Source: Desulfobulbus sp.
GTDB lineage: Bacteria; Desulfobacterota; Desulfobulbia; Desulfobulbales; Desulfobulbaceae
Direction of reading: 5' to 3'
Assembly (NCBI RefSeq): GCF_030824455.1
Contig: NZ_JAVBXR010000063.1
Location: 1 to 64,000 of the forward strand
Length of the DNA stretch: 64,000 nt
Positions 1 through 64,000 of this stretch are shown here, piece after piece; position 1 is the first letter of the stretch, and each line of letters begins with the position of its first letter. The translations under genes and the position numbers were made by a program. A model generated the notes under the pieces. The model searched no databases. It was not told where the DNA came from and worked only from the letters and a program-made list of their open reading frames with translations.

Positions 1-221
1 TCATAATGGCCAAAAAATTGTTGAGCATTATGCACACACTCATCGTGCATCAGAAAACCTTCGATTATTCAAAGGCTTTTCAGGTTACGGCTTGACAATT
101 CCCTTTAACGGGCATTTTGACCAGAGGGAAAAATCTCAAAAATGTTGATCACTCCCGGTCGAAATGACGATGCGGAGAGCCCTGACGGATGCCGGACCAC
201 AGGGCAGTACAGAGGCGCATT

Positions 222-935
222 TCACAGATTGGCCAAATAATCACAGCTGCGCTGCTCAGCAAAACCAAGATGATTGAGCATCGCTTGGCGTGCGGCGTCG
301 GCGTCTCTGTCGCAGATTGCAACCACAATGGCCACGTGGTGCTTGTATAGCAATCGATAGTCTTTTTTTGTGCGATACACCACTCGCCACACCCCTCCCT
401 GAAACTCCTTCATCGCTTCAAAAAGGCTTTGTATCATGTGCAACCAAATGACGTTGTGACTGGCTCGGGCAATGCAGACATGCAGACGCGCGTCTAAGTC
501 TTCCGAGGATTGCATGTCGATCAAATTGTCTTTCATCAGTGAGAGCACCTCTTCCATCTTGCGCAAATCCTCCGGAAGAGCTCGCTGGGCAGCGTAAAAT
601 GCAGCCCATGATTCGAGGCATTTACGCACTTCAATAACCTCGATGGCCCGATCAAGCGTTGTGCGGATCAGATCTCTGAGGGCTTTGCCCTGCTGTGAAT
701 CGATCAGTGACCGGACAACAGTGCCGCCTCCCTGATGCGACGCAACCAACCCCATTGCAGCCAACAGATTGAGCGCGTCGCGGACGGAAGGCCGCGAGAC
801 GCCGAACGCTCTGATTAATTCTCGCTCGGGAGGCAATTTTTCCCCTGGTGCAAATTCTCCCGCAAGAATGGACTCCCGTATCTGGTCGGCAATTTGACTT
901 GAAATTTTTTTAGGCGTTACCGGTTTAAAAGGCAT
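222..935 (-). CDS. GntR-family (FadR subfamily) transcriptional regulator
   Basis: DNA-binding one-component regulator. The N-terminal ~70 residues are a winged HTH of GntR type (PGEKLPPERELIRAFGVSRPS is the recognition region), followed by an all-helical FCD ligand domain with conserved Asp/His positions (DLDARLHVCIARASHN) that in this family bind a metal and a small carboxylate or acyl ligand. At about 237 aa the length is normal. I use the ATG at 935; an in-frame GTG at 956 would add seven residues, and neither has a clear Shine-Dalgarno site. The 15-bp palindrome at 1014-1028 upstream is a plausible own operator. No adjacent catabolic gene identifies the ligand. FCD regulators often control lactate, glycolate or pyruvate genes, but that is family knowledge, not shown here. 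Confidence 0.88.
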   Translation of the reverse strand: MPFKPVTPKKISSQIADQIRESILAGEFAPGEKLPPERELIRAFGVSRPSVRDALNLLAAMGLVASHQGGGTVVRSLIDSQQGKALRDLIRTTLDRAIEVIEVRKCLESWAAFYAAQRALPEDLRKMEEVLSLMKDNLIDMQSSEDLDARLHVCIARASHNVIWLHMIQSLFEAMKEFQGGVWRVVYRTKKDYRLLYKHHVAIVVAICDRDADAARQAMLNHLGFAEQRSCDYLANL

Positions 936-1013
936 AAGAAAACCAGGACAGATCACATTTAACTTATTGGAATAAAATTAAAATATCCACGGTGTCGAAT
1001 TTGCGAACATGTG

Positions 1014-1028
1014 CATGTTGACAACATG
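1014..1028. promoter_or_regulatory. 15-bp perfect palindrome, candidate GntR operator
   Basis: CATGTTG-A-CAACATG is a perfect inverted repeat with a one-base centre, lying 79 bp upstream of the regulator start in AT-rich DNA. The size and symmetry suit a dimeric winged-HTH protein. Binding by the neighbouring regulator is inference. Confidence 0.4.
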
Positions 1029-1201
1029 TAATACCAATCTGACGATTGCTTAGGGCTTTTTGCGGCAGTAAGGTCATTTACAACACTCAAACGAGATGTG
1101 CAGCTTGATGGATGTTTGTATCATTTTCTAACCATTGAGGCAAGAAATTGTATTAACAAAAACAGACAAATAAAATGAAACATCAACAATGAGCCTATCT
1201 T

Positions 1202-1366
1202 ATGAAAAAGAATCCGATGATCATGATTTTTGTTATTGTACTTTTTTCATTTTTTACCCTTGGATGCTTAAACGTATCATCACACAACAATCAAAATTTT
1301 GAAAACAATGCAACTATCCAGTCGTTGATAGCCGAGCAAACAGGAATGATTGTTACTTTTCAATAA
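1202..1366 (+). CDS. Small lipoprotein-like peptide (54 aa), possible remnant
   Basis: A short ORF starts with MKKN and a hydrophobic run (residues 6-21), ending in TLGC at Cys22. This resembles a lipoprotein signal, although the lipobox is imperfect (Leu at -2, Thr at -3). The mature part would be about 32 residues, Asn/Gln-rich, ending MIVTFQ. There is no good Shine-Dalgarno site, and base composition is far more AT-rich than the neighbours. It may be a real small surface lipoprotein or the 5' end of a decayed gene. I do not recognise a family. Confidence 0.3.
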   Translation: MKKNPMIMIFVIVLFSFFTLGCLNVSSHNNQNFENNATIQSLIAEQTGMIVTFQ

Positions 1367-1755
1367 ATCAGCATGATCTTTTAAACGGGTGCGGAGGGCC
1401 CTGCTTGTTATTTTTCCATTGACTCCCTGAGTCGAGCTGATACAGTCCCCCCATGCCACGTTGAGCCAAATTTGCGGTTGCCGGATTGCGACAGCGCGTC
1501 ATCGCTCGCGGCGGTGTGGATTTTTTTTATTGACGATGTCGACCTGCGCAATCTTGCGGATCGCATGGTCGCCCCGCCTGCTGCCAACCCGGCGAACTTT
1601 GCTCTGCCCGATCAATTTTACCCAATATTTCTCACCTGTTGCTAACGAATACCGCCTTACCGTCGTCCTCCACCACGCGCCGGTTGCCAACCGGATACGC
1701 TATGTCGTTCAATCGCTGGCACAACCGCTCTTTTGTCCCCCACCAACACATAGCT
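1367..1755. other. Non-coding or decayed stretch
   Basis: No convincing intact gene. In the plus direction, two overlapping frames around a run of eight T (about 1519-1526) each look protein-like: one upstream reading ARGGVDFF and one downstream reading IDDVDLRNLADRMV and stopping near 1641. This could be the frameshifted end of an old gene, but the evidence is weak. Confidence 0.3.
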
Positions 1756-2379
1756 ATGCCAAACGAAAAGGAAAATCTGGAGGGGCTGAAGGCTCAAGCC
1801 CGATTTCTTGGGGCCACGGATGCGGCGATTATTCCGGCTCACAGCCTGAAAGTTGAGGACCGTTTTGCCGAGATGTGCGCCGCGCCCACCCGATGCGCCA
1901 GCTACGGACTGGCCCCCGGCTGTCCGCCGCATGCAATCAAGCCCGCAATTTTCCGCGAGCAGCTGGCAGGCTATCGCTACATTCTGGTTTTCAAAATCGA
2001 CGCGCCCATTGCCGACCTGATGAACGAGCGGCGCTTGACCATTGCCCGCGAAATCCATCGCATTGCCGCCACCCTGGAACGGGCGGCCGCAAGCCGAGGC
2101 TGGGCGCAAGCGCGCGGATTGGCCGCCGGATCGTGTAAAGAATTGTTTTGCGGAGCGGAAGCAAGCTGTGCGGTGCTGGCCAATCAACTGCCCTGCCTGC
2201 GTCCGGACGTGGCTCGGCCTTCGCTTTCGGCGATGGGGGTGGACTTTGCGGCCCTGGCGCAGAGCGTGGGCTGGCGGTTTGGCCGGATCGATCCGGCGAC
2301 CGCCCCCGAGCAATCAACAGACAGCGAACCAGCCATGGGCTTAATGGGCTTAATGGCCGGGCTGGTGCTGCTGGCGTAA
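1756..2379 (+). CDS. DUF2284 family predicted metal-binding protein
   Basis: About 207 aa, starting at the internal ATG that begins MPNEKEN. The upstream in-frame extension is not protein-like. Conserved cysteines lie in the order C-(6)-C-(8)-C in the segment CAAPTRCASYGLAPGCPP, then GSCKELFC, then CAVL and CLRP, with a SLSAMGVDF segment. This is the DUF2284 pattern, thought to bind metal or an Fe-S cluster. Such proteins are common in anaerobes and have no established reaction. The C-terminus ends in a short hydrophobic Met/Leu/Gly run (MGLMGLMAGLVLLA) that is probably not functional. The next small gene follows after 48 bp on the same strand. Confidence 0.75.
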   Translation: MPNEKENLEGLKAQARFLGATDAAIIPAHSLKVEDRFAEMCAAPTRCASYGLAPGCPPHAIKPAIFREQLAGYRYILVFKIDAPIADLMNERRLTIAREIHRIAATLERAAASRGWAQARGLAAGSCKELFCGAEASCAVLANQLPCLRPDVARPSLSAMGVDFAALAQSVGWRFGRIDPATAPEQSTDSEPAMGLMGLMAGLVLLA

Positions 2380-2427
2380 TCAACAACAGGAGGCATCTCC
2401 TCCGTTTGTCCAATCAAGGAAACAACG

Positions 2428-2706
2428 ATGCACACCGACGAATACGAAATCTCCATCACCCGCGAACGCAACCACTGCCAGCAGGTAGTCAAGAAAACCC
2501 TGGCCAAACTTGCAGAGCGACGGCAGACATACGGCATGGACTATCCCGAGGCCGTGCTTGCCTGCGCCGAAGGTCGGCTCGCCATCAGTGAAAAGGAAAT
2601 GGCCCTATGGCATGACGACGTCGAGGCGCTGCCCCAATGGGAACAGCGCCTCGAAGAATACCGAGAGGCCTTAGCCATGATGCGAATCTCGGCCTCACAT
2701 TTTTAG
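2428..2706 (+). CDS. Small hypothetical protein (92 aa)
   Basis: Start supported by AAGGAAACAACG just upstream of ATG. The protein is hydrophilic and predicted mainly helical, with two charged helices (about residues 12-32 and 60-82), a single CxE-type cysteine near residue 47 and no membrane segment. It may be co-transcribed with the DUF2284 gene. It converges on the 56-aa membrane protein with only 12 bp between stop codons. No family recognised. Confidence 0.6.
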   Translation: MHTDEYEISITRERNHCQQVVKKTLAKLAERRQTYGMDYPEAVLACAEGRLAISEKEMALWHDDVEALPQWEQRLEEYREALAMMRISASHF

Positions 2707-2718
2707 CGTTTTTGTATC

Positions 2719-2889
2719 TCAGTGGCCGGCAGGGAAAAGCCACTTACTGAGGTAGTAGAGGAAAAACAACGAGCCAACGCCGATGCCGATGCTCCAGCGA
2801 ATCAGGGACAATTCAACCGGCAGCAGAGGCTCGTACTCCATTTTTTTCATTTCTTCAGCCAGTTTGGGCTGTTCTTTCTTCTGTTCCAT
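2719..2889 (-). CDS. Small single-span membrane protein (56 aa)
   Basis: Begins MEQKKEQPKLAEEMKK, followed by one hydrophobic segment (about residues 33-53, containing SIGIGVGSLFFLYYLSKW). The start has an excellent Shine-Dalgarno (AAGGAGAGATCAAC-ATG) and lies 12 bp after the stop of the transporter gene, so it is almost certainly translated from the same mRNA. A charged N-terminal helix plus one span suggests an accessory subunit or stabiliser of the transporter; that role is inference. It is easily missed because of its length. Confidence 0.75.
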   Translation of the reverse strand: MEQKKEQPKLAEEMKKMEYEPLLPVELSLIRWSIGIGVGSLFFLYYLSKWLFPAGH

Positions 2890-2901
2890 GTTGATCTCTC
2901 C

Positions 2902-4671
2902 TTAGATAATTGGCGGCTTGACGCCATGGAAAAAGAGCCATGAGATGAACAGGCCCACCCAGATAATAAAGCCAAACAGGCTGATGCAGTAGACCAGCGC
3001 CAGCTTGCCCAACCCCTCTTCCATCAGTTTCTTGAAGTTGGACACCAACCCGATGGTGAAGAAGCAGAGCAGGAAGAACAATCCCCGGAAGACGTCGCCC
3101 TGGCCGGATGAAGCCTTGGCCTTGCTCAGGAAGCTTTTCGGCTCCTTCATGGTGTCGTTGACCGCCTTCTGCTCGGCCTTGACCCCGTCCAGTTGGGCTT
3201 TGAGACCAGCCAGCGCCGTGGCGTCGGTGGTCGCCTTCATCTTGGTTTCAATCGAGGTGACCGAGGCCTTCAATTCAGCGGCCTGTTTCTCGGCCGGACC
3301 CATGATCTTGGCCGACGGCCAGCACATCACCACCAGGATGACAAAGGTCAGCACATAGCCAATGACGAATTTGGGGAAACGATGCCAGATCTCGCCGGCG
3401 TCGACCTTCTGCCCCGGTTTGACGTCGATCTTGGCGCACCAGATATAGGCCAGGATAAAGGCCCAAACGCCGATGAAGATGTCGATGAACATCTTGACCG
3501 TGGTGGCGGTCATGGTGACCCAGCCCTCGGCATAGTTAATGTTGGCCAGATCGAGCGCTTGGGCGCGAATCAGGGCGTCGGTGATAGCGCCGCTGGCAAT
3601 GGCGCCGCCGTCGGATTTCACCGCCAGTCCCATCCAGGCGCCGGCGACCAGGGGTTCGGTCCAGAGGAAATACTTGGCCAACAGGGGCAAAATCACCATC
3701 TCCACGGCCACGAAAATAACCACCAGGGAAGAGACCATGATCGGCACGATGGGCCGGGCGCGGATGGCGCCGCCTGTGGCGATGGAAGCGGACACGCCGC
3801 AGATTGAGATGCCGGAAGCCAGAGGGGCTGACCACTCGCGGCTGAACTTAAAGTATTTGCGGGCAATGTAATAGACCACCGCCCAGTAAATGAGATAGGC
3901 CTCGACAATGGCGCAGAAGCCCCGGAACATGATGTTCGAGGCCAGACCAAAGGATTCGGCCGCCTTGATGCCCAGGCCGGCGCCCATGATGACGATGCCG
4001 GTTTTAATGTACAGCTCGGGCCGGGCCGCCTCTTTCATCATGTTGGCCAGGCCGGGGAAAAAGTTGCCGATGATCAGGCCGAGAATCAACGCAAAGATGA
4101 AGCCAAACTCGCCGCTCATGCTCATTGACCAGGGGATGCCGAACTTGGCGGCCTGATCCTTGGTGGCGGCGATGTAGGCGAAATGGCCCATGAACCAGCA
4201 GAGATAGCTGAGCCAGAAGGCCAGGGTGAAGCCAAACATGAACTTCGGCACGTTGGCCCCGAGGGCGACCGCGCCCAGGGTCATGATCACCAGGGCAAAG
4301 AGATAGGTGAGCGTGACCGACATGATCGAGGACATGCCCTTTTTCTCGTACTTCTGGCCAACCTGCAGTTGGGAGACGTCGCCTTCGGCAACGATGGTCG
4401 CCTCTTTGCCGTCTTTCTTTTTCACCGTGATCTTCTGACCGTCGATCTTGGTGATGTCGCCCGCCACGGTCTGATATTTGGCCCCAATGGCGGTGATTGC
4501 CTTGCCCGGATCAATCCAGACGCCGGTTTTGGCGCCCCAGCCGAGAAGATCCGTTCCCTTGAACGACCCCAGGCTGAGACCGAAAATGATGAGACCCAGG
4601 ATCAAGGCGAGCCAATCCTCGCTAATCCAGCCTCCTCCCTCTCCCGTTTTGTGCGTGCTTTCTTGCGCCAT
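2902..4671 (-). CDS. YeiH/UPF0324-family putative sulfate (anion) exporter
   Basis: Polytopic inner-membrane protein of 589 aa. The core (about residues 200-440) carries family features such as the helix with GIVIMGAGLGIKAAESFG, SGISICGVSASIATGGAI, and a long run of hydrophobic helices. YeiH proteins are usually about 330-350 aa; this one is longer. An extra hydrophilic beta-rich segment lies near residues 55-105, between the first two membrane helices, and a coiled-coil insert lies near residues 470-520 before the last two spans. A strong Shine-Dalgarno (AGGAGGAGG) precedes the ATG, and a -24/-12 promoter candidate lies 29 bp upstream. The family has been proposed to export sulfate or sulfite; the substrate here is unproven. 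It sits downstream of, and is probably controlled by, the adjacent two-component pair. Confidence 0.8.
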   Translation of the reverse strand: MAQESTHKTGEGGGWISEDWLALILGLIIFGLSLGSFKGTDLLGWGAKTGVWIDPGKAITAIGAKYQTVAGDITKIDGQKITVKKKDGKEATIVAEGDVSQLQVGQKYEKKGMSSIMSVTLTYLFALVIMTLGAVALGANVPKFMFGFTLAFWLSYLCWFMGHFAYIAATKDQAAKFGIPWSMSMSGEFGFIFALILGLIIGNFFPGLANMMKEAARPELYIKTGIVIMGAGLGIKAAESFGLASNIMFRGFCAIVEAYLIYWAVVYYIARKYFKFSREWSAPLASGISICGVSASIATGGAIRARPIVPIMVSSLVVIFVAVEMVILPLLAKYFLWTEPLVAGAWMGLAVKSDGGAIASGAITDALIRAQALDLANINYAEGWVTMTATTVKMFIDIFIGVWAFILAYIWCAKIDVKPGQKVDAGEIWHRFPKFVIGYVLTFVILVVMCWPSAKIMGPAEKQAAELKASVTSIETKMKATTDATALAGLKAQLDGVKAEQKAVNDTMKEPKSFLSKAKASSGQGDVFRGLFFLLCFFTIGLVSNFKKLMEEGLGKLALVYCISLFGFIIWVGLFISWLFFHGVKPPII

Positions 4672-4699
4672 ACAACCTCCTCCTGTTTAGGTTTGTTTA

Positions 4700-4715
4700 T
4701 GCAAGCGTGGAACCG
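4700..4715 (-). promoter_or_regulatory. Candidate sigma-54 (-24/-12) promoter of the transporter
   Basis: On the minus strand the site reads cGGttC-N5-TTGCA, with GG and GC exactly 10 bp apart as sigma-54 promoters require. It would give a 5' leader of about 18 nt that still contains the Shine-Dalgarno. The gene immediately upstream encodes a sigma-54 activator, which strengthens the call. Confidence 0.55.
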
Positions 4716-4756
4716 GTCCTGGCTTCCACGAATTCAAACGATGTTTTCGCTGGTTA

Positions 4757-6271
4757 TCAAGGGGCGCCATCGTCGGGCGATTTGGCGTCGCGAGCGTCGC
4801 CAGCCTCTAGAGCGCCGAGAGCGCGGAAAGTGGCGGCGTGTTCGCCCATCCGCGACAGCATTTTCTGCAGGGCCACCCGCGACAGCCCGGATATGCGCGC
4901 GGCCTCGGACACATTGCCTCGGGTCTGGGTCAGCAGATCCCGGACGTATTCCAGGGTAAAGGCGTTGACCACTTCGGCCTTGGCCTCCTTGTAGGCGGCC
5001 GGCGGGATTTTCGGCCCCCTGCCCCGCTCTGGGGCGAGATTGGCCCGACCGGAACCCTCTAGCACGGTGCGCACCAAGGCCATGTCCATCCGCGCGCCGG
5101 CGCAGAACACGGTCATCCGGCGGACAAAATTCTGCAATTCTCGCACGTTGCCCGGCCAGGGGCAGGACGACATCCACTGCAGGACCTCCGGTTCCATCTC
5201 CTTTTCAGCCAACCCCATTTCCACGCAGGTTCTCTGGAGAAAATGGCGGGCCAGCAAGGGGATGTCCTCGGCACGTTCCCGCAACGGCGGCACAGTCACG
5301 GTGAGCACGTTGAGGCGATAATACAGGTCCTCGCGAAAGGTTTTGTTGTGCAGGCAGGCCTCCAGATCCTGGTTAGTGGAGGCGATGACCCGAACGTCCA
5401 CATTCCTGGATTCGCTTGAGCCCACCGGCCGGATTTCGCCGTTTTGCAGGCAGCGCAGCAATTTGGTCTGCACCGCCAGGCTGATGTCGCCGATCTCATC
5501 GAGATGCACCGCCCCGGTGTGGGCGGCGGCAAACAAGCCCTGGTGATCCTTGTCGGCGCCGGTGAAGGCCCCCTTGACGTAGCCAAAAAGCTCGCTCTCC
5601 AGCAGGTTTTCCGGAATCGAGGGGCAGTTGATCGCCAGAAACGGTCGCGCGGCCCGGGTTCCCAGCCGGTGGATCAGGCGGGCGGCCAGTTCCTTGCCCA
5701 CTCCGGATTCGCCTCGGATCAGGACGGTGTAATCCGACTGGGCCACGGCGGCAATGCTCTGCCGCAGCTTGTGCATGGCCGGTCCTTCGCCCACCATCTC
5801 GCCCTGATCCTGTTGCGACAGGATCTGCCGCAGCCGGTTGTTTTCCTCCAGCAGTCGGCTGCGCTCCAACCCCTTGGCCGCCACCCGGAACAACTGCTCG
5901 GGCTCGATGGGTTTGGTGAGGAAATCGTAGGCCCCGGCGTGCAGCGCCTCGACCGCGGTTTCTATAGTGCCGTAAGCGCTGAGCACCACCATGCTCAGAT
6001 CCGGCTGCAGCTTGAGCGCCTCGGCCAGCAACTGCATCCCGCCCATCTCCGGCATGCGCAGATCGGTGATCATTAGCTGCACCGGACGCGTCGCCAGAAT
6101 CCGCAGGGCCTCCTTGCCGCTCAGCACCGCCTCGACCTGGGCCTCGGCAAAACGGCTGGCCACCAACCGGGCCAGGCCGCGGGCGAAATCCGGCTCGTCG
6201 TCGACAACCACAACGCCGATATGTTTGCCGTTGTCCGGCGCGCTTCCTGGGGTAAATGCAAAGCCGCTCAC
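4757..6271 (-). CDS. Sigma-54-dependent response regulator (NtrC family)
   Basis: 504 aa with three domains. The receiver (about 18-135) has VVDDEP and phospho-Asp in MITDLRMPEM. The AAA+ activator domain (about 160-390) has Walker A GESGVGKE, the sigma-54 contact loop GAFTGA and arginine-finger region VRELQNFVRRM. The C-terminus has a Fis-type HTH (GNVSEAARISGLSRVALQ). Its start overlaps the stop of the sensor kinase by 4 bp (ATGA), so the two are translationally coupled. The likely target is the -24/-12 site just downstream, in front of the YeiH transporter. Confidence 0.93.
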   Translation of the reverse strand: MSGFAFTPGSAPDNGKHIGVVVVDDEPDFARGLARLVASRFAEAQVEAVLSGKEALRILATRPVQLMITDLRMPEMGGMQLLAEALKLQPDLSMVVLSAYGTIETAVEALHAGAYDFLTKPIEPEQLFRVAAKGLERSRLLEENNRLRQILSQQDQGEMVGEGPAMHKLRQSIAAVAQSDYTVLIRGESGVGKELAARLIHRLGTRAARPFLAINCPSIPENLLESELFGYVKGAFTGADKDHQGLFAAAHTGAVHLDEIGDISLAVQTKLLRCLQNGEIRPVGSSESRNVDVRVIASTNQDLEACLHNKTFREDLYYRLNVLTVTVPPLRERAEDIPLLARHFLQRTCVEMGLAEKEMEPEVLQWMSSCPWPGNVRELQNFVRRMTVFCAGARMDMALVRTVLEGSGRANLAPERGRGPKIPPAAYKEAKAEVVNAFTLEYVRDLLTQTRGNVSEAARISGLSRVALQKMLSRMGEHAATFRALGALEAGDARDAKSPDDGAP

Positions 6272-8760
6272 AGTCCATCCTCCACGTTGTGGACCGCAGG
6301 CAAAAGCACCGTGAATCGGGCCCCGCCCAGCTCAATGGATCGCGAGGTCTCGACCGAGCCGCCCACATCGGCGACCATGCCGTAGACCACGGTCAGCCCC
6401 AGGCCGGCGCCGGCCCCGATCTCTTTGGTGGAGAAGAAAGGATCAAAAATATGCGGCGCGTCTTCGGCCGCCACGCCCGGCCCGTTGTCGTCGACCTCGA
6501 CCGCAACCATCTCGCTGTCGGTTGCGCCGCCGGCTGCAGTGTCGGCAGTGTTGGCTGCGGCAGCGACCATGCGGACGTGAACGCGCACGTCGCCGGTCTG
6601 CTCGGCTACCGCGTCGAGGGCGTTGATCACCAGATTGCTGATTACCTGTTCCAGTTCGCCCACGCCCATCCGCACTCGCAGCGGCTGGGGAGGACAATCC
6701 AAGGTCATGCGCACCCCTTTCTTGACCGCCTGCACCGAGAAGACCTCGGTGATGGTGGCGGCGACGCGGCAGGCGTCGGCTGTGCCCGATCCGGCCGCCT
6801 TGGGGCGGGCAAAATTGAGCAGATCCTGCAGCACCCGTTGGGCCTGGCGGGTGTGGCGCTCGATGATTTCCAGGTCCGTGGCCTGCTGCGGATCCGTGAT
6901 TGTTTGTTTGAGCAGGCCGGCGTAGCAGAGAATCACCCCCAGGGGATTGTTGATCTCATGGGCCAGCCCGGCGGTCAGTTTGCCCACCGTGGCCATCCGC
7001 TCCGACTGCCAAACCTGCATCCGCATCCGTTTTTCCATGGTTGTTTCGCGCAGATAGACAACCACCTGGTCGGCAATGCCGTCGCGCCCCTGCACCGGAT
7101 ACAGGGAAAGGGCAAAGGAGCGGCCGCCGGCCAGGGTGACCTCGCGCAGATCGGGCACGCCTCGGCTGATGGTTTCGCGCATCGGGCATTGCTCGGAGCG
7201 GAGATCAAAGAACAGAGCCAGGATGTTGCCGTCGGTCCGCTCGCCGTGGGTCAGCTCCAGGGCCAGACTCCGCGCCGCCTGGTTGGCGGTGAGCACGGCG
7301 CAGCCGCCGTCCATCAGCACCAGGGGGTCAGAGATGCCCTCGACAATGGTGGTCAGCACGTTCATCTGGCGAAACAGGCTGTCGATGGCGGTGAGGTTCT
7401 CGGCGGCAATGCCCAGCTGCCGGCCCAGGGCCTGCAACACGTCGCGGTCGTGGCGCGCGGCCTCGGCCTCGGTCTGCCACAGCAGGATGAGCAAGCCCTC
7501 GGCGTTGCCGGTGCTGGACTCGACCGGCACAAACAAGCGATTGTCCACGGCCGCGCAGGCGCTGCCGGTCAGCACCTCGACAAAATTCTCAGGCAACGCG
7601 GGCATGTCCGCCGACTCCGGCCAGACAAACGAGCTCTGCGCCCCCATGGTGCAGACGTAGGCGATTCGCTCGGCGGCAAAGCGTTTGCAGATCTGGGGCA
7701 GGGCCAGTCGCCACAGCTCGGCCCGCGAGCGGCTCTTGTACATGTCTTCCAGAAGGCGGACAAACAGGCGAACGTCGGCCCGCCGCGCCTCAACCTCGCC
7801 GGTCAGGGCGTCGGTGCGTTCGTCCACCATCCGGCGCAGATTTTCGGCGTAATGCTGCAACTGGCCCCTGGCCTCGAACAGATGCTCGCTCATCTGCTCC
7901 ATGCCTTCGACCAGCTCTTCAATCTCGTCGCCCTGCTCCAGTTGACGCAGCAGCGCCGACCCTTCGGCGTCGTCGACGTTGCGGCGAAACACCGAGTTGA
8001 GCCGTTTGAGGTTGTTGACCACCAGCACCTTGAACAGCACATTGGCGGTGAAAAAAACCAGCAGCACCACCAGGGCGAAAAACGCGAAATAGGTGAGGAT
8101 TGTCCGCTCCACCCGGCCGACGCTGCCGTGCACTGAAATGCCGACAAAATCCACCCCGGCGACATCGCCCTGATGCTTGCCAAAGCCGCGCTGGCCATAG
8201 AGATTGAGCAGTTCGACCGGCGCATCCTCTGGGCGGCCGTGGCAGTACATGCACTCCTGCTCAAAACGCACCGGTCGCACCATCAGATAGTATTTTTCGC
8301 CGCCCAGCACCTTGTAGCCCTGCCAAAGTTCCTGGGCGCCGTTGTCGCGGAAATACTGAATCAGTTCGCGCTCGTGGCTGTTGGCCTCGTAGTCGGGGTT
8401 GCGGGCGCCGATGGCCACCCGACGGAACATGGCGCCGTCGCGGGAGGCGTTGACCGGGGCCATGATCTTGCGCGAGATGTAGGACGACGACATCGCCTGG
8501 ATGACAAAGGCGGACGGCAACCGCTCATACATGGTCGGCCGGAGTACGTCGCGCACGTAATGCTGCACCGAATCAACGTGGGCCAGGATGAGCTTGGCCT
8601 TGTCCTGCACCTCTTCCTCCAGCACGTTGCGCATGTGGAGAAAAAAGCCGAGAGACGAGGCCACGCCAAGCAGCATGGCGGCCAACAACAACCCAGTGAT
8701 GAATTTGGTCTGAATCTTCTGCGGCTTAGGAAGATGTATGAGATGTTTAGGCAGATGCAT
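6268..8760 (-). CDS. Membrane sensor histidine kinase with Tll0287-like (DUF3365) heme-motif sensor domain
   Basis: About 830 aa from the ATG at 8760 (MHLPKHLIHLPK); an upstream GTG at 8934 would add 58 residues with no membrane or domain character. Order: TM helix near 20-40; periplasmic DUF3365-like domain including a c-type heme motif CMYCH (about 171-175); second TM near 225-245; HAMP-like linker; GAF-like and PAS-like regions; HisKA with phospho-His in GLAHEINNPLG; and HATPase_c with DNGPGV and GAGLGLT. The CxxCH suggests sensing of redox state, NO or similar through heme, which is family-based inference. It pairs with the overlapping response regulator gene. Confidence 0.87.
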   Translation of the reverse strand: MHLPKHLIHLPKPQKIQTKFITGLLLAAMLLGVASSLGFFLHMRNVLEEEVQDKAKLILAHVDSVQHYVRDVLRPTMYERLPSAFVIQAMSSSYISRKIMAPVNASRDGAMFRRVAIGARNPDYEANSHERELIQYFRDNGAQELWQGYKVLGGEKYYLMVRPVRFEQECMYCHGRPEDAPVELLNLYGQRGFGKHQGDVAGVDFVGISVHGSVGRVERTILTYFAFFALVVLLVFFTANVLFKVLVVNNLKRLNSVFRRNVDDAEGSALLRQLEQGDEIEELVEGMEQMSEHLFEARGQLQHYAENLRRMVDERTDALTGEVEARRADVRLFVRLLEDMYKSRSRAELWRLALPQICKRFAAERIAYVCTMGAQSSFVWPESADMPALPENFVEVLTGSACAAVDNRLFVPVESSTGNAEGLLILLWQTEAEAARHDRDVLQALGRQLGIAAENLTAIDSLFRQMNVLTTIVEGISDPLVLMDGGCAVLTANQAARSLALELTHGERTDGNILALFFDLRSEQCPMRETISRGVPDLREVTLAGGRSFALSLYPVQGRDGIADQVVVYLRETTMEKRMRMQVWQSERMATVGKLTAGLAHEINNPLGVILCYAGLLKQTITDPQQATDLEIIERHTRQAQRVLQDLLNFARPKAAGSGTADACRVAATITEVFSVQAVKKGVRMTLDCPPQPLRVRMGVGELEQVISNLVINALDAVAEQTGDVRVHVRMVAAAANTADTAAGGATDSEMVAVEVDDNGPGVAAEDAPHIFDPFFSTKEIGAGAGLGLTVVYGMVADVGGSVETSRSIELGGARFTVLLPAVHNVEDGL

Positions 8761-8934
8761 GCGGTGTCCAGCGCGCCCGCCGGCAACAGGGGCATCCGAG
8801 TCGGGCGCAAAAGCAATGATCAACAACCGGCAACGTTTTCGGCTCCGGTTCCACGCGTCGAGCGCCTGAGCAACGCCCGCTGATTGGTCTATCGCGGTGG
8901 TGTGCTGCAAGAGAGCAATCAAAAGCCGTGCCAC

Positions 8935-9170
8935 CCTGTTTTCAATTTAAAATATGCGTAAAAACGATACGTTACATTGAACACACGGCAAGCGATTGCA
9001 TCGTGACGTTGTCATATGATAACACAAGTTTGCATAGTGGCGAAAACTTGTGTTGTCACAAGCGGGGAATGGTCGGGCAGGCGGAGCGGATGGAGCGGAT
9101 GGCCGCTATCGGGAGTTATCGAGCGGCTCTCGAACGCATCGAGCGGATGCAGCACATGGAGCGCATAGAA
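8935..9170. other. Intergenic region with inverted repeat and low-complexity stretch
   Basis: No gene supported. It contains a perfect 11-bp inverted repeat (AACACAAGTTT at 9021-9031 and its complement at 9044-9054, 12-nt spacer), a possible operator or promoter element for the minus-strand kinase. It also contains a degenerate repeat of GAGCGGATG-like units at about 9078-9170. Confidence 0.45.
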
Positions 9171-9199
9171 CGCCATCGGGCGGATAAGGCCCGATGGCG
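9171..9199 (-). terminator. Stem-loop downstream of hypB
   Basis: Perfect 11-bp stem (CGCCATCGGGC / GCCCGATGGCG) with a 7-nt loop, 31 bp past the hypB stop. It lacks a clear T-run, so it may be an mRNA-stabilising hairpin rather than an intrinsic terminator. Confidence 0.5.
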
Positions 9200-9230
9200 C
9201 GGCGGGAAGGGACGGCTTGGGGGTGAAGCT

Positions 9231-9941
9231 TTACTTCTTCAGCATGTTCTTCAAATATTCAATCCATTGCTCAAACCCCTCGCCGGTGGTTGCCGAGAGC
9301 GAAAGGATCTGTAGGCCGGGCTTGAGCATTTGCGCCTCTTTCACGGCTTCTTCCACCGAGAAATCAAAATAGGGCAGCAGGTCGGTCTTGGTCAGCAGCA
9401 CCAGGTCGGCGCTGCGAAAGGTGGCTGGATACTTGGCCGGTTTGTCCGAACCTTCGGGGGTGGAGAGGAGCACAACCCGCCGATGCTCGCCCAGGTCAAA
9501 GGTGGCCGGGCAGACCAGGTTGCCGACGTTTTCGATGAAGATCAGGTCATAGCCGCCGCCCTTGGCAAAGTGCTCCAGTACGTGCAGGCCGCCGTGGACC
9601 ATGGGCGCGTCCAGGTGACAGGCGCCGCCGGTGGTCAGCTGCACTGCCGGCACGCCCTTGGCGCGGATGCGGTCGGCGTCGCGCTCGGTTTCGATGTCGC
9701 CTTCAATCACGCCAATCCGCACCGTGTCTTTCAAGGCCTCAATGGTCCGTTCCAGCAGGGTGGTTTTGCCGGAGCCGGGGCTGGAGATCAGATTGATCGC
9801 CAGGGCGCCCATCTGTTCGATATGGCCCCGGTTGGACTGAGCCTGTTTCTGGTTGGCTTCCAAAAGACTCCGGTTGACCTCAACCACCTTGGCGTCGTGG
9901 TGGTGATGGTCGTGCAGTTGACAGCCGCAGGTGTCGCACAT
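9231..9941 (-). CDS. hypB: Hydrogenase nickel incorporation GTPase HypB
   Basis: 236 aa from the ATG at 9941, chosen because it gives the family N-terminus MCDTCGCQ and is preceded by ATGGAG. The N-terminus carries the high-affinity metal motif CDTCGC and a short His run (DHHHH). The GTPase domain has P-loop SSPGSGKTT, a switch region with the Ni/Zn-site residues near GACHLDAPMVHGGL, and the specificity motif TKTDLLPY. HypB works with HypA to insert Ni(II) into the hydrogenase large subunit after the Fe(CN)2CO centre is built. It is the last gene of the hydrogenase train, 5 bp after hypA. Confidence 0.96.
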   Translation of the reverse strand: MCDTCGCQLHDHHHHDAKVVEVNRSLLEANQKQAQSNRGHIEQMGALAINLISSPGSGKTTLLERTIEALKDTVRIGVIEGDIETERDADRIRAKGVPAVQLTTGGACHLDAPMVHGGLHVLEHFAKGGGYDLIFIENVGNLVCPATFDLGEHRRVVLLSTPEGSDKPAKYPATFRSADLVLLTKTDLLPYFDFSVEEAVKEAQMLKPGLQILSLSATTGEGFEQWIEYLKNMLKK

Positions 9942-9946
9942 GGCAT

Positions 9947-10333
9947 TTACTCCATTTCTACTTGGTTGAGTATGAGTTCGGTCCCGCCTTTGGGGGAAAG
10001 CCGGTTGAGGCAGCACCAGGGACATTTCTTAGGGTAGTGGCTGGTCATGGCCAGTTCCAGCCGGTCGCTGGGAAGGGAAAAGGGAATGACCGAGACCTTG
10101 CCGCAGTCGAGACAGAGGTAGACCGGGTCCGGGGTTTCCAGTTCCAGCTCGGCCCCCCGGGCTATTTCCAGCGATTGCTTGAGGGCATTAAAGCCAAACT
10201 CAAAGGAATCGCGGACCACGCCGGAAAAGGGCCCCAGGGTGACCGACACCCGGTTGATGCGGACGGCGTGGTGTTCCTTGGCCAGATCGATCAGTTGGTC
10301 CAGCAGGCTCTGGGCCAGCGACAGTTCATGCAC
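9947..10333 (-). CDS. hypA: Hydrogenase nickel metallochaperone HypA
   Basis: 128 aa, starting with the conserved Ni-binding MHE (MHELSLAQSLL). A zinc ribbon is formed by CLDCG and CPWC, spaced as in HypA. It delivers nickel together with HypB to the large-subunit precursor. The gene lies between hypE and hypB, which is the usual functional grouping. Confidence 0.96.
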   Translation of the reverse strand: MHELSLAQSLLDQLIDLAKEHHAVRINRVSVTLGPFSGVVRDSFEFGFNALKQSLEIARGAELELETPDPVYLCLDCGKVSVIPFSLPSDRLELAMTSHYPKKCPWCCLNRLSPKGGTELILNQVEME

Positions 10334-10369
10334 GGCGTTCAGTCTCCCTTCAGTAAAAAATACGCATGG

Positions 10370-11386
10370 TTAACATATTCGAGGCAGCGGCTGGCCGGTC
10401 AACGGTTCCAGCAGCCGCGAGCCGCCGATCCGGGTGGTCAGACTGACCCGACCCGGGTGACGTTCGCTCACCCAGCCGATCAGGGCCGCGTCTCGGCCCT
10501 CGGGCATTCGCCGGGCCAGCTGGAGGACATCCTCGGCCCCGTCCCGGTCGCAGATAATCAAACACTTGCCCTCGTTGGCCAGATAGAGCGGATCAAGGCC
10601 GATCATTTCGCAGGCCACATTGACGGCGGGCCGAATCGGCAGGCGATCCTCTTCAATCACAATTTCCACCTGCGAGGATTGGGCGATCTCGCACAGGGTG
10701 GTGGCCAGACCGCCCCGGGTTGGGTCGCGGAGCACATGTATCCGCCCGGCGTCTTCTTCCAGCAGGGCGCCGACCAGACGGTGCAGGGGCTGGGTGTCGC
10801 TGGCGATGTCGCCGCCAATGTCGATTCCGGCCTGGCGGCTCATGATGGTGACGCCGTGGTCGGCAAGGGTTCCCGAGACAATCACCGCGTCGCCCGGTTG
10901 CGCCTTCTTGCCCGAGATGTCGTGACGGTGCGAGGCCAGCCCGATGCCCGAGGTGTTGATGAACAGACCGTCCGCCTTGCCCCGGGGCACCACCTTGGTG
11001 TCGCCGGTGACCACCGCCACCCCGGCCTCTTCGCAGCAGCGGCCGACGGAGGCGACGATCCGCTCCAGGCTGGCGTAGGCAAAGCCCTCTTCAATGATCA
11101 ACGCCAGACTCAGCGCCAGAGGGCGGGCGCCGCGCATGGCCAGATCGTTGATGGTGCCGTGCACAGCCAGGGCGCCGATGTCGCCGCCGGGGAAAAACAA
11201 CGGGTCCACCACGTAGCTGTCGGTGGAGAAGGCGATGCGGCCGGCGTATTCGCCGAGCACCGCGCAGTCTTCCAGGTCCCGCAACTGCGGGCAGGTGAGG
11301 TGTTTGAGAATAAGGCCGCTGATCAGATGCTGGCTGGCCAGTCCGCCGCTGCCGTGGTCTAGGCTGATGATCGAGTCTGCTTTCAT
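10370..11386 (-). CDS. hypE: Carbamoyl dehydratase HypE
   Basis: About 338 aa of the PurM/AIR-synthase-like fold. It starts with LDHGSGGLASQHLI and contains the ATP-binding segments VVTGDTKVVPRG and RDPTRGGLATTL. It ends in the essential PRIC tail, whose terminal Cys carries the thiocarbamate that becomes thiocyanate (the CN ligand donor). HypE takes the carbamoyl group from HypF and passes cyanide to the HypC-HypD complex. I use the ATG at 11386; a GTG two codons upstream is possible. Confidence 0.95.
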   Translation of the reverse strand: MKADSIISLDHGSGGLASQHLISGLILKHLTCPQLRDLEDCAVLGEYAGRIAFSTDSYVVDPLFFPGGDIGALAVHGTINDLAMRGARPLALSLALIIEEGFAYASLERIVASVGRCCEEAGVAVVTGDTKVVPRGKADGLFINTSGIGLASHRHDISGKKAQPGDAVIVSGTLADHGVTIMSRQAGIDIGGDIASDTQPLHRLVGALLEEDAGRIHVLRDPTRGGLATTLCEIAQSSQVEIVIEEDRLPIRPAVNVACEMIGLDPLYLANEGKCLIICDRDGAEDVLQLARRMPEGRDAALIGWVSERHPGRVSLTTRIGGSRLLEPLTGQPLPRIC

Positions 11387-11407
11387 ACCCACACTGGTTG
11401 CAGTTGA

Positions 11408-12535
11408 TTAACGAAAATTCACACGTTCTCCGCCCTGGCCGCCCCGACCCTTCTGCCCGCTGTAGCGGTAATAGGCGGCGCAGGTTCCTTCATTGGACAC
11501 CATGCAGGGGCCGACCGGCTGCAGGGGCGTGCAGGCCGTGCCGTAGAGGGGACATTCCGGCGGCAACAACCTCCCCTTGAGAATCTCGCCGCAGCGGCAG
11601 CCCTTGGGGTCGACGGCCGGCTGCACCTTGAGGGCAAGCTGTTGCACGGCGTCGAACCGCTGATATTTTTCCCGCAACACCAGCCCGCTGCCTCCAATCA
11701 CCCCCAAACCGCGCCACTCGCTGTCGGCGGGTTGAAAAACCTCGGCAATCAGGGCCTGGGCTTTGCGGTTGCCGCCGGCGGTCACGGCCCGGGTGTAGCA
11801 GTTGTCGACCTGCGGCTGACCGTGGTTGATCTGCCGGATCAGACTGAGCAGGCCGGCCAGGATGTCGGCGGGCTCAAACCCGGCCACCGCGCAGGCCAGG
11901 CCGTACCGCTCGGCAAAAGGCAGGTAGGCGTCGGCGCCGATAATGGCGCTGACGTGGCCGGGGCAGAGCAGGCCGTCCACCTGCAGCTCCGGATCGGCCA
12001 TCAGCGCCTCCAGGGCCTGGGGCATGGTTTTGGCGGCGGCAATGATCAAGAAATTCTCAATGCCCAGCCGCTCGGCCTGGAGGATGGTGGCGGCAATGGC
12101 CGGGGCCGTGGTCTCAAAGCCGATGGACGGGAAAACCACGGTGCGTTCGGGCTCGGCCTGGGCCAGGGTCAGGGCGTCGATGGGCGAGTAGACGATCTCC
12201 ACCCGGGCGCCCTGGGCTCGGGCTGAGGCCAACGAACCCTCGCTGCCCGGCACCCGGATCAGATCGCCGAAGGTGGCAATAGTCACCTGGGGCAGACGGG
12301 CGGCGGCCAGGAAGGCGTTGATGTGGCTGGCCGGGGTGACGCAGACCGGACAGCCGGGGCCGGACAGCAGGGTCAGGCCTGGGGGGAGCAGCGAGCGGAC
12401 CCCGTGGCGGAAGATCGACATGGTGTGGGTGCCGCAGACCTCCATGATCCGCACCGGCCGGGTCAGGCTGCGGGCGATCTCCTCCACCAGGGGCGCGGTG
12501 ATTTCGCGGCTGCGGAAGGCGTCGGCGCATTTCAT
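11408..12535 (-). CDS. hypD: Hydrogenase maturation Fe-S protein HypD
   Basis: 375 aa with the HypD signatures MEVCGTHTMSIFRHG, LLSGPGCPVCVTP and FEPADIL, and a C-terminal Cys set (RCGEILKG, CPLYGTAC, EGTCAAYYRY) that holds the [4Fe-4S] cluster. It acts as the scaffold on which the Fe(CN)2CO unit is assembled, in complex with HypC. It overlaps hypC by 4 bp and precedes hypE by 15 bp. Confidence 0.96.
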   Translation of the reverse strand: MKCADAFRSREITAPLVEEIARSLTRPVRIMEVCGTHTMSIFRHGVRSLLPPGLTLLSGPGCPVCVTPASHINAFLAAARLPQVTIATFGDLIRVPGSEGSLASARAQGARVEIVYSPIDALTLAQAEPERTVVFPSIGFETTAPAIAATILQAERLGIENFLIIAAAKTMPQALEALMADPELQVDGLLCPGHVSAIIGADAYLPFAERYGLACAVAGFEPADILAGLLSLIRQINHGQPQVDNCYTRAVTAGGNRKAQALIAEVFQPADSEWRGLGVIGGSGLVLREKYQRFDAVQQLALKVQPAVDPKGCRCGEILKGRLLPPECPLYGTACTPLQPVGPCMVSNEGTCAAYYRYSGQKGRGGQGGERVNFR

Positions 12536-12810
12536 TGCGGCGCTTCAGGCAGACGCCCCTCCCGCTCCAGAACCTCGGCCATCTGCCGCATCAGGCTGAG
12601 ATTGTATTCGGCCTCCTCCTCGGTCAGGGTGCGGATGGCAAAACCGGCGTGGATGATCACATACTCGCCCACCGCCGGGACCCGGTCGGCCATCTCCAGG
12701 CGGATCTGCTTGCGGACCCCGTCGCTTTCGACCAGCGCCACCTCGGGATCAAGCAGCTCGTCGCTGCCGCCCTGGATTGCAACCACCTGCATGGGAATCG
12801 CTAAACACAT
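12532..12810 (-). CDS. hypC: Hydrogenase assembly chaperone HypC
   Basis: 92 aa beginning MCLAIPMQVV. Cys2 is the residue that binds the iron centre and contacts the large-subunit precursor. The internal segment PAVGEYVIIHAGFAI is the second conserved family stretch. It overlaps hypF by 10 bp and hypD by 4 bp, giving tight translational coupling. Confidence 0.96.
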   Translation of the reverse strand: MCLAIPMQVVAIQGGSDELLDPEVALVESDGVRKQIRLEMADRVPAVGEYVIIHAGFAIRTLTEEEAEYNLSLMRQMAEVLEREGRLPEAPQ

Positions 12811-15161
12811 GGAAAACCTCCTATATAAGCCTGCCCCAGGGCAAGGCCGCCGTCGTTCATTGGCACAAGTTCGCCGGCATGCACAGTGAATTGCCGGTCG
12901 CGCAAGCGCTCGCTCAGGGTTGTAAACAGTAGTTTGTTCTGCATGCAGCCGCCGGCAAGAACCGCTGTGGTGATGCCGGTTTGCCGCCGCGCCTGCTCAA
13001 GGGCCGCGCACAGGGATTCGACCAGCCAGAGGTGAAACCGCAGGGCAATGACCGGAATGGGCAGGCTGGCGGCCAGATCGCTCAGAATCAGCCCGGCCAG
13101 CGGGGCCGAATCGATCAGCCACAGGTCGTGCCACTGGTCGTGTTCCTGGCGCAGGGTTGATGGATAGGCCTGGATGGATGCCGCGCTTGCTGCGTTTGCT
13201 GCGTCTGTTGCGCTAGCCGCCAGGCTTGCCTGATGCTCGAGCAGCATGGCGGCCTGGCCCTCGTATTCGCTGATCAGACAAAGCCCCAGCAGGGCCGAGA
13301 CCGCGTCGAAAAGGCGACCGCAGCTTGAGGTGGGCGGACAGTTCAGCCCCTTGGCCATCATCTGGCCGAGCAGCTGCTTCTTCTCCGGGGCAATGGTCAG
13401 CAGGCCGGATGGATGGCGCTTTTCCGCAAGGCCGTCGGCGCCCAGCCCCTGATGCAGCAAGGCCAGGGCCATGCGCCAGGGCTCGGTCGCCGCCCGGTCG
13501 CCGCCCGGAAGGGGCAGATGCGACAGACGGGCCACCCGGGTGTAGCCGCTTCGGTCGGCCCGGTAGATCTCGCCGCCCAGCACCGCGCCGGCGGCGTCAT
13601 AACCGGCGCCGTCCAGGACCACCCCCAGCACCGGCCCTGCAATCCCCTGCTCGGCCAGCACCGCGCCGATGTGGGCGTGGTGGTGCTGCACTTCGCGACA
13701 AGGAAGGGGCAAGCCGTGGGCGTAGCGGGAACTGAGATAGTCGGGATGCAGGTCGCAGGCCACCCGCTCTGGCCGCGCCTCCAGCACGGCGTGCAGGTGG
13801 TCGACGCTTTCCCGGTAAAAATCAAAATTTTCGGTGTTGGTCAGTTCGCCGATGTGCTGACTGAGGTAGGCCTCGTTGTTGCGCACCAGGCAGAAGCTGT
13901 TCTTCATCTCGCCGCCGCAGGCCAGGATGTCGGCGGCAGGTTCCTGCAGCAGCACCGGAACCGGCGAATAGCCGCGCGCCCGACGCTGCAGGCGCACCTT
14001 GTTGTCCATAATCCGGGCCACCGAGTCGTCGACCCGGGTGACGATTTCCCGGTTGTGGAGCAGGAACCAGTCGGCCAGACCGCGCAGTCGCCGCAGGGCC
14101 TCCTCGTTGCCGGTGCAGATCGGCTCGTCGCTGCGGTTGCCGCTGGTCATCACCAGGGCCGCCGGCGTCTCCGGCTGGCGGAGCAGCAGGTGGTGCAACG
14201 GGGTATAGGGCAGCATCACCCCGATCACCCCCAGACCGGGGGCAATGCCCGCAGCCAGCCCCGAACCCTGCCGCTGCTTGAGCAGCACAATCGGGTGTTC
14301 GGGCGCGCTCAGCAAGGCCGCCTCCTCGGGCGAGCACCAACAGAACCGGGACGCGATTTCCAGATTGCTGACCATCACGGCCAGCGGTTTTCCAGGTCGG
14401 TTTTTGCGGGTCCGCAACAGGGCCACGGCAGCCTCGGAACAGCCGTCCACAGCCAGATGCAAGCCCCCCAGCCCCTTGATCGCAACCACCCTGCCCTCGC
14501 CCAAAGCTCGGGCGGCGAGAGTCAGGCCGTCGCCGACAATCATTCGCCCCTCGGCATCATGCCAGCTCAGTTGCGGACCGCAGACCGTGCAGGCGTTGGG
14601 CTGGGCGTGGAAGCGCCGGTCCAGGGGATCGTGGTACTCGCGGTTGCAGGCCTCGCACATCGGAAAAACCCGCATTGAGGTGTTGGGGCGGTCGTAGGGA
14701 ACCCGCTCGACAATCGAAAAACGCGGGCCGCAGTTGGTGCAGTTGGTGAAGGGATAGCCGAAACGGCGATTAGAGGGATCAAGAATTTCAGCCAGGCAGT
14801 CGTTGCACAGGGCCATGTCCGGGGCGATCTGGGTGCTGGGCCGGTCGGATCGTTGGCTGGGCAGGATGCGAAACGGCGCGTCCTGGGGCAGGGCTTCGGC
14901 GGGTTGGACCTCAAGCCTGCTGATGCGGGCCGCCGGCGGCGCCTGTTCGCGCAGGGCGCAGACAAATTGATCGAGCAGGGAGGGAGGACCGGAAATATGG
15001 ACGGACACGCCCTCGCCGTTGTTGGTCACAGTGCCCGCCAGGCCAAGCCGGTGGGCCAGTCGGTAGACAAAGGGGCGAAACCCGACGCCTTGCACGATCC
15101 CATGCACAGAAATACGCAGCGCGCTGGTCAGGATCGGGGCTGGGTGCAGGGCCAAGGGCAT
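12801..15161 (-). CDS. hypF: Carbamoyltransferase HypF
   Basis: 786 aa. N-terminal acylphosphatase domain (about 14-100, with VQGVGFRPFVYRLA); two zinc fingers (CNDCLAEI...CTNCGPRF and CEACNREY...CTVCG); a YrdC-like domain (about 210-390) that binds carbamoyl-adenylate; and a C-terminal Kae1-like domain with the HHHAHIGAVLAEQG metal site. It converts carbamoyl phosphate and ATP to carbamoyl-AMP and transfers the group to HypE. Spacing to the upstream small gene is about 190 bp, so a second promoter inside the train is possible, although I saw no clear one. Confidence 0.96.
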   Translation of the reverse strand: MPLALHPAPILTSALRISVHGIVQGVGFRPFVYRLAHRLGLAGTVTNNGEGVSVHISGPPSLLDQFVCALREQAPPAARISRLEVQPAEALPQDAPFRILPSQRSDRPSTQIAPDMALCNDCLAEILDPSNRRFGYPFTNCTNCGPRFSIVERVPYDRPNTSMRVFPMCEACNREYHDPLDRRFHAQPNACTVCGPQLSWHDAEGRMIVGDGLTLAARALGEGRVVAIKGLGGLHLAVDGCSEAAVALLRTRKNRPGKPLAVMVSNLEIASRFCWCSPEEAALLSAPEHPIVLLKQRQGSGLAAGIAPGLGVIGVMLPYTPLHHLLLRQPETPAALVMTSGNRSDEPICTGNEEALRRLRGLADWFLLHNREIVTRVDDSVARIMDNKVRLQRRARGYSPVPVLLQEPAADILACGGEMKNSFCLVRNNEAYLSQHIGELTNTENFDFYRESVDHLHAVLEARPERVACDLHPDYLSSRYAHGLPLPCREVQHHHAHIGAVLAEQGIAGPVLGVVLDGAGYDAAGAVLGGEIYRADRSGYTRVARLSHLPLPGGDRAATEPWRMALALLHQGLGADGLAEKRHPSGLLTIAPEKKQLLGQMMAKGLNCPPTSSCGRLFDAVSALLGLCLISEYEGQAAMLLEHQASLAASATDAANAASAASIQAYPSTLRQEHDQWHDLWLIDSAPLAGLILSDLAASLPIPVIALRFHLWLVESLCAALEQARRQTGITTAVLAGGCMQNKLLFTTLSERLRDRQFTVHAGELVPMNDGGLALGQAYIGGFPCV

Positions 15162-15351
15162 GAAATCCTATTGCGGGTTAAATGGTGAACCACCACAAAC
15201 AGCAACGCAATGCGCACAACCGCAAACGCGCCACATAGATTGCCGCCACTGTAGCAGCAAGCGGTTCTTTGCACCATCTTTTTTTGCGGGCTGAACATCT
15301 CGCCCAACTGGCATAACAATCAACACGCTTTCTTCGACGACGCGCGCCTCC

Positions 15352-15606
15352 TCACCCCTCGGCTTCGGCCTGGCGTTGGATTTCCCGATACCGCTTCGAG
15401 TTGACCACCTTTTGTTTCTCCAGATCGTCGATTTCCTCGCGACTGAGGTGAATCAGGCCGCAGACCGGACAGGAGAGGTCCATGTCGTCGTGGGCGGCCC
15501 GTTGCTTGAGTTCGTCGGCGGTCATGTGGCCGACGCAGCCGCAGGCGCAGTTGGGCGCCTCGACCCGGACGACTTTCCGTTGTTTTCCTTCAACAAGATC
15601 GTTCAT
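15352..15606 (-). CDS. Small Cys-rich protein between mvhA and hypF (84 aa)
   Basis: Starts MNDLVEGKQ; an in-frame upstream extension to 15696 overlaps the true end of mvhA and is unlikely. Two metal-type Cys groups are visible: CACGC (about residues 19-23) and CPVCG (about 45-49), followed by a charged helical tail. A zinc-ribbon or Fe-S knuckle is likely. It lies in the same direction, 46 bp after the read-through stop of mvhA, so a role in hydrogenase assembly or regulation is a reasonable inference. No named family recognised. Confidence 0.65.
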   Translation of the reverse strand: MNDLVEGKQRKVVRVEAPNCACGCVGHMTADELKQRAAHDDMDLSCPVCGLIHLSREEIDDLEKQKVVNSKRYREIQRQAEAEG

Positions 15607-15652
15607 AGAGAGTGCTGCTCCGACAATGTAAGGCGATGGGAGAAGAATGGAA

Positions 15653-17104
15653 TCAATGCCGCAGGGTGCGGATCGCATTTCCGCGGTGATCCACAAGGGT
15701 AACCGTCAATGGCAGCCCGCCGTCCAGGCGGTGCGTGGCGCAGGAAATTCACGGGTCATAGGCCCGGATGGCCATCTCGATCCGGTTGAGGATGGACTCG
15801 CTGACCTCGCCGTCGCAGATCAGGCTTGCGGCCGCCTGACGCACGCTCAGGTTCATCGGCGCGATGTTGTGGGTGGTGCCGACAATCAGGTTGGCGCGGG
15901 TGATGCACCCGTTGTCGTCGGTGCTGTAATCGTGAATCAGGGTTCCGCGTGGGGCCTCGACATGGCCAATGCCCCGGCCCGCCTTGGATTCGGCCGGGGT
16001 GCGCACCAGGGGGTCGGTGATCCGCTCGTCCGCCAGCAACTCCACGGTGCGTTCGCAGGCGTAGACCAGCTCAATCAGACGAGCCCAATGGTAGAGCAGG
16101 GTTCCCTGGGCCGGACGGCCGAATTGGGCGCGAAAGTCTTCCAGCTCGGCCTGGGCGCGGGGGGTGGCAACCTGATCGCAGACATTCAGCCGGGCCAAAG
16201 TGTTGACCCGGTACACGCCCATGGGGGCCGCCGGGTTCAGGGAAAATCCCTCGCCCCAGGATTTGGCGTAGACCATTTTGGCGTAGGACCAGGGCTCGAC
16301 CTGCTCGGCCAGATGGCGCTCGTAGTCGCTGGCCGGAAAATCGACCCAACTGCCGTCGGGACGCATCAGGCGCAGCAGGCCGTCGTAGAGGCGCAGATTG
16401 CCCTGCGCGTCGACCGCGCCAAGAAACCCGGTGGTGATTGCGCCCAGGGACTGCAGCTCTTCGCGGAAACGGCTAAACACCGAGCGCTTGGCGTAGTCCA
16501 GGGCAAAGGAGGCAAAGTCGAGCAAAACCAACGCGTCGGCCGCCAGCTCGCGCCGCTCGGTCTCAAGCATTGGTTTGGAAAACCCGCCCGCCACCCCGGC
16601 CACCGGGTGAATCGACTTGCCGGCAAAGCGCGCCAGCATGGCCTGCCCCAACTGCCGCATGCGCGCCACCCGGGCCGCCAGTTCCGGCTCCTGCCGCACC
16701 AGCCCCATGATGTTGCGCACCGAATAGTCGCCGTCCGGACCCAGCACAAAATCCGGGGCGGCGAGAAAAAAGAAATGGAGAATTTTATCGTGGATATGGG
16801 CAATTACCTGACAGAGTTCACGCAACAGCTGACCGGTTGGCGGTGGGACCGCGCCAAAGCAGCCGTCCACCGCCTTAACCGCGGCGAGATGGTGCATCCA
16901 GGGGCAGATGCCGCAGATGCGGCTGACAATGCGGGGAATTTCCTCGGCCGGCCGGCCAATCACGAACTGCTCAAAGCCGCGCAGAGCGGAGATGGCCACC
17001 CGGGCGTCGCTCACCCGGCCGGACTCGTCCAGATGGATGTCGACCCGGGCCTGGCCCTCAATGCGGGTGACTGGATGGATGCTGACAACCTGGGACTTGG
17101 GCAT
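15653..17104 (-). CDS. mvhA: [NiFeSe] hydrogenase large subunit, Mvh type, selenocysteine-containing
   Basis: Catalytic subunit of a cytosolic group 3c-like hydrogenase. The N-terminal Ni ligand motif is RICGICPWMHH. At the C-terminus the frame reads AYDP, then TGA (15749-15751), then ISCATH: exactly the DP-C-xx-C-xx-H motif with UGA in place of the first Cys codon. Reading UGA as Sec gives Sec452, Cys455 and His458, then a 25-residue extension (starting RLDGGLPL) to TGA at 15653-15655. That extension matches the peptide removed by a maturation protease after the conserved His. Ending at 452 would delete two Ni ligands, so read-through is needed for an active enzyme. Good Shine-Dalgarno (GAGGAG). 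The product should be 483 aa before processing. Confidence 0.9.
15717..15731 (-). promoter_or_regulatory. Candidate bacterial SECIS hairpin in mvhA
   Basis: In the mRNA, CCGCC-TGGAC-GGCGG forms a 5-bp GC stem with a 5-nt loop containing GG. The stem starts 17 nt and the loop 22 nt after the UGA. Bacterial SECIS elements lie within the coding region just 3' of UGA with a small apical loop containing G residues, so position and shape fit. SelB recognition is inference. Confidence 0.6.
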
Positions 17105-17144
17105 GGCTGCTCTCCTCAGCAGGCGAAAAAATGCGACAAACCGC

Positions 17145-18083
17145 TCAATTGCTTTCCTTTCGATTACGGGCCGGCTTGAGCAGGCCGTGGCCGCCGCTGA
17201 ACCGAAGCAGGGATTTGCGGTCGACCAGACTGCGGTAGTCGATGCCGTTGCTGGCGAGTCCGTTCATCATGTCCAGCAGCTGATTGCCGCCTGGCCGAAC
17301 CGGCCCGTAGCAGCCGCGACAGGGGACGCGGGCCCGAATGCACAGCGGCGTTTCCCGGCCGCCGCAGCCGCCGGCGGTCACTGGTCCCATGCACAACAGT
17401 CCCTGCTCAAGCAGACAGCGCATCTGGTCGACCGGCTCTTCCGGATCATAGTCGGCGTTGGCAAGAAAGCGCCGCATTGTCCCCTGCCCTTTGCCCTGCC
17501 GGATCACCGGACAGGTTTCGCAGACGCTCTTGTGGGCCAGATCCGGAGATTCGCGCCGCAGCAGGGCCTCGATCACCTCCAGCATCATCTCGGGCCGGGG
17601 CGGACAGCCGGGCAGTGCGACGTCGACCGCCACCTGCTCGTCAACACTGTACACCCGGTCCAGCAGGGCCGGAACCTCGCCCGGCAGCAAGGCTTTTTCC
17701 GGAGAGCCGTAGGCAAACACCGTCTGCAGGGTTGCCTCGCTGGTCCACTGGTTGCGCAGGGCCGGGATGCCGCCGTGGGTAGCGCAGGTCCCCAGGCTGA
17801 TCAGGGTCCGGCACTGGGCGCGCATGGCCCGCGCCACCTGCAGTTGCTCCGTGTTGGCCACGCCGCCGGACACCAGGCCAATCTCAGCCTCGGGCAGGAT
17901 GATTTCCCCTTCCCCATCGGAGGCGCCGCTTAAAGGGTTTTGATACTTATGATCCATAAGCAGGGGAAAATGGACGATTTCCACCCGATCGAACAGGCCA
18001 AGCAACTGCTCGCCGCAATCCAACAGCGCCATCTCGCAGCCGGAACAGCCGTGCAGGCATTCAAAACTGAGCCGGGGCAGCAT
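17145..18083 (-). CDS. mvhG: Mvh-type hydrogenase small subunit
   Basis: 312 aa, starting MLPRLSFECLHGCSGCEMAL. This ATG is preceded by AAGGGCG and lies 11 bp after the mvhD stop. The frame stays open further upstream, but only as a shadow of mvhD and hdrA. Proximal-cluster ligands include CLHGCSGC, GTCATHGG and PGCPPRPE. Further Cys groups (CETC, CMGPVTAGGCGG, CRGCYG) suggest additional Fe-S clusters as in the MvhG family. It passes electrons from MvhA to MvhD/HdrA. No signal peptide, consistent with a cytosolic enzyme. Confidence 0.93.
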   Translation of the reverse strand: MLPRLSFECLHGCSGCEMALLDCGEQLLGLFDRVEIVHFPLLMDHKYQNPLSGASDGEGEIILPEAEIGLVSGGVANTEQLQVARAMRAQCRTLISLGTCATHGGIPALRNQWTSEATLQTVFAYGSPEKALLPGEVPALLDRVYSVDEQVAVDVALPGCPPRPEMMLEVIEALLRRESPDLAHKSVCETCPVIRQGKGQGTMRRFLANADYDPEEPVDQMRCLLEQGLLCMGPVTAGGCGGRETPLCIRARVPCRGCYGPVRPGGNQLLDMMNGLASNGIDYRSLVDRKSLLRFSGGHGLLKPARNRKESN

Positions 18084-18094
18084 GGATCGCCCTT

Positions 18095-18517
18095 TTACTC
18101 GCCAATCCCGGACGGGCTCGCATCGGTTTCCCGCAGGGACGCGAGGCGGGCGCTCATCTCGCGGAAAGCCTCGGCCAGCCGTTCGGGCTCGGCTGAAGAA
18201 ACCCAGGCAATGCGGAACCGCTCGCTCTCGTAGCCCAGGTCCTCCAGGGTGTCGGCGATCACCTCGGCCCGGGCCAGGGCCATTTCGTTGCCTCTGATGT
18301 AATGGCATTCGCCCAGGTGACAGCCGATGATCATTACTCCGTCGGCCCCCTTGTCGAGGGCGTGGATCACCATCTCCGGATGGACCATGCCCGAGCACAT
18401 CACCCGGATAATGCGGATCGAACCCGGATACTGCAGGCGGGAGATGCCGGCCAGATCGGCCGCCGCATACGAGCACCAGTTGCAGCAAAAGGCGATGATC
18501 TTGGCTTCGCGGCTCAT
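18095..18517 (-). CDS. mvhD: Methyl-viologen-reducing hydrogenase delta subunit (FlpD-like)
   Basis: 140 aa with the MvhD Cys pattern: CCNWCSYAAADLAG near the N-terminus, MCSGMV, and GCHLGECHY. It binds a [2Fe-2S] cluster and bridges the hydrogenase to HdrA. All cysteines are present as Cys codons (no UGA here). It starts inside the stop of hdrA (ATGA overlap), so the two are coupled. Confidence 0.95.
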   Translation of the reverse strand: MSREAKIIAFCCNWCSYAAADLAGISRLQYPGSIRIIRVMCSGMVHPEMVIHALDKGADGVMIIGCHLGECHYIRGNEMALARAEVIADTLEDLGYESERFRIAWVSSAEPERLAEAFREMSARLASLRETDASPSGIGE

Positions 18518-21500
18518 GCGTCCTCCTCAAGCACACAGCTCTGGTCCAGGGCCGCGTCAATCTGGGCTTCGATCTGGGCGTAGGTGAAGCCGGCCACGTC
18601 CACGCCCCGCTTCGGACAGGCCCCCTGGCAGATGCCGCATCCCTTGCACAACACCTGATCGACGTGCACGGTCTTGAGGGGATTGCCCTCGCCGTCCCGA
18701 TACTCGACCAGGGTGATCGCCTGATAGGGGCAGACGTCGATGCAGAGCCCGCAGCCGTCGCAGAGAACCGGATCAACCAGGGCGATGTTGGGCTCGAGGT
18801 TGATCTCCTTGCGGGCCAGGAGGCGTCCGGCCTTGGCGGCGGCGGCCAGAGCCTGGGAGATCGACTCCTCCAGCGGCTTGGGATAGTGGGCCAGCCCGGC
18901 GACAAAGACGCCGTCGACGTTGAACTCCACCGGCCGCAGCTTGACGTGGGCCTCCTGAAAAAAACCGTCGCTGTTGAGCGGCAGCTTGAACAGGGTGGCC
19001 AGATCCCCGGCCTCGGGGCTGGCCAGGGTGGCGGCGGCCAGGATAACCACATCGGCCCGAATTTCCAGGGGGCGATGGAGCACATGATCCCAAACCTCCA
19101 CCAGCACACCGTTGTCGGCCTTTTTGATCCGGGGCGGGCCGTGCATCTCGTAGTTGATGAACACAATGCCCAACTCCCGCGCCTGGTTGTAGATTCGTTC
19201 GCGCTGACCGTAGGTGCGGATCTCGCGATACAGGATGTAGATCTGGCGCGACGGCGCCTCCTTTTTCAGCTTGATGGCGCTCTGAATCGAATGGGTGCAG
19301 CAGGATTTCGAGCAGTAGGGTCGCTCCTGGTTGCGCGAACCCACGCACTGGATGAACACGAACGATTTACCGTTGGCCACCCGAGTTTCGTTGTGCATGT
19401 GCAGCTTGTCAAACTCAATCGAGGCCACCACCTTGGGAATTTTGCCGTACTCGAATTCCTCGGGGATATAGCGCTTGGCCCCGGTGGTGATAATCACCGC
19501 GCCGTGTTCAATCACCCGCTTGCGGTTGGCCCCGGTGCGAATGGTGGTAACGAAATTGCCCACATGGCCGCTGACCGCCAGCACCGTGCTGGTGTAGGCC
19601 ACCTCGATCAGCGGGTGCTGCTGCACCTCCTCCTTCAAGCCCTTGAGGTAGCGCGGCACATGCTCGCCGTTCCAGGTCTGGAAGAGATGGAGGGCGTTGC
19701 CGCCCAATTGGGTGGTCTTTTCAACCAAATGAATCTGAAACCCCTGCTGGGCCAGATTGAGCGCCGCGGTCATCCCGGCCACACCGCCGCCAATGACCAG
19801 CACCGAGGGCGCGATCGGGATGCGCAGCGGCTTGCGCGCCGTCAGGCTGCTCACCTTGGCCACCGCCATCCGGATCAGATCCTTGGCTTTGGCTGTGGCC
19901 ACCTCGGGCTGCTGGTTGTGGACCCAGGCGTTCTGATTGCGGATGTTGGCCATCTCAATCAGGTATTCGTTAATCCCGGCCGATTTGAGGGTTTTGCGAA
20001 ACAGCGGCTCATGGGTGCGGGGGGTGCAAGCGGCGATCACAATCCGGTTGAGGCCCTTGTCGCGAATCTCCTGCACCAGCAGGTCCTGAGTGTCCTGGGC
20101 GCAGGTGAACAGGTTGCGGGCCACATGCGCCACCTGCGGCAGGGTGGCGGCATAGGCGGCCACCTCCTCGACGTCGACCACCCCGGCAATGTTGGTGCCG
20201 CAATGGCAGACAAAAACGCCGATGCGCGGGGTCTGGCGGCGAACGTCCAGTTCCGGAGGCGGCGGCAGGGTGCGAGTGAGGGTGTGCCGGGCCGGGGCGA
20301 GCAGGGCTGAGACGCTGGCCGCCGCCGCCGAACCGCCGATCACCGACTGGGGGATGTCGCGCGGGCCGTTGAAAGCCCCGCAGGTGAACACGCCTCGCTT
20401 CGAGGTGTGCACCGGCATAAAGGCCGAGATCGAGGCAAAGCGGTCCGGAGTCATGTGGATGCCGATCTTCTCCGCCAGCTTGACCATCGAATCAGGGGTT
20501 TCCAGGCCCACCGACAGCACCACCAAGTCAACGGTCTCCTCGACCTGTTTGCCCTGGACGCTGATGTAGTGCAGGCGCAGATCGCCCTTGGTTCCCTTGG
20601 GCTCGACCCCGTGGATGCGCGAGCGAACGAACCGCACCCCGTATTCGTTTTTGGCCCGTTCAAAGTAGCGGTCAAATTCCTTGCCTGGGGTGCGCATGTC
20701 CATGTAAAAAATGGCGACGTCCAGTTCCGGATTGGCCTCTTTGACCGTCATCGCCTCCTTGATCGCGTACATGCAGCAGACCGCCGAACAGTATTCGTTG
20801 TTGCAGCGGTTCTTGTCGCGGCTGCCGATGCACTGGAGAAAGGCGATCCGCTTCACCGGTTTGCGGTCTGAGGGGCGGGTCAGCAGGCCGTCGGTGGGGC
20901 CGTTTGGCGACAGGTAGCGCTCGAACTGGAGCGAGGTGATCACGTTGGGATAGACCCCGTAGCCCCAGACCTTGGCCTTGGACGGATCAAAGGTCTGGAA
21001 GCCAAGCGCCATAACCACCGCGCCGATCTTGATTTCGTGATCCCGTTCCCGGTCGTTGAAGTTGATCGCCCCGGGCGGGCAGATCTCGGCGCAGACGCCG
21101 CATTTGTCCGGATTCTTCAGACGCAGGCAGGCCTGGGGGTCGATCTGGTACTTGAGCGGCACGGCCTGGGGATACTTGATGTAAATGGCCTTGCGTTTGG
21201 CAATGTTGGAGTTGAAGGAATCGTCGACGCTTTTAGGGCAACTGCCGCTGCACTGGCCGCAGGCGATGCACTTGGTCACATCGACATAACGGGGATATTC
21301 GCGCACCCGCACGGTGAAATTGCCCGCCCGGCCGGCAACGTCAAGCACGGTCGACAGGGTCATGATGCGGATATTGGGGTGCCGGCCGCATTCCACCAGT
21401 TTGGGGGCAATGATGCACATCGAGCAGTCGTTGGTGGGAAAGACCTTGTTGTACTGGGGCATGGCCCCGCCGATGGCCCCGGTTTTTTCCACCAGATAAA

Positions 21501-21597
21501 CGTAGTAGCCCGAATCGGCGAGGTCCAGGGCCGCCTGCATTCCGGAAATGCCGCCGCCCACCACCAGCGCCGCCCCGATTGTGGTCTGTTCAGCCAT
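18514..21597 (-). CDS. hdrA: HdrA-like flavin/Fe-S electron-bifurcation subunit, long form
   Basis: 1027 aa, longer than the ~650-aa methanogen HdrA. It carries two FAD-binding halves: VVGGGISGMQAALDLADSGY at the N-terminus and VIGGGVAGMTAALNLAQQGF near residue 600. After the first FAD motif comes the HdrA Cys cluster (NDCSMCIIAPKLVECGRHPN); then ferredoxin-type clusters (CIACGQCSGSCPKS; CGVCAEICPPG); a CHCGTNIAG segment; and two C-terminal [4Fe-4S] motifs (CDGCGLCIDVCP, CKGCGICQGACP). It should split hydrogenase electrons between ferredoxin and a higher-potential acceptor through HdrBC, by analogy with Mvh-Hdr. It overlaps the HdrBC gene by 8 bp and mvhD by 4 bp. Confidence 0.93.
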   Translation of the reverse strand: MAEQTTIGAALVVGGGISGMQAALDLADSGYYVYLVEKTGAIGGAMPQYNKVFPTNDCSMCIIAPKLVECGRHPNIRIMTLSTVLDVAGRAGNFTVRVREYPRYVDVTKCIACGQCSGSCPKSVDDSFNSNIAKRKAIYIKYPQAVPLKYQIDPQACLRLKNPDKCGVCAEICPPGAINFNDRERDHEIKIGAVVMALGFQTFDPSKAKVWGYGVYPNVITSLQFERYLSPNGPTDGLLTRPSDRKPVKRIAFLQCIGSRDKNRCNNEYCSAVCCMYAIKEAMTVKEANPELDVAIFYMDMRTPGKEFDRYFERAKNEYGVRFVRSRIHGVEPKGTKGDLRLHYISVQGKQVEETVDLVVLSVGLETPDSMVKLAEKIGIHMTPDRFASISAFMPVHTSKRGVFTCGAFNGPRDIPQSVIGGSAAAASVSALLAPARHTLTRTLPPPPELDVRRQTPRIGVFVCHCGTNIAGVVDVEEVAAYAATLPQVAHVARNLFTCAQDTQDLLVQEIRDKGLNRIVIAACTPRTHEPLFRKTLKSAGINEYLIEMANIRNQNAWVHNQQPEVATAKAKDLIRMAVAKVSSLTARKPLRIPIAPSVLVIGGGVAGMTAALNLAQQGFQIHLVEKTTQLGGNALHLFQTWNGEHVPRYLKGLKEEVQQHPLIEVAYTSTVLAVSGHVGNFVTTIRTGANRKRVIEHGAVIITTGAKRYIPEEFEYGKIPKVVASIEFDKLHMHNETRVANGKSFVFIQCVGSRNQERPYCSKSCCTHSIQSAIKLKKEAPSRQIYILYREIRTYGQRERIYNQARELGIVFINYEMHGPPRIKKADNGVLVEVWDHVLHRPLEIRADVVILAAATLASPEAGDLATLFKLPLNSDGFFQEAHVKLRPVEFNVDGVFVAGLAHYPKPLEESISQALAAAAKAGRLLARKEINLEPNIALVDPVLCDGCGLCIDVCPYQAITLVEYRDGEGNPLKTVHVDQVLCKGCGICQGACPKRGVDVAGFTYAQIEAQIDAALDQSCVLEEDA

Positions 21598-23068
21598 GCC
21601 GAACCTCCCCGCCGCCCTGCGGCGCCATGACCAGGGAATTGGCCACCAACTCCCACAAAAATTGCACCTCGATGTTGAGGTTGAATTCGCGATTGAGCGA
21701 GGTCTGCAGCTGATCGCGGCAGTTCTGGCAGGAGGTGACCACCAGTTTGGCCCCGGATTCGCTGATCTGGCGGGCCTTGATCCGGCCGTGAAAAACCCGC
21801 TCAGCCCAGAACGGGCTGGCCCAGGCCCCGCCGCCGGCCCCGCAGCAGTAGTTCTCTTCCCGGTCCGGCGCCAGGTCGACGTACTGCGGGCAGCAGGCGC
21901 GGGTCAAGGCGCGCGGTTCGTCGAAATAGCCGTGGCCAAAGGTTTTCAGCGACTTGCGGCCGTAATTGCAGGAGTCGTGGAAGGTGGCTAGTCGGGTGTG
22001 AACGCTCGGGTCCAGGGTGATTCGCCCTTCGGCAAGGTATTCAAGCAGCAGGTCAAACACCGTGTAAACCTTGAACTGCTGCAGGGATTCGGGAAACCAG
22101 CGCTCCAGGGCGTAGCGGGTGGCGTAGTAGGCGTGTCCGCACTCGGGCAGGAGCAGGGCCTTGCAGTTGAGCCGCTCGATGTTGTCGATGATCCGCTTGA
22201 CAATGGTGCGCATGGCGCTGTAATCGCCGGAGTGCAGCCCCCAGTTGACGCCCTCCCAGTACTCGGAGGAGATGGTCCAGGACTCGCCGGCGGCGTGAAA
22301 GATCTTCCACCACCATTTGAGGCTGTCGGGTTCGGCAAAGGGCTGCTTGGAGTTGACGGTCACCAGCATCCGGGCCCCGCGCACGTCAATCGGGGTGGCA
22401 AAGCCTGGACAGGAAGAGCCGGCCAGTTCTTCGCCCAACTCTTTCAGCAGGATGAGGAAATCGTCTTTGGGGATGCCCAGATTGTTGCCCTTTTCCAGGC
22501 AGGTGACCACCCCCTTTTGGATCGCCGGCGGCACCTTGTCGCGCTCCCGGCGGGAACGGATGCGCCGCATCAGCTGCAGGATCTCGACGTTCATCGGGCA
22601 GACCACCTCGCACTTGCCGCACATGGTGCACTTCCACGGCCAGTCGCTCTCCACCAGCTCCTCGTCCAGGCCGAGAAAGGCCATCCGCACGATTTTGCGC
22701 GGGTCCAGATCGTCGACCCCGGAGATTGGGCAGGCCCCGGCGCAGGAGCCGCAGGCGAGACAGACGTCGGCCAGGGCGGGCGCGGTGTAGAGCGGGTTGA
22801 CCTTGGCCTCAAGCCGCACCGCAGCCGGGACGGCGCCGTTGCTTCTTGGCGCCGGGGCCGCTTCGCCGACTGTGGCCGGGTCCGGCCCGATGCGCGGTTC
22901 GCGGCCGTACTTGTCGCACAGCCGTTTGTAATCCTCCCACTGAATCAGGTAACGGCGGCCCGGACCCTCCTGGGCCGGGAGCACGCCGGAATTGATCCAG
23001 TTGCGGATGGTGTTGCGATGGACCCCGAATTCTTCGGCCAAATCATTGACCTTGGCCTCATAGATCAT
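21590..23068 (-). CDS. HTH-fused HdrC/HdrB-like iron-sulfur protein
   Basis: 492 aa, an unusual fusion. Residues 1-55 form a MerR/excisionase-type HTH (VNDLAEEFGVHRNTIRNWIN). Residues about 100-160 hold two HdrC-like [4Fe-4S] motifs (CLACGSCAGACP, CTMCGKCEVVCP). The C-terminal half is HdrB/HdrD-like with one intact CCG cysteine-rich domain (HDSC, NYCCGAGGG, SCQNC). A degenerate first copy (LLPECGHAYY) has Glu replacing a Cys. It would receive electrons from HdrA and reduce a disulfide-type acceptor; the real acceptor (for example a DsrC-like protein) is not shown. Its start overlaps the protease stop by 4 bp. Confidence 0.85.
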   Translation of the reverse strand: MIYEAKVNDLAEEFGVHRNTIRNWINSGVLPAQEGPGRRYLIQWEDYKRLCDKYGREPRIGPDPATVGEAAPAPRSNGAVPAAVRLEAKVNPLYTAPALADVCLACGSCAGACPISGVDDLDPRKIVRMAFLGLDEELVESDWPWKCTMCGKCEVVCPMNVEILQLMRRIRSRRERDKVPPAIQKGVVTCLEKGNNLGIPKDDFLILLKELGEELAGSSCPGFATPIDVRGARMLVTVNSKQPFAEPDSLKWWWKIFHAAGESWTISSEYWEGVNWGLHSGDYSAMRTIVKRIIDNIERLNCKALLLPECGHAYYATRYALERWFPESLQQFKVYTVFDLLLEYLAEGRITLDPSVHTRLATFHDSCNYGRKSLKTFGHGYFDEPRALTRACCPQYVDLAPDREENYCCGAGGGAWASPFWAERVFHGRIKARQISESGAKLVVTSCQNCRDQLQTSLNREFNLNIEVQFLWELVANSLVMAPQGGGEVRHG

Positions 23069-23649
23069 GGCGTGGTTGCCTCCACAGTGGTCGCGGTGGT
23101 AAAAGAAACGGCGTGCGGCGCACTCATTCGCGCAATCAGCTGCGTAATCCGCGCCGAGGCCTCAAGGACCGCAGCACGCATCAGCGGCGACAGGCCCGGC
23201 GCCACCTGCTCGGGCAGTGCCGCGGTCTGGGCGAGCAGCAGCACCACCTCAATCCCGGTTTCCGCCTGAAGCTCGGCCAACAGATTGACCGTGGGAAACT
23301 GGTGCAGGGAAAAATCGTGGATCTTGGCCGCCGGCAACTCCGCCGGCCCGCATTGCCGCACCTGGCCGGGCTGGCCGCCTTCAATGTTGCCGGCGTCGAC
23401 CACAATCAACATCTGCGGCCGCAGCGACGGCAGCATCAGATAATCAAGCAGGTGTTCGCGGATGGATGTGCCGACGTCCAGCGCCAGCACCGACGACGGC
23501 AGCTCGGATTGGAGCAACTGCTCGATAACCGCCGGCCCGAAACCGTCGTCGCCGAGCAGGACGTTGCCGCAGCCGAAAACGGCCACGGTCGGCGGCCCAG
23601 CCAAGGATTGCGTGTTGTGCGAGATATGCATATTGTGGCAACATGCCAT
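23065..23649 (-). CDS. Hydrogenase maturation protease (HyaD/FrhD family, M52)
   Basis: 194 aa. Core motifs are VFGCGNVLLGDDGFGPAVIE (Asp is a nickel-sensing ligand), a central VVDAGN and the His in KIHDFSLHQFPT. M52 peptidases clip the C-terminal peptide of the large subunit after Ni insertion. Here the substrate is presumably MvhA, cut after His458. It is first in the hydrogenase gene train, preceded by AAGGGGCG, and shares a 116-bp divergent intergenic region with the PAS-LuxR gene. Confidence 0.92.
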   Translation of the reverse strand: MACCHNMHISHNTQSLAGPPTVAVFGCGNVLLGDDGFGPAVIEQLLQSELPSSVLALDVGTSIREHLLDYLMLPSLRPQMLIVVDAGNIEGGQPGQVRQCGPAELPAAKIHDFSLHQFPTVNLLAELQAETGIEVVLLLAQTAALPEQVAPGLSPLMRAAVLEASARITQLIARMSAPHAVSFTTATTVEATTP

Positions 23650-23765
23650 CTTTCGCCCCTTTTACGCAAGGGCAAAATGAAGCGCCGTTCAATCCGTAGA
23701 GCGGGATTATGCCCGATGGAACGGGCGACTGCGCGGAACAAACGAAACGCCCCAGGAGGAACGCC

Positions 23766-24620
23766 ATGGCGGGAGAGGAAATGTACCGGGTGATTGTCGA
23801 TTCGTTGTCCGCCCATGTGGCGGTGCTGGACGATTCCGGCGTCATCGTCGAGACCAACCGGGCCTGGCAGCAGTTTGCCCGGGAAAACGGCATGCGCGAA
23901 CCAGTGGACTGCGTCGGGATCAACTACCTGTCGACCTGCGAGACCGGCGCCTGCGACGCGGGCGACAGCCGGTTGATCCACCGGGCCATCCGCCAGGTGC
24001 TCGCCGGCGAGCTTGAGGAATTCCTCACCCAGTATCCGTGCCACTCGCCCAGCGAGCAGCGGTGGTACAGCCTGCGGGTGGTCCCCTACCGCGACCGGCA
24101 AACCCGGCGGGTGATTGTCGCCCACGAGAACATCACGCCGATCATGCTGGCTCAGGAAAAATTGCGGGTGCAGGAGGAGGAATTACAGCGAAAAACGGAA
24201 AAACTGGAGGAGACCAACATTGCCCTCAAGGTGCTGCTGGAACATCGGCAGCGCGACCGCGAACAACTGGAAGAACGGGTGGTGGCCAACATCCGGGAAC
24301 TGGCCCTACCCTATCTGGAAAAAGCGCGGGACAGTGCGCTTGAGCCGCGACAACGGACCCTGATCGACATTGCACTCAATCATCTCGGCGACGTTGTTTC
24401 GCCCTTTCTCAACCGCCTCTCCACCGTCAACCTACTGCTGACGCCCCAGGAAATCGAGGTGGCGACCCTGGTGCGCCAGGGCAAGAGCAGTCAGGAAATC
24501 GCCGACGTACTCGGGGTGGCGCTGGCCACGGTCAGCTTCCACCGCAAAAAACTGCGGCGCAAGTTGGGTTTGAGCAGAAACGGCCGCAACCTGCGCACCT
24601 ACCTGCTCAGCCTGCAGTAG
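23766..24620 (+). CDS. PAS-domain LuxR-type transcriptional regulator
   Basis: 284 aa from the ATG at 23766, which has a strong Shine-Dalgarno (AGGAGGAACGCC); an upstream in-frame ATG lacks one. Residues about 5-125 form a PAS domain, followed by a coiled coil (about 125-190). A C-terminal LuxR HTH follows (LLTPQEIEVATLVRQGKSSQ and SFHRKKLRRKLGL). Several cysteines in the PAS region (CVGINYLSTCETGACDAG) could bind a cofactor, but that is speculative. It is divergent from the hydrogenase train and may regulate it. It converges with the hybrid kinase, with ends overlapping by 14 bp. Confidence 0.85.
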   Translation: MAGEEMYRVIVDSLSAHVAVLDDSGVIVETNRAWQQFARENGMREPVDCVGINYLSTCETGACDAGDSRLIHRAIRQVLAGELEEFLTQYPCHSPSEQRWYSLRVVPYRDRQTRRVIVAHENITPIMLAQEKLRVQEEELQRKTEKLEETNIALKVLLEHRQRDREQLEERVVANIRELALPYLEKARDSALEPRQRTLIDIALNHLGDVVSPFLNRLSTVNLLLTPQEIEVATLVRQGKSSQEIADVLGVALATVSFHRKKLRRKLGLSRNGRNLRTYLLSLQ

Positions 24621-27600
24621 CCGCCCCGTCCCCGTCCAGGGCCCGGCGCACCGCCCTGGCGAGGATGGCCAGGGAAACCGGCTTGGCCAGGAAGTCGCGC
24701 ACGCCTTCGGCCTTGGCCCCGGCCTCGTCGATGCTCTCGGTGTAGCCGGTGCAGATGATGATCGGCTGGTCCGGCCGCAGGGCCAGCATGGCCCGGGCAA
24801 TGGCCATGCCGGTGAACCGGGGCATGGTCATGTCGGTGATCACCAGATCAAACAGCGACGGATCGCGGGTGTAGGCCTCAAAGGCCTTGGAGCTGTCGGT
24901 GAAGACCTCGACGCTGTAGCCCAGCTTGCTCAGCATCCTCCCCAACACCATGGCCACGGCCGATTCGTCGTCGACAATCAACACCGTCTCCTCGCCTCTG
25001 GGCAGTTCCTGTTGCTCGTCAGGGTTTTCCTCAACCGCCTGGTGTTGAAACTCGGGCAGATAGACCGCAAAAGCCGTTCCTTCGCCGGGCCGGCTGTCCA
25101 CAGTGATCGCGCCCCGATGGGCGGCGACAATCCCCTGCACCACGGCCAGCCCCAGGCCGGTGCCCTCGCCTTCGCCCTTGGTGGTGAAAAAAGGATCAAA
25201 GATTTTGTCGACGATGTCCTGGGGAATGCCCGCACCCGTGTCCGTGACGCTGAGCCGCAGATAGGGGCCGCCGGGCAGATCCTGCAATTCCCGCCGCCGC
25301 GGTTCGCTGTTCAGATGCACCTGCTGCAAGGCGATCTGCAGCTCGCCGCCCTCTTTCATGGCGTGGAGGGCGTTGGTGCAGAGATTCATCAACACCTGAT
25401 GGATCTGCGAGGGGTCGGCCAGCACCACGTTGTCGATCACAGAAATCTGGGCGGTGATGTGGATGGTGGAAGGAAAGGAGGAATGCAGCATTTTGACCAC
25501 TTCCTTGACGATCAAATGCAGCTTCAGGGGTTGAAAATGCTCTTCCGACTGATGACAAAAGGAGAGAATCTGCTTGACCAAGTCCCGCGCCCGCAGCCCG
25601 GCCTTCTGGATCTGGAGCACGTCGCGCTTGACCCGTGAACCGCTCTCGCCGAGTTCGTCCAGGGCCATGGTCGCATAACCGAGGATCACGGAGAGGATGT
25701 TGTTGAAATCGTGGGCCACGCCGCCGGCAAGCAAGCCGATGGCCTCCATCTTCTGCATCTGGCGCAATTTGAGCTCCGATTCCTTGCGGTCGGTGTTGTC
25801 AAAGGCCACCTGCATCCGCACCATCTTGCCGCCCAGCCAACGCACCGCCCGGTCATAGTTGACGTACCAGCGGCCGGTGACCGGGTTGAGCCGCTCCCAC
25901 TGACGCACCGGGCCGGGCTCGCCGTTTTCGTCAAGCAACTGATCGTTGGTGCAAAAATCGCACGGCTGATCCTGATTCTGAAAGGCACGGTAACAGGGCT
26001 CGTGCAACGCGCCTTCGCCAAACAGCTCCTGCATCTTGCGGTTGACGAACAACACCTGATGCGTCTCCATGTCGGCAACAAAGATCTGGGCCTCGATGCT
26101 GTCGAGAATGGTCAAGAGTTGCCGGTGCGATTCGGCAATCCGCTCGGCGGTGGTCCGCTGTTCGGTGATGTCGGTGGCAAAGCCTTCGATCCGGATCAGG
26201 TTGGAATTGCGGCCCGCCACGCCCGTGCCCCGCTCAAGAACGATCCGTTCCCGCCCGTCGACCGCCCGCAGCCGATACTCCACCTCATAAGCGCGGTTGT
26301 CCGCCAAGGCTTGGCGCACCGTGGCCAGCACCCGGGCGCGATCATCCGGATGGATCCGGGCTGCAAGCGAAGCAGCAGCCAACTCCTTGGCTGAACATCC
26401 GGTCAATTCCAGACACCCGTCGCTGGCAAACCGGAGGGTGCGCTCCTCGTTGTCTTCAACGCTGAAGGCCATGCCCGGCAGGTTGCTGATCAGGGCGTTG
26501 AGGGTGCGCCGCGATTCCCGCTGCTCCTCGCCGATCCGTTTCTGTTCGACCAGATCCCAGGCCAGATCGGCAAACTGCCGCACCAACGCCGCGTCCTCCT
26601 CGGTGTAGTCGCGTGCCTTGTTGCCGACCCCGAGAACGGCGACCACGGCGCCGCCGCGAACTATCGGCGTGACCAGTTCGCGCACGATCTCGACGTGCCC
26701 CTCGGGCATGCCGCGCTTATTGGCCAGTGCGGCGTAATCGTTGTGGATCACCGTTGTCCGTTGGCGCAGGCAGTCCAGCCAGACGCCGCCCTTTTCAATG
26801 GGATAGACGGCGCCGCTTTTGCCGTCGATCCGGCAGTAGCGGTCAAGCGTGGCCGAAGACCACCCCTGCAGGGACAGCATCCCCTGGGCCTCGTCGACAA
26901 AATGATAGAAGCCGATGGGGCTGCCGGTGAGTTCGCCCACCTTGTCCAGGGTGCGCCGCAACAGTTGCGTCAAGGTCCAGCGGTGGGTGTTCTCCAGCAA
27001 AAAGAGTTGCGCCTGACGGCTTTGCCGCTGACGAATCCGGTCGGTGACGTCGTTGAAGGTCAGGATCACCTGATAGGGCGCGGTCTCGCCATCCTGAAAA
27101 TGGGGGGTCACATTGGCAATGATCCAGACGTCGCGGCCCGACGAGGAATTGCGCACCAAGAACATTGCCCCGGTTTCGGGGAGTCCGGCGACAAAACAGC
27201 GCGTGATCGGGTCGGTTTCCCGGACCGTCTGACAGCCTTCGCTGTCGACCGGCGTCCACAGTTCGCCCCGGAGCAGCCGCTGCTGAATCTCCGCCGTAGC
27301 AGAACACCCCAAAATTCGCTCGGCCGCTGAATTCGCCCGCAAAATTTCATGGGCCGCCCTGAAGTAGATCACCCCTTCCTGCATGGATGCAAACAGGGCG
27401 TGGTACTGCGCCTCTGACTGGCGCAGCGAATCTTGCTGCGCCAACTGCGCGGTGACGTCCAGCAACAGGATCAAGGTCGCTGTTTGCGGCGGAGCGCCGA
27501 ACGGAATCGGGGTCAGCGACATCTCGAACCAGCGGCTGCCGGAACCGGAATTGAGCACCAGCTGTTGGTGCAGCGATTCGCCGTCGACGACAACCCGCCG

Positions 27601-27882
27601 GAGCTCGGTCAACACGGTTTCGGCTTGAGCAAGGGGAAAGATGTCGACAACCGAGCGACCCACGACGCCGGACGCGCCGTCGGCAAAAAAATCCAGGGCG
27701 GGTTGATTGGCAAAGAGCAGCATCCCGGCTGCGTCCGCCACCAGCAGCAGCTCTTGCACCGGTTGCGGCATCCGCTGCGCCTGAAGCGGATCGCCGGCAG
27801 GTGCTGTGCCTGCGCCCAGCCCAAGCAGTTGCTCCAGCTGCGCAACCTTGCGTTCCAATTCCTCATACGAAGGGGTGTGCAT
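24607..27882 (-). CDS. Soluble hybrid histidine kinase (PAS-PAS-GAF-PAS-PAS-HisKA-HATPase-REC)
   Basis: 1091 aa without membrane spans. N-terminal coiled coil (about 5-22), then PAS domains (about 40-150 and 160-290), a GAF domain of the GAF_2 type (about 300-455, [20 protein letters not shown]), and two more PAS domains (about 470-720). The kinase core has [18 protein letters not shown], with the phospho-His in AHDFNN, and [15 protein letters not shown]. The C-terminal receiver has phospho-Asp in LVITDMTMP. The start has a GGAGG Shine-Dalgarno. The input is unknown; possible partners are the convergent LuxR regulator or the adjacent chemosensory genes. Confidence 0.9.
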
Positions 27883-28448
27883 AGATCCTCCAGAGGGATG
27901 CTTGTGAGGCTGAAAGCCAGTCCTGGCGGTCCTAGCCGCCCCGACCGTGATGTACGTTCACCAGCATTATACGCCACGCTTTGCAACGGGTCAAATGGGC
28001 CTACCGGAGGCAGGGCGTCGTTGCCCGATCAACAGAACCCTGCTCCAAGCAGCCCGAGCAGCGCCTTTAAAACCATACATGTTCACTTTTGTTTACACTA
28101 CCCCTGTCTGATTCTACTTTTGTAGACACAGGCGCAAAGCCCGGTTCCCTTGTCCAATCTATCTGGGGGAAAAAATAGAAAATGGCGCCAATATCTTGAT
28201 ATAAAGAAAAATTTGACAAACAACAGCTCTGGCGCCATCCTTTGAGCAGTTCCTGAACATGTACCACCCGCGTAAACCCAAGGGCTGCCCATGGGAGCGC
28301 AGGCGGCTTCCTGTCCACTATTCGAGACATATCCCGAATCGTATTGCCCGATCACCTGGTCAAGGCCAGTGTGCACCCCCAGACAATACACTGAAACAAA
28401 AGTATAAAATCAGTATTTTGCAACACGGCCAGGTGTGGCAAGGATGAT
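27883..28448. other. Long intergenic region upstream of the chemosensory operon
   Basis: No gene supported. Notable is a 9-bp inverted repeat ATGGCGCCA (28182-28190) / TGGCGCCAT (28230-28238), each half itself palindromic (GGCGCC). They flank an AT-rich 39-bp stretch that contains TTGACA at 28213-28218. This looks like a promoter with two operator half-sites, function unknown. Confidence 0.4.
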
Positions 28449-28513
28449 GCAAAGCTTTGAACGGCGAAAGCTTTGCCGTGGGCTTTCACCGCCAGCACGC
28501 AAAAAGCCTGGCG
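28449..28513 (+). promoter_or_regulatory. Two hairpins in the leader of the chemosensory operon
   Basis: Hairpin 1 is GCAAAGCTTT / AAAGCTTTGC (28449-28476, 10-bp perfect stem, 8-nt loop). Hairpin 2 is CGCCAG / CTGGCG (28490-28513, 12-nt loop). They end 26 bp before the first start codon and its Shine-Dalgarno. This could be an attenuator, an RNA-binding-protein target or a terminator; no T-run follows. I could not match it to a known riboswitch class. Confidence 0.4.
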
Positions 28514-28539
28514 TCAACAAACCTCCCCAGAGGAAAAGC

Positions 28540-30357
28540 ATGTCAAAAACAGTTGAATCACCCATGGCTTCGACCGCCTTGCGCGCGTGGCGTCCCGTGA
28601 TCGCTTCTTCCCTAGCGTCCCTGCGTCAACTGGCAGGCGCCACGGAACACGAGTTTCTGCACATGGGCCGGCAGATGCAGGCGGTCTATCTCCAGGCGAT
28701 CACCCTGTCCCAGACCGCGCATCAACTGGTTGCCACGGCCGCCGGCGAACAGATCGGCGCCCTGATGGAGCGCCTGCGGCAAATTCTCCTGGAAATGCAG
28801 ACCTATCTGGAGCAGGCACAGGCGAGAAATCTGAAAAATTGCGACGAAATATCCTCAGTCGGCCATTTGCTCCATCAGGCGGAAACGCCGATTGATGGTT
28901 TCAGAAGGATGGGGAAACAGCTCTATATCTTTGAAGTGCTTATCAAAATTGAAAGCACCTACCTGGGGGAAATGGAAGGCGAGTTTGTCAACCTTGCCAT
29001 CGACATCAAGAAGCTTTCCCAGCAAATCAAAGAAAAGACCGCAAACATCAACAATCACATCAGCCTGCTCAACGTCATCATCACCAACAACATTTCCATC
29101 ATCAACCAGGAGATTGACGGGGGCAACGCCAAAACCAGGGGCGTCATTGACGAGACAGAAGCCAGTCTGTCCAATCTTGAGCATGCCAACAATCGCTTTC
29201 TGGACGTTGGCAATCAAATTTCTCTGATCGCCAACAAAAATTCCGAGAACATCAGTGACGTGGTCCAGGCGATGCAGTTCCACGACATCTTTCGCCAGCA
29301 GGTGGAACACGTGATCGAATCGATCGAGGGCCTGGACCTCGACCAGCCCGGCCAAGAGAGCGACGATGCCTTGGCGACCGAAGCCCGTGGCGTTGCAATG
29401 ATTGTCAAGATAGGCGACGTGTGCGAGCTGCAGCAGGCGCAACTGCAATTTGCTTCCACGGGGCTGTACGCCGCCGTCGCCTCCATCGTCGACAACCTGC
29501 GCAGCATCGGCGCGGGGCAAAAGCAGATGGCCAAGGATATTTATGGCCAAACCGGCGGCATGGATTCGTCCGGGGCCTCGTTTCTAGGCGAGGTGGCCAA
29601 GCGGATGGCGTTGATCGCCGGCCTGCTGACCTCCTGCTCCAACACCAACGCCGTCATGGCCGACATCATGCAAGAAGTGGTCGCGACGATGAACGAGATC
29701 ACCGGATTCGTGGCCGACGTCGAAAATATCGGCCATGAAATTATTCAGATTGCCCTCAACGCCCGAATAAAAGCCGCCGGCACTGGACCGGAAGGCGCGG
29801 CGATGAGCGCCCTGTCCGAGGAAGTGGGCCAGCTCTCGGAGGACGCGGTGCAGCGCACCGAACTGATTACCCGCACTATGACGGATATCCGGGGCGTCAC
29901 CGAGGTGTTGTCCACCGAATCAGACAGCGCCCAGACGACGCTGGGCGATCAATTGTCCAACATGCAGGACGAGGTGGCTCAGATTTTGGCCATTTTGGAA
30001 TCTTCGGGCGCGGAATTGTTTTCCCTGCTCCAGCAGGTGCATTCCCAGGTGAACGCGCTGACCGGCGAGATCGAAAGCGTCACCAGCAGCATCGACGTGC
30101 ACAAACGTACCAAAGCCATGGCGGAAAAGGTTTTGGCCAATCTGGAAAAAATTTTCACCGAGGCCCGCGCCATCTGTCCGGCCACTGCGGCGTTCAAGGA
30201 AGATTTGCGCCGCATGGCGGAAAAGTACACCATGGAAAGCGAACGGCGCATCCATGAAGACATTGCCAAAAAACATGGCGTGACCTTTGCCGCAAGCTCG
30301 AAGCCTGCCGCAGCCGGCGCCGAAAGCGAATTTGGCGACAACGTTGACCTTTTTTAA
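28540..30357 (+). CDS. Cytoplasmic methyl-accepting-chemotaxis-like protein
   Basis: 605 aa from the ATG with the AGAGGAAAAGC Shine-Dalgarno. Almost entirely helical and Gln/Glu/Ile rich with no membrane segment. The segments FVADVENIGHEIIQIALNAR and AAMSALSEEVGQLSED echo the MCP signalling tip (normal form: [20 protein letters not shown]), but the canonical hairpin is degenerate. It may be a non-canonical receptor or a structural adaptor for the signalling array. It is the first gene of the operon, upstream of hemerythrin. Confidence 0.7.
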   Translation: MSKTVESPMASTALRAWRPVIASSLASLRQLAGATEHEFLHMGRQMQAVYLQAITLSQTAHQLVATAAGEQIGALMERLRQILLEMQTYLEQAQARNLKNCDEISSVGHLLHQAETPIDGFRRMGKQLYIFEVLIKIESTYLGEMEGEFVNLAIDIKKLSQQIKEKTANINNHISLLNVIITNNISIINQEIDGGNAKTRGVIDETEASLSNLEHANNRFLDVGNQISLIANKNSENISDVVQAMQFHDIFRQQVEHVIESIEGLDLDQPGQESDDALATEARGVAMIVKIGDVCELQQAQLQFASTGLYAAVASIVDNLRSIGAGQKQMAKDIYGQTGGMDSSGASFLGEVAKRMALIAGLLTSCSNTNAVMADIMQEVVATMNEITGFVADVENIGHEIIQIALNARIKAAGTGPEGAAMSALSEEVGQLSEDAVQRTELITRTMTDIRGVTEVLSTESDSAQTTLGDQLSNMQDEVAQILAILESSGAELFSLLQQVHSQVNALTGEIESVTSSIDVHKRTKAMAEKVLANLEKIFTEARAICPATAAFKEDLRRMAEKYTMESERRIHEDIAKKHGVTFAASSKPAAAGAESEFGDNVDLF

Positions 30358-30389
30358 CGATTCATCAACTTGACATTGCAAAGGAAACC

Positions 30390-30872
30390 ATGCCGATAAT
30401 CAACTGGGACAACCGTTTTTCCATCCATCTGAAGGAGATCGACGCGCATCACCAGCATTTGTTTGCTCTCTTCAACCGGCTGTACGACGACTTTGTCGGC
30501 AAGGCCGCCCCTCAGACGCTGAACGCGTTGTTTGACGAGTTGATCGACTACGCCACCTACCATTTTTCGGTGGAAGAACGCTGGATGCGAGACGAAGGAT
30601 ATCCTGAACTGGAACTGCACCAGAAAGAGCACGACCTGTTCTCCAAACGGGCGTTGGAAATGCAGGGGGATTACAACGCCGGCAGGCGCAATCTCTCTCT
30701 GGAGGTTCTGTCTTTTCTCCACAACTGGTTAGCCAGCCACATCCAACTCTCCGACGTTGAATTCGGCCATTTCCTTGCCGCCAAAAACTCTCCCGGTTCC
30801 GGCGCTGCAGGCAACAGCAGCGCAACGGACCCGGTGGTCCCCAACAACTCCCAAGGGAGCGCAACACCATGA
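30390..30872 (+). CDS. Bacteriohemerythrin
   Basis: 160 aa with a hemerythrin fold in the first ~130 residues. All seven di-iron ligands are in place: His21, His58, Glu62, His77, His81, His117 and Asp122. These proteins bind O2 reversibly or act as O2/redox sensors. The C-terminal 30 residues are Ser/Asn/Gly-rich and unstructured. Its place between a receptor-like gene and a STAS gene suggests an oxygen-sensing input for this chemosensory pathway (inference). It overlaps the STAS gene start by 4 bp. Confidence 0.93.
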   Translation: MPIINWDNRFSIHLKEIDAHHQHLFALFNRLYDDFVGKAAPQTLNALFDELIDYATYHFSVEERWMRDEGYPELELHQKEHDLFSKRALEMQGDYNAGRRNLSLEVLSFLHNWLASHIQLSDVEFGHFLAAKNSPGSGAAGNSSATDPVVPNNSQGSATP

Positions 30873-31204
30873 ACCAAACAAGCAACCAGGCCGCGCGGAC
30901 GATCAACGTCGGCAACAGGCTGACCATCGAAACCATAACCGATTTTGCGCAGCAAATTCGAACCGGGTTCAACGAGGCCGACGCCGTGGTCGTCGCCTTT
31001 GAGCCTGAAATCGAAATCGACGTCACGGCCCTGCAGGTGTTCTGCGCCGCCTGCAAAACAGCGGCCGCCGAAGGCAAACGTTTTGCCTACAGCGGCCCCC
31101 AGCCCCAGGCCTTACGCGATTTGGTCGCAGCCACCGGCTCGGAACGTCACAAACAATGCCTGGTGAACAGCAGCGCCTGTTTTCGCCGGTCGCAAGGAGA
31201 ATAA
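30869..31204 (+). CDS. STAS-domain protein
   Basis: 111 aa. The pattern matches small STAS domains: INVGNRLTIETITDFAQQI, a hydrophobic strand VVVAFEPEIEIDVTALQVF, then AAAEGKRFAYSG and a final helix. The Ser normally phosphorylated at the D-S motif is replaced (IDVTAL), so Thr may be the acceptor, or regulation is by binding. In chemosensory operons such proteins are thought to modulate kinase output; the partner is unknown. Confidence 0.75.
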   Translation: MNQTSNQAARTINVGNRLTIETITDFAQQIRTGFNEADAVVVAFEPEIEIDVTALQVFCAACKTAAAEGKRFAYSGPQPQALRDLVAATGSERHKQCLVNSSACFRRSQGE

Positions 31205-31206
31205 CA

Positions 31207-31572
31207 ATGGGAAAAATAGTCATGACGGCGGACGATTCCGCCAGTGTCCGGCAAATGGTTGCCTTTACGCTCAAACAAAACGGCTACGATGTTATTGAAG
31301 CGGTGGACGGGCAAGACGCCCTGACCAAACTTGCCGCCAAAAAGGTGGACATGCTGCTGACCGACCTCAACATGCCCAAACTGGACGGCATTGGCCTGAT
31401 TAAAGGGGTGCGGGCCAGCGCATTGAACAAGTTCATCCCCATCGTGATGCTCACCACGGAATCCCAGGACTCGAAAAAGGCAGAAGGCAAATCCGCCGGG
31501 GCCACCGGCTGGATCGTCAAACCCTTTAAGCCGGAACAGTTGATCGCGGTGGTCAAAAAGGTGCTCGGATAA
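31207..31572 (+). CDS. cheY: CheY-type response regulator
   Basis: 121 aa from the ATG with AAGGAG upstream; an earlier in-frame ATG overlaps the STAS gene. Single receiver domain with TADDSASVR, phospho-Asp in LLTDLNMPKL, the conserved Thr in MLTTES and Lys in IVKPFKPEQL. Diffusible output of the CheA in the next gene. Confidence 0.95.
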   Translation: MGKIVMTADDSASVRQMVAFTLKQNGYDVIEAVDGQDALTKLAAKKVDMLLTDLNMPKLDGIGLIKGVRASALNKFIPIVMLTTESQDSKKAEGKSAGATGWIVKPFKPEQLIAVVKKVLG

Positions 31573-31647
31573 AGGAACAGGACAAAAAATGGCTTTTGCT
31601 CTCACCCGCCCTGCACAAACGCAGCGGACCATATAAGGATCCGGACC

Positions 31648-33762
31648 ATGTTCAAAGAACACATTGCCACCTATCGTGAAGAAGCCGGCGAACTGCTTGC
31701 CGAGCTGGAAACCTCCTTGCTCGACCTTGAAGAAACCCCGGACGACGACGATTTGATCAATCGCGTTTTCCGGGCCATGCACACCATCAAGGGATCGGGC
31801 GCGATGTTCGGGTTCGACGACATCGCCGCCTTCACCCACGAGGTGGAAACCGTGTTCGACCTGGTTCGCAACGGCAAAATGGCGGTGACCAAAGAACTGC
31901 TCGACCTGACCCTCAAATCCCGCGACCACATCACCACCTTGCTGGCCGCCTCGGTTGAAGGCGCAGAGATCGACAACGCCGCCGGCGACGCGCTGATTGC
32001 CGGCCTGCGGGGCCTTGTTGCCCCATCCAAGGCCAACGAATCGCAACCGGAGGATGTTCCGTCGGCTGCCGCAAACACGCCCGCCGATCAGATCGATCAG
32101 GCCGATCTGCAGACCTGGCGCATCCGGTTCCAACCCAATCGCGAACTGCTGCTGTGCGGCAGTAATCCGGTGTCGCTGATCAACGAGTTGCGCAGCCTGG
32201 GCGATTGCCTGGTCACCGCCCAATTTGACGGCGTGCCGCCGCTCGACGCCCTGGTCGGCGAACACTGTTACCTCTATTGGGACATTGTTCTGACCACCTC
32301 CCGCGGCGAGGCGGCAATCAAGGACGTGTTCATCTTTGTTGAGGACGACTGCCAGATCAGCATCCAACTGATTGACGACCAGGCTGCAGGCGAGCCAGAG
32401 TATAAAAAACTTGGCCAAATCCTGGTGGAGCGCGGCGATCTTTCCCCGGAGGCGCTCACGCAAACCCTGAACCAGCAGAAACCGCTGGGCGAGCTTCTGG
32501 TGGATCAGGGCGCGGTGACCTCGGACAAGGTGCTTTCCGCTCTGGATGAACAGCAGCAAATTCGTAAAATCAGGCAGGAACAGCCCGCCGCCGACGCCAG
32601 CGCCAGCATCCGGGTGCCTGCCGAACGGTTGGACCAGTTGGTCAATCTGGTTGGTGAGATGGTCACGGTGCAGGCCCGCCTGACCCAGGTGTCCAACACC
32701 CTGGGCGACGCGACCTTTATCTCGATAGCCGAAGAGGTGGAACGGCTGACCAACGAGTTGCGCGACACCGCGCTCAACATCCGGATGCTGCCCATCGGCA
32801 GCACCTTCAGCAAATTCAAACGGTTGGTGCGCGATCTCTCCCGCGAACTGGGCAAAGAAATCGAGATGGAAACCTTTGGCGCCGACACCGAACTCGACAA
32901 AACCGTGATCGAAAAACTCAACGATCCCCTGGTCCACATCATCCGCAACAGCATCGACCACGGCGTCGAAACCCCGGAAAAACGGGTCGCAGCCGGCAAA
33001 CCGGCCATGGGAACCATCCGCCTTGGCGCTGAACACGCCGGCGATTCGGTGCTGATCACCATCCACGACGACGGCGGTGGCATCAATCGCGACGCCATCC
33101 GCAACAAGGCCATTGAGCTGGAGATGATCCCGGCCAACGCCGAGCTGAGCGACCAGGAAATCTACAGCTACATCTTTGCCCCTGGGTTTTCCATGGCCGC
33201 CAAAATTACCAGCGTCTCAGGGCGCGGGGTCGGCATGGACGTGGTCAAGCGCGGCATCGAAGGGCTGCGGGGAACCATTGCGGTTGACAGCGAACTCGGC
33301 AAAGGGACCACCATCACCCTGAAAATCCCGCTGACCCTGGCCATCATCGAGAGTCTGCTGGTCAAAATCGGCCCCAGCCATTTTGTCCTGCCCCTGGGGG
33401 CGGTGGAAGAATGCGTGGAGCTGTCGCGAGACGACATCCGGGCCGCCCACGGCCGCAACCTGGCCAATGTGCGTGGCCGCCTCACCCCCTACATCTGCCT
33501 GCGCGATCAATTCGCGATAAGCGGCGCACGGCCGGACATCGAACAGATCGTCATTGTCTCGGTACGGGGGGAACGCATTGGTTTCGTGGTTGATTTCGTG
33601 GTTGGCGAACACCAGACCGTGATCAAACCGCTCGGGGTGCTCTATCAGGACGTGAAAGGAATTTCAGGCGCCACCATTCTCGGCGACGGCTCGGTGGCTT
33701 TGATTATTTCTCCGGGAGACCTGGCCAGGATGGCGGAAACAGCAGAACTCGATCAGCTATAA
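31648..33762 (+). CDS. cheA: Chemotaxis histidine kinase CheA with inserted T2SSE_N/MshEN-like repeats
   Basis: 704 aa. Hpt domain with phospho-His45 (MHTIKGSG); a P2-like region about 140-245; two short repeats at about 252-305 of the form LGQILVERGDLSPEALTQTL and LGELLVDQGAVTSDKVLSAL; a dimerisation domain (about 315-380); HATPase (about 385-560, NSIDHGVETPE and GRGVGMDVVK); and a CheW-like domain to the end. The repeats are the kind found in type II secretion ATPase N-termini and recur in the J-domain protein of the same operon. They take the place usually occupied by a flexible linker. Confidence 0.93.
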   Translation: MFKEHIATYREEAGELLAELETSLLDLEETPDDDDLINRVFRAMHTIKGSGAMFGFDDIAAFTHEVETVFDLVRNGKMAVTKELLDLTLKSRDHITTLLAASVEGAEIDNAAGDALIAGLRGLVAPSKANESQPEDVPSAAANTPADQIDQADLQTWRIRFQPNRELLLCGSNPVSLINELRSLGDCLVTAQFDGVPPLDALVGEHCYLYWDIVLTTSRGEAAIKDVFIFVEDDCQISIQLIDDQAAGEPEYKKLGQILVERGDLSPEALTQTLNQQKPLGELLVDQGAVTSDKVLSALDEQQQIRKIRQEQPAADASASIRVPAERLDQLVNLVGEMVTVQARLTQVSNTLGDATFISIAEEVERLTNELRDTALNIRMLPIGSTFSKFKRLVRDLSRELGKEIEMETFGADTELDKTVIEKLNDPLVHIIRNSIDHGVETPEKRVAAGKPAMGTIRLGAEHAGDSVLITIHDDGGGINRDAIRNKAIELEMIPANAELSDQEIYSYIFAPGFSMAAKITSVSGRGVGMDVVKRGIEGLRGTIAVDSELGKGTTITLKIPLTLAIIESLLVKIGPSHFVLPLGAVEECVELSRDDIRAAHGRNLANVRGRLTPYICLRDQFAISGARPDIEQIVIVSVRGERIGFVVDFVVGEHQTVIKPLGVLYQDVKGISGATILGDGSVALIISPGDLARMAETAELDQL

Positions 33763-34020
33763 TGCAACAGAACGGCAGAGGGTGGCGCCGCTGCTCCCCA
33801 ATTTTGCCGAACCTATCAAGAAAAGCAACAGAGATAGTATCTACAATAAATGCAGCTCAATACAAAAGGGGATGAGCAATGCTGGATTCAAGACAAAAAA
33901 TACGGGGGGCCTTAATTATGACCGGATTTGATTCACAACGTCGAGCACATCAGACAACGAACGGAACCCGACTTGTTCGTTCAATTATTTTTAAGTCACC
34001 AACATTCTGGAGGAATTAAG

Positions 34021-35868
34021 ATGGCTTGGTTCAGTAATATGACCCTGAAGGGAAAACTGCTGCTCGGATTTATCACCGTGGCGATTATTGCCGGTATTAT
34101 CGGCGGCTATGGCATCTACAACATCCGGCTTCTTGATGCCGCCGATACCAGGATGTACGAAAAAATGACCGTCCCTCTCGGCGAAATGGCCGACATCGCC
34201 ATCGCCTTTCAACGGGTTCGGGTCAATTCCCGCGATTTCATCGACGCGACCACTCCCGAGAAACGGGAACACTTTGCCGGGCGGATCAAGGAACTTCGTG
34301 AAACCATCGACAAAAAAAGCGATCTTTATGAAAAAACCATTCTGACTGAAGACGGACGCAAGCTCTTTGATGAATTCAAAAAAACCCGAACCGCCTACGC
34401 TCTCCAACTGGACAAGTTAATGGCTTTAGGCAAGGAAGGGAAACTCGAAGAAATAGCAGCATTGATGCAAGGCGAAGCGGGCAAGGCTGCCCGGGATGAG
34501 CAGAATGCTATTGAGAAGTTGATGGAAGCAAAGATTCAGATTGCCAACCTGACCTCCGAAGAAAATAGCGCCGCCGCCAAAAAGGCCAATTTTATGATGT
34601 CCATATTGTCGGTTCTCGGCGTTATTGTGGCCATCGGCCTGGGCCTGATCATCGCCCGCATTGTCATGCGCCAGTTGGGCGGCGACCCCAAGGACGTCGG
34701 CGAGATTGCCAATTTGGTGGCCGTGGGCGACCTGAGCCGTGAAATCACGCTGGACTCTGGCGACAGCACCAGCGTCATGGCGGCGATGAAAAAAATGGTC
34801 GGAGCATTTAACGAGATCACCACCAATGCCAAACAGGTGGCCCAGGGCAATTTAATGGTCGACATTAGAAAGCGGAGCGATAAGGACGAATTGCTTGAAT
34901 CGCTGGCCGCCATGGTCGACAAGCTGAAAGAGATTGTCACCGAGGTGCAGGTTGCCGCCGACAACGTGGCCTCCGGTTCCCAGGAGCTGTCCGCCACTGC
35001 GCAGCAGATGTCCCAGGGCGCCACCGAGCAGGCCGCCAGCGCCGAAGAGGTTTCCTCGAGCATGGAGCAGATGGCCTCCAACATTCGCCAGAACACCGAC
35101 AACGCCATGCAGACCGAAAAGATCGCGGTCAAAAGCGCATCCGACGCCAAAGAGGGCGGCAAGGCAGTCACCGAAACCGTGTCGGCAATGAAACAGATTG
35201 CCACTAAAATCTCGATTATCGAGGAAATCGCCCGCCAAACCAATCTTCTCGCCCTGAACGCCGCCATTGAGGCCGCGCGCGCCGGCGAACACGGAAAGGG
35301 CTTTGCCGTGGTGGCCTCCGAGGTGCGGAAACTGGCGGAACGGAGCCAGTCGGCCGCTGGCGAGATCAGCCACCTTTCCACCACCAGCGTCTCCATTGCC
35401 GAGCAGGCCGGCGACATGCTCAGCAAAATGCTGCCGGACATCCAGAAGACCGCCGAACTGGTCCAGGAAATCAATGCCTCAAGCAAGGAACAGGACACCG
35501 GCGCCGATCAGATCAACAAGGCCATCCAGCAGCTTGACCAGGTCATTCAACAGAATGCCGGGGCCACCGAGGAAATGGCCTCGACCTCCGAGGAACTCTC
35601 CAGCCAGGCGGAGCAGCTCAAGGCCACCATCGCTTTCTTCACCCTGGACACCGGTCGGCAACGCCGGGCGACCCCGCCTCCCCAGGGCGGCAAGCAGCAC
35701 ATGATTGGCCACATCGCCCCCAAGGCCGGCATGACCACCATGTCCGCCAAATCCGGAACTACGAAACTCAAACCGACCAAAACCGCCAAGAGCGAAGGCG
35801 GCATCCATCTTGATATGGGCTTCAAAGGCGGTGCAGACCACCTTGATGATGAGTTTGAAAAGTTCTGA
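34021..35868 (+). CDS. Methyl-accepting chemotaxis protein (4HB-HAMP-MCP)
   Basis: 615 aa starting [12 protein letters not shown] with GGAGGAATTAAG upstream. TM1 about 10-32, a four-helix-bundle periplasmic sensor about 35-190, TM2 about 192-214, HAMP, then the signalling domain with the conserved tip [19 protein letters not shown]. The tail (about 545-615) is Lys/Thr/Gly-rich and ends DDEFEKF. The ligand is unknown. A 258-bp gap precedes it, so it may also have its own promoter. Confidence 0.93.
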
Positions 35869-35973
35869 TTGATAATATACCGTCATGTTGTCGGGCTGGA
35901 GCCCACGGGACCGGTTTTTGCGTCCCTGTGCTCTCCAGCCCGGCGCCCCATAGTAGCCAAAGGAGAGCGCGCC

Positions 35974-36462
35974 ATGAGTGTGGCAGGAATAACTGAAACC
36001 GTCCAATATCTGACCTTTAAGCTGGCAGAGGAAATTTTTGCTTTTGATGTGGCCAAGGTCCGGGAAATTCTGGAACTGACCTCGATCACCAAGGTTCCGC
36101 AGACCCCGGAGTTCATGCGGGGCGTGATTAATCTGCGGGGGAGCGTGGTGCCGGTGATTGACCTGCGGCTCAATTTCGGCATGCAATGCACGGAACAGAC
36201 CGTCAACACCTGCATTATAGTGGTGGAGGTCAACCTGACAGGTGAAATCCTGGTGCTCGGCGTGCTGGCCGATTCGGTGCAGGAGGTGGTGGAAATGGAA
36301 CCGGATCACATTGAACCGCCGCCCCAACTCGGCACCAAATTGAACACGGAATTTATTAAGGGCATGGGCAAGGTGGAAAACGATTTTGTTATGATTCTTG
36401 ACATCGATAAGGTCTTTTCCTCGGAAGAACTGACCGACATCCAAGGCAACACGGCTGCATGA
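35974..36462 (+). CDS. cheW: Chemotaxis coupling protein CheW
   Basis: 162 aa from the ATG at 35974 (AAAGGAGAGCGCGCC before it). The whole protein is a CheW domain (YLTFKLAEEIFAFDVAKVRE, RGVINLRGSVVPVIDLR). It links the receptor to CheA. Confidence 0.95.
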   Translation: MSVAGITETVQYLTFKLAEEIFAFDVAKVREILELTSITKVPQTPEFMRGVINLRGSVVPVIDLRLNFGMQCTEQTVNTCIIVVEVNLTGEILVLGVLADSVQEVVEMEPDHIEPPPQLGTKLNTEFIKGMGKVENDFVMILDIDKVFSSEELTDIQGNTAA

Positions 36463-36490
36463 TCAGGTGTTTTGCGTTGGGCGTCAGTTG

Positions 36491-37372
36491 ATGCAACAAA
36501 CCGAAAAAAGCGCGAGCAGCGGCATGAGCATCTATTTACCTGCAAAAATGAAGGATAAGGAGTTCAAACAGTTCAGTTCCTTTATTTATGAACAGGTTGG
36601 CATCACCTTGCCGCCCTCCAAAAAAACCATGCTTGAAGCGCGATTGCAAAAACGCCTCAAAACCTTGGCGATCGATTCGTTTGAGGCCTACGGCAGCTAT
36701 GTTTTCAGCCCTGAAGGCCAGCTCGCAGAGCGGACCCATCTTATTGACGTCGTCACCACCAACAAGACCGATTTTTTCCGAGAACCTGGCCATTTTGAAC
36801 ATTTGGCCCAGAAGGCGTTGCCGGCAATCATACGGCGACGAGGAGAACGTTTTTCCGAACCTGTGCGCATCTGGAGCGCTGGTTGCTCAAGCGGCGAGGA
36901 ACCCTATACCCTGGCAATGGTGTTAACGGATTTTGCCGCAGCGCATCCAGGGTTTCGTTTTTCCATTCTGGCCTCGGACATCAGTTCCAGAATCCTCGAC
37001 ACGGCCAAAACCGCCATTTACCCTGAAGAACGGACCGCTGGCATTGATCCCCATTTCATGAAGAATTATTTCCTGCGCAGTAAGGACAGAAATCGCGCCC
37101 TGGTCCGTGTTTGTCCAGCATTACGCTCTCGGGTCGTTTTTCGCAGGATCAATTTCATGGATGCCGACCTTGGCATTACCGAGAAAATGGATGTTATTTT
37201 CTGTCGCAATGTGGTCATCTATTTTGATAAGCCGACCCAGCAGAATCTGATGCGCAAATTTCATCAGCAATTGCGGCCGGGAGGCTATTTGTTTTTAGGA
37301 CACTCCGAGACGCTGAACGGTATTGATGTGGATTTTACCACTGTGGGTTCCACCGTGTATCAAAAGACATGA
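36491..37372 (+). CDS. cheR: Chemotaxis methyltransferase CheR
   Basis: About 293 aa. N-terminal helical CheR_N followed by an SAM-binding domain: WSAGCSSGEEPYTLAM, SILASDISSRIL, VIFCRNVVIYFD and GYLFLGHSETL. Methylates receptor glutamates. Start uncertain (GTG 36467, ATG 36491, 36524 or 36548); none has a strong Shine-Dalgarno. It overlaps cheD by 4 bp. Confidence 0.94.
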   Translation: MQQTEKSASSGMSIYLPAKMKDKEFKQFSSFIYEQVGITLPPSKKTMLEARLQKRLKTLAIDSFEAYGSYVFSPEGQLAERTHLIDVVTTNKTDFFREPGHFEHLAQKALPAIIRRRGERFSEPVRIWSAGCSSGEEPYTLAMVLTDFAAAHPGFRFSILASDISSRILDTAKTAIYPEERTAGIDPHFMKNYFLRSKDRNRALVRVCPALRSRVVFRRINFMDADLGITEKMDVIFCRNVVIYFDKPTQQNLMRKFHQQLRPGGYLFLGHSETLNGIDVDFTTVGSTVYQKT

Positions 37373-37890
37373 AAAACATCATTGCCAGCCACACCTGCAA
37401 CGCCTTCCTCAAACCGGGAGAGGTAATCGTCTCCGCCAATCCCATACTGGTGAGCACAGTCTTGGGGTCGTGTGTGGCTGTAACCATGTATTCAAACGAA
37501 AAAGGAATTGGATCCATCTGTCACGCCATGCTGCCCAACAACGACCTCAAACAAGCCGACAATCTCCTCTATGTTGACACCGCCATTCGCTATCTGCATT
37601 ACAAAATGGTGGAGTACGACAGTCAGTTTGATATGGAGGTCAAACTCTTTGGCGGGGCACAGGTGCTGTCCGGCGATTATTCCAGCACAACCAAAAGGTC
37701 GGTTGGCGAACAAAACATTCTCCAGGCAAAAAAAACACTGGATCAACTCGGCCTGCAGATTGCCAAAACAGACACGGGTGGGAGAGTAGGACGAAAACTC
37801 TTTTTTTCGATCAAAAACGGAGACGTCTATCTGCGCAAACTCAAACTCAGCGGAATCGTTTGCGCCTGTACTCAAGGGTTGAAGGCATGA
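37369..37890 (+). CDS. cheD: Chemoreceptor glutamine deamidase CheD
   Basis: 173 aa. Catalytic Cys35 in VLGSCVAV and His52 in CHAMLP, with FGGAQVL as the third family motif. It deamidates receptor glutamines. ATGA overlap with cheB. Confidence 0.94.
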
Positions 37891-38960
37891 GTAAAATCAA
37901 GGTTCTGGTGGTCGACGATTCCGCCCTGGTGCGGCAGACCCTGTGCGAAATTCTCAATTCCGACCCCGAGATCGAGGTGGTTGGCACGGCAGCCGATCCC
38001 TTTCTGGCGGCGGAGCGTTTGAAAACGGTGGTGCCCGACGTCATTACCCTGGACATCGAAATGCCGCGCATGGACGGCCTGACCTTCCTCCAGAAACTGA
38101 TGAGCCAGCACCCCATCCCGGTGGTGATGTGCTCAAGCCTTGCCGGAAGCGGTTCCGAATCGGCGCTCAAAGCAATGGAGTACGGGGCGGCGGACATCAT
38201 CGCCAAACCGCGCATGGGCACCAAACAGTTCATCGAGGAATCGCGGATCATGATCTGCGAAGCAATCAAGGGCGCGGCCGCGAGTCAACCCGGCCAAGCG
38301 CGACCGTCCCGCAGCACCCTGAAGGAGATTTCACCGAAATACTCGGCCGACGTCATCATCGACAAGCCCTCGTCCAAAGCCATGATTCAGACCACCGAAA
38401 AAGTGGTGGTGGTGGGCGCCTCCACCGGCGGCACCGAAGCCCTGCGAATCTTCTTGGAAATGATGCCCGAAAACGCGCCAGGGATTGTAATTGTGCAGCA
38501 CATGCCGGAAAACTTTACCAGCGCCTTTGCCCGGCGGCTCGACTCGCTGTGCAGAATCACGGTCAAAGAGGCCCAGGACAACGACACCGTTATGCGCGGT
38601 CGCGCCCTGATCGCCCCTGGCAATCATCACGCCCTGCTCAAACGCAGCGGCGCCCGCTATTATGTTGAAATCAAAGACGGGCCGCTGGTGTCGCGACACC
38701 GCCCTTCTGTTGACGTGCTGTTCCGCTCGGCGGCGCGCTACGGAGGCAAAAACGTGGTGGGCGTGATCATGACCGGCATGGGCGACGACGGCGCCCGCAG
38801 CATGAAGGAGATGTTCGACGCTGGGGCGATCACCATTGCCCAGGACGAGGCCACCTGCGTGGTGTTCGGGATGCCTTCGGAGGCCATCAAACACGGCGGC
38901 GTCCACGAGGTGATGCCGCTTACGCGCATTGCCGGGGAAGTGTTGCGGATATGCTCCTGA
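37887..38960 (+). CDS. cheB: Chemotaxis methylesterase/response regulator CheB
   Basis: 357 aa from the ATG within the cheD stop. N-terminal receiver (VVDDSALVR, phospho-Asp in [13 protein letters not shown]) and C-terminal methylesterase with the catalytic triad in [10 protein letters not shown] (Ser), QHMPENF (His) and TGMGDDGA (Asp). Removes methyl groups from receptors when phosphorylated by CheA. Confidence 0.95.
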
Positions 38961-39064
38961 ACCGCCTGCATCGCTTGAACCGTCTGCACCCCGCCTGCGC
39001 GCCGCCTCTGCCTGGCCGGACGCTCTTGGTCTGACGAACCGGCGAACGCCCAGGGCCTTGTGGT

Positions 39065-39901
39065 ATGAATATGAAGGAGCAGCAACTCTTGCGCGCCTGC
39101 ACGGTTCTTTTTGGCGCCGAGGTGATGGTGTCGCGAGGCTTTCTCGACTATCTCCAACTCAGCGGTTTGAAAAGCGCCTACCGCAGACGCGCGCTGGAAA
39201 CCCACCCCGACGGCGACCGGACGGCGTCCTCAGCCTGTGATGCGGCAAAATTTTTTGAGGTGCGGGAGGCCTACGCCAGGCTGCTGGACTTTCTCCGGCG
39301 CCGAGACGGCTCAGGCGCTGATTTGGATCAGGCCCGGCAGGCGCCCCCCCTTCGACCTGAAGCCTCCTCAACTAGGACAACCCCATCCGAATCCAGCCAG
39401 GATTCACCCTTTTCGATCAAGATAAATCCCATCGTTCTCCCGCCCCTTGCAAGCGGCCCAGCGGCAACCTCCATCGACCGCTTCCATCAGGGCCCACTTC
39501 CGAATCGCCCCCTGCTCTTTGGCCACTTTCTCTACTATTCCGGGCTGACCACCTGGCGCACCATCACTCGCATCCTGATCTGGCAAAAACAAAGCCGCCC
39601 CCGCTGCGGCGAACTGGGCAACCGGTTCGGGATGCTCAACCCGGACGACATCGCCCTGATTCTTCGCAACAAAACAACCCACACCCCTTTCGGCGAAGTG
39701 GCCCTTGCCTTGGGGCTGCTGAGCGAAGAGCAGCTGCAGAGGCTGCTCATGCAGCAACAGCGCCTGCAAAAGAAATTTGGCGTTATTCTTCTGGAAAAAC
39801 AGCTTGTTGACGAGCAGGAACTTCGAGCCCTGCTGCGGTTGTTCAGGCTCCATAACCAGGCGTCGGCCCTGGACAACAGGCCCGGTTTCCGGTCGCGGTA
39901 A
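39065..39901 (+). CDS. J-domain-like protein with MshEN-type repeats, end of chemosensory operon
   Basis: 278 aa. Residues about 32-78 form a J-domain-like helical hairpin with the HPD tripeptide at 47-49 (KSAYRRRALETHPDGD ... EVREAYARLL), which in DnaJ proteins triggers Hsp70 ATPase. A Pro/Ser-rich linker (about 85-140) follows. The C-terminal part (about 155-265) has two repeats: FGEVALALGLLSEEQLQRLL and FGVILLEKQLVDEQELRALL. They resemble type II secretion ATPase N-terminal motifs and the insert in the operon's CheA. Cytosolic. The role is unknown; binding a shared partner with CheA is a testable idea. Confidence 0.7.
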   Translation: MNMKEQQLLRACTVLFGAEVMVSRGFLDYLQLSGLKSAYRRRALETHPDGDRTASSACDAAKFFEVREAYARLLDFLRRRDGSGADLDQARQAPPLRPEASSTRTTPSESSQDSPFSIKINPIVLPPLASGPAATSIDRFHQGPLPNRPLLFGHFLYYSGLTTWRTITRILIWQKQSRPRCGELGNRFGMLNPDDIALILRNKTTHTPFGEVALALGLLSEEQLQRLLMQQQRLQKKFGVILLEKQLVDEQELRALLRLFRLHNQASALDNRPGFRSR

Positions 39902-39920
39902 GACGGTGGGGCGAACCCGG

Positions 39921-39947
39921 GAAAATTGATCCCGCAGTGGGATCAAT
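39921..39947 (-). terminator. Intrinsic terminator of the radical SAM gene
   Basis: 9-bp stem ATTGATCCC / GGGATCAAT with 5-nt loop. Reading the minus strand it overlaps the radical SAM stop codon and is followed by TTTTC. The convergent J-domain gene ends 20 bp away. Confidence 0.55.
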
Positions 39948-40905
39948 CCCCAGGCCAGGGGTCCTCCCCAAAGGGAGACGCCTGACGAAAATCAGGGTTA
40001 TAATGCGCGGCGCTGGCGCACTCCTGCATCCAGCCGTTGACGAAGCCCAGACGCTCCATTTCAGCCGCCGCCTGGGCGTACTCCTCAGGCAGGAGCTGCC
40101 GATTCAGGGGGGGCAGGTCGGCGACGGATCCAATCGGATGATACTGGGACATCAGGGACAGACTGAGGCGGTTGGAGAGTTCGCCGGCAAGAAAGCGAAG
40201 CGCCCCCAGACTGTTGTCCATTGCCCCCGGCAGAACCAGATGGCGAACGATCATCCCCCGTTCGGCCAGCCCCTCGTCGTCGAGGTGGAGTAGGTTGCCC
40301 TTCTGACGATACATCTCGCCCAGGGCCGCCGCCGCCACCTCGGGATAATCAGCGGCGGCCGACCATTTGCCGGCCAGGACCGGATCGCTGTATTTGTAAT
40401 CCGGCAGATAAACGTCCACCCGGTCCTCAAGTTCCCGCAAGGTCTCCACCCGGTCATAGCCGTTGGAATTGTAGACAACCACCGGCCGAAAGCCTCGTTG
40501 TCGCACCGCATCAATCAGGGCGAGCATCTGCACAACCATGTGCGAGGGCGAGACAAAGCCCAGCCGATTAACGCCGGTCGCCAGGATTTTGGCGATGGCG
40601 TCGGCCGCCGCCGTCAGCGACCAGTTTGCTGTGGGAAGCGGGCTGGTGTTGCGGGAGATTTGATGATTCTGGCAATAAAGGCAGCCCAGATTGCAATGGC
40701 TGAAGAACACATTGCAGATGCCCCGGCCGCCGCTGAGCACCGGCTCCTCGCCCCGATGCAGGGTGATGGCGGCAATGGCGAGGCCGTCGTCCACCCGGCA
40801 GAAGCCGTTGGGTCCGGCTGTTCGGTCTGCCCCGCATTGTCGGGGGCAAAGACAGCATTCGCGCAGGGAAAACGAGGGCGGCAAGGAGGTTGAACCAGTG
40901 GTCAT
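39943..40905 (-). CDS. PflX-like radical SAM protein (COG1313)
   Basis: About 320 aa from the ATG at 40905; an upstream TTG would extend it. N-terminal Cys set ECCLCPRQCGADR and GFCRVDD, then the radical SAM motif CNLGCLYC (CX3CX2C) followed by QNHQISR, a pattern typical of PflX-type activating-enzyme relatives. Central segments FVSPSHMVVQ and DVYLPDYKYSD are shared with that group. The target protein is unknown and no glycyl-radical enzyme is encoded nearby. It is downstream of the FecR gene on the same strand. Confidence 0.85.
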   Translation of the reverse strand: MTTGSTSLPPSFSLRECCLCPRQCGADRTAGPNGFCRVDDGLAIAAITLHRGEEPVLSGGRGICNVFFSHCNLGCLYCQNHQISRNTSPLPTANWSLTAAADAIAKILATGVNRLGFVSPSHMVVQMLALIDAVRQRGFRPVVVYNSNGYDRVETLRELEDRVDVYLPDYKYSDPVLAGKWSAAADYPEVAAAALGEMYRQKGNLLHLDDEGLAERGMIVRHLVLPGAMDNSLGALRFLAGELSNRLSLSLMSQYHPIGSVADLPPLNRQLLPEEYAQAAAEMERLGFVNGWMQECASAAHYNPDFRQASPFGEDPWPGD

Positions 40906-40934
40906 AAGGGGGTGAAGCTCTTGAAATGGGGAGT

Positions 40935-40972
40935 ATGGACGCCGCGCCGCCAATCAACGGCGAAGCGTCCAT
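40935..40972 (-). terminator. Hairpin between the FecR-domain gene and the radical SAM gene
   Basis: ATGGACGC / GCGTCCAT outer stem (8 bp) with an inner CGCCG / CGGCG stem. No T-run, so it could be a weak terminator or an mRNA-processing structure separating expression of the two genes. Confidence 0.35.
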
Positions 40973-40984
40973 TTCGGGGTTCCT

Positions 40985-43756
40985 TTACTGATTGGGAGCA
41001 GATTGTTTGAGGAGGAGTTCTTCTTCCGGCGTCAACTTTCTCCTTTTTCTTTGCTCTTGTTGCTGTTGTTGCTGCGGCTGGCGCTGCTGAGCCTCTTCCT
41101 GCTGACGGCGTTGCAGCTGCTGTTGTCTCCCTTGCTCCTCCGCCTGCTGGCGGCGCTGGACTTCCTGTTGTTGGCGTTGCTGCGCTTCTTCCTGCTGCCG
41201 ACGCTGCGCTTCCTGTTGCTGGCGCTGTTGGGACGCTTCTTGGCGCTGGCGCTGCGCCGACTCCTCTTGACGCTGTTTTGCCTCAAGCCCCTGCCGTCGT
41301 TGCTGCTCCTGTTCCTGGCGACGCCCTTGTTCTTCCTGCTGACGGCGTTGCAACTCCTGTTGTCTTCCCTGCTCTTCCGCCTGCTGACGGCGCTGAACTT
41401 CCTGCTGTTGGCGTTGCTGCGTTTCCGCCTGTTGGCGACGTTGAACTTCCTGTTGCTGGCGCTGCGCGGCGTCCTCCTGTCGCTGTTTTGCCTCAAGCCC
41501 CTGGCGTCGTTGCTGCTCTTGCTCTTGGCGTCGCCCTTGATCTTCCTGTTGGCGGCGTTGCAGTTCCTGCTGTCTCCCCTGCTCCTCTGCCTGTTGACGG
41601 CGCTGTGTTTCCTGTTGTTGGAGTTGCTGCGCTTCCTCCCTTTTCGGCCGCTGCACAGCCTCTCCTTGCTGCTGTTTCGTCTCAATCTCCCGCTGCTGCT
41701 CCTGACGCCGCCCTTGCTCTTCCTGTTGGCGTCGTTGCATATCCTCTGGTCCGCGTCGCCCAGCCGCTTGCTCTTGCCGCGCCTTCAACGCATCGTTTTG
41801 GCCTGGTTGCTGCGCGCCCTGCTCCACCGGTTGTCGCTGCTCATCGGTTGGCCGCCGCCGATCCAGATTGGCTGGACTGCGGTCCGGCGTTGGCCCTTGG
41901 CTTTCGCGATCTCTTGGAGATCGGATTCTCCGCTCTTGTGCCTGATCGCCCTGGCCCGCCGCGTCCCGCCCTTGGTCAAGCGCGGCCGGCTCACGTCTCC
42001 CTTGCGGCGCGCCGCCGGTCTGTGGGGCAATGTTTGCAGGATTGCGCAACGCGTTCCCTTCGTCCTTGGGCGCGCGCGTCCGCCGGCTCTCATCGGGCCC
42101 GGTCGTATCCCGCTTTGGCTCGACCGAATCGCCCAAGCGGCGGTCCGGTCGATCAGAACCAGCGCGGTTGTCAGGTGTGATCCGCCGTTCCCGCTCGCGG
42201 GGCTTGATCTCCTTGGGCAGCGCAGCGGCCCTGTCGATGGGGGCCTTCGTCTTGCCCGCCTCCACAAGCCGGCTGCTCAGCGTCGGCGCGCGCATCTCCT
42301 TTTGCGGCGGCGGCTCTGCGCTGGCCTTAACCCGGGTCAAATCCTTTTCAATTCTGGCTCGATTGATGCGGCCGGCGTCTTTGCTCATTTTCTGATTGCT
42401 GTTGATCCGCTCCGCCACCATGGCGTGCGGCTTGCGGCCCACCTGGGCGTCGCTGTAGGCAAATCGCCGTTTGTCGTTGTCAAAGGCCTTGGCCATCGGC
42501 ATGGGTTTGAATGACTTGGCAAGTTCAGCCCGATCAAAATCGCGACGCAGATGGGGGGTGTACCGACTGCCCTGGTACAACCTATCCCGGTTGACGACAA
42601 CCGCCTCGTTCAGATAGCGATACTTATTGATATTGATGATGTTCACGGTGTTGTGATTGATCACCCTGGTGCGATGGCCCCAAGGCCGGTGACCGTAATA
42701 AATTTCGTTAGGCCCCAACGGCACCCAGCCCACCGATTCGCGGCCGTGGATCCACCCTACCCTGCCCGGATACCAGCCAAAACTGATGAAAATGCTGGGC
42801 GTGTTGGGGTGCCTGCGGACCACCGGCGGCATCCAGTACCAGGTGTGAAAAGCCTCGACATACACCCAGGAACCGTAGTGGTGGGTGACGTAGCCAAAGG
42901 GCTCGTCGGGAATCCAGCAGTTGTCGCCGTAGTACTGGGTCCAGCGGCCGACGGTAAAGGGACGCCAGCCGGGATCAACGCGGACGGGCCGCCACATGTC
43001 GCGATACGCGCCCTCATACTGCACCCGCTCCCAACGACCGTTGTCTTCAAAAACATAGGATTCCTCGCGGATCGGTTCGGGCAGCAAATCCGCCATCCGG
43101 CTGCGGGACTGCTCCCGTTCGGCCCACACGGAGTCGCGATACCCGTTCCAGTCGTCCCAGTCCCCATCCACGGCGCCGTTGCCCTGGGCCGTGCCTTGCT
43201 TGTCGGCGATAATCGATTCGCCGCCTTCGCGTACCGGGAACCTGGAACCAGTGGCGTCGTGGACAAAATCAACCGTGCCGCGCACCGAGATCACTTCCAT
43301 TGATTCATCGCCCACATACAGATCAAACGCTGAACCTGCCGGGGCAACCACATAGCCAAAAGGGGTGGTGGTCTTGATCACCCCGTTGCGGCTTTTGTTG
43401 TAGAAGCGGGCCATGCCCGAGGCCACGTCCAGGGTGGTGGCGTCCATGTTCATGTCGATCAACTGGATCTGGGTGTTGGCGCCGACGCGCATCCAGGCGC
43501 CGCTGGGCATAATGAACTCGGCCTTGGCGTCTTCGCCCGAATAGAGGGCGTCATCTAGGCCAAAGGGCGCGTCCTTGACCGTAAGCACCCAATCGTTTTC
43601 TTCTTCGACGTAGCGCAGCAGTTTGCCTTCAACGTGCGACACCCGACCAATCAGGACGCCTTCCCGATCATCGACGGCGCCGGCCGATCCAGCGACAAAC
43701 AGCGCCGCAACAACACAACACAGCGCAAAACTGAGGTAACGCGCAACATGGAACAT
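40985..43756 (-). CDS. Secreted FecR-domain/DUF6600-like protein with long Gln/Arg/Glu-rich tail
   Basis: About 923 aa from the ATG at 43756 (CCAAGGAGACGACC upstream). Signal peptide about 1-27 (cleavage near AGSAGA-VDD). FecR-type beta domain about 55-165 (GVIKTTTPFGYVVAPAGSAF). A Trp/Tyr/Gly-rich DUF6600-like region follows at about 235-375 (GWVPLGPNEIYYGH). From about residue 500 it is basic and Pro/Arg-rich, and from about 640 to the end almost only Q, R, E and A in long runs such as RRQQEEQGRRQEQEQQRR. The tail could form a long coiled coil or a polyampholyte that binds the cell wall. Exported; function unknown. Confidence 0.75.
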   Translation of the reverse strand: MFHVARYLSFALCCVVAALFVAGSAGAVDDREGVLIGRVSHVEGKLLRYVEEENDWVLTVKDAPFGLDDALYSGEDAKAEFIMPSGAWMRVGANTQIQLIDMNMDATTLDVASGMARFYNKSRNGVIKTTTPFGYVVAPAGSAFDLYVGDESMEVISVRGTVDFVHDATGSRFPVREGGESIIADKQGTAQGNGAVDGDWDDWNGYRDSVWAEREQSRSRMADLLPEPIREESYVFEDNGRWERVQYEGAYRDMWRPVRVDPGWRPFTVGRWTQYYGDNCWIPDEPFGYVTHHYGSWVYVEAFHTWYWMPPVVRRHPNTPSIFISFGWYPGRVGWIHGRESVGWVPLGPNEIYYGHRPWGHRTRVINHNTVNIININKYRYLNEAVVVNRDRLYQGSRYTPHLRRDFDRAELAKSFKPMPMAKAFDNDKRRFAYSDAQVGRKPHAMVAERINSNQKMSKDAGRINRARIEKDLTRVKASAEPPPQKEMRAPTLSSRLVEAGKTKAPIDRAAALPKEIKPRERERRITPDNRAGSDRPDRRLGDSVEPKRDTTGPDESRRTRAPKDEGNALRNPANIAPQTGGAPQGRREPAALDQGRDAAGQGDQAQERRIRSPRDRESQGPTPDRSPANLDRRRPTDEQRQPVEQGAQQPGQNDALKARQEQAAGRRGPEDMQRRQQEEQGRRQEQQREIETKQQQGEAVQRPKREEAQQLQQQETQRRQQAEEQGRQQELQRRQQEDQGRRQEQEQQRRQGLEAKQRQEDAAQRQQQEVQRRQQAETQQRQQQEVQRRQQAEEQGRQQELQRRQQEEQGRRQEQEQQRRQGLEAKQRQEESAQRQRQEASQQRQQQEAQRRQQEEAQQRQQQEVQRRQQAEEQGRQQQLQRRQQEEAQQRQPQQQQQQEQRKRRKLTPEEELLLKQSAPNQ
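41040..41740 (-). repeat. Degenerate ~212-bp coding repeats in the Gln/Arg-rich tail
   Basis: The segment containing CCTCAAGCCCCTG (plus strand) recurs at 41281 and 41493, 212 bp apart, with a more divergent third copy near 41676. Shorter units encoding QRRQQ and QQEVQRRQQAEEQGRQQ are nested within. The pattern suggests expansion by slippage or recombination. Confidence 0.7.
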
Positions 43757-44004
43757 GGTCGTCTCCTTGGGTGGACGTTTGTCGCGGCCGAGGGGCCGTT
43801 TGAATCCAGTAGACTGCACTGTAAAGTTTTGTGGAACGGATTTCAAGCGCCCCCCTTCTTTTTACCGTCGCAGCCGTTGAGCCCTCACCTAGAAAATCAC
43901 TGGTTGTGCGCAAACGCGTTTTGCCGTACATGGAAAGGCAAGCAGGCACAGGCGCTAACCAGGACGCCCTGCGCAGCGACTTCCCTCCAATCCCAGGTGC
44001 ATCG

Positions 44005-46149
44005 ATGCCAACCGATCAGGCCAAACAGACCGCCGCAGCAGCCCAAGGCGCAACCCCGGACAAGCTGCTGTCCTCGATTCACAAGATCAGCAGCCTGCTG
44101 ACCCGGACCATTTCGCTCGATAAAATCCTGACCTCGATCGTCAAGGAAACCTGCCTGGTCTTTGGGTTCACCCGCATGGCCATCTTTCTCGCCGACAAGG
44201 ACCGGCGGCTGCTGGAATGTTGCTACATCCACGGCTTCAACGCCCAGGACTCGCAACGGGCGCGGCGCTTCCCCTACCGCCTGGGCGATCAGGACTGCGT
44301 TGAAACCAGGGTCGCGCACCAGGGCAAAACCGTCTTTGTTAAAGACTATCTCAGCGACCCCCGCATGACCGCCATCGACCTGACCGTCAGCCGGATCATG
44401 GGCCGCGTTTCCACCATTGCCGTGCCGCTGAAAATCAAAAAAGACGTTATTGGCCTGATCACCGCCGACAAGGACGACGTTCGTCTGAAACTGACCCAAA
44501 AAGACATCAACGCCTTTTCCACCTTTGCCAACCAGGCCAGCATCATCATTGAAAACGCCCGACTGCAGGCGCAGAATCAGCAAAAAATTAAGCAGCTGCT
44601 CACCCTGCAGGAGATCAGCAAAAAAACCAGCTCCACCTTTCACCTCGGCAAGCTGTTTCAGGTGATCAGCGCCAGCGCTCTGCAACTGACCAAGGCGTCA
44701 AGCGCCCGACTGTTCCTGCTCGACGACGAGGGCAAGGCCTTGTCGATGGTCTCCAGCAGCGGCCCGGCCATCAAGGACAAAAAACGGCTTCGGCTTAAGC
44801 TGGGCGACGCTGTGGCCGGTTTAGCCGCCCACGCCGCTCAAACCGGCGCGCCGGCGCTGATCAACGACGCCGCCCCGGACCGGCAAGAGCCGCGCTTCGA
44901 CGGCGCGGTTGCCCAACTCGCGGCGCCGCTGATCAGCGAAAAACGGGTGTTGGGGGTGCTGCATGTTGCCAGCGACCAGTCAGGCGCCTTTTCCGAGGAC
45001 GACCTCAAGCTGTTGATGATCTTTGCCGGCCACAGCGCCAGCCTGATTAAGAATGTCCGGCTCTACGGCCAGGTGATGACCGAACGCAATCTGCGGGAAA
45101 ACATCCTGGAAAGCTCGCCCAACAGCATCATTTCCCTCAACCTGCGCAAGGAAATATCGTCCATCAACCGGCGCGCCGAAGAGATGTTCGGCTTCAAACG
45201 CAAGGAGGTGCTGGGGAAAAAAGCGGCAATGGTCTTTGACCAGGAGATTGCCCACATCATCGACCTGGCCCTGGACGATCACGCCGTGGTCAACCGCAAG
45301 GAAATCAACCCCAACCACGGCGCAACCGCGCTGGGCGTGACCTCCTCGCTGCTGCGCAACCACCAGTCCGCCCTGATCGGGGCAATGATCATTGTCCGCG
45401 ACCTGACCGAGGAAAAGAAGACCGACGAGCTGATCCGCCGGATCGACCGGCTGACCTCGCTGGGCCAACTTTCCGCCGGCATTGCCCATGAAATCCGCAA
45501 TCCGCTGGCCAGCATCTATTTCAACGTCCAATTGCTGGCCAAAAAACTGCCGGCGTCCGACCCGACCCACAGCCTGCTGGGAGACACCCAGGAAGGGGTC
45601 AACCGCATCCGCACCCTGGTCAAGGGGATGCTCGATTTCGCCAAACCCTCGCCGCCCAGCCTCAAGCACGATTCCCTGCCCCGGATCATCCACGAATCGA
45701 TTGCCTTGATGGAGTCGCAGCTGCGGAAAAACAAGGTGGAAGCGGCGCTCCATTTCGAGGACGACCTGCCGGACATTGTCTGCGACCCTCACCAGATCCA
45801 GCAGGTGTTGATCAATCTGCTGATCAACGCCATGGACGCCATGCCCGACGGCGGTCGCATCGATCTGGACGCCCGGTTTGCAGGTGCCGGCCCCTGCGGC
45901 GAGGTGACGCTGCGCTGTACCGATCACGGGGTCGGCATCTCTCCGGAAAATTTAGGCAAAATATTCAATCCGTTTTTCACCACTAAACCCGAAGGCACTG
46001 GGCTGGGGTTGTCGATTGTCCATAAAATCCTGGAGCAGCACCAGGTTGCGGCAGAGGTGACCAGCCAGCCGAACCAGGGCACAACCTTTCTGCTGAAATT
46101 TCCGGCCTGCCGGATCGAGAGACCGCGATGCACCGTTACACCATTCTGA
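44005..46149 (+). CDS. Soluble sensor histidine kinase (GAF-GAF-PAS-HisKA-HATPase)
   Basis: 714 aa from the ATG at 44005 (AGGTG before it); longer in-frame starts lack domain character. Two GAF domains (about 30-185 and 200-355), a PAS domain (about 365-475), and HisKA with phospho-His in GIAHEIRNPLASI. HATPase_c follows with DHGVGISPENLG and GTGLGLS. No membrane segment. It overlaps the response regulator by 22 bp. The GAF ligand is not predictable. Confidence 0.9.
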   Translation: MPTDQAKQTAAAAQGATPDKLLSSIHKISSLLTRTISLDKILTSIVKETCLVFGFTRMAIFLADKDRRLLECCYIHGFNAQDSQRARRFPYRLGDQDCVETRVAHQGKTVFVKDYLSDPRMTAIDLTVSRIMGRVSTIAVPLKIKKDVIGLITADKDDVRLKLTQKDINAFSTFANQASIIIENARLQAQNQQKIKQLLTLQEISKKTSSTFHLGKLFQVISASALQLTKASSARLFLLDDEGKALSMVSSSGPAIKDKKRLRLKLGDAVAGLAAHAAQTGAPALINDAAPDRQEPRFDGAVAQLAAPLISEKRVLGVLHVASDQSGAFSEDDLKLLMIFAGHSASLIKNVRLYGQVMTERNLRENILESSPNSIISLNLRKEISSINRRAEEMFGFKRKEVLGKKAAMVFDQEIAHIIDLALDDHAVVNRKEINPNHGATALGVTSSLLRNHQSALIGAMIIVRDLTEEKKTDELIRRIDRLTSLGQLSAGIAHEIRNPLASIYFNVQLLAKKLPASDPTHSLLGDTQEGVNRIRTLVKGMLDFAKPSPPSLKHDSLPRIIHESIALMESQLRKNKVEAALHFEDDLPDIVCDPHQIQQVLINLLINAMDAMPDGGRIDLDARFAGAGPCGEVTLRCTDHGVGISPENLGKIFNPFFTTKPEGTGLGLSIVHKILEQHQVAAEVTSQPNQGTTFLLKFPACRIERPRCTVTPF

Positions 46150-47501
46150 TTGTTGACGACGACCGCCTGCTGCAAAAGGCGCTGAACAACATCCTGCGCG
46201 AGCGCTACGACCCGGTGATCGCCGGCAGCGGCGAAGAGGCCCTACGGTTGCTCGACAAACAGACTGTGGATCTGGCCCTGCTCGACGTCCGTCTGCCCGG
46301 CATCGACGGGGTCGAGACCCTGCGGCGGATCAAGGCGGCGCACAAAGATTTGCTGGTGATCATGATGACCGCCTATGAGGACGTGCAGACGGTGATCGCC
46401 TCGATGAAGCTGGGCGCCCACGATTACCTGGTCAAGCCGCTGGAAATGGAGATGTTCGAGCTGATCGTGGCTAAGGCCCTGGAAACCCTGCAGCTCAAAA
46501 AAGAGGTCGAGGCTTTGCGCCAGGGCTACCGGCGGCGATTTGACCGGGAGCAGATTGTCGGCGAGAGCCCGGCGGTCAAACAGGTGTTCGAGTTTGCCGC
46601 CAAGGTGGCCAAGGGCGACGACACCACGGTGTTGATCGAGGGCGAAAGCGGGGTGGGCAAGGAGGTGGTGGCCCGGATGATCCATCATTGCTCCAGCCGC
46701 TTCGACAAACCCTTTGTCGGCATCAACTGCGGGGCGATCAGCAAGGAATTGCTGGAAAGCGAGCTGTTCGGCTACGACCGGGGGGCTTTTACCGGCGGCC
46801 TGCAGGAGGGCAAGAAGGGCAAGATCGAGATGGCCGACGGCGGCGCCCTGCTGCTCGACGAAATCAGCGAACTGCATCCGGCCGCCCAGGTCAAGCTGCT
46901 TCGTTTCCTGGAGGAACGGGAGTTCTACCCCGTGGGCGGGGCGCGCAAAAAAAAGGTGGATGTGCGGATCATCGCCGCCACCAACCGCAGCCTGGAGGCC
47001 CAGGTCCGGGCCGGCGGTTTTCGCGAGGACCTCTTTTACCGGCTCAACGTCGCCCGGGTGATTGTGCCGCCGCTCTCCCAGCGCTCGGCCGACATCCTGC
47101 CCCTGACCCTGCTGTTCCTCGACAAATTCAATCATAAATTCGGCAAACGCTTCCGCCGCATCTCAGATGAGGCCCGAGACATGCTGCTTTCTCATCCCTG
47201 GCGGGGCAACATCCGCGAGCTGAAAAACGCGGTTGAACGGGTGGTGTTGATGGAAGACAACGACTGCCTCGAAGCCGAACATCTCGCCTTTCTCGGTCCC
47301 GGCCGCCAGACGGCGCGACCATCCGAACCGATGCAACTGCGCATCCCCCCGGGGGGGTTGAACCTGGATCAGCTCACCCGCGACCTGATCGTTCAGGCCC
47401 TGGAGCTGAGCGGCGGCAACCGGACCAAGGCGTCCAAACTATTGGGCATTTCACGCCCTACCCTGATTTACCGGATCGAAAAACACCGCATCGTCGTGTG
47501 A
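46128..47501 (+). CDS. Sigma-54-dependent response regulator (NtrC family), variant GAFTGG loop
   Basis: 457 aa: receiver with VDDDR and phospho-Asp in ALLDVRLPGI; AAA+ domain with Walker A GESGVGKE; and Fis-type HTH (GNRTKASKLLGISRPTLIYR). The sigma-54 contact loop reads GAFTGG instead of the usual GAFTGA. Its likely target is the downstream -24/-12 site before the thiolase gene. Confidence 0.93.
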   Translation: MHRYTILIVDDDRLLQKALNNILRERYDPVIAGSGEEALRLLDKQTVDLALLDVRLPGIDGVETLRRIKAAHKDLLVIMMTAYEDVQTVIASMKLGAHDYLVKPLEMEMFELIVAKALETLQLKKEVEALRQGYRRRFDREQIVGESPAVKQVFEFAAKVAKGDDTTVLIEGESGVGKEVVARMIHHCSSRFDKPFVGINCGAISKELLESELFGYDRGAFTGGLQEGKKGKIEMADGGALLLDEISELHPAAQVKLLRFLEEREFYPVGGARKKKVDVRIIAATNRSLEAQVRAGGFREDLFYRLNVARVIVPPLSQRSADILPLTLLFLDKFNHKFGKRFRRISDEARDMLLSHPWRGNIRELKNAVERVVLMEDNDCLEAEHLAFLGPGRQTARPSEPMQLRIPPGGLNLDQLTRDLIVQALELSGGNRTKASKLLGISRPTLIYRIEKHRIVV

Positions 47502-47626
47502 GGTTCGGCCGGGTTCGCCCCTTCCGTCGCCTCTCCCCTCTCTGATTGTATCTGGTTTCCTCTGTTTCGCCCTGCTGAGTGCAGCATATCCTTCACTCGA
47601 TCCAACCAACTGTAGTTTCACTATTT

Positions 47627-47644
47627 ATCGGCATTGTTGCCGAT
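47627..47644. promoter_or_regulatory. Inverted repeat, candidate activator-binding site
   Basis: ATCGGCA-TTGT-TGCCGAT, a perfect 7-bp inverted repeat with a 4-bp spacer, 117 bp upstream of the -24 element. This is the usual distance for an NtrC-type upstream activating sequence. Binding by the adjacent regulator is inference. Confidence 0.4.
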
Positions 47645-47761
47645 GGTTCCCCTGGCTGACCGCAGAACCGTTGAAGCATTTGCTCCATTGGGTTGCGGCG
47701 CCGCCTTTCGCTATTCAAATCATTTTCTAATATTTCAGCATGTTAACAGCTTGGCCGAAGA

Positions 47762-47777
47762 TGGCACGGCTTATGCT
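47762..47777 (+). promoter_or_regulatory. Candidate sigma-54 promoter of the acyl-CoA operon
   Basis: TGGCAC-N5-aTGCT, a near-perfect -24/-12 match with the invariant GG and GC correctly spaced, 145 bp before the thiolase start. Positions 47502-47922 hold no credible gene; the only other feature I see there is the inverted repeat at 47627-47644. Confidence 0.55.
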
Positions 47778-47922
47778 GAACCATCTTTTCAATATCGACG
47801 GCTCGCAGACCGGTTGATCCCTGGGTGATTGGCGCCGGCTTAGGCCCCGGCAGGATCAGCGAGCCTCACATCGATTTGCACCATCCATCCCCGCCAATTG
47901 GCGACAAAAAAAGGAGAACACC

Positions 47923-49098
47923 ATGCGAGAGGCAGTAATTGTCAGTGCGGTTCGGACCCCCTTGGGCAGCTTCAACGGAACCCTGGCCAACATGGGCGCC
48001 ACCAAATTGGGCGGCCTGATCATCGAGGAGGCCGTGCGTCGGGCCGGGATTGCCAAGGAAGAGGTCAACGAGGCCATCATGGGCATGGTGCTGCCCTGCG
48101 GCTACGGCCAGAATCCAGCCAAACAGGCGGCGATCCAGGCCGGCCTGCCCTGGGAGGTCGAGGCGGTGACCGTCAACAAGGTCTGCGGCTCCGGCCTCAA
48201 GGCGGTGATGCTGGCGGCCCAGGCGGTGCAAACCGGCGACGCCGACGTGGTGGTTGCCGGCGGTATGGAAAACATGACCATGGCCCCCTACTACCTGAGC
48301 AAGGCGCGGTTCGGCTACCGCATGGGCGAAGCGGCCATGCACGACCACATGGTCCACGACGGCCTGTGGGACATTGTCAACGATTTCCACATGGGCATTT
48401 CCAACGAACTCTGTTCCGAGCGCTACAACGTCAGCCGCGAGGAGCAGGACCGCTACGCCGCCGAATCCTATCGCCGCACCCTGGCCGCCCAAGCGGCCGG
48501 CAAATTCGACGAGGAGATCATGGCGGTGGAGATTCCCCAGCGCAAGGGCGAGCCCAAGGTGTTCTGGAAGGACGAATGCCCGACGGAAACCACCTACGAG
48601 ATGCTGGCCAAGATGAAACCGGCCTTTAAGCAGGGCGGCGTCACCACCGCCGGCAACGCCTCGATCATCTCCGACGGCGCGGCCGCGGTGGTGGTGATGA
48701 GCCGTGAAAAGGCCGAGGCCCTGGGCTGCACCATTCTGGCAACCATCGGCGCCCAGGCATCCTACGGCATTGACATGAAATACGTGCTGGTGGCCCCGAT
48801 CTGGGCCGTGCCCAAGTGTCTGGACAAGGAAGGGATCGGCAAGGAAGAGATCGACCTCTTTGAGATTAACGAGGCCTTCAGCGGTTCCACGGTGGCGGCG
48901 TTAAAAACACTGGAACTCGATCCGGCCAAGGTCAACGTCAACGGCGGCAGCGTCGCCCTGGGCCATCCCATCGGCGCCAGCGGTTGCCGGTTGCTGGTGA
49001 CGCTGGTGCACGAATTGGTCCGCCAGAACAAGAAGCGCGGTCTGGTGTCGCTCTGCCTGGGCGGCGGCGAGGCCGTGGCCATGATCATCAAACGGTAA
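47923..49098 (+). CDS. Acetyl-CoA acetyltransferase / thiolase
   Basis: 391 aa, normal for thiolase. Nucleophilic Cys88 in NKVCGSGLK; His in GHPIGASG; second active-site Cys in CLGGGEA. It catalyses acyl-CoA plus CoA to acetyl-CoA plus a shortened acyl-CoA, or condensation in reverse. Strong Shine-Dalgarno (AAAAGGAGAACACC). First gene of the acyl-CoA operon behind the sigma-54-like promoter. Chain length is not decidable. Confidence 0.94.
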   Translation: MREAVIVSAVRTPLGSFNGTLANMGATKLGGLIIEEAVRRAGIAKEEVNEAIMGMVLPCGYGQNPAKQAAIQAGLPWEVEAVTVNKVCGSGLKAVMLAAQAVQTGDADVVVAGGMENMTMAPYYLSKARFGYRMGEAAMHDHMVHDGLWDIVNDFHMGISNELCSERYNVSREEQDRYAAESYRRTLAAQAAGKFDEEIMAVEIPQRKGEPKVFWKDECPTETTYEMLAKMKPAFKQGGVTTAGNASIISDGAAAVVVMSREKAEALGCTILATIGAQASYGIDMKYVLVAPIWAVPKCLDKEGIGKEEIDLFEINEAFSGSTVAALKTLELDPAKVNVNGGSVALGHPIGASGCRLLVTLVHELVRQNKKRGLVSLCLGGGEAVAMIIKR

Positions 49099-49277
49099 CC
49101 CGCCAAACTGCGGCCGAAACCACAACCTGGGCTCAGGCGCAAGGCGTCCTGGATGTTCACGCGTAAAAAAGGAGGAAACACAGCTGTGCCGGCAGGCCCC
49201 AGGAATCAGGATGCAACGTCCGCCCTGGGTTTAAGGAGAGGAGCACCAACACATTCAACAGAGAGGAGGAACGCAGT

Positions 49278-50525
49278 ATGGCAGTGGGAGCATTAAAACC
49301 ACGGTGGGGCCAGCCCCTGACCGGCATTATCTCGTTTGCTGTTTTTTTCGTTGTCGCCTTGATTACCTGGTTCATTTTCAGCGACCCCCGTGGTCCGATC
49401 GGGTGGTTTCCCTACCCCTTTGTCATGTATCTGGCCATGATGATTCTGGTTGGTCTGTGGCAACACATGTTTCTTGGCGACTGGCCCTTCCAGGACATCA
49501 AACAGCCCCTGCGCGGCGTGATCCTGACCATTGCCAACCTGGTGATCGTCTGGTTCGTGATTGACGTCCTCTTCTACCGGGTGTTGGGCGTCGGCTTCAA
49601 TTTCCTCAGCTATTACGGCCTGGAAGCTGCCAACCTCGCCGGCAAGCTGCCCAAGGTCGCCGCAGCCGGGGCCACCGGCAAGCTGGCTCAGGTGGCGGTG
49701 GTGGGCTTTGTGCTCATCGGTTTTTACACCTACCCGGTGTTCACCATCTTCTTCGGCAAATGGCCGGTTGTGCCCTCGGATCTCAAACAGCCCAACCGCG
49801 GGCTGGCGGAGATCGGCGTGGCCTCGACTTTGACTCTGTTCTGCTACGCGGTGTTCATTGCCCCCTTCTTTGGTCTGCTCTTCCCCGGAGCCGCCCTGAA
49901 TCCGCCCTGGTGGACCGCAATCGGCGGCACCTCCCATGTGCACTGGGTCTTTGGCTGGTGGGAATGGGCCATTGTCATCCTGTTTATGACGCCCAACGTT
50001 TGGCGGATGAAACCCTGGAGCGCCATCACCCTGCCGCAGCCGTGGAAGGGCATCATCTCCACGGCCATTTCCTTTGTCGCCGCCTACGGCATTTCCCTGC
50101 TGTGTCGGGAACTTATCCCGATGTGGGTCCCGGCCGACACCTTTCACCATCTGGAGGCCGCCAAGGGCGCATCCGAGGTGCAGCGTTTCTTCTGGATTCA
50201 TTCGGCTGAGATCGCCGGCTTCACCCTGATTCCCTTCCTCATCTGGCACCATTATTTCGACGACATGGCGCCGGGCGACAATCCCGACAGCTGGGGCGGC
50301 TTTTTCTTCCGCACCGTGGGCGTCTTCTTCTTTGCCGCCGTCAGCTACTGGATTTTCTACTACGGCAATTTCGGCCACTGGGGCCTGGGCAACCACCACA
50401 TGAGCGAACTGGCTGAGCGTTTTTCCCACGGCGAATCGCTGGTGTGGAACTTTTGGTGGATCATTCCCCTGCTGTGGAACGAGTGGTTTTTTCACAAATG
50501 GCCGTTTTATGTGCATGAGCATTGA
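49278..50525 (+). CDS. Polytopic membrane protein of unknown function in acyl-CoA operon
   Basis: 415 aa with about 9-10 predicted membrane helices, very rich in Trp, Phe and His. Distinctive stretches are GGTSHVHWVFGWWEW and a C-terminal IIPLLWNEWFFHKW, with HLE and IWHHYFDDMAPGD between helices. The start has GGAGGAACGCAGT. It lies between thiolase and acyl-CoA dehydrogenase, so it may be a transporter for the acid being degraded or a membrane electron-transfer partner. No recognised family; neither role is shown. Confidence 0.7.
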   Translation: MAVGALKPRWGQPLTGIISFAVFFVVALITWFIFSDPRGPIGWFPYPFVMYLAMMILVGLWQHMFLGDWPFQDIKQPLRGVILTIANLVIVWFVIDVLFYRVLGVGFNFLSYYGLEAANLAGKLPKVAAAGATGKLAQVAVVGFVLIGFYTYPVFTIFFGKWPVVPSDLKQPNRGLAEIGVASTLTLFCYAVFIAPFFGLLFPGAALNPPWWTAIGGTSHVHWVFGWWEWAIVILFMTPNVWRMKPWSAITLPQPWKGIISTAISFVAAYGISLLCRELIPMWVPADTFHHLEAAKGASEVQRFFWIHSAEIAGFTLIPFLIWHHYFDDMAPGDNPDSWGGFFFRTVGVFFFAAVSYWIFYYGNFGHWGLGNHHMSELAERFSHGESLVWNFWWIIPLLWNEWFFHKWPFYVHEH

Positions 50526-50603
50526 TTGGGTTTGACCCAGCGCGAGGCCGGATATTTGCCCCAAGTTGATCCAGGGGCGCAATCTCCGCATGGAACAATT
50601 CGC

Positions 50604-50641
50604 GCAGACCGTCTGCACTGCAGGATGTGCAGACGGTCTGC
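50604..50641. promoter_or_regulatory. Paired palindromes upstream of acyl-CoA dehydrogenase
   Basis: GCAGACcGTCTGC (50604-50616) and GCAGACgGTCTGC (50629-50641) are each 13-bp palindromes, 25 bp centre to centre. Together with CAC/GTG they form a perfect 15-bp inverted repeat with an 8-nt loop. They could be a two-dimer operator or an RNA hairpin; a short T-run (ATTTTTCT) lies about 25 bp downstream. Confidence 0.5.
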
Positions 50642-50725
50642 CCAGGCATGACTGCAACACCGCAATTTTTCTTGTTCACAGAAGAGAAATCCAGCAAACA
50701 AGCAGGACATTACAAGGAGAACGAT

Positions 50726-51886
50726 ATGGATTTAGACTTAAGCGAAGAACAAAAACTGATCCAGGACACAGCCCGCGATTTTGCCAAAGCCGAGTTGGAG
50801 CCGGTGGCCGCCAAACTCGATCAGGAAAAGGATCGCCCCACCCTACTGGCCAACCTGAAAAAACTGGCCGAACTTGGCTTCATGGGGCTGAACGTCAGGG
50901 ATGAATACGGCGGCTCCGAGGCCGGGGTGGTTTCGTTCAGCGTCGCCATGACCGAAATCGCCCGAGCCTGCGCCTCCACCGCAGTCACGGTTTCGGTCAA
51001 CAACATGGTCTGCGAGGTTATTCAGGCCATTGGCAGCGAGGAGCAGAAAACCAAATACATCCCCAAAATCTGCTCCGGCGAATACCCGGCCGGCAGCTTT
51101 GGCCTCACCGAAAACTGCGCCGGCTCCGACCCGTCGGGGATGGGCACCACCGCCACCAAAGACGGCGATTCCTACGTGCTCAACGGCTCCAAGATCTTCA
51201 TCACCAGCGCCCCCTATGCCGGCGTGTTTGTGGTCTGGGCGGTGACCGACAAGGAAGCGCCCAAGGGCAGAGGCATCAGCTGCTTTTTGATTGAAGCCGG
51301 CACTCCCGGCCTGACCATCGGCAAGGAAGAGCATAAGATGGGCCAGCACGCCTCGGCCACCAACGAGCTGATCTTCGACAACTGCCGGGTGCCGGCAACC
51401 GCGCTGATGGGCAAGCTCAACGATGGTTTCCGCATTGCCGTCGCCGAGTTGGCCGGCGGGCGGATCGGCATCGGCTCGCTCGGCCTGGGCATTGGCCTTG
51501 CCGCCATGGACTACGCCGCCAAATACGCCAACGAGCGCGTCCAGTTCAACCAGAAAATCAGCAATTTCCAAGCCATACAGTGGATGATTGCCGACTCCTA
51601 CACCGAACTGGAAGCAGCCCGGCTGCTGCTGATGAACGCCGCCTTCCGCAAGGAGCAGGGACGCCCCTACGCCAAGGAAGCCTCCATGGCCAAGATGTAC
51701 GCCACCGAAAGCGCCAACCGCGCCTGCTACAACGCCCTGCAGATGCTGGGCGGCTACGGCTACACCCAGGATTTCCCGATTGAACGCTACGCCCGCGACG
51801 CCCGCATCACCACCATCTACGAAGGAACCAGTGAAATCCAGCGCCTGATCATTTCCCGCGAGATTCTCCGGGGATTGGCGGCCTGA
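50726..51886 (+). CDS. Acyl-CoA dehydrogenase
   Basis: 386 aa from the ATG at 50726 (CAAGGAGAACGAT before it). Family motifs: FGLTENCAGSDPSG (FAD/substrate), MGQHASATNELIFDNCRVP, and QMLGGYGYTQDFPIERYARD. The catalytic Glu is in TIYEGTSEIQ. It oxidises an acyl-CoA (short-chain type by overall similarity, or a glutaryl/CoA-acid) with electrons going to ETF. No etfAB in the window. Confidence 0.94.
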   Translation: MDLDLSEEQKLIQDTARDFAKAELEPVAAKLDQEKDRPTLLANLKKLAELGFMGLNVRDEYGGSEAGVVSFSVAMTEIARACASTAVTVSVNNMVCEVIQAIGSEEQKTKYIPKICSGEYPAGSFGLTENCAGSDPSGMGTTATKDGDSYVLNGSKIFITSAPYAGVFVVWAVTDKEAPKGRGISCFLIEAGTPGLTIGKEEHKMGQHASATNELIFDNCRVPATALMGKLNDGFRIAVAELAGGRIGIGSLGLGIGLAAMDYAAKYANERVQFNQKISNFQAIQWMIADSYTELEAARLLLMNAAFRKEQGRPYAKEASMAKMYATESANRACYNALQMLGGYGYTQDFPIERYARDARITTIYEGTSEIQRLIISREILRGLAA

Positions 51887-51904
51887 ACCAGCAAGGAGAA
51901 TTGT

Positions 51905-52858
51905 ATGAGCACAGATAAACGCATAACCCTGCAACAGGCGGCTGAAATCGTCAAGAACGGCTCCAGTCTGACCTTTTCCGGTTTCACCATCTGGCGGCGG
52001 CCCTTTGCGGTCATTTTCGAGCTGATCCGCCAGCAGAAACGCGGCCTGCACCTGATCGAGGTCAACGGCGGCCCGCAGACCGAGTTCCTGGTCGGCGCCG
52101 GTTGCGTCGACATCTGGGAATCCTGCTGGGTTGGCCACGAATTGTACGGCAAATACGGGGCCAACCTGTCGCGCAAGGTCGGCAAGAAGGAAATTCTGGT
52201 CGAGGACTACAGCCACGCTGAAATGCTGTTCCGTTTCACCGCCGCAGCCCAGGGCGCGCCGTATGCGGTCACCCAGACCTCGCTCGGCACCGACATCCAC
52301 AATCCCGACTACGACATCCTTGGCCGGGCCGGCAAGCGCGACGGCAAGCGGATCGCCAAACATAAATACGTGTTTGCCGAAGATCCCTTCTTTGGCGCCG
52401 GTTCCCAGGTGCTGATCCCGGCGGCCAAGGTGGACGTGGCCATTCTTTGTGTGCAGCAGGTGGGCGAGGAAGGCACGGTGCGGGTCAATGGGCAGTTGTA
52501 CTCCGACCCCGAGGTGGCCCGCGCCGCCGACATCACCATCGTCATGGCCGAGGAGATCGTGCCCGAGGAGTATCTGCGCCGCAACGCCGACCAGAACACC
52601 ATCGCCACCTTTGAGGTCGATCACATCCTGGAATGCCCCTTTGGCGCGCATCCCACCGGCATGTTTGGTAAATATGATGTTGACGGACCATTCCTTAAGG
52701 ATTTTTACGCCAACACCCGCACCCAGGAAGGATTCGACGCCTTTGCCAAGGAGTGGATTTTCGGCCTTGATCACATCGCCTACCTGGAAAAACTCGGCTG
52801 GCAGCGGATGCTGAACCTCCGCGCCAACACCGCCCTCAACTACCGACCCCGCAAATAG
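51905..52858 (+). CDS. gctA: CoA-transferase subunit A (glutaconate CoA-transferase-like)
   Basis: 317 aa of CoA transferase family I. Early segment SSLTFSGFTIWRRPFAVIFE, then HLIEVNGGPQTEFLVGAGCVD. The overall length matches glutaconate CoA-transferase alpha subunits (about 320 aa). With subunit B it moves CoA between acetyl-CoA or a similar donor and a dicarboxylic or fatty acid. Substrate inferred only from family resemblance. Confidence 0.85.
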   Translation: MSTDKRITLQQAAEIVKNGSSLTFSGFTIWRRPFAVIFELIRQQKRGLHLIEVNGGPQTEFLVGAGCVDIWESCWVGHELYGKYGANLSRKVGKKEILVEDYSHAEMLFRFTAAAQGAPYAVTQTSLGTDIHNPDYDILGRAGKRDGKRIAKHKYVFAEDPFFGAGSQVLIPAAKVDVAILCVQQVGEEGTVRVNGQLYSDPEVARAADITIVMAEEIVPEEYLRRNADQNTIATFEVDHILECPFGAHPTGMFGKYDVDGPFLKDFYANTRTQEGFDAFAKEWIFGLDHIAYLEKLGWQRMLNLRANTALNYRPRK

Positions 52859-52872
52859 AAGGGAGAATTCTG

Positions 52873-53691
52873 ATGAGCAACTACGCATCGCCTGAAGAAT
52901 ATAATCTGGCCGACCTGCTGTGCTGCGCCGCATCCCGCGAAGTGCAGGACAACGAGATCGTTTTTGCCGGCACCGGTCTGCCCATGGTGGCCATCATGCT
53001 GGCGCAAAAGACCCACGCCCCCAACCTGAAACTGATTTTCGAGGCCGGCACCCTGGACGGACGACCGCCGGAACTGCCGACCTCAGTCGGCGACGCCCGC
53101 TGCGAAACCGGGGCCTCGCGCTCCTCCGGCCTGTTTGATGCCTTTTCCATCGCCCAGCGCGGCTATGTGGATCTGGGATTTCTCGGCGGGGCCGAGGTGG
53201 ATTTGTACGGCAACGTCAACACCACCTGCATCGGCGATTATCTGGAGCCCGAACTGCGCCTCACCGGCAGCGGCGGCAACCCGGACATCAACTCGTTTGC
53301 GAGCCGAACCGTGTTTATCATGGTCCATGAGAAACGGCGTTTTGTCGAGAACGTCAGCTACATCACCAGCCCCGGCTGGCGGGTGAAGAAATGGCCGGGC
53401 GGCGAATTCGTGCACCGGCGCGAACTGTACGGCTCTGCCTTTCGCGGCGGCCCCTCGGCGGTCATCAGCACCGCCGGCGTGTTCCGTTTCGACGAGCAGG
53501 ACGGCCACATGTACCTCGACACCTGCCACCCCGGCAAAACCCCGGCGGAGATCAAGGAGTTGTGTCAGTTCAACCTCGACGTCTCCCGCGTTGCCGGCGA
53601 AACCGCCCCGCCCACCCGCGAGGAGCTGCATTTCATCCACGACGTGCTTGACCCGGATCAGATCTTTATCCCCAAGGTGAAGAAAGCCTGA
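52873..53691 (+). CDS. gctB: CoA-transferase subunit B (glutaconate CoA-transferase-like)
   Basis: 272 aa. The catalytic Glu is Glu57 in LIFEAGTLDGRP. Other family motifs are FLGGAEVDLYGNVNTT and GSGGNPDINSFA. Good Shine-Dalgarno (AAGGGAGAATTCTG). Last gene of the operon, followed at once by a strong terminator. The pair activates an acid for the acyl-CoA dehydrogenase and thiolase. Confidence 0.87.
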   Translation: MSNYASPEEYNLADLLCCAASREVQDNEIVFAGTGLPMVAIMLAQKTHAPNLKLIFEAGTLDGRPPELPTSVGDARCETGASRSSGLFDAFSIAQRGYVDLGFLGGAEVDLYGNVNTTCIGDYLEPELRLTGSGGNPDINSFASRTVFIMVHEKRRFVENVSYITSPGWRVKKWPGGEFVHRRELYGSAFRGGPSAVISTAGVFRFDEQDGHMYLDTCHPGKTPAEIKELCQFNLDVSRVAGETAPPTREELHFIHDVLDPDQIFIPKVKKA

Positions 53692-53714
53692 ACCGCAGTA
53701 CCCCTTGGACAGGG

Positions 53715-53749
53715 AAAGGGCGCCGTAGCTGTGCTGCGGCGCCCTTTTT
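53715..53749 (+). terminator. Rho-independent terminator of the acyl-CoA operon
   Basis: GGGCGCCG ... CGGCGCCC stem with inner AGC/GCT pairs, followed by TTTTT, starting 24 bp after the gctB stop. Confidence 0.92.
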
Positions 53750-53814
53750 GTTTGTGATGGTTCCCATGCTCCAGAGTGGAAACGCGGCCCTGGACGCTGC
53801 AGGTTCCGTTGTGT

Positions 53815-54077
53815 TCAGGCCCAGGAGGCAATGGGGATTTCCCCGTTTACCCGAGAAATATCGTCAAGCTGTCTATCAAGTACTTCCCGATAAATAAAGG
53901 CCAGGGCGTTCAGGGCCTGTCGCTGTGTGGACGCGGCCACCTTGCCCTCGGTTGCAAGATGAGAGAGAAACCGCTCGACATCCTTTGCCGCCAACTTGTT
54001 CGAATGGGTACCTGATCCATGAGCTTGAGGCTTGGGTTTGGGCGAAATTGCGCCGTATTTTTCTTTTGACTTTCCAT
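53815..54077 (-). pseudogene. Degraded integron-type tyrosine recombinase (IntI-like)
   Basis: The minus strand from ATG 54077 reads MESQKKNTAQFRPNPSLKLM then DQVP, the N-terminus typical of integron or phage integrases. A second frame then reads AAKDVERFLSHLATEGKVAA followed by STQRQALNALAFIYREVL, the SAM-like N-terminal core domain, and stops at 53815. The ~45 residues that should lie between are missing, the frame shifts, and the whole catalytic domain (RHRY residues) is absent. It marks an old insertion event. Confidence 0.65.
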
Positions 54078-54266
54078 ATATCGTTGCCTAATGTCGCAAC
54101 CTATGGAATGTTTTAAACAAAAAAATACGCGGACAAAAAAGAAGGTGTGATTCCACATTCCAAGAGCAATACAAGAATAAGCTGAAATTTTGTCCACCCA
54201 CATGGGGTAATATAACGGACAATATTCCCTTATTGAACTGTTCAAGTTCCAAAGGAACCTCTACTT

Positions 54267-55061
54267 ATGCAAACGCAATCAAATCCAGCTAGCAGGATTC
54301 ACTCTATACTTAAAGCAGCCCTCGGGGGCGATCAAAGCCAGCGAATGCTCGAGGTTTGGGCAACCGCATTCGAGATTAAGGAAGCCAATGACATAGAAGT
54401 AGTGCGCAGCCTTATTGCAATGTCTGAAGCAATTGAAGAGGTGAAACGCCTCATAGAGACCAACCCGAACTTGAACCACCAGAGATATCTTGCGTGTTTA
54501 GCTCCAATCAAAACAGCCGTCGCTCCTCTTTATCTTCACGCGACAAGACAGCAGGTCCTCACAGCAAACGTTACGCCAGAAGTCCTCACAAGACTGGAAT
54601 TCTGTGACGAAGAACTAAGTCGTTACTACTCGGAAGAGGCAGTGACCGCCGAAGAACTGGCATCTATCATACATGCGACGAATGACCTATTCGACATGGT
54701 TGCAAAGTCAGTACAAGACCCAACGCTCCGAGTCGTTCTGCTCGAAGGGCTAGAGAAAATACGTATAGCTATCACCCTTTATCGAATTCACGGGGCGAAA
54801 GGCCTGAAGTCCAGTCTTCAAAATTTACTTGGTGTTGTGTTCACGGAACAAGCGGCCTTGAATGGCGAGGCAACAAAGAACGCCGACCTACTAGGCCGGC
54901 TCGCCGCTTTGCTTGACAAGCTTGACTCCTTTTCTGCTAAAGCCCTAAGGATTCATAAGGCATTAACCAAACCCGTACGTTTCCTTCTCTCGTGTATCTC
55001 GGAAGATGAGGCAACAGATAATGAATCTGCAATGTCCCCGAGCGACGTTGTGGAAACTTAA
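54267..55061 (+). CDS. Unrecognised cytosolic protein (264 aa), probably acquired
   Basis: All-helical by composition, no membrane span and no motif I recognise. It has a Leu/Glu-rich central part and an acidic C-terminus (SEDEATDNESAMSPSDVVET). Start with AAAGGAACC upstream. Base composition is visibly more AT-rich than the genes on either side. It stands alone between an integrase remnant and a RAYT unit, with its own terminator at 55065-55095, like a cargo or cassette gene. It could be a defence or stress protein, but nothing in the sequence shows that. Confidence 0.65.
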   Translation: MQTQSNPASRIHSILKAALGGDQSQRMLEVWATAFEIKEANDIEVVRSLIAMSEAIEEVKRLIETNPNLNHQRYLACLAPIKTAVAPLYLHATRQQVLTANVTPEVLTRLEFCDEELSRYYSEEAVTAEELASIIHATNDLFDMVAKSVQDPTLRVVLLEGLEKIRIAITLYRIHGAKGLKSSLQNLLGVVFTEQAALNGEATKNADLLGRLAALLDKLDSFSAKALRIHKALTKPVRFLLSCISEDEATDNESAMSPSDVVET

Positions 55062-55064
55062 TCG

Positions 55065-55095
55065 GGTAAGGGCGGGTTTTTCTCCCGCCCTTACC
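55065..55095 (+). terminator. Intrinsic terminator hairpin
   Basis: 12-bp perfect stem GGTAAGGGCGGG / CCCGCCCTTACC with a T-rich loop, 4 bp after the stop of the unknown gene. It is symmetrical; no T-run outside the stem, so efficiency is uncertain. Confidence 0.6.
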
Positions 55096-55178
55096 ACACC
55101 ACCTGGCATGTGGGACCGCACTAGGCGGTTCCCAGATATTATCGGGCCGTGGCCGGATAATGGATGGTCACCCATAGC

Positions 55179-55214
55179 AAGGTAGGTTGGGGTGAGGAAC
55201 GAACCCCAACCTTG
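55179..55214 (+). repeat. REP palindrome copy 1
   Basis: 9-bp stem GGTTGGGGT / ACCCCAACC with loop GAGGAACGA. It sits in the leader of the RAYT gene. Similarity to copy 3 extends beyond the hairpin (CATGAGACCGGAG follows both). Confidence 0.8.
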
Positions 55215-55244
55215 TACATTGTGTCATGAGACCGGAGAGATGCA

Positions 55245-55781
55245 ATGCGGTACCGGCGCGCAAGGGTTGATGGCGACTCCTATTTTTTCACCGTGAATCT
55301 TGCGGAACGGCGCCAATCCCTGCTGGTAGAATACATTGACGTCCCCCGTAGGGTTGTCGGCATGGTGAAAGAACGGCATCCCTTCACTATCGACGCCATG
55401 GTGATTTTGCCTGAACATCTGCATGCGGTGTGGACTCTGCCGCCAGGGGACGCGGACTACCCCAGACGGTGGATGCTCATCAAAACGGAGTTCTCGCGGC
55501 ATATCCCCCAAGGGGAAAGCCGGACCGCCAGCAGGGCGAGCAAAGGAGAACGCGGCATCTGGCAACGCCGGTATTGGGAACACCTCATCCGAGACGAAGG
55601 GGACCTTGCCAGACATGTGGATTACATTCATTTTAATCCGGTGAAACACGGCCATGTGCCCCGTGCGGCGGATTGGCCCTATTCGAGCATCCACCGGCAT
55701 ATCGAGGCGGGGATGATTGGCCGCGACTGGGGCGCGGGTATCTGCGAAAACGATAAAAAGGACTATGGCGAGAGAGAATGA
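55245..55781 (+). CDS. REP-associated tyrosine transposase (RAYT, Y1/HUH family)
   Basis: 178 aa. The HUH motif is in PEHLHAVWTL; the catalytic Tyr is in ARHVDYIHFNPVKHG, a hallmark of RAYTs. The conserved IWQRRYWEHLIRDE stretch is also present. These single-copy proteins cut and spread REP hairpins. It is flanked by REP copies in opposite orientation (55179-55214 and 55784-55815), making a complete REPtron unit. Confidence 0.9.
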   Translation: MRYRRARVDGDSYFFTVNLAERRQSLLVEYIDVPRRVVGMVKERHPFTIDAMVILPEHLHAVWTLPPGDADYPRRWMLIKTEFSRHIPQGESRTASRASKGERGIWQRRYWEHLIRDEGDLARHVDYIHFNPVKHGHVPRAADWPYSSIHRHIEAGMIGRDWGAGICENDKKDYGERE

Positions 55782-55783
55782 TG

Positions 55784-55815
55784 GTGTTGGGGTTCGTTCC
55801 TCACCCCAACCTACG
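55784..55815 (-). repeat. REP palindrome copy 2 (inverted)
   Basis: GTTGGGGT / ACCCCAAC stem with loop TCGTTCCTC, the reverse complement of copy 1. It starts 2 bp after the RAYT stop. Confidence 0.8.
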
Positions 55816-55872
55816 CGCTGACCGGACTATCGCGGTATAAACTCCAACCTTTCTTCCGACCTAAAGATAAGA

Positions 55873-57051
55873 ATGTCCCCTATCCTTGACATAAGAACTT
55901 TGGTTTTGATCTACGTAGGCGTCTGTATCGGACAGGCGGTGGTGCTGGTGTATTTGTGGAGTGTTCAGCGAAACTATCCGCCCGCAAAGGATTGGGCCAT
56001 CGGGTCATTGATGTTTGCCATCGGCTTATTCTTGTTCGCTCTACGCAATCAGGCGCCGGTTATACTGACCGAGATCGTCTCGAATCTCTTCCTGCTGCCT
56101 GGCCTGATGCTCTTCAATTTTGGAATCGTAAAAGCATCGGGCCGAAAACCATCACTCGGTTTAGGACTTGCGTTTTGTACCTTAGCCATTGGAACCTTGG
56201 CATGGTTTACCTTTGGCTCAAAGAATTATCCGGCAGCGGTGCTCACGCAAAATTTGGTTTTTCTGACGCTCGACCTCTATACCGCCTACGCCTGTTTGCA
56301 GGCGAAAACAACCAAGGGCAACCACACCTTCCGAATCCTGGGATTTCTGTTCATCGTTCTGGTATTGGCCTGCTCCTGGCGGGTGGCGGGTGGGGTCTTT
56401 GATCTGACGTTCTCGTTCTCACCAACACTGCCACGCTTGTTTTGGATCGCAACGTCACTGATCAGTTTCCCGATGATCACGGTGCTGCTGACGTTGCATA
56501 CATCGCAAAGGCTCCAGGAGGAAATCCACGCTCAAGCCCGTCATGACACATTAACGGACGCCTACAATCGCCGTGCCTTTACCGAGTTTGCCGACAAGGA
56601 ATGGTCCAGAAGCGTGCGTCATGGCTATCCGCTCTCAATTCTTTCGGTCGATATAGATCACTTCAAGGAATTCAACGATCAGCACGGCCACCAGACCGGT
56701 GACGACGCCCTGGTTCAAGTGTCGAAATCTGCTCAGACGTCATTGCGATCCAATGATATTTGGTGCCGTTATGGCGGCGAGGAATTCATCGCCTTGCTTC
56801 CCAACACCACGATAGACCAAGCGATGGTGGTTGCGGAACGGCTGCGGCAGTCGGTGGAAAGCACAACGATTTCATCGTCGAGTGATACGCTGCGTGTTTC
56901 GGTGAGCATAGGGGTGGCAGAACGCTCATCGAACCATTCGAGTTTGTCCGAGGTTCTGGCGATTTCTGATGCCGCGCTTTACAAGGCAAAGGCTGCCGGA
57001 CGAAACAGAGTCGTCGCCGGTGGTCGCGAAGAGCAAGGTAGGTTGGGGTGA
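55873..57051 (+). CDS. Membrane diguanylate cyclase (GGDEF)
   Basis: 392 aa. About six membrane helices in residues 8-205 (an MASE-like sensor region), then a GGDEF domain (about 220-380) with RYGGEEF. The inhibitory I-site RSND lies five residues before GGEEF, so the enzyme should be active and product-inhibited. It makes c-di-GMP. The last residues (QGRLG) and the stop codon are encoded by REP copy 3, so the C-terminus has been rewritten by the repeat; the catalytic domain is intact. Confidence 0.9.
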   Translation: MSPILDIRTLVLIYVGVCIGQAVVLVYLWSVQRNYPPAKDWAIGSLMFAIGLFLFALRNQAPVILTEIVSNLFLLPGLMLFNFGIVKASGRKPSLGLGLAFCTLAIGTLAWFTFGSKNYPAAVLTQNLVFLTLDLYTAYACLQAKTTKGNHTFRILGFLFIVLVLACSWRVAGGVFDLTFSFSPTLPRLFWIATSLISFPMITVLLTLHTSQRLQEEIHAQARHDTLTDAYNRRAFTEFADKEWSRSVRHGYPLSILSVDIDHFKEFNDQHGHQTGDDALVQVSKSAQTSLRSNDIWCRYGGEEFIALLPNTTIDQAMVVAERLRQSVESTTISSSSDTLRVSVSIGVAERSSNHSSLSEVLAISDAALYKAKAAGRNRVVAGGREEQGRLG

Positions 57052-57070
57052 GGAACGAACCTCAACCTTG
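57034..57070 (+). repeat. REP palindrome copy 3, overlapping the GGDEF stop codon
   Basis: Same sequence as copy 1 with one mismatch in the stem (ACCTCAACC). The TGA at 57049-57051 within the REP ends the diguanylate cyclase. Confidence 0.75.
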
Positions 57071-57566
57071 TGCCATGAGACCGGAGCAATAATTCGGGCG
57101 ACACTATACTTAATTCCAATCGGGAAGAGCGGCGGCGCAAATGCCGACAACCTTGCTGACAAGCCCCTGAGCTCAAGCATTGAGGTGCGCCCATGGTACG
57201 TATTCCACAAATAGAGAGCCAACCCATCCAGGAGAAATGCTGATACAAGGCGAGTGGGCAACGTATCAGGCTGAGTTTCATTCAGAGCCACATCTATAAG
57301 TCAGTGACCACCTTTATAGACGATCCCCGGTTGCCAACGGCAAACCCCGTAAGACCTTGCCGGCATAAACGAGGCCGGATCGTGCCGCGCGCGCGCTGGC
57401 ATGCGGCAAAGGCGTTGCGGCTCCGGCCTGTTTGCTTTGCGCTCTTCCCCCGCCCTTTTTTCCGTTCTTGACAAGTTTTCCCCACAAGGATAAGGAAAGG
57501 GCCGTCTATCTGTTTTTTCCAAATGCAACAGCGAATTACCCGACATGCCGCCATGGAGCCCGCATA
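57071..57566. other. Intergenic region upstream of the NuoE-like gene
   Basis: No gene supported. At 57404-57419 the plus strand reads cGGCAa-N5-TTGCg, a fair -24/-12 (sigma-54) match. TTGACA at 57468-57473 with a TAAGGA 17 bp later is an alternative sigma-70-type promoter. The first part (57071-57213) may hold the tail of an eroded reading frame. Confidence 0.35.
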
Positions 57567-58022
57567 ATGTCTGAACAATTCCCCCTGGAAACCATTCTTG
57601 CCAACTTTGGCCGAGAGCGAGACAATCTCATTCCGCTGCTGCAGGAAGTGCAGGAGCGGTTTCATTATCTCTCCCCCGAGGCGGTGCAAGCGGTTGCCGA
57701 CCATCTGGAACTCTCCGAAAACGACGTCTACGGCGTGGCCACCTTTTACGCCCAGTTCCGCTTTGTGCCGCCCGGCCTGCACCACATCAAGGTGTGCGAG
57801 GGCACGGCATGCCATGTGCGCGGCAGCGACCGGATTCTGGACGCGATTAGCCGCTCGACCGGCCTGAAACCAGGCCAGACCAGCGACGACGGCGCCTTCA
57901 GCCTGGAGCGGGTGGCCTGTTTCGGTTCCTGCGCCCTGGCCCCGGTGGTGGTGGTGGACGACAAGGTCTATGGCCGGATGACCGCCGCCAAAACCAACAA
58001 GCTCATTGAGGACAAGAAATGA
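57567..58022 (+). CDS. NuoE/HndA-like [2Fe-2S] subunit
   Basis: 151 aa thioredoxin-like ferredoxin. Cluster ligands are C-x4-C in KVCEGTACHVRG and C-x3-C in ACFGSCAL. Subunit of an NAD(P)H-oxidising flavoprotein complex; it precedes and overlaps the NuoF-like gene by 4 bp. The upstream in-frame extension is not protein-like. Confidence 0.92.
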   Translation: MSEQFPLETILANFGRERDNLIPLLQEVQERFHYLSPEAVQAVADHLELSENDVYGVATFYAQFRFVPPGLHHIKVCEGTACHVRGSDRILDAISRSTGLKPGQTSDDGAFSLERVACFGSCALAPVVVVDDKVYGRMTAAKTNKLIEDKK

Positions 58023-59872
58023 GTTTCGCAGCGCGACAACAACAGGCCGAGGCCGCTTGGCAGACCTTTGAGCAGCCGGACCGGCTGCGCATCCTCGTTG
58101 GTTCGGCCACCTGCGGACGGGCGGCGGGATCGCTTGAGGTGATGCAGGCGTTTGCCGACGAACTGGCCAAACATGGTTTGACCGAGGCCGCCGACATGGT
58201 TGAGGTGGGCTGTCTGGGCATGTGCTACGCCGAGGTGATGGTGGAGATTCGCGGCCGGGACGGCAAGCGAGTGCTCTATCAGGGCGTGGAACCCCGACAC
58301 GCGGCCGCCCTGATCGAGACGCAACTGGTGCGCGGCGAGGTTTATCTGCCGCTGGCCTTGGCGGTAATGACCGGCGTCGACGAAGCGGTTCCGACTTTTG
58401 CCGAGCTGCCGATGATCAAGCCCCAGGTGAGGATTGTGTTGCGCAACTGCGGGATCATCGACCCGACCAACATCGACCATTATCTGGCGCGCGGCGGCTA
58501 CCAGGGCATGACCCGCGCCTTTGCCATGGGCCCGGATCAGGTGATCGAGGAGATGAAAGCCTCGGGCCTGCGTGGGCGCGGCGGCGCAGGGTTTCCCACC
58601 GGGGTGAAGTGGGGTTTTGCCCGCAATTCGGTGGCTGATCAGAAATACGTGATCTGCAACGCCGACGAGGGCGATCCCGGGGCCTTCATGGACCGCTCGG
58701 TGCTGGAAGGCGATCCTCATGCGGTGCTCGAAGGTTTGCTGATCGCTGGCTACGCCATTGGCGCGAGCATCGGTTATGTTTACTGCCGGGCTGAATATCC
58801 CTTGGCTATCGAGCGGTTACAGGGAGCCATCACCCAGATGCACGAACTGGGTTTTCTTGGTGGCGATATTCTCGGCTCGGGCTTTGGATTTGAGATCAAG
58901 ATAAAAAAAGGCGCGGGCGCCTTTGTCTGTGGCGAAGAGACCTCACTGATGCAAAGCATTGAGGGCAAGCGCGGCATGCCGCTCTCCAAGCCGCCTTTTC
59001 CCGCTGTTTCCGGCCTGTTCGGCAAGCCGACCAACATCAACAATGTCGAGACCCTGGCGGCGGTGTCGGCGATCATGGAAAAGGGCGCGGCCTGGTATGC
59101 AGGCTACGGCACGGAAAAAAGCCGGGGCACCAAGACCTTTGCCCTGGCCGGCAAGATCAGCCGCACCGGCCTGATTGAGGTGCCCATGGGCATCAGCCTG
59201 CGCACCATCATCAACGAGATCGGCGGCGGCGTGCTCGACGGCAAGCAGTTCAAGGCGGTGCAGACCGGCGGCCCCTCGGGCGGCTGCATTCCGGCCCAGT
59301 TCATCGATCTGGCGGTTGATTACGAGCGCTTGGCCGAGGTTGGCTCGATCATGGGTTCCGGCGGCATGATCGTGATCGACGAGGAATCCTGCATGGTCGA
59401 CATGGCCCGCTACTTCCTCAGCTTCACCGAAAACGAGAGCTGCGGCAAATGCGTGCCCTGCCGCATGGGCACCCAGCATCTGCTTCGGATGCTCACCACC
59501 ATCACCGAAGGTCGGGGCACGCTTGAGCAGCTGGATATTATGCGCAAGATCGGCGACGCCATGAAAAACGCCTCGCTCTGCGGCCTGGGCCAGACGGCGG
59601 CTAATCCGGTGCTGACCACGCTCCAGTATTTCGAGGACGAATACCGGGCCCACATTGTCGACAAAAAATGTCCGGCCGGAGCCTGCCGGGCCCTGATCCG
59701 CTTCGACATTGATCCCGCCCGCTGCACCGGCTGCGGGGCCTGTCTGCGCGCCTGTCCGGTTGCGGCGATCAGCGGCGAGAAAAAACAGCCGCACGCAATT
59801 GATCAGGAGCTCTGCATCCAGTGCGGTTCCTGTCGTCAGGCCTGCAAATTTGCGGCGGTGCTGGTCGACTGA
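58019..59872 (+). CDS. NuoF/HndC-like NAD(P)H-oxidising flavoprotein with ferredoxin tail
   Basis: 617 aa. N-terminal thioredoxin-like [2Fe-2S] domain (about 20-115; GSATCGRAAG and GCLGMCYA); FMN/NADH domain (LRGRGGAGFPTGVKWGF, CNADEGDPGAFMDRSVLEGD); SLBB; N3-type [4Fe-4S] (ESCGKCVPCRMG); and two C-terminal [4Fe-4S] motifs (CTGCGACLRACP, CIQCGSCRQACK). This is the layout of bifurcating hydrogenase and formate dehydrogenase beta subunits. It should link NAD(H) to the iron-sulfur relay of the next gene product. Confidence 0.93.
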   Translation: MSFAARQQQAEAAWQTFEQPDRLRILVGSATCGRAAGSLEVMQAFADELAKHGLTEAADMVEVGCLGMCYAEVMVEIRGRDGKRVLYQGVEPRHAAALIETQLVRGEVYLPLALAVMTGVDEAVPTFAELPMIKPQVRIVLRNCGIIDPTNIDHYLARGGYQGMTRAFAMGPDQVIEEMKASGLRGRGGAGFPTGVKWGFARNSVADQKYVICNADEGDPGAFMDRSVLEGDPHAVLEGLLIAGYAIGASIGYVYCRAEYPLAIERLQGAITQMHELGFLGGDILGSGFGFEIKIKKGAGAFVCGEETSLMQSIEGKRGMPLSKPPFPAVSGLFGKPTNINNVETLAAVSAIMEKGAAWYAGYGTEKSRGTKTFALAGKISRTGLIEVPMGISLRTIINEIGGGVLDGKQFKAVQTGGPSGGCIPAQFIDLAVDYERLAEVGSIMGSGGMIVIDEESCMVDMARYFLSFTENESCGKCVPCRMGTQHLLRMLTTITEGRGTLEQLDIMRKIGDAMKNASLCGLGQTAANPVLTTLQYFEDEYRAHIVDKKCPAGACRALIRFDIDPARCTGCGACLRACPVAAISGEKKQPHAIDQELCIQCGSCRQACKFAAVLVD

Positions 59873-59935
59873 CCACCGGCGAATCAAGCGATACCGAGCC
59901 CCAGGAGCCAACGGTTTATTTATCAAGGAGATTAC

Positions 59936-62449
59936 ATGGGCAGCATCAGTTTGACCATTGACGGCCAACAGGTCGAGGTCGAAGAAGGCGCAACGGTCCT
60001 CCAGGCCGCACGCAAGGCGGACATCGTTATTCCCACCATCTGCGACCACAAGGACCTCAATCCCTATGGGGCCTGCCGGATGTGCATCGTCGAGATCGCC
60101 GGCGTGCGCGGCTTTCCCACCTCCTGCACCACCCCGGCCGCTCCGGGGATGCAGGTCGTCACCCAGTCGGCGCGGCTGACCGAACTCCGCAACCGCACCC
60201 TGGAGCTGATGTTTTCCGGGCATCCCAACAGCTGCCTGGTCTGCATCCACCGCGAGGCCTGCGAGCAGTACCGGCCCAAGGTCACCAAGGCGGCGCGTTC
60301 CACCCGCTGCGGCTTCTGCGCCAACCGCGACGAATGCGATCTGCGGACCATGGCCCTGAGCGCGGGCAAGAATGAACTGAGCCTGCCCACCCTGTACGCG
60401 TCCTACAATCTGGAACGCGACGATCCTTTCATGGATCGCGACTACAACCTCTGCGTGCTCTGCGGCAAGTGCTGGCGGATTTGCGAAAAGATTCACGGCA
60501 AACCGGCAATTTCAATCATCAACCGGGGCAAATGGGCGCGGATCGGCACGGCCTTTGACAAAAGCCACGTCTTTTCCGGCTGCACCTTCTGCGGCGGCTG
60601 CATCGACATCTGCCCCACCGGCACCCTGACCGACCGCTTTGCCCGCTGGCAGGGCAAGCCGGAGGCCGACACGCCCTCTGCCTGCATTCTCTGTTCCGAA
60701 GGCTGTTCGGTTGTCGCCCAGAGCAAAGGCGGCCAGCTGCTGGCCTACACCATGACCGGGTTCAACAAGGAGGCCGGGCTGTGCGCCCTGGGCCGTTTTG
60801 GCGCCGCCCAGATCGCGGCGTCCAACCAACGCCTGATCCGGCCCCTGGTCCGGGAAGGCGAGGATCTGATTCCCTTTGACTGGCAGGGCGCGATTGCCGC
60901 GGCCGCCGAAGGGTTAAAGGATTGCGCCGGCGGTGTTGTTCTGGTGATCAGCGCTGCGACCTCGCGCGAAGACCGTTTTCTGTACGTGCAATTGGCCGAG
61001 CAGCTGCAAGGCCGGATGCTGCTTCTGCCCGCAGAGGCAGGCGAAGACGACCCGCAGGTGCAGGCCCTGGCCGCAGCGGTGCAAGGCGGAACCATCCGCG
61101 CCGTGATTGCCAACGGCAACCTATTGCCAGTGGAGATGATGGCAAAGGTCCCCTTTTCTCTGATTATCGATTGTTTGCACTCCCCTGCTTCCAGCGGCGC
61201 CAGCGTGGTGCTGCCCGCAGCGGTCCTGAGCGAATCGGGCGGCACCTTCCGCACCGCAACCGGCGCAATCAAACAACTGGCGGTCAGCAGCCAGGCCCCC
61301 GGCGACGCCCTGCCGGAATGGCGGATTGTCTGCGATCTCGCCCAGGCCCTTGGCCTGACGGGTTTTGACTTTGAGCGCGTGGAGGCCGTCACCCCGCTGG
61401 TCGCGGACGATCCTGCGCCGGCGCCGGTCAGCGGCGATCCGCGCCAGAACGTCCGCGATCTGATTCCCCGCTTTCGCGGTCATCTCCTGGCCGACGTCGT
61501 GTCTGCGCTTGCCGCCTTTGGCCTGCCAACCACTCCGGCGGAGACCAGTGAGGAGACCACAGGCGTAGGTTTTCCCATCCTCGAAAAACGGGAAATCGCC
61601 CCCAACATGCATTTCTTCAAGGTCAAAGCCGAGAAGGTGGCCCAATTCTCCCTGCCCGGCCAGTTCGTCATTCTCATGGCCAAGGAAACTTCGGAGCGTT
61701 CGCCCTTTACCCTGGTGGACTGGGATGCGGCCGAGGGCACCATTTCGCTGGTGATCGAAGAGGTGGGTCGTTCCAGCCGCGAACTGGCGTCGCTGAAGGC
61801 GGGCGATAGGATCGCCCATGTCAGCGGCCCCCTTGGCCTACCCCTGACCATCGAAAACAAGGGCACTGTGCTGCTCGGCGGCGGTTGTTACGGCATCGGC
61901 GCCATTTTCCCCCTGGCCCGGGCCCTGCGTCAGGCCGGCAACCGGGTGATCTGCGCCATTGAGGCCTCGTCCGCCTATCTGCTCTACATGCAAAAGGAAC
62001 TGGCCACGGCCTGCGATCAGCTGATCATCGCCACCAAGGACGGCTCCGAAGGCGTGCGCGGCGGCATTCAGGAGGTGTTGGCCCAGGTTGCAGCCCAGGA
62101 GCCGGTCGACCAGTTCATTGCCGTTGGCTGCACCTTCATGATGCGCATGGTCACCGAAATCAGCCGCACCTTGAACATTCCCACTCTGGTGGCCCTCAAC
62201 CCGATCATGGTCGACGGCACCGGGATGTGCGGCGCCTGCCGCGTTTCCGTGGGCGACAAGACCCGCTTTGCCTGCATCGACGGCCCGATTTTTGACGGCC
62301 ACGGCGTTGACTGGGACGAACTGGCCTCGCGGCGCAGCGCCTATGCTCGCGAGGAGGTTCAGGCCCTGTCGCAGAGCGTGGATCTGAATGCGCTCATGCA
62401 CCAGCCCCATGCCCAGAGCCACGGCGGCGGATGCGGTTGCGGCCGATAG
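59936..62449 (+). CDS. Fusion of NuoG-like Fe-S protein and NfnA/SudB-type FAD/NAD(P) reductase
   Basis: 837 aa. Residues 1-80: [2Fe-2S] with Cys36, 47, 50, 64. His96/Cys100/Cys103/Cys109: His-ligated [4Fe-4S]. Cys125/128/134 are extra. Then two ferredoxin clusters (Cys173-183, Cys216-226) and a Cys250/253/257/283 cluster at the start of a shortened NuoG-like, molybdenum-free domain (about 260-510). Residues about 545-837 form a complete NfnA-like module: FAD-binding SPFTLVDWD, NAD-binding GTVLLGGGCYGIG, and [2Fe-2S] in MCGACRVSVGDKTRFAC. It ends with a Cys/Gly tail (GGGCGCGR). Strong Shine-Dalgarno. It should connect the NuoEF module to NfnB; the acceptor is unknown. Confidence 0.88.
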   Translation: MGSISLTIDGQQVEVEEGATVLQAARKADIVIPTICDHKDLNPYGACRMCIVEIAGVRGFPTSCTTPAAPGMQVVTQSARLTELRNRTLELMFSGHPNSCLVCIHREACEQYRPKVTKAARSTRCGFCANRDECDLRTMALSAGKNELSLPTLYASYNLERDDPFMDRDYNLCVLCGKCWRICEKIHGKPAISIINRGKWARIGTAFDKSHVFSGCTFCGGCIDICPTGTLTDRFARWQGKPEADTPSACILCSEGCSVVAQSKGGQLLAYTMTGFNKEAGLCALGRFGAAQIAASNQRLIRPLVREGEDLIPFDWQGAIAAAAEGLKDCAGGVVLVISAATSREDRFLYVQLAEQLQGRMLLLPAEAGEDDPQVQALAAAVQGGTIRAVIANGNLLPVEMMAKVPFSLIIDCLHSPASSGASVVLPAAVLSESGGTFRTATGAIKQLAVSSQAPGDALPEWRIVCDLAQALGLTGFDFERVEAVTPLVADDPAPAPVSGDPRQNVRDLIPRFRGHLLADVVSALAAFGLPTTPAETSEETTGVGFPILEKREIAPNMHFFKVKAEKVAQFSLPGQFVILMAKETSERSPFTLVDWDAAEGTISLVIEEVGRSSRELASLKAGDRIAHVSGPLGLPLTIENKGTVLLGGGCYGIGAIFPLARALRQAGNRVICAIEASSAYLLYMQKELATACDQLIIATKDGSEGVRGGIQEVLAQVAAQEPVDQFIAVGCTFMMRMVTEISRTLNIPTLVALNPIMVDGTGMCGACRVSVGDKTRFACIDGPIFDGHGVDWDELASRRSAYAREEVQALSQSVDLNALMHQPHAQSHGGGCGCGR

Positions 62450-62496
62450 ATCGATAAAAAATCGCTCAAACGATTGTTTTTCCGGAGTGTTCGCTA

Positions 62497-63945
62497 ATGA
62501 CGACCAATGAACCGATGCCCGAACAAACTGAAGCAGCCCCCAAAAAAGGCCGAGTGAAAACGCCGCGCCAGCCCATGCCGGAGCAGGACCCGCGCCGCCG
62601 CCGCACTAATTTTGAGGAGGTGCCCCGGGGGTACAGCGAAGAAACCGCCATGCTTGAGGCCTCGCGCTGCATCCAGTGCAAGAAGCCCGGTTGCGTCGAA
62701 GGCTGCCCGGTCAACATCCACATTCCGGCCTTTATCAAGCTGATTGCTGAAGGAAAATTTATCGACGCCCTGCTCAAGCTCAAGGAACAAACCGCCCTGC
62801 CGGCGGTCTGCGGCCGGGTCTGCCCGCAAGAGAGCCAGTGCGAGGCGCGCTGCATCCTGGGCAAAAAGGGCGAGCCCGTGGCCATCGGCCGTTTGGAACG
62901 CTTTGCCGCCGACTACGCGCGCAAGCACGGCGGCGTGCCCGATCCGGCCAAGGCTGCACCGACCGGCAAGCGGGTGGCGGTGGTCGGAGCTGGGCCGGCA
63001 GGCATCACCGTGGCCGGCGAGCTGGCGCGCTGGGGCCATGAGGTGGTGATGTTCGAGGCCCTGCATCTGGCCGGCGGGGTGCTGATGTACGGCATTCCCC
63101 AGTTCCGTCTGCCCAAGGAGATTGTCCAATACGAGGTCAACAACCTCAAACGCCTCGGCGTGACCATCCACACCGACTATGTGATCGGCAAGACCGAGAC
63201 CGTCGGCCAGTTGATGGAAACATTTGACGCGGTGTTCATCGCCACCGGCGCCGGTTTGCCGGTCTTCCTTGGCATTCCCAATGAAAACGCCATCGGCGTC
63301 TTTTCCGCCAACGAATTTCTCACCCGCGCCAACCTGATGCGGGCGATCGATTTCCCCCGTTTCGCCACCTCGCCCATCCGGCCCCGCCGGGCGGTGACCG
63401 TGGGCGGCGGCAACGTAGCCATGGATTCAGCCCGCACCGCCCTGCGCCTGGGCGGCGAGTCCACCATTGTGTATCGACGCAGCAAAGCCGAGATGCCGGC
63501 AAGAGCTGAAGAAGTGCATCATGCCGAGGAAGAGGGCGTGGTCTTTCATCTGCTCACCAACCCGGTGCGCATCGTCACCGACGCCCAGAACCGGGTCACT
63601 GGGGTTGAATGTTTGCGGATGGAACTGGGCGAGCCCGACGCATCGGGCCGGCGACGGCCGGTGGCGGTCAAGGGCAGCGAGTTTGTCATTCCGGCCGATA
63701 CCGTCATTGTGGCCATCGGCAATCAACCCAATCCGCTGGTGCCGCAGACCGCGCCCGAGATCAACACCAGCAAGTGGGGCACCATCGCCACCGACCCGGT
63801 CACCATGATGACCTCCAAGCCCGGCGTCTTTGCCGGCGGCGACATCGTTTCCGGCGCGGCCACGGTGATCAGCGCCATGGGGCAGGGCAAGATGGCGGCC
63901 CTGGCCATGCACCGCTACCTGATGGGCGGCGATCCCCCGCAGTAA
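62497..63945 (+). CDS. nfnB: NfnB/SudA-like NADPH-dependent flavoprotein (GltD family)
   Basis: 482 aa. N-terminal [4Fe-4S] pair (CIQCKKPGCVEGCPVNIHIP; CGRVCPQESQCEARC), FAD motif VVGAGPAGITVAGELARWG, NADPH motif GGGNVAMDSARTALRLGG, and C-terminal GVFAGGDIVSGAATVISAMG. Matches NfnB (NADH-dependent reduced ferredoxin:NADP oxidoreductase large subunit), also called sulfide dehydrogenase alpha or glutamate synthase small subunit-like. It follows the NfnA-bearing gene by 47 bp. Usually NfnA is a separate protein; here it is fused to the NuoG-like subunit. Confidence 0.92.
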   Translation: MTTNEPMPEQTEAAPKKGRVKTPRQPMPEQDPRRRRTNFEEVPRGYSEETAMLEASRCIQCKKPGCVEGCPVNIHIPAFIKLIAEGKFIDALLKLKEQTALPAVCGRVCPQESQCEARCILGKKGEPVAIGRLERFAADYARKHGGVPDPAKAAPTGKRVAVVGAGPAGITVAGELARWGHEVVMFEALHLAGGVLMYGIPQFRLPKEIVQYEVNNLKRLGVTIHTDYVIGKTETVGQLMETFDAVFIATGAGLPVFLGIPNENAIGVFSANEFLTRANLMRAIDFPRFATSPIRPRRAVTVGGGNVAMDSARTALRLGGESTIVYRRSKAEMPARAEEVHHAEEEGVVFHLLTNPVRIVTDAQNRVTGVECLRMELGEPDASGRRRPVAVKGSEFVIPADTVIVAIGNQPNPLVPQTAPEINTSKWGTIATDPVTMMTSKPGVFAGGDIVSGAATVISAMGQGKMAALAMHRYLMGGDPPQ

Positions 63946-64000
63946 AGCGGCAAACCGGGAAGCAGGTGCGCAATCCTGCCTGCGATTGCTCCAGGGTAAA

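Follow-up and report, generated by a model that had tools for sequence, protein, structure and literature searches.

The hydrogenase gene mvhA of a Desulfobulbus sp. raises the question of whether an in-frame UGA near its end terminates the protein or is read as selenocysteine (Sec). The gene lies at 15653..17104 on the minus strand of a stretch of 64,000 nucleotides (contig NZ_JAVBXR010000063.1), referred to here as the window, and it encodes the large subunit of an F420-non-reducing (Mvh/Vhu-type) hydrogenase. A gene call with translation table 11 stops at 15749 and yields 451 aa, whereas translation with the predicted Sec at codon 452 (15749..15751, minus strand) yields 483 aa. Direct reading places this codon in the context RAYDP-UGA-ISCATHRLDGG. 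It is followed by a read-through segment of 31 codons (15656..15748, minus strand), which consists of ISCATH and a 25-codon tail predicted to be cleaved off, and by the terminal UGA stop at 15653..15655 (minus strand), 32 codons beyond the first UGA. The preliminary description of this DNA had read the frame as DP-UGA-ISCATH with 25 more codons and a second stop, and our translation agrees. Its statement that an automated call would end 31 residues early is off by one, the actual loss being 32 residues (Sec plus 31).

The alignment to the solved MvhA of PDB entry 5odc (E 1.4e-108, 366.9 bits, over residues 7-460) places residue 452 on the first Cys of DPCLSCATH, that is, on the C-terminal CxxC pair of Ni ligands. 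The N-terminal Ni/Fe ligand motif reads CGIC (residues 64-67; 16904..16915, minus strand), and ISCATH, the predicted mature C-terminus, carries the second Cys ligand C455 and H458. Sequence and alignment together give the ligand set C64, C67, U452 and C455, with DP before it and H458 after it. Read-through thus produces the DPUxxCxxH motif that had been claimed, and both C-terminal Ni ligands are absent from the 451-aa product, as had also been stated. Profile searches agree on the family: the protein scores 118 bits against PF00374 (cut-off 25.8), 433.8 bits over residues 7-428 against the VhuA model NF041785, which is below the curated 800-bit cut-off of this archaeal equivalog, and 41 bits against the VhuU model NF041786, below the cut-off of 70.

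The surroundings of mvhA are those of a hydrogenase that works together with a heterodisulfide reductase-type partner. All of the following genes are on the minus strand. The gene train starts with an M52-type hydrogenase maturation protease (23065..23649; TIGR00072 103.4 bits, cut-off 47.45; PF01750 53.2 bits, cut-off 23), whose presence in the same train the preliminary description had correctly pointed out. It continues with an HdrC/HdrB-like iron-sulfur protein carrying an N-terminal helix-turn-helix domain (21590..23068; PF13183, PF02754 and PF12728 above their cut-offs), an hdrA-type flavoprotein of 1027 aa (18514..21597; NF040770 979.4 bits, below the cut-off of 1100), the electron-transfer subunit mvhD (FlpD; 18095..18517; PF02662 173.7 bits, cut-off 22.3) and the small subunit mvhG (17145..18098; PF01058 97.8 bits, cut-off 27; VhuG model NF045875 178.4 bits, below the cut-off of 450), the start codon of which is provisional. 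Downstream of mvhA there is an ORF of 84 aa that matches no family, followed by the hyp genes: hypA, hypE, hypD, hypC and hypF, these five named by eye, lie between mvhA and the gene of the nickel insertion GTPase, hypB (9231..10025; TIGR00073 276.5 bits, cut-off 121.2). An operon with MvhG, MvhD and an HdrA-type partner is the arrangement of group 3c (Mvh/Hdr-linked) hydrogenases. Among 80 relatives' loci, 60 include about 6 kb upstream, and within these MvhG is present in 59, MvhD in 56 and HdrA in 56. The analysis therefore supports the assignment of the window's protein as a predicted Mvh/Hdr-type [NiFeSe] hydrogenase large subunit.

Other genes of the window were considered as selenoproteins as well. 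HdrA accompanies mvhA as a Sec version in 47 of the 80 relatives' loci and as a Cys version in 12, no motif being seen in 21, and Sec versions of MvhD are already in print according to the text available from a review. In the window both were rejected as selenoproteins: they have Cys, in NDCSMC of HdrA and in CNWCSY of MvhD. The frame at 58019..62449 was likewise rejected and represents a NuoF-like gene and its NuoG-like neighbour, which share one frame. No second Sec gene was found among the TGA-bridged frames of at least 250 aa, which were listed and of which four were searched against Pfam in a non-exhaustive survey.

The standard code terminates at UGA-452, and the simplest alternative is that it does so here, the 451-aa protein being the product and the downstream match a relic. 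Both C-terminal Ni ligands would then be lost. Relatives allow this alternative to be weighed. We read the best 80 of 152 loci found, together with 30 loci from a search of 297 genomes of the phylum (matches in 99), the host being included. TGA occupies the codon-452 position in 110 of 110 loci (102 distinct rows), a figure that describes this branch and not all MvhA proteins, because the loci are those nearest to the query. The downstream frame is kept in all 110 under purifying selection, with a tail of 29-37 aa after the UGA in the 102 distinct rows. In these rows the terminal stop is TGA in 43, TAA in 32 and TAG in 27, whereas neither TAA nor TAG ever occurs at codon 452. Such fixity would not be expected of a plain stop. 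The same picture is given by 36 near genomes, in which 17 of 17 mvhA matches hold one TGA (its position was not read for each). Further away the position varies: of 40 additional rows, 34 carry Cys within the C-terminal motif (in three together with an N-terminal UGA, discussed below), two have UGA there (L146 and L171), one (L135) ends in DPCLSCATM, and three from another family (L134, L137 and L138) are genuinely devoid of the C-terminal ligands. These three demonstrate that ligand-less versions exist. Nevertheless, with the downstream frame preserved throughout the branch, we regard termination at codon 452 of the window's gene as very improbable. Conservation of such a UGA at the position of the first C-terminal ligand is what would be expected of [NiFeSe] MvhA/Vhu proteins.

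The same data bear on the possibility that a TGC or TGT codon was turned into TGA by a sequencing or assembly error, which the preliminary description had named as a reason for which the reading could fall. The host assembly is indeed a draft (4.03 Mb in 127 contigs, 92% complete). However, the UGA is found in each of the 110 loci, named isolates and complete genomes among them, and such an error is extremely improbable.

Reading UGA as Sec requires a decoding apparatus, and its absence from the genome had been given as a second reason for which the reading could fail. The host has selA (617 bits), selB (361.6 bits) and selD (364.2 bits), each above cut-off, and a tRNA-Sec of 72.1 bits (gathering score 47) with the UCA anticodon and G73. 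The full set of selA, selB, selC and selD of a Sec-decoding genome is thus present, and the host selD itself contains a UGA, in a UxxK motif. The searches for the sel families also give weak matches in control genomes; among 14 of these, tRNA-Sec was above cut-off in five, selB in two, selA in one and selD in two.

We then have to consider the signal that would direct the apparatus to this codon. The preliminary description had noted a 5-bp GC hairpin with a small G-containing loop starting 17 nt after the UGA, and the sequence bears this out: CCGCC-UGGAC-GGCGG, a hairpin resembling a bacterial SECIS (bSECIS), lies at 15717..15731 on the minus strand, at +18..+32 after the UGA with 17 nt between. 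Its loop starts 22 nt past the UGA and has G at position 2, and the hairpin alone folds at -8.1 kcal/mol. According to the available text of PMC13188914, a bSECIS has a loop of 3-9 nt, a stem of 4-16 bp, a G as first or second loop nucleotide, a spacing of 16-37 nt between UGA and loop and a minimum free energy of -7.5 kcal/mol or lower. The mvhA hairpin, with a loop of 5 nt that has G in second place, a stem of 5 bp, a spacing of 22 nt and -8.1 kcal/mol, falls within all of these limits as far as that text gives them.

Folding of the window sequence itself does not distinguish this element from chance. Four longer stretches gave z values of 0.17, 0.46, 0.12 and -0.99, no better than chance, and single-sequence folding was rejected as SECIS evidence on account of these z values near 0. 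The five pairs are moreover expected in 46% of synonymous versions of the window sequence, given its amino acids. The hairpin stands above chance because of the comparison across relatives and not because of the single-sequence fold. All five pairs form in 102 of 102 distinct rows against 29.3 expected when each gene's own codons are resampled synonymously, that is, 510 of 510 cells are paired; sliding the 3' side by 1-3 positions leaves 102-413 of the 510 paired. The null used for pairing and for codon use ignores relatedness, and the counts overstate independence because the rows are related by descent. Compensatory changes, the hallmark looked for in the pairing of a bacterial SECIS, occur at three of the five pairs. 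Pair (20,30) changes from G-C to A-U in six rows, which replace Arg CGC by His CAC and at the same time Gly GGC by GGT; pair (18,32) changes from C-G to U-A in eight rows; and pair (19,31) shows a two-sided change in one. The natural A-U version found in some relatives folds at -7.3 kcal/mol, just short of the -7.5 limit, and sits at two separate places of the tree (L042/L044/L087 and L096). The loop reads UGGAU in 79 rows and UGGAC in 23.

Codon choice follows the stem. Leu is CTG in 102 of 102 rows (about 45 expected), Arg is CGC in 89 of 94 (30.5 expected) and Gly is GGC in 96 of 102 (47.9 expected), with z of 8.8-18.7 for the hairpin codons +6..+10. An excess over the null is also seen at codons remote from the hairpin (z 6.9 at -32, 5.1 at -31 and 8.6 at -10), and the codons just before the UGA show a bias that the hairpin does not explain (Asp at -2, z 13.5; Pro at -1, z 7.2). 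Among 34 Cys homologues the complete stem of five pairs never occurs: four pairs form in 5, three in 8, two in 13, one in 5 and none in 3. When every codon of these genes is taken in turn as the starting point, this register gives five pairs at 278 of 44164 places, and at 92 of them one of the first two loop bases is also a G. The UGA row L146, which is outside the 102, only 41.6% identical and on a long branch, has two of the five pairs in this register.

The position of the hairpin within the protein-coding frame deserves attention. M52 proteases cut hydrogenase large subunits after the His residue that corresponds to H458, and by this maturation rule the predicted pro-peptide is RLDGGLPLTVTLVDHRGNAIRTLRH (15656..15730, minus strand), removed after H458. 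C-terminal cleavage of hydrogenases is treated in PMC12134894, as far as the available text goes. The first base of the stem is the third of the H458 codon, so that 14 of the 15 hairpin bases lie in the predicted pro-peptide. The tail motif in the 102 Sec rows is RLDGG in 86, RLDGD in eight, HLDGG in six and CLDGG or CLDGR in two, and the Cys rows have ALDGK, NIDGS, SLPGQ, AVGQM and others at the same place. Substitution rates were compared in hand-picked pairs (19 named and 17 used, the other two involving rows dropped as duplicates). At codons +12..+29 pN/pS is 0.24, the mark of purifying, ordinary protein selection, versus 0.17 over the 40 codons that precede the UGA; codons +1..+11 show no amino-acid change, and pS there is 0.28 and 0.14 versus 0.44 upstream. 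From these observations we infer that the RLDGG motif is kept for the RNA and not for the protein, so that the RNA signal would reside almost wholly in a pro-peptide that is discarded.

Taken together, UGA-452 of this group 3c-type MvhA is almost certainly read as Sec by way of the downstream hairpin. In the mechanism we propose, SelB with Sec-tRNA-Sec would bind the hairpin 18-32 nt downstream and insert Sec at UGA-452, giving a Ni ligand set of C64, C67, Sec452 and C455. The Hyp proteins would then insert nickel, after which the M52 protease encoded in this train would cut after H458 and remove the 25-residue tail. The mature Mvh unit would hand electrons gained from H2 by way of MvhD to HdrA, where bifurcation may occur. 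Insertion, SelB binding, cleavage and bifurcation are predictions from sequence.

The host contains a second match to the tRNA-Sec model (locus L002, 58.1 bits), and this complicates the decoding of UGA. It has the UCA anticodon, an 8-bp acceptor (8 of 8 pairs), a 4-bp T-stem and a long variable arm, and U73 instead of G73. The idea that it is a mere copy of the host tRNA-Sec was rejected, U73 and the different sequence making these two different tRNAs. At E 1e-9, ten of 36 near genomes (the host is one of the 36) give two tRNA matches, and two give only the second type. Outside the host, 11 tRNAs are of the second type; each carries the UCA anticodon and, read in the 8/4 shape, U73, the acceptor being paired 8 of 8 in ten and 7 in one. 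Ten second-type tRNAs, the host's included, belong to this genus and have the common acceptor start GACUGG, and of the nine other genomes of the genus concerned two are single-contig assemblies. G432 and G436 belong to other families of the order, and their second-type tRNAs show the pair A1:U72 and leave an A of the T-stem unpaired. The available text of PMC7609411 describes selC* tRNA-Cys in Proteobacteria with U73 and sometimes UCA, and that of PMC5330540 regards candidates without G73 as not being working tRNA-Sec. The host tRNA resembles selC* tRNA-Cys, as described in that part of PMC7609411, in its 8/4 shape, U73 and long variable arm. Unlike selC* tRNA-Cys it has G1:C72, no unpaired A51a is seen in its T-stem, and no second selB is above cut-off in the host.

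The second UCA tRNA could add Cys at codon 452. UGA would then be decoded in two ways, as Sec via tRNA-Sec and SelB and as Cys via the second tRNA, for example when selenium is short, and one mvhA would give both [NiFeSe] and [NiFe] enzymes. The occupation of this position by Cys in homologues, the shape of the host tRNA, its occurrence in nine further genomes of the genus and the description of UCA-bearing selC* tRNA-Cys in the literature cited above fit such a scheme. Yet Sec-type mvhA with one TGA also occurs where no second tRNA is found at E 1e-9, as in the single-contig genome G420, and thus the second tRNA is not needed for it. Within the genus, mvhA with one TGA is found in nine of ten genomes having the second tRNA versus seven of 13 without it, some of these genomes being incomplete, which gives no clear link between the two genes. 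Additionally, the host has one selB only above cut-off, neither selB nor cysS is among the two ORFs searched on the flanks of the tRNA gene, and the A51a bulge is not seen. Double decoding is therefore a doubtful extension of the Sec reading.

The second UCA tRNA could also be taken as a sign that UGA is generally reassigned to an amino acid in the host genome. However, UGA is the stop codon of eight of the 17 genes of the window that were checked, and it also terminates mvhA, 32 codons after codon 452, so that a general reassignment has next to no probability.

The history of the Sec codon was followed on a midpoint-rooted tree of 82 rows, comprising 42 of the 110 Sec loci and the 40 fetched rows. 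On it 38 Sec rows, the long-branch L146 included, group together. Six others (L128; L127, L129 and L171; L130 and L131) lie across the midpoint root with Cys and ligand-less rows. Sec rows on both sides of the midpoint root imply loss of Sec, gain of Sec, or a mixture of the two. Two distant Cys paralogues of MvhA (L152 and L153) are encoded in the host genome as well.

A separate observation concerns the N-terminal ligand motif of relatives. In four genomes, G028, G065 and G405 of one genus and G192 of another family, UGA occupies the second Cys of the N-terminal CGxC motif (CGVU) and the C-terminal motif has Cys; the number comes from loci fetched in searches of 297, 395 and 30 genomes and is not a full count. 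In solved hydrogenases the residue concerned bridges Ni and Fe. All four genomes have selB above cut-off, and selA is present in the three tested (G028, G065 and G192). After the UGA all four genes read GCC TCG NNN AAG GCC, which gives a GGCC..GGCC hairpin at +18. The same codons occur in two of 19 Cys rows listed beside the CGVU genes, the near-identical paralogues L206 and L207. The hairpins alone fold at -8.4 kcal/mol, and a longer stretch of G192 prefers another fold. No other copy of the G192 gene with UGA at the N-terminal CGxC was seen among those read in 17 genomes of its order. We recognised no report of an N-terminal CGxC UGA in MvhA in the literature texts available to our search, and a review table, in the part available, gives UxxC alone for MvhA. 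The N-terminal UGA of these relatives is a strong side lead that does not concern the window itself.

Sec in MvhA is already in print, and therefore the gene of the window adds one member to a known selenoprotein family. In Methanococcus the Sec resides on a separate small subunit, VhuU; in the window, by contrast, a single polypeptide is encoded and the signal falls within the tail that is predicted to be cleaved off. The archaeal SECIS is placed in 3' untranslated regions by the available text of PMC1088965, which also lists methylviologen-reducing hydrogenase as a selenoprotein. The consulted text of PMC13188914 names Sec-containing MvhA/VhuA/VhuU (F420-non-reducing hydrogenase, UxxC) as a known family with holders among sulfate reducers and methanogens, and the predicted Sec of the window's MvhA takes, as there, the place of the first Cys in the C-terminal CxxC. 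PMC9312934 also lists the Sec-containing MvhA family, and PMC8318568 the methylviologen-reducing hydrogenase selenoprotein of a marine deltaproteobacterium, in the portions available of each. The available part of PMC7117923 places mvhADG beside hdr in Ca. Desulfobulbus rimicarensis and does not name Sec; the gene of this organism has the UGA. A close parallel is MvhA2DG with HdrA1 of Desulfobacterium autotrophicum, called a cytoplasmic selenocysteine-containing hydrogenase clustered with hdrA in the text available of PMC2702500. That text, however, names Sec in mvhD and hdrA and not explicitly in MvhA2, whereas the window has Sec in MvhA and Cys in MvhD and HdrA.

Comparison with solved enzymes separates the window's protein from its periplasmic counterparts. 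It matches the periplasmic [NiFeSe] hydrogenase (PDB 5jsu and others), which also has a Sec-containing large subunit with Sec presumably at the same ligand, over residues 6-461 with E 1.2e-37. Unlike the periplasmic 5jsu, which reaches 133 bits, the MvhA of 5odc reaches 366.9 bits, and the MvhG, MvhD and HdrA-type partners beside the gene are likewise those of the methanogen Mvh-Hdr complex. The latter differs in having Cys in place of Sec, and the partners in the window include the HdrC/B-like protein with a helix-turn-helix domain.

The reading proposed here corrects a gene call that cuts two metal ligands off an H2 enzyme of sulfate reducers. A covarying bacterial SECIS in a disposable pro-peptide would explain why the Sec versions read, and not the Cys versions, carry an RLDGG-like tail. 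If confirmed, the relatives with UGA in CGxC would have [NiFeSe] sites in which selenium occupies a different ligand position from the published one, as far as the available literature text goes. And if the second UCA tRNA serves codon 452, this species would be a natural test of the Sec/Cys swap at one metal ligand.

The codon preferences around the selenocysteine (Sec) codon of mvhA are not confined to the sequence downstream of it. Among the 102 distinct Sec-type mvhA loci, the host included, codon use is also biased in the six codons before the UGA (codons -6 to -1, positions 15752..15769 of the window), and the Asp codon at -2 is GAC in 89 of the 102 relatives, against 54 expected. The hairpin gives no explanation for this bias, which could stem from a SECIS whose base extends further, from codon context or simply from the relatedness of the loci.

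Sec is also found in the partner gene. In the best 80 of the 152 relatives (L022-L101), the HdrA beside the Sec-type mvhA is itself of the Sec type in 47 loci and of the Cys type in 12, and was not seen in 21. The HdrA adjoining mvhA in the window (18514..21597) is of the Cys type, and the nearest loci sharing this state include L022, L023, L024, L027, L028, L029, L031 and L088. The gene at 21590..23068 encodes an iron-sulfur protein of HdrC/HdrB-like type that begins with a helix-turn-helix domain of the excisionase/MerR type. A homologue is seen in 58 of the 80 loci; in 19 of these the match reaches into residues 1-12, and many are truncated where the retrieved sequence stops.

The SelD of the host (L018, contig C101) is probably a selenoprotein itself, because the single in-frame UGA of its gene falls in the UxxK motif (UAAK). 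The second UCA tRNA of the host (L002, contig C90, 117942-118036, minus strand), which has U73 and an 8/4 shape, is selC*-like, resembling selC* tRNA-Cys. Such tRNAs occur in ten genomes of the genus, host counted, and a variant that has A1:U72 and an unpaired A in its T-stem occurs in two further families of the same order; L002 and L222-L232 together make up both types. On the plus strand, the NuoF-like and NuoG-like genes at 58019..62449 lie in one frame and are separated by a UGA stop, which gives the look of UGA read-through; this reading was rejected, as these are two ordinary genes.

The C-terminal tail is present in all 102 distinct Sec-type MvhA rows, unlike the Cys-type proteins L136 (genome G140), L147 (G142) and L148 (G295), which end directly after DPCxxCxTH, so that tail cleavage would be unnecessary. 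Three further homologues, L134 (G188), L137 (G136) and L138 (G038), end in RAYNP, RAYAP or RAYNPSFQD without the C-terminal ligands and are sister to the Sec-type row L128 in the tree. The N-terminal CxxC is retained in L134 and L137, and its second Cys is replaced by Ser in L138. The metal site of these hydrogenase large subunits seems to be lost or on the way to loss.

In the N-terminal CGxC, the second Cys is normally a bridging ligand between Ni and Fe. This very position is encoded by an in-frame UGA (CGVU) in MvhA from four genomes: G028 (L149/L172), G065 (L150/L173), G405 (L204) and G192 (L142/L187). In all four the C-terminal motif carries Cys, a GGCC..GGCC hairpin lies at +18 after the N-terminal UGA and selB was found; G028 and G065 harbor an additional mvhA copy with Cys, 96-98% identical to the CGVU copy. 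The CGVU-type proteins are candidate [NiFeSe] hydrogenases with Sec at this bridging ligand.
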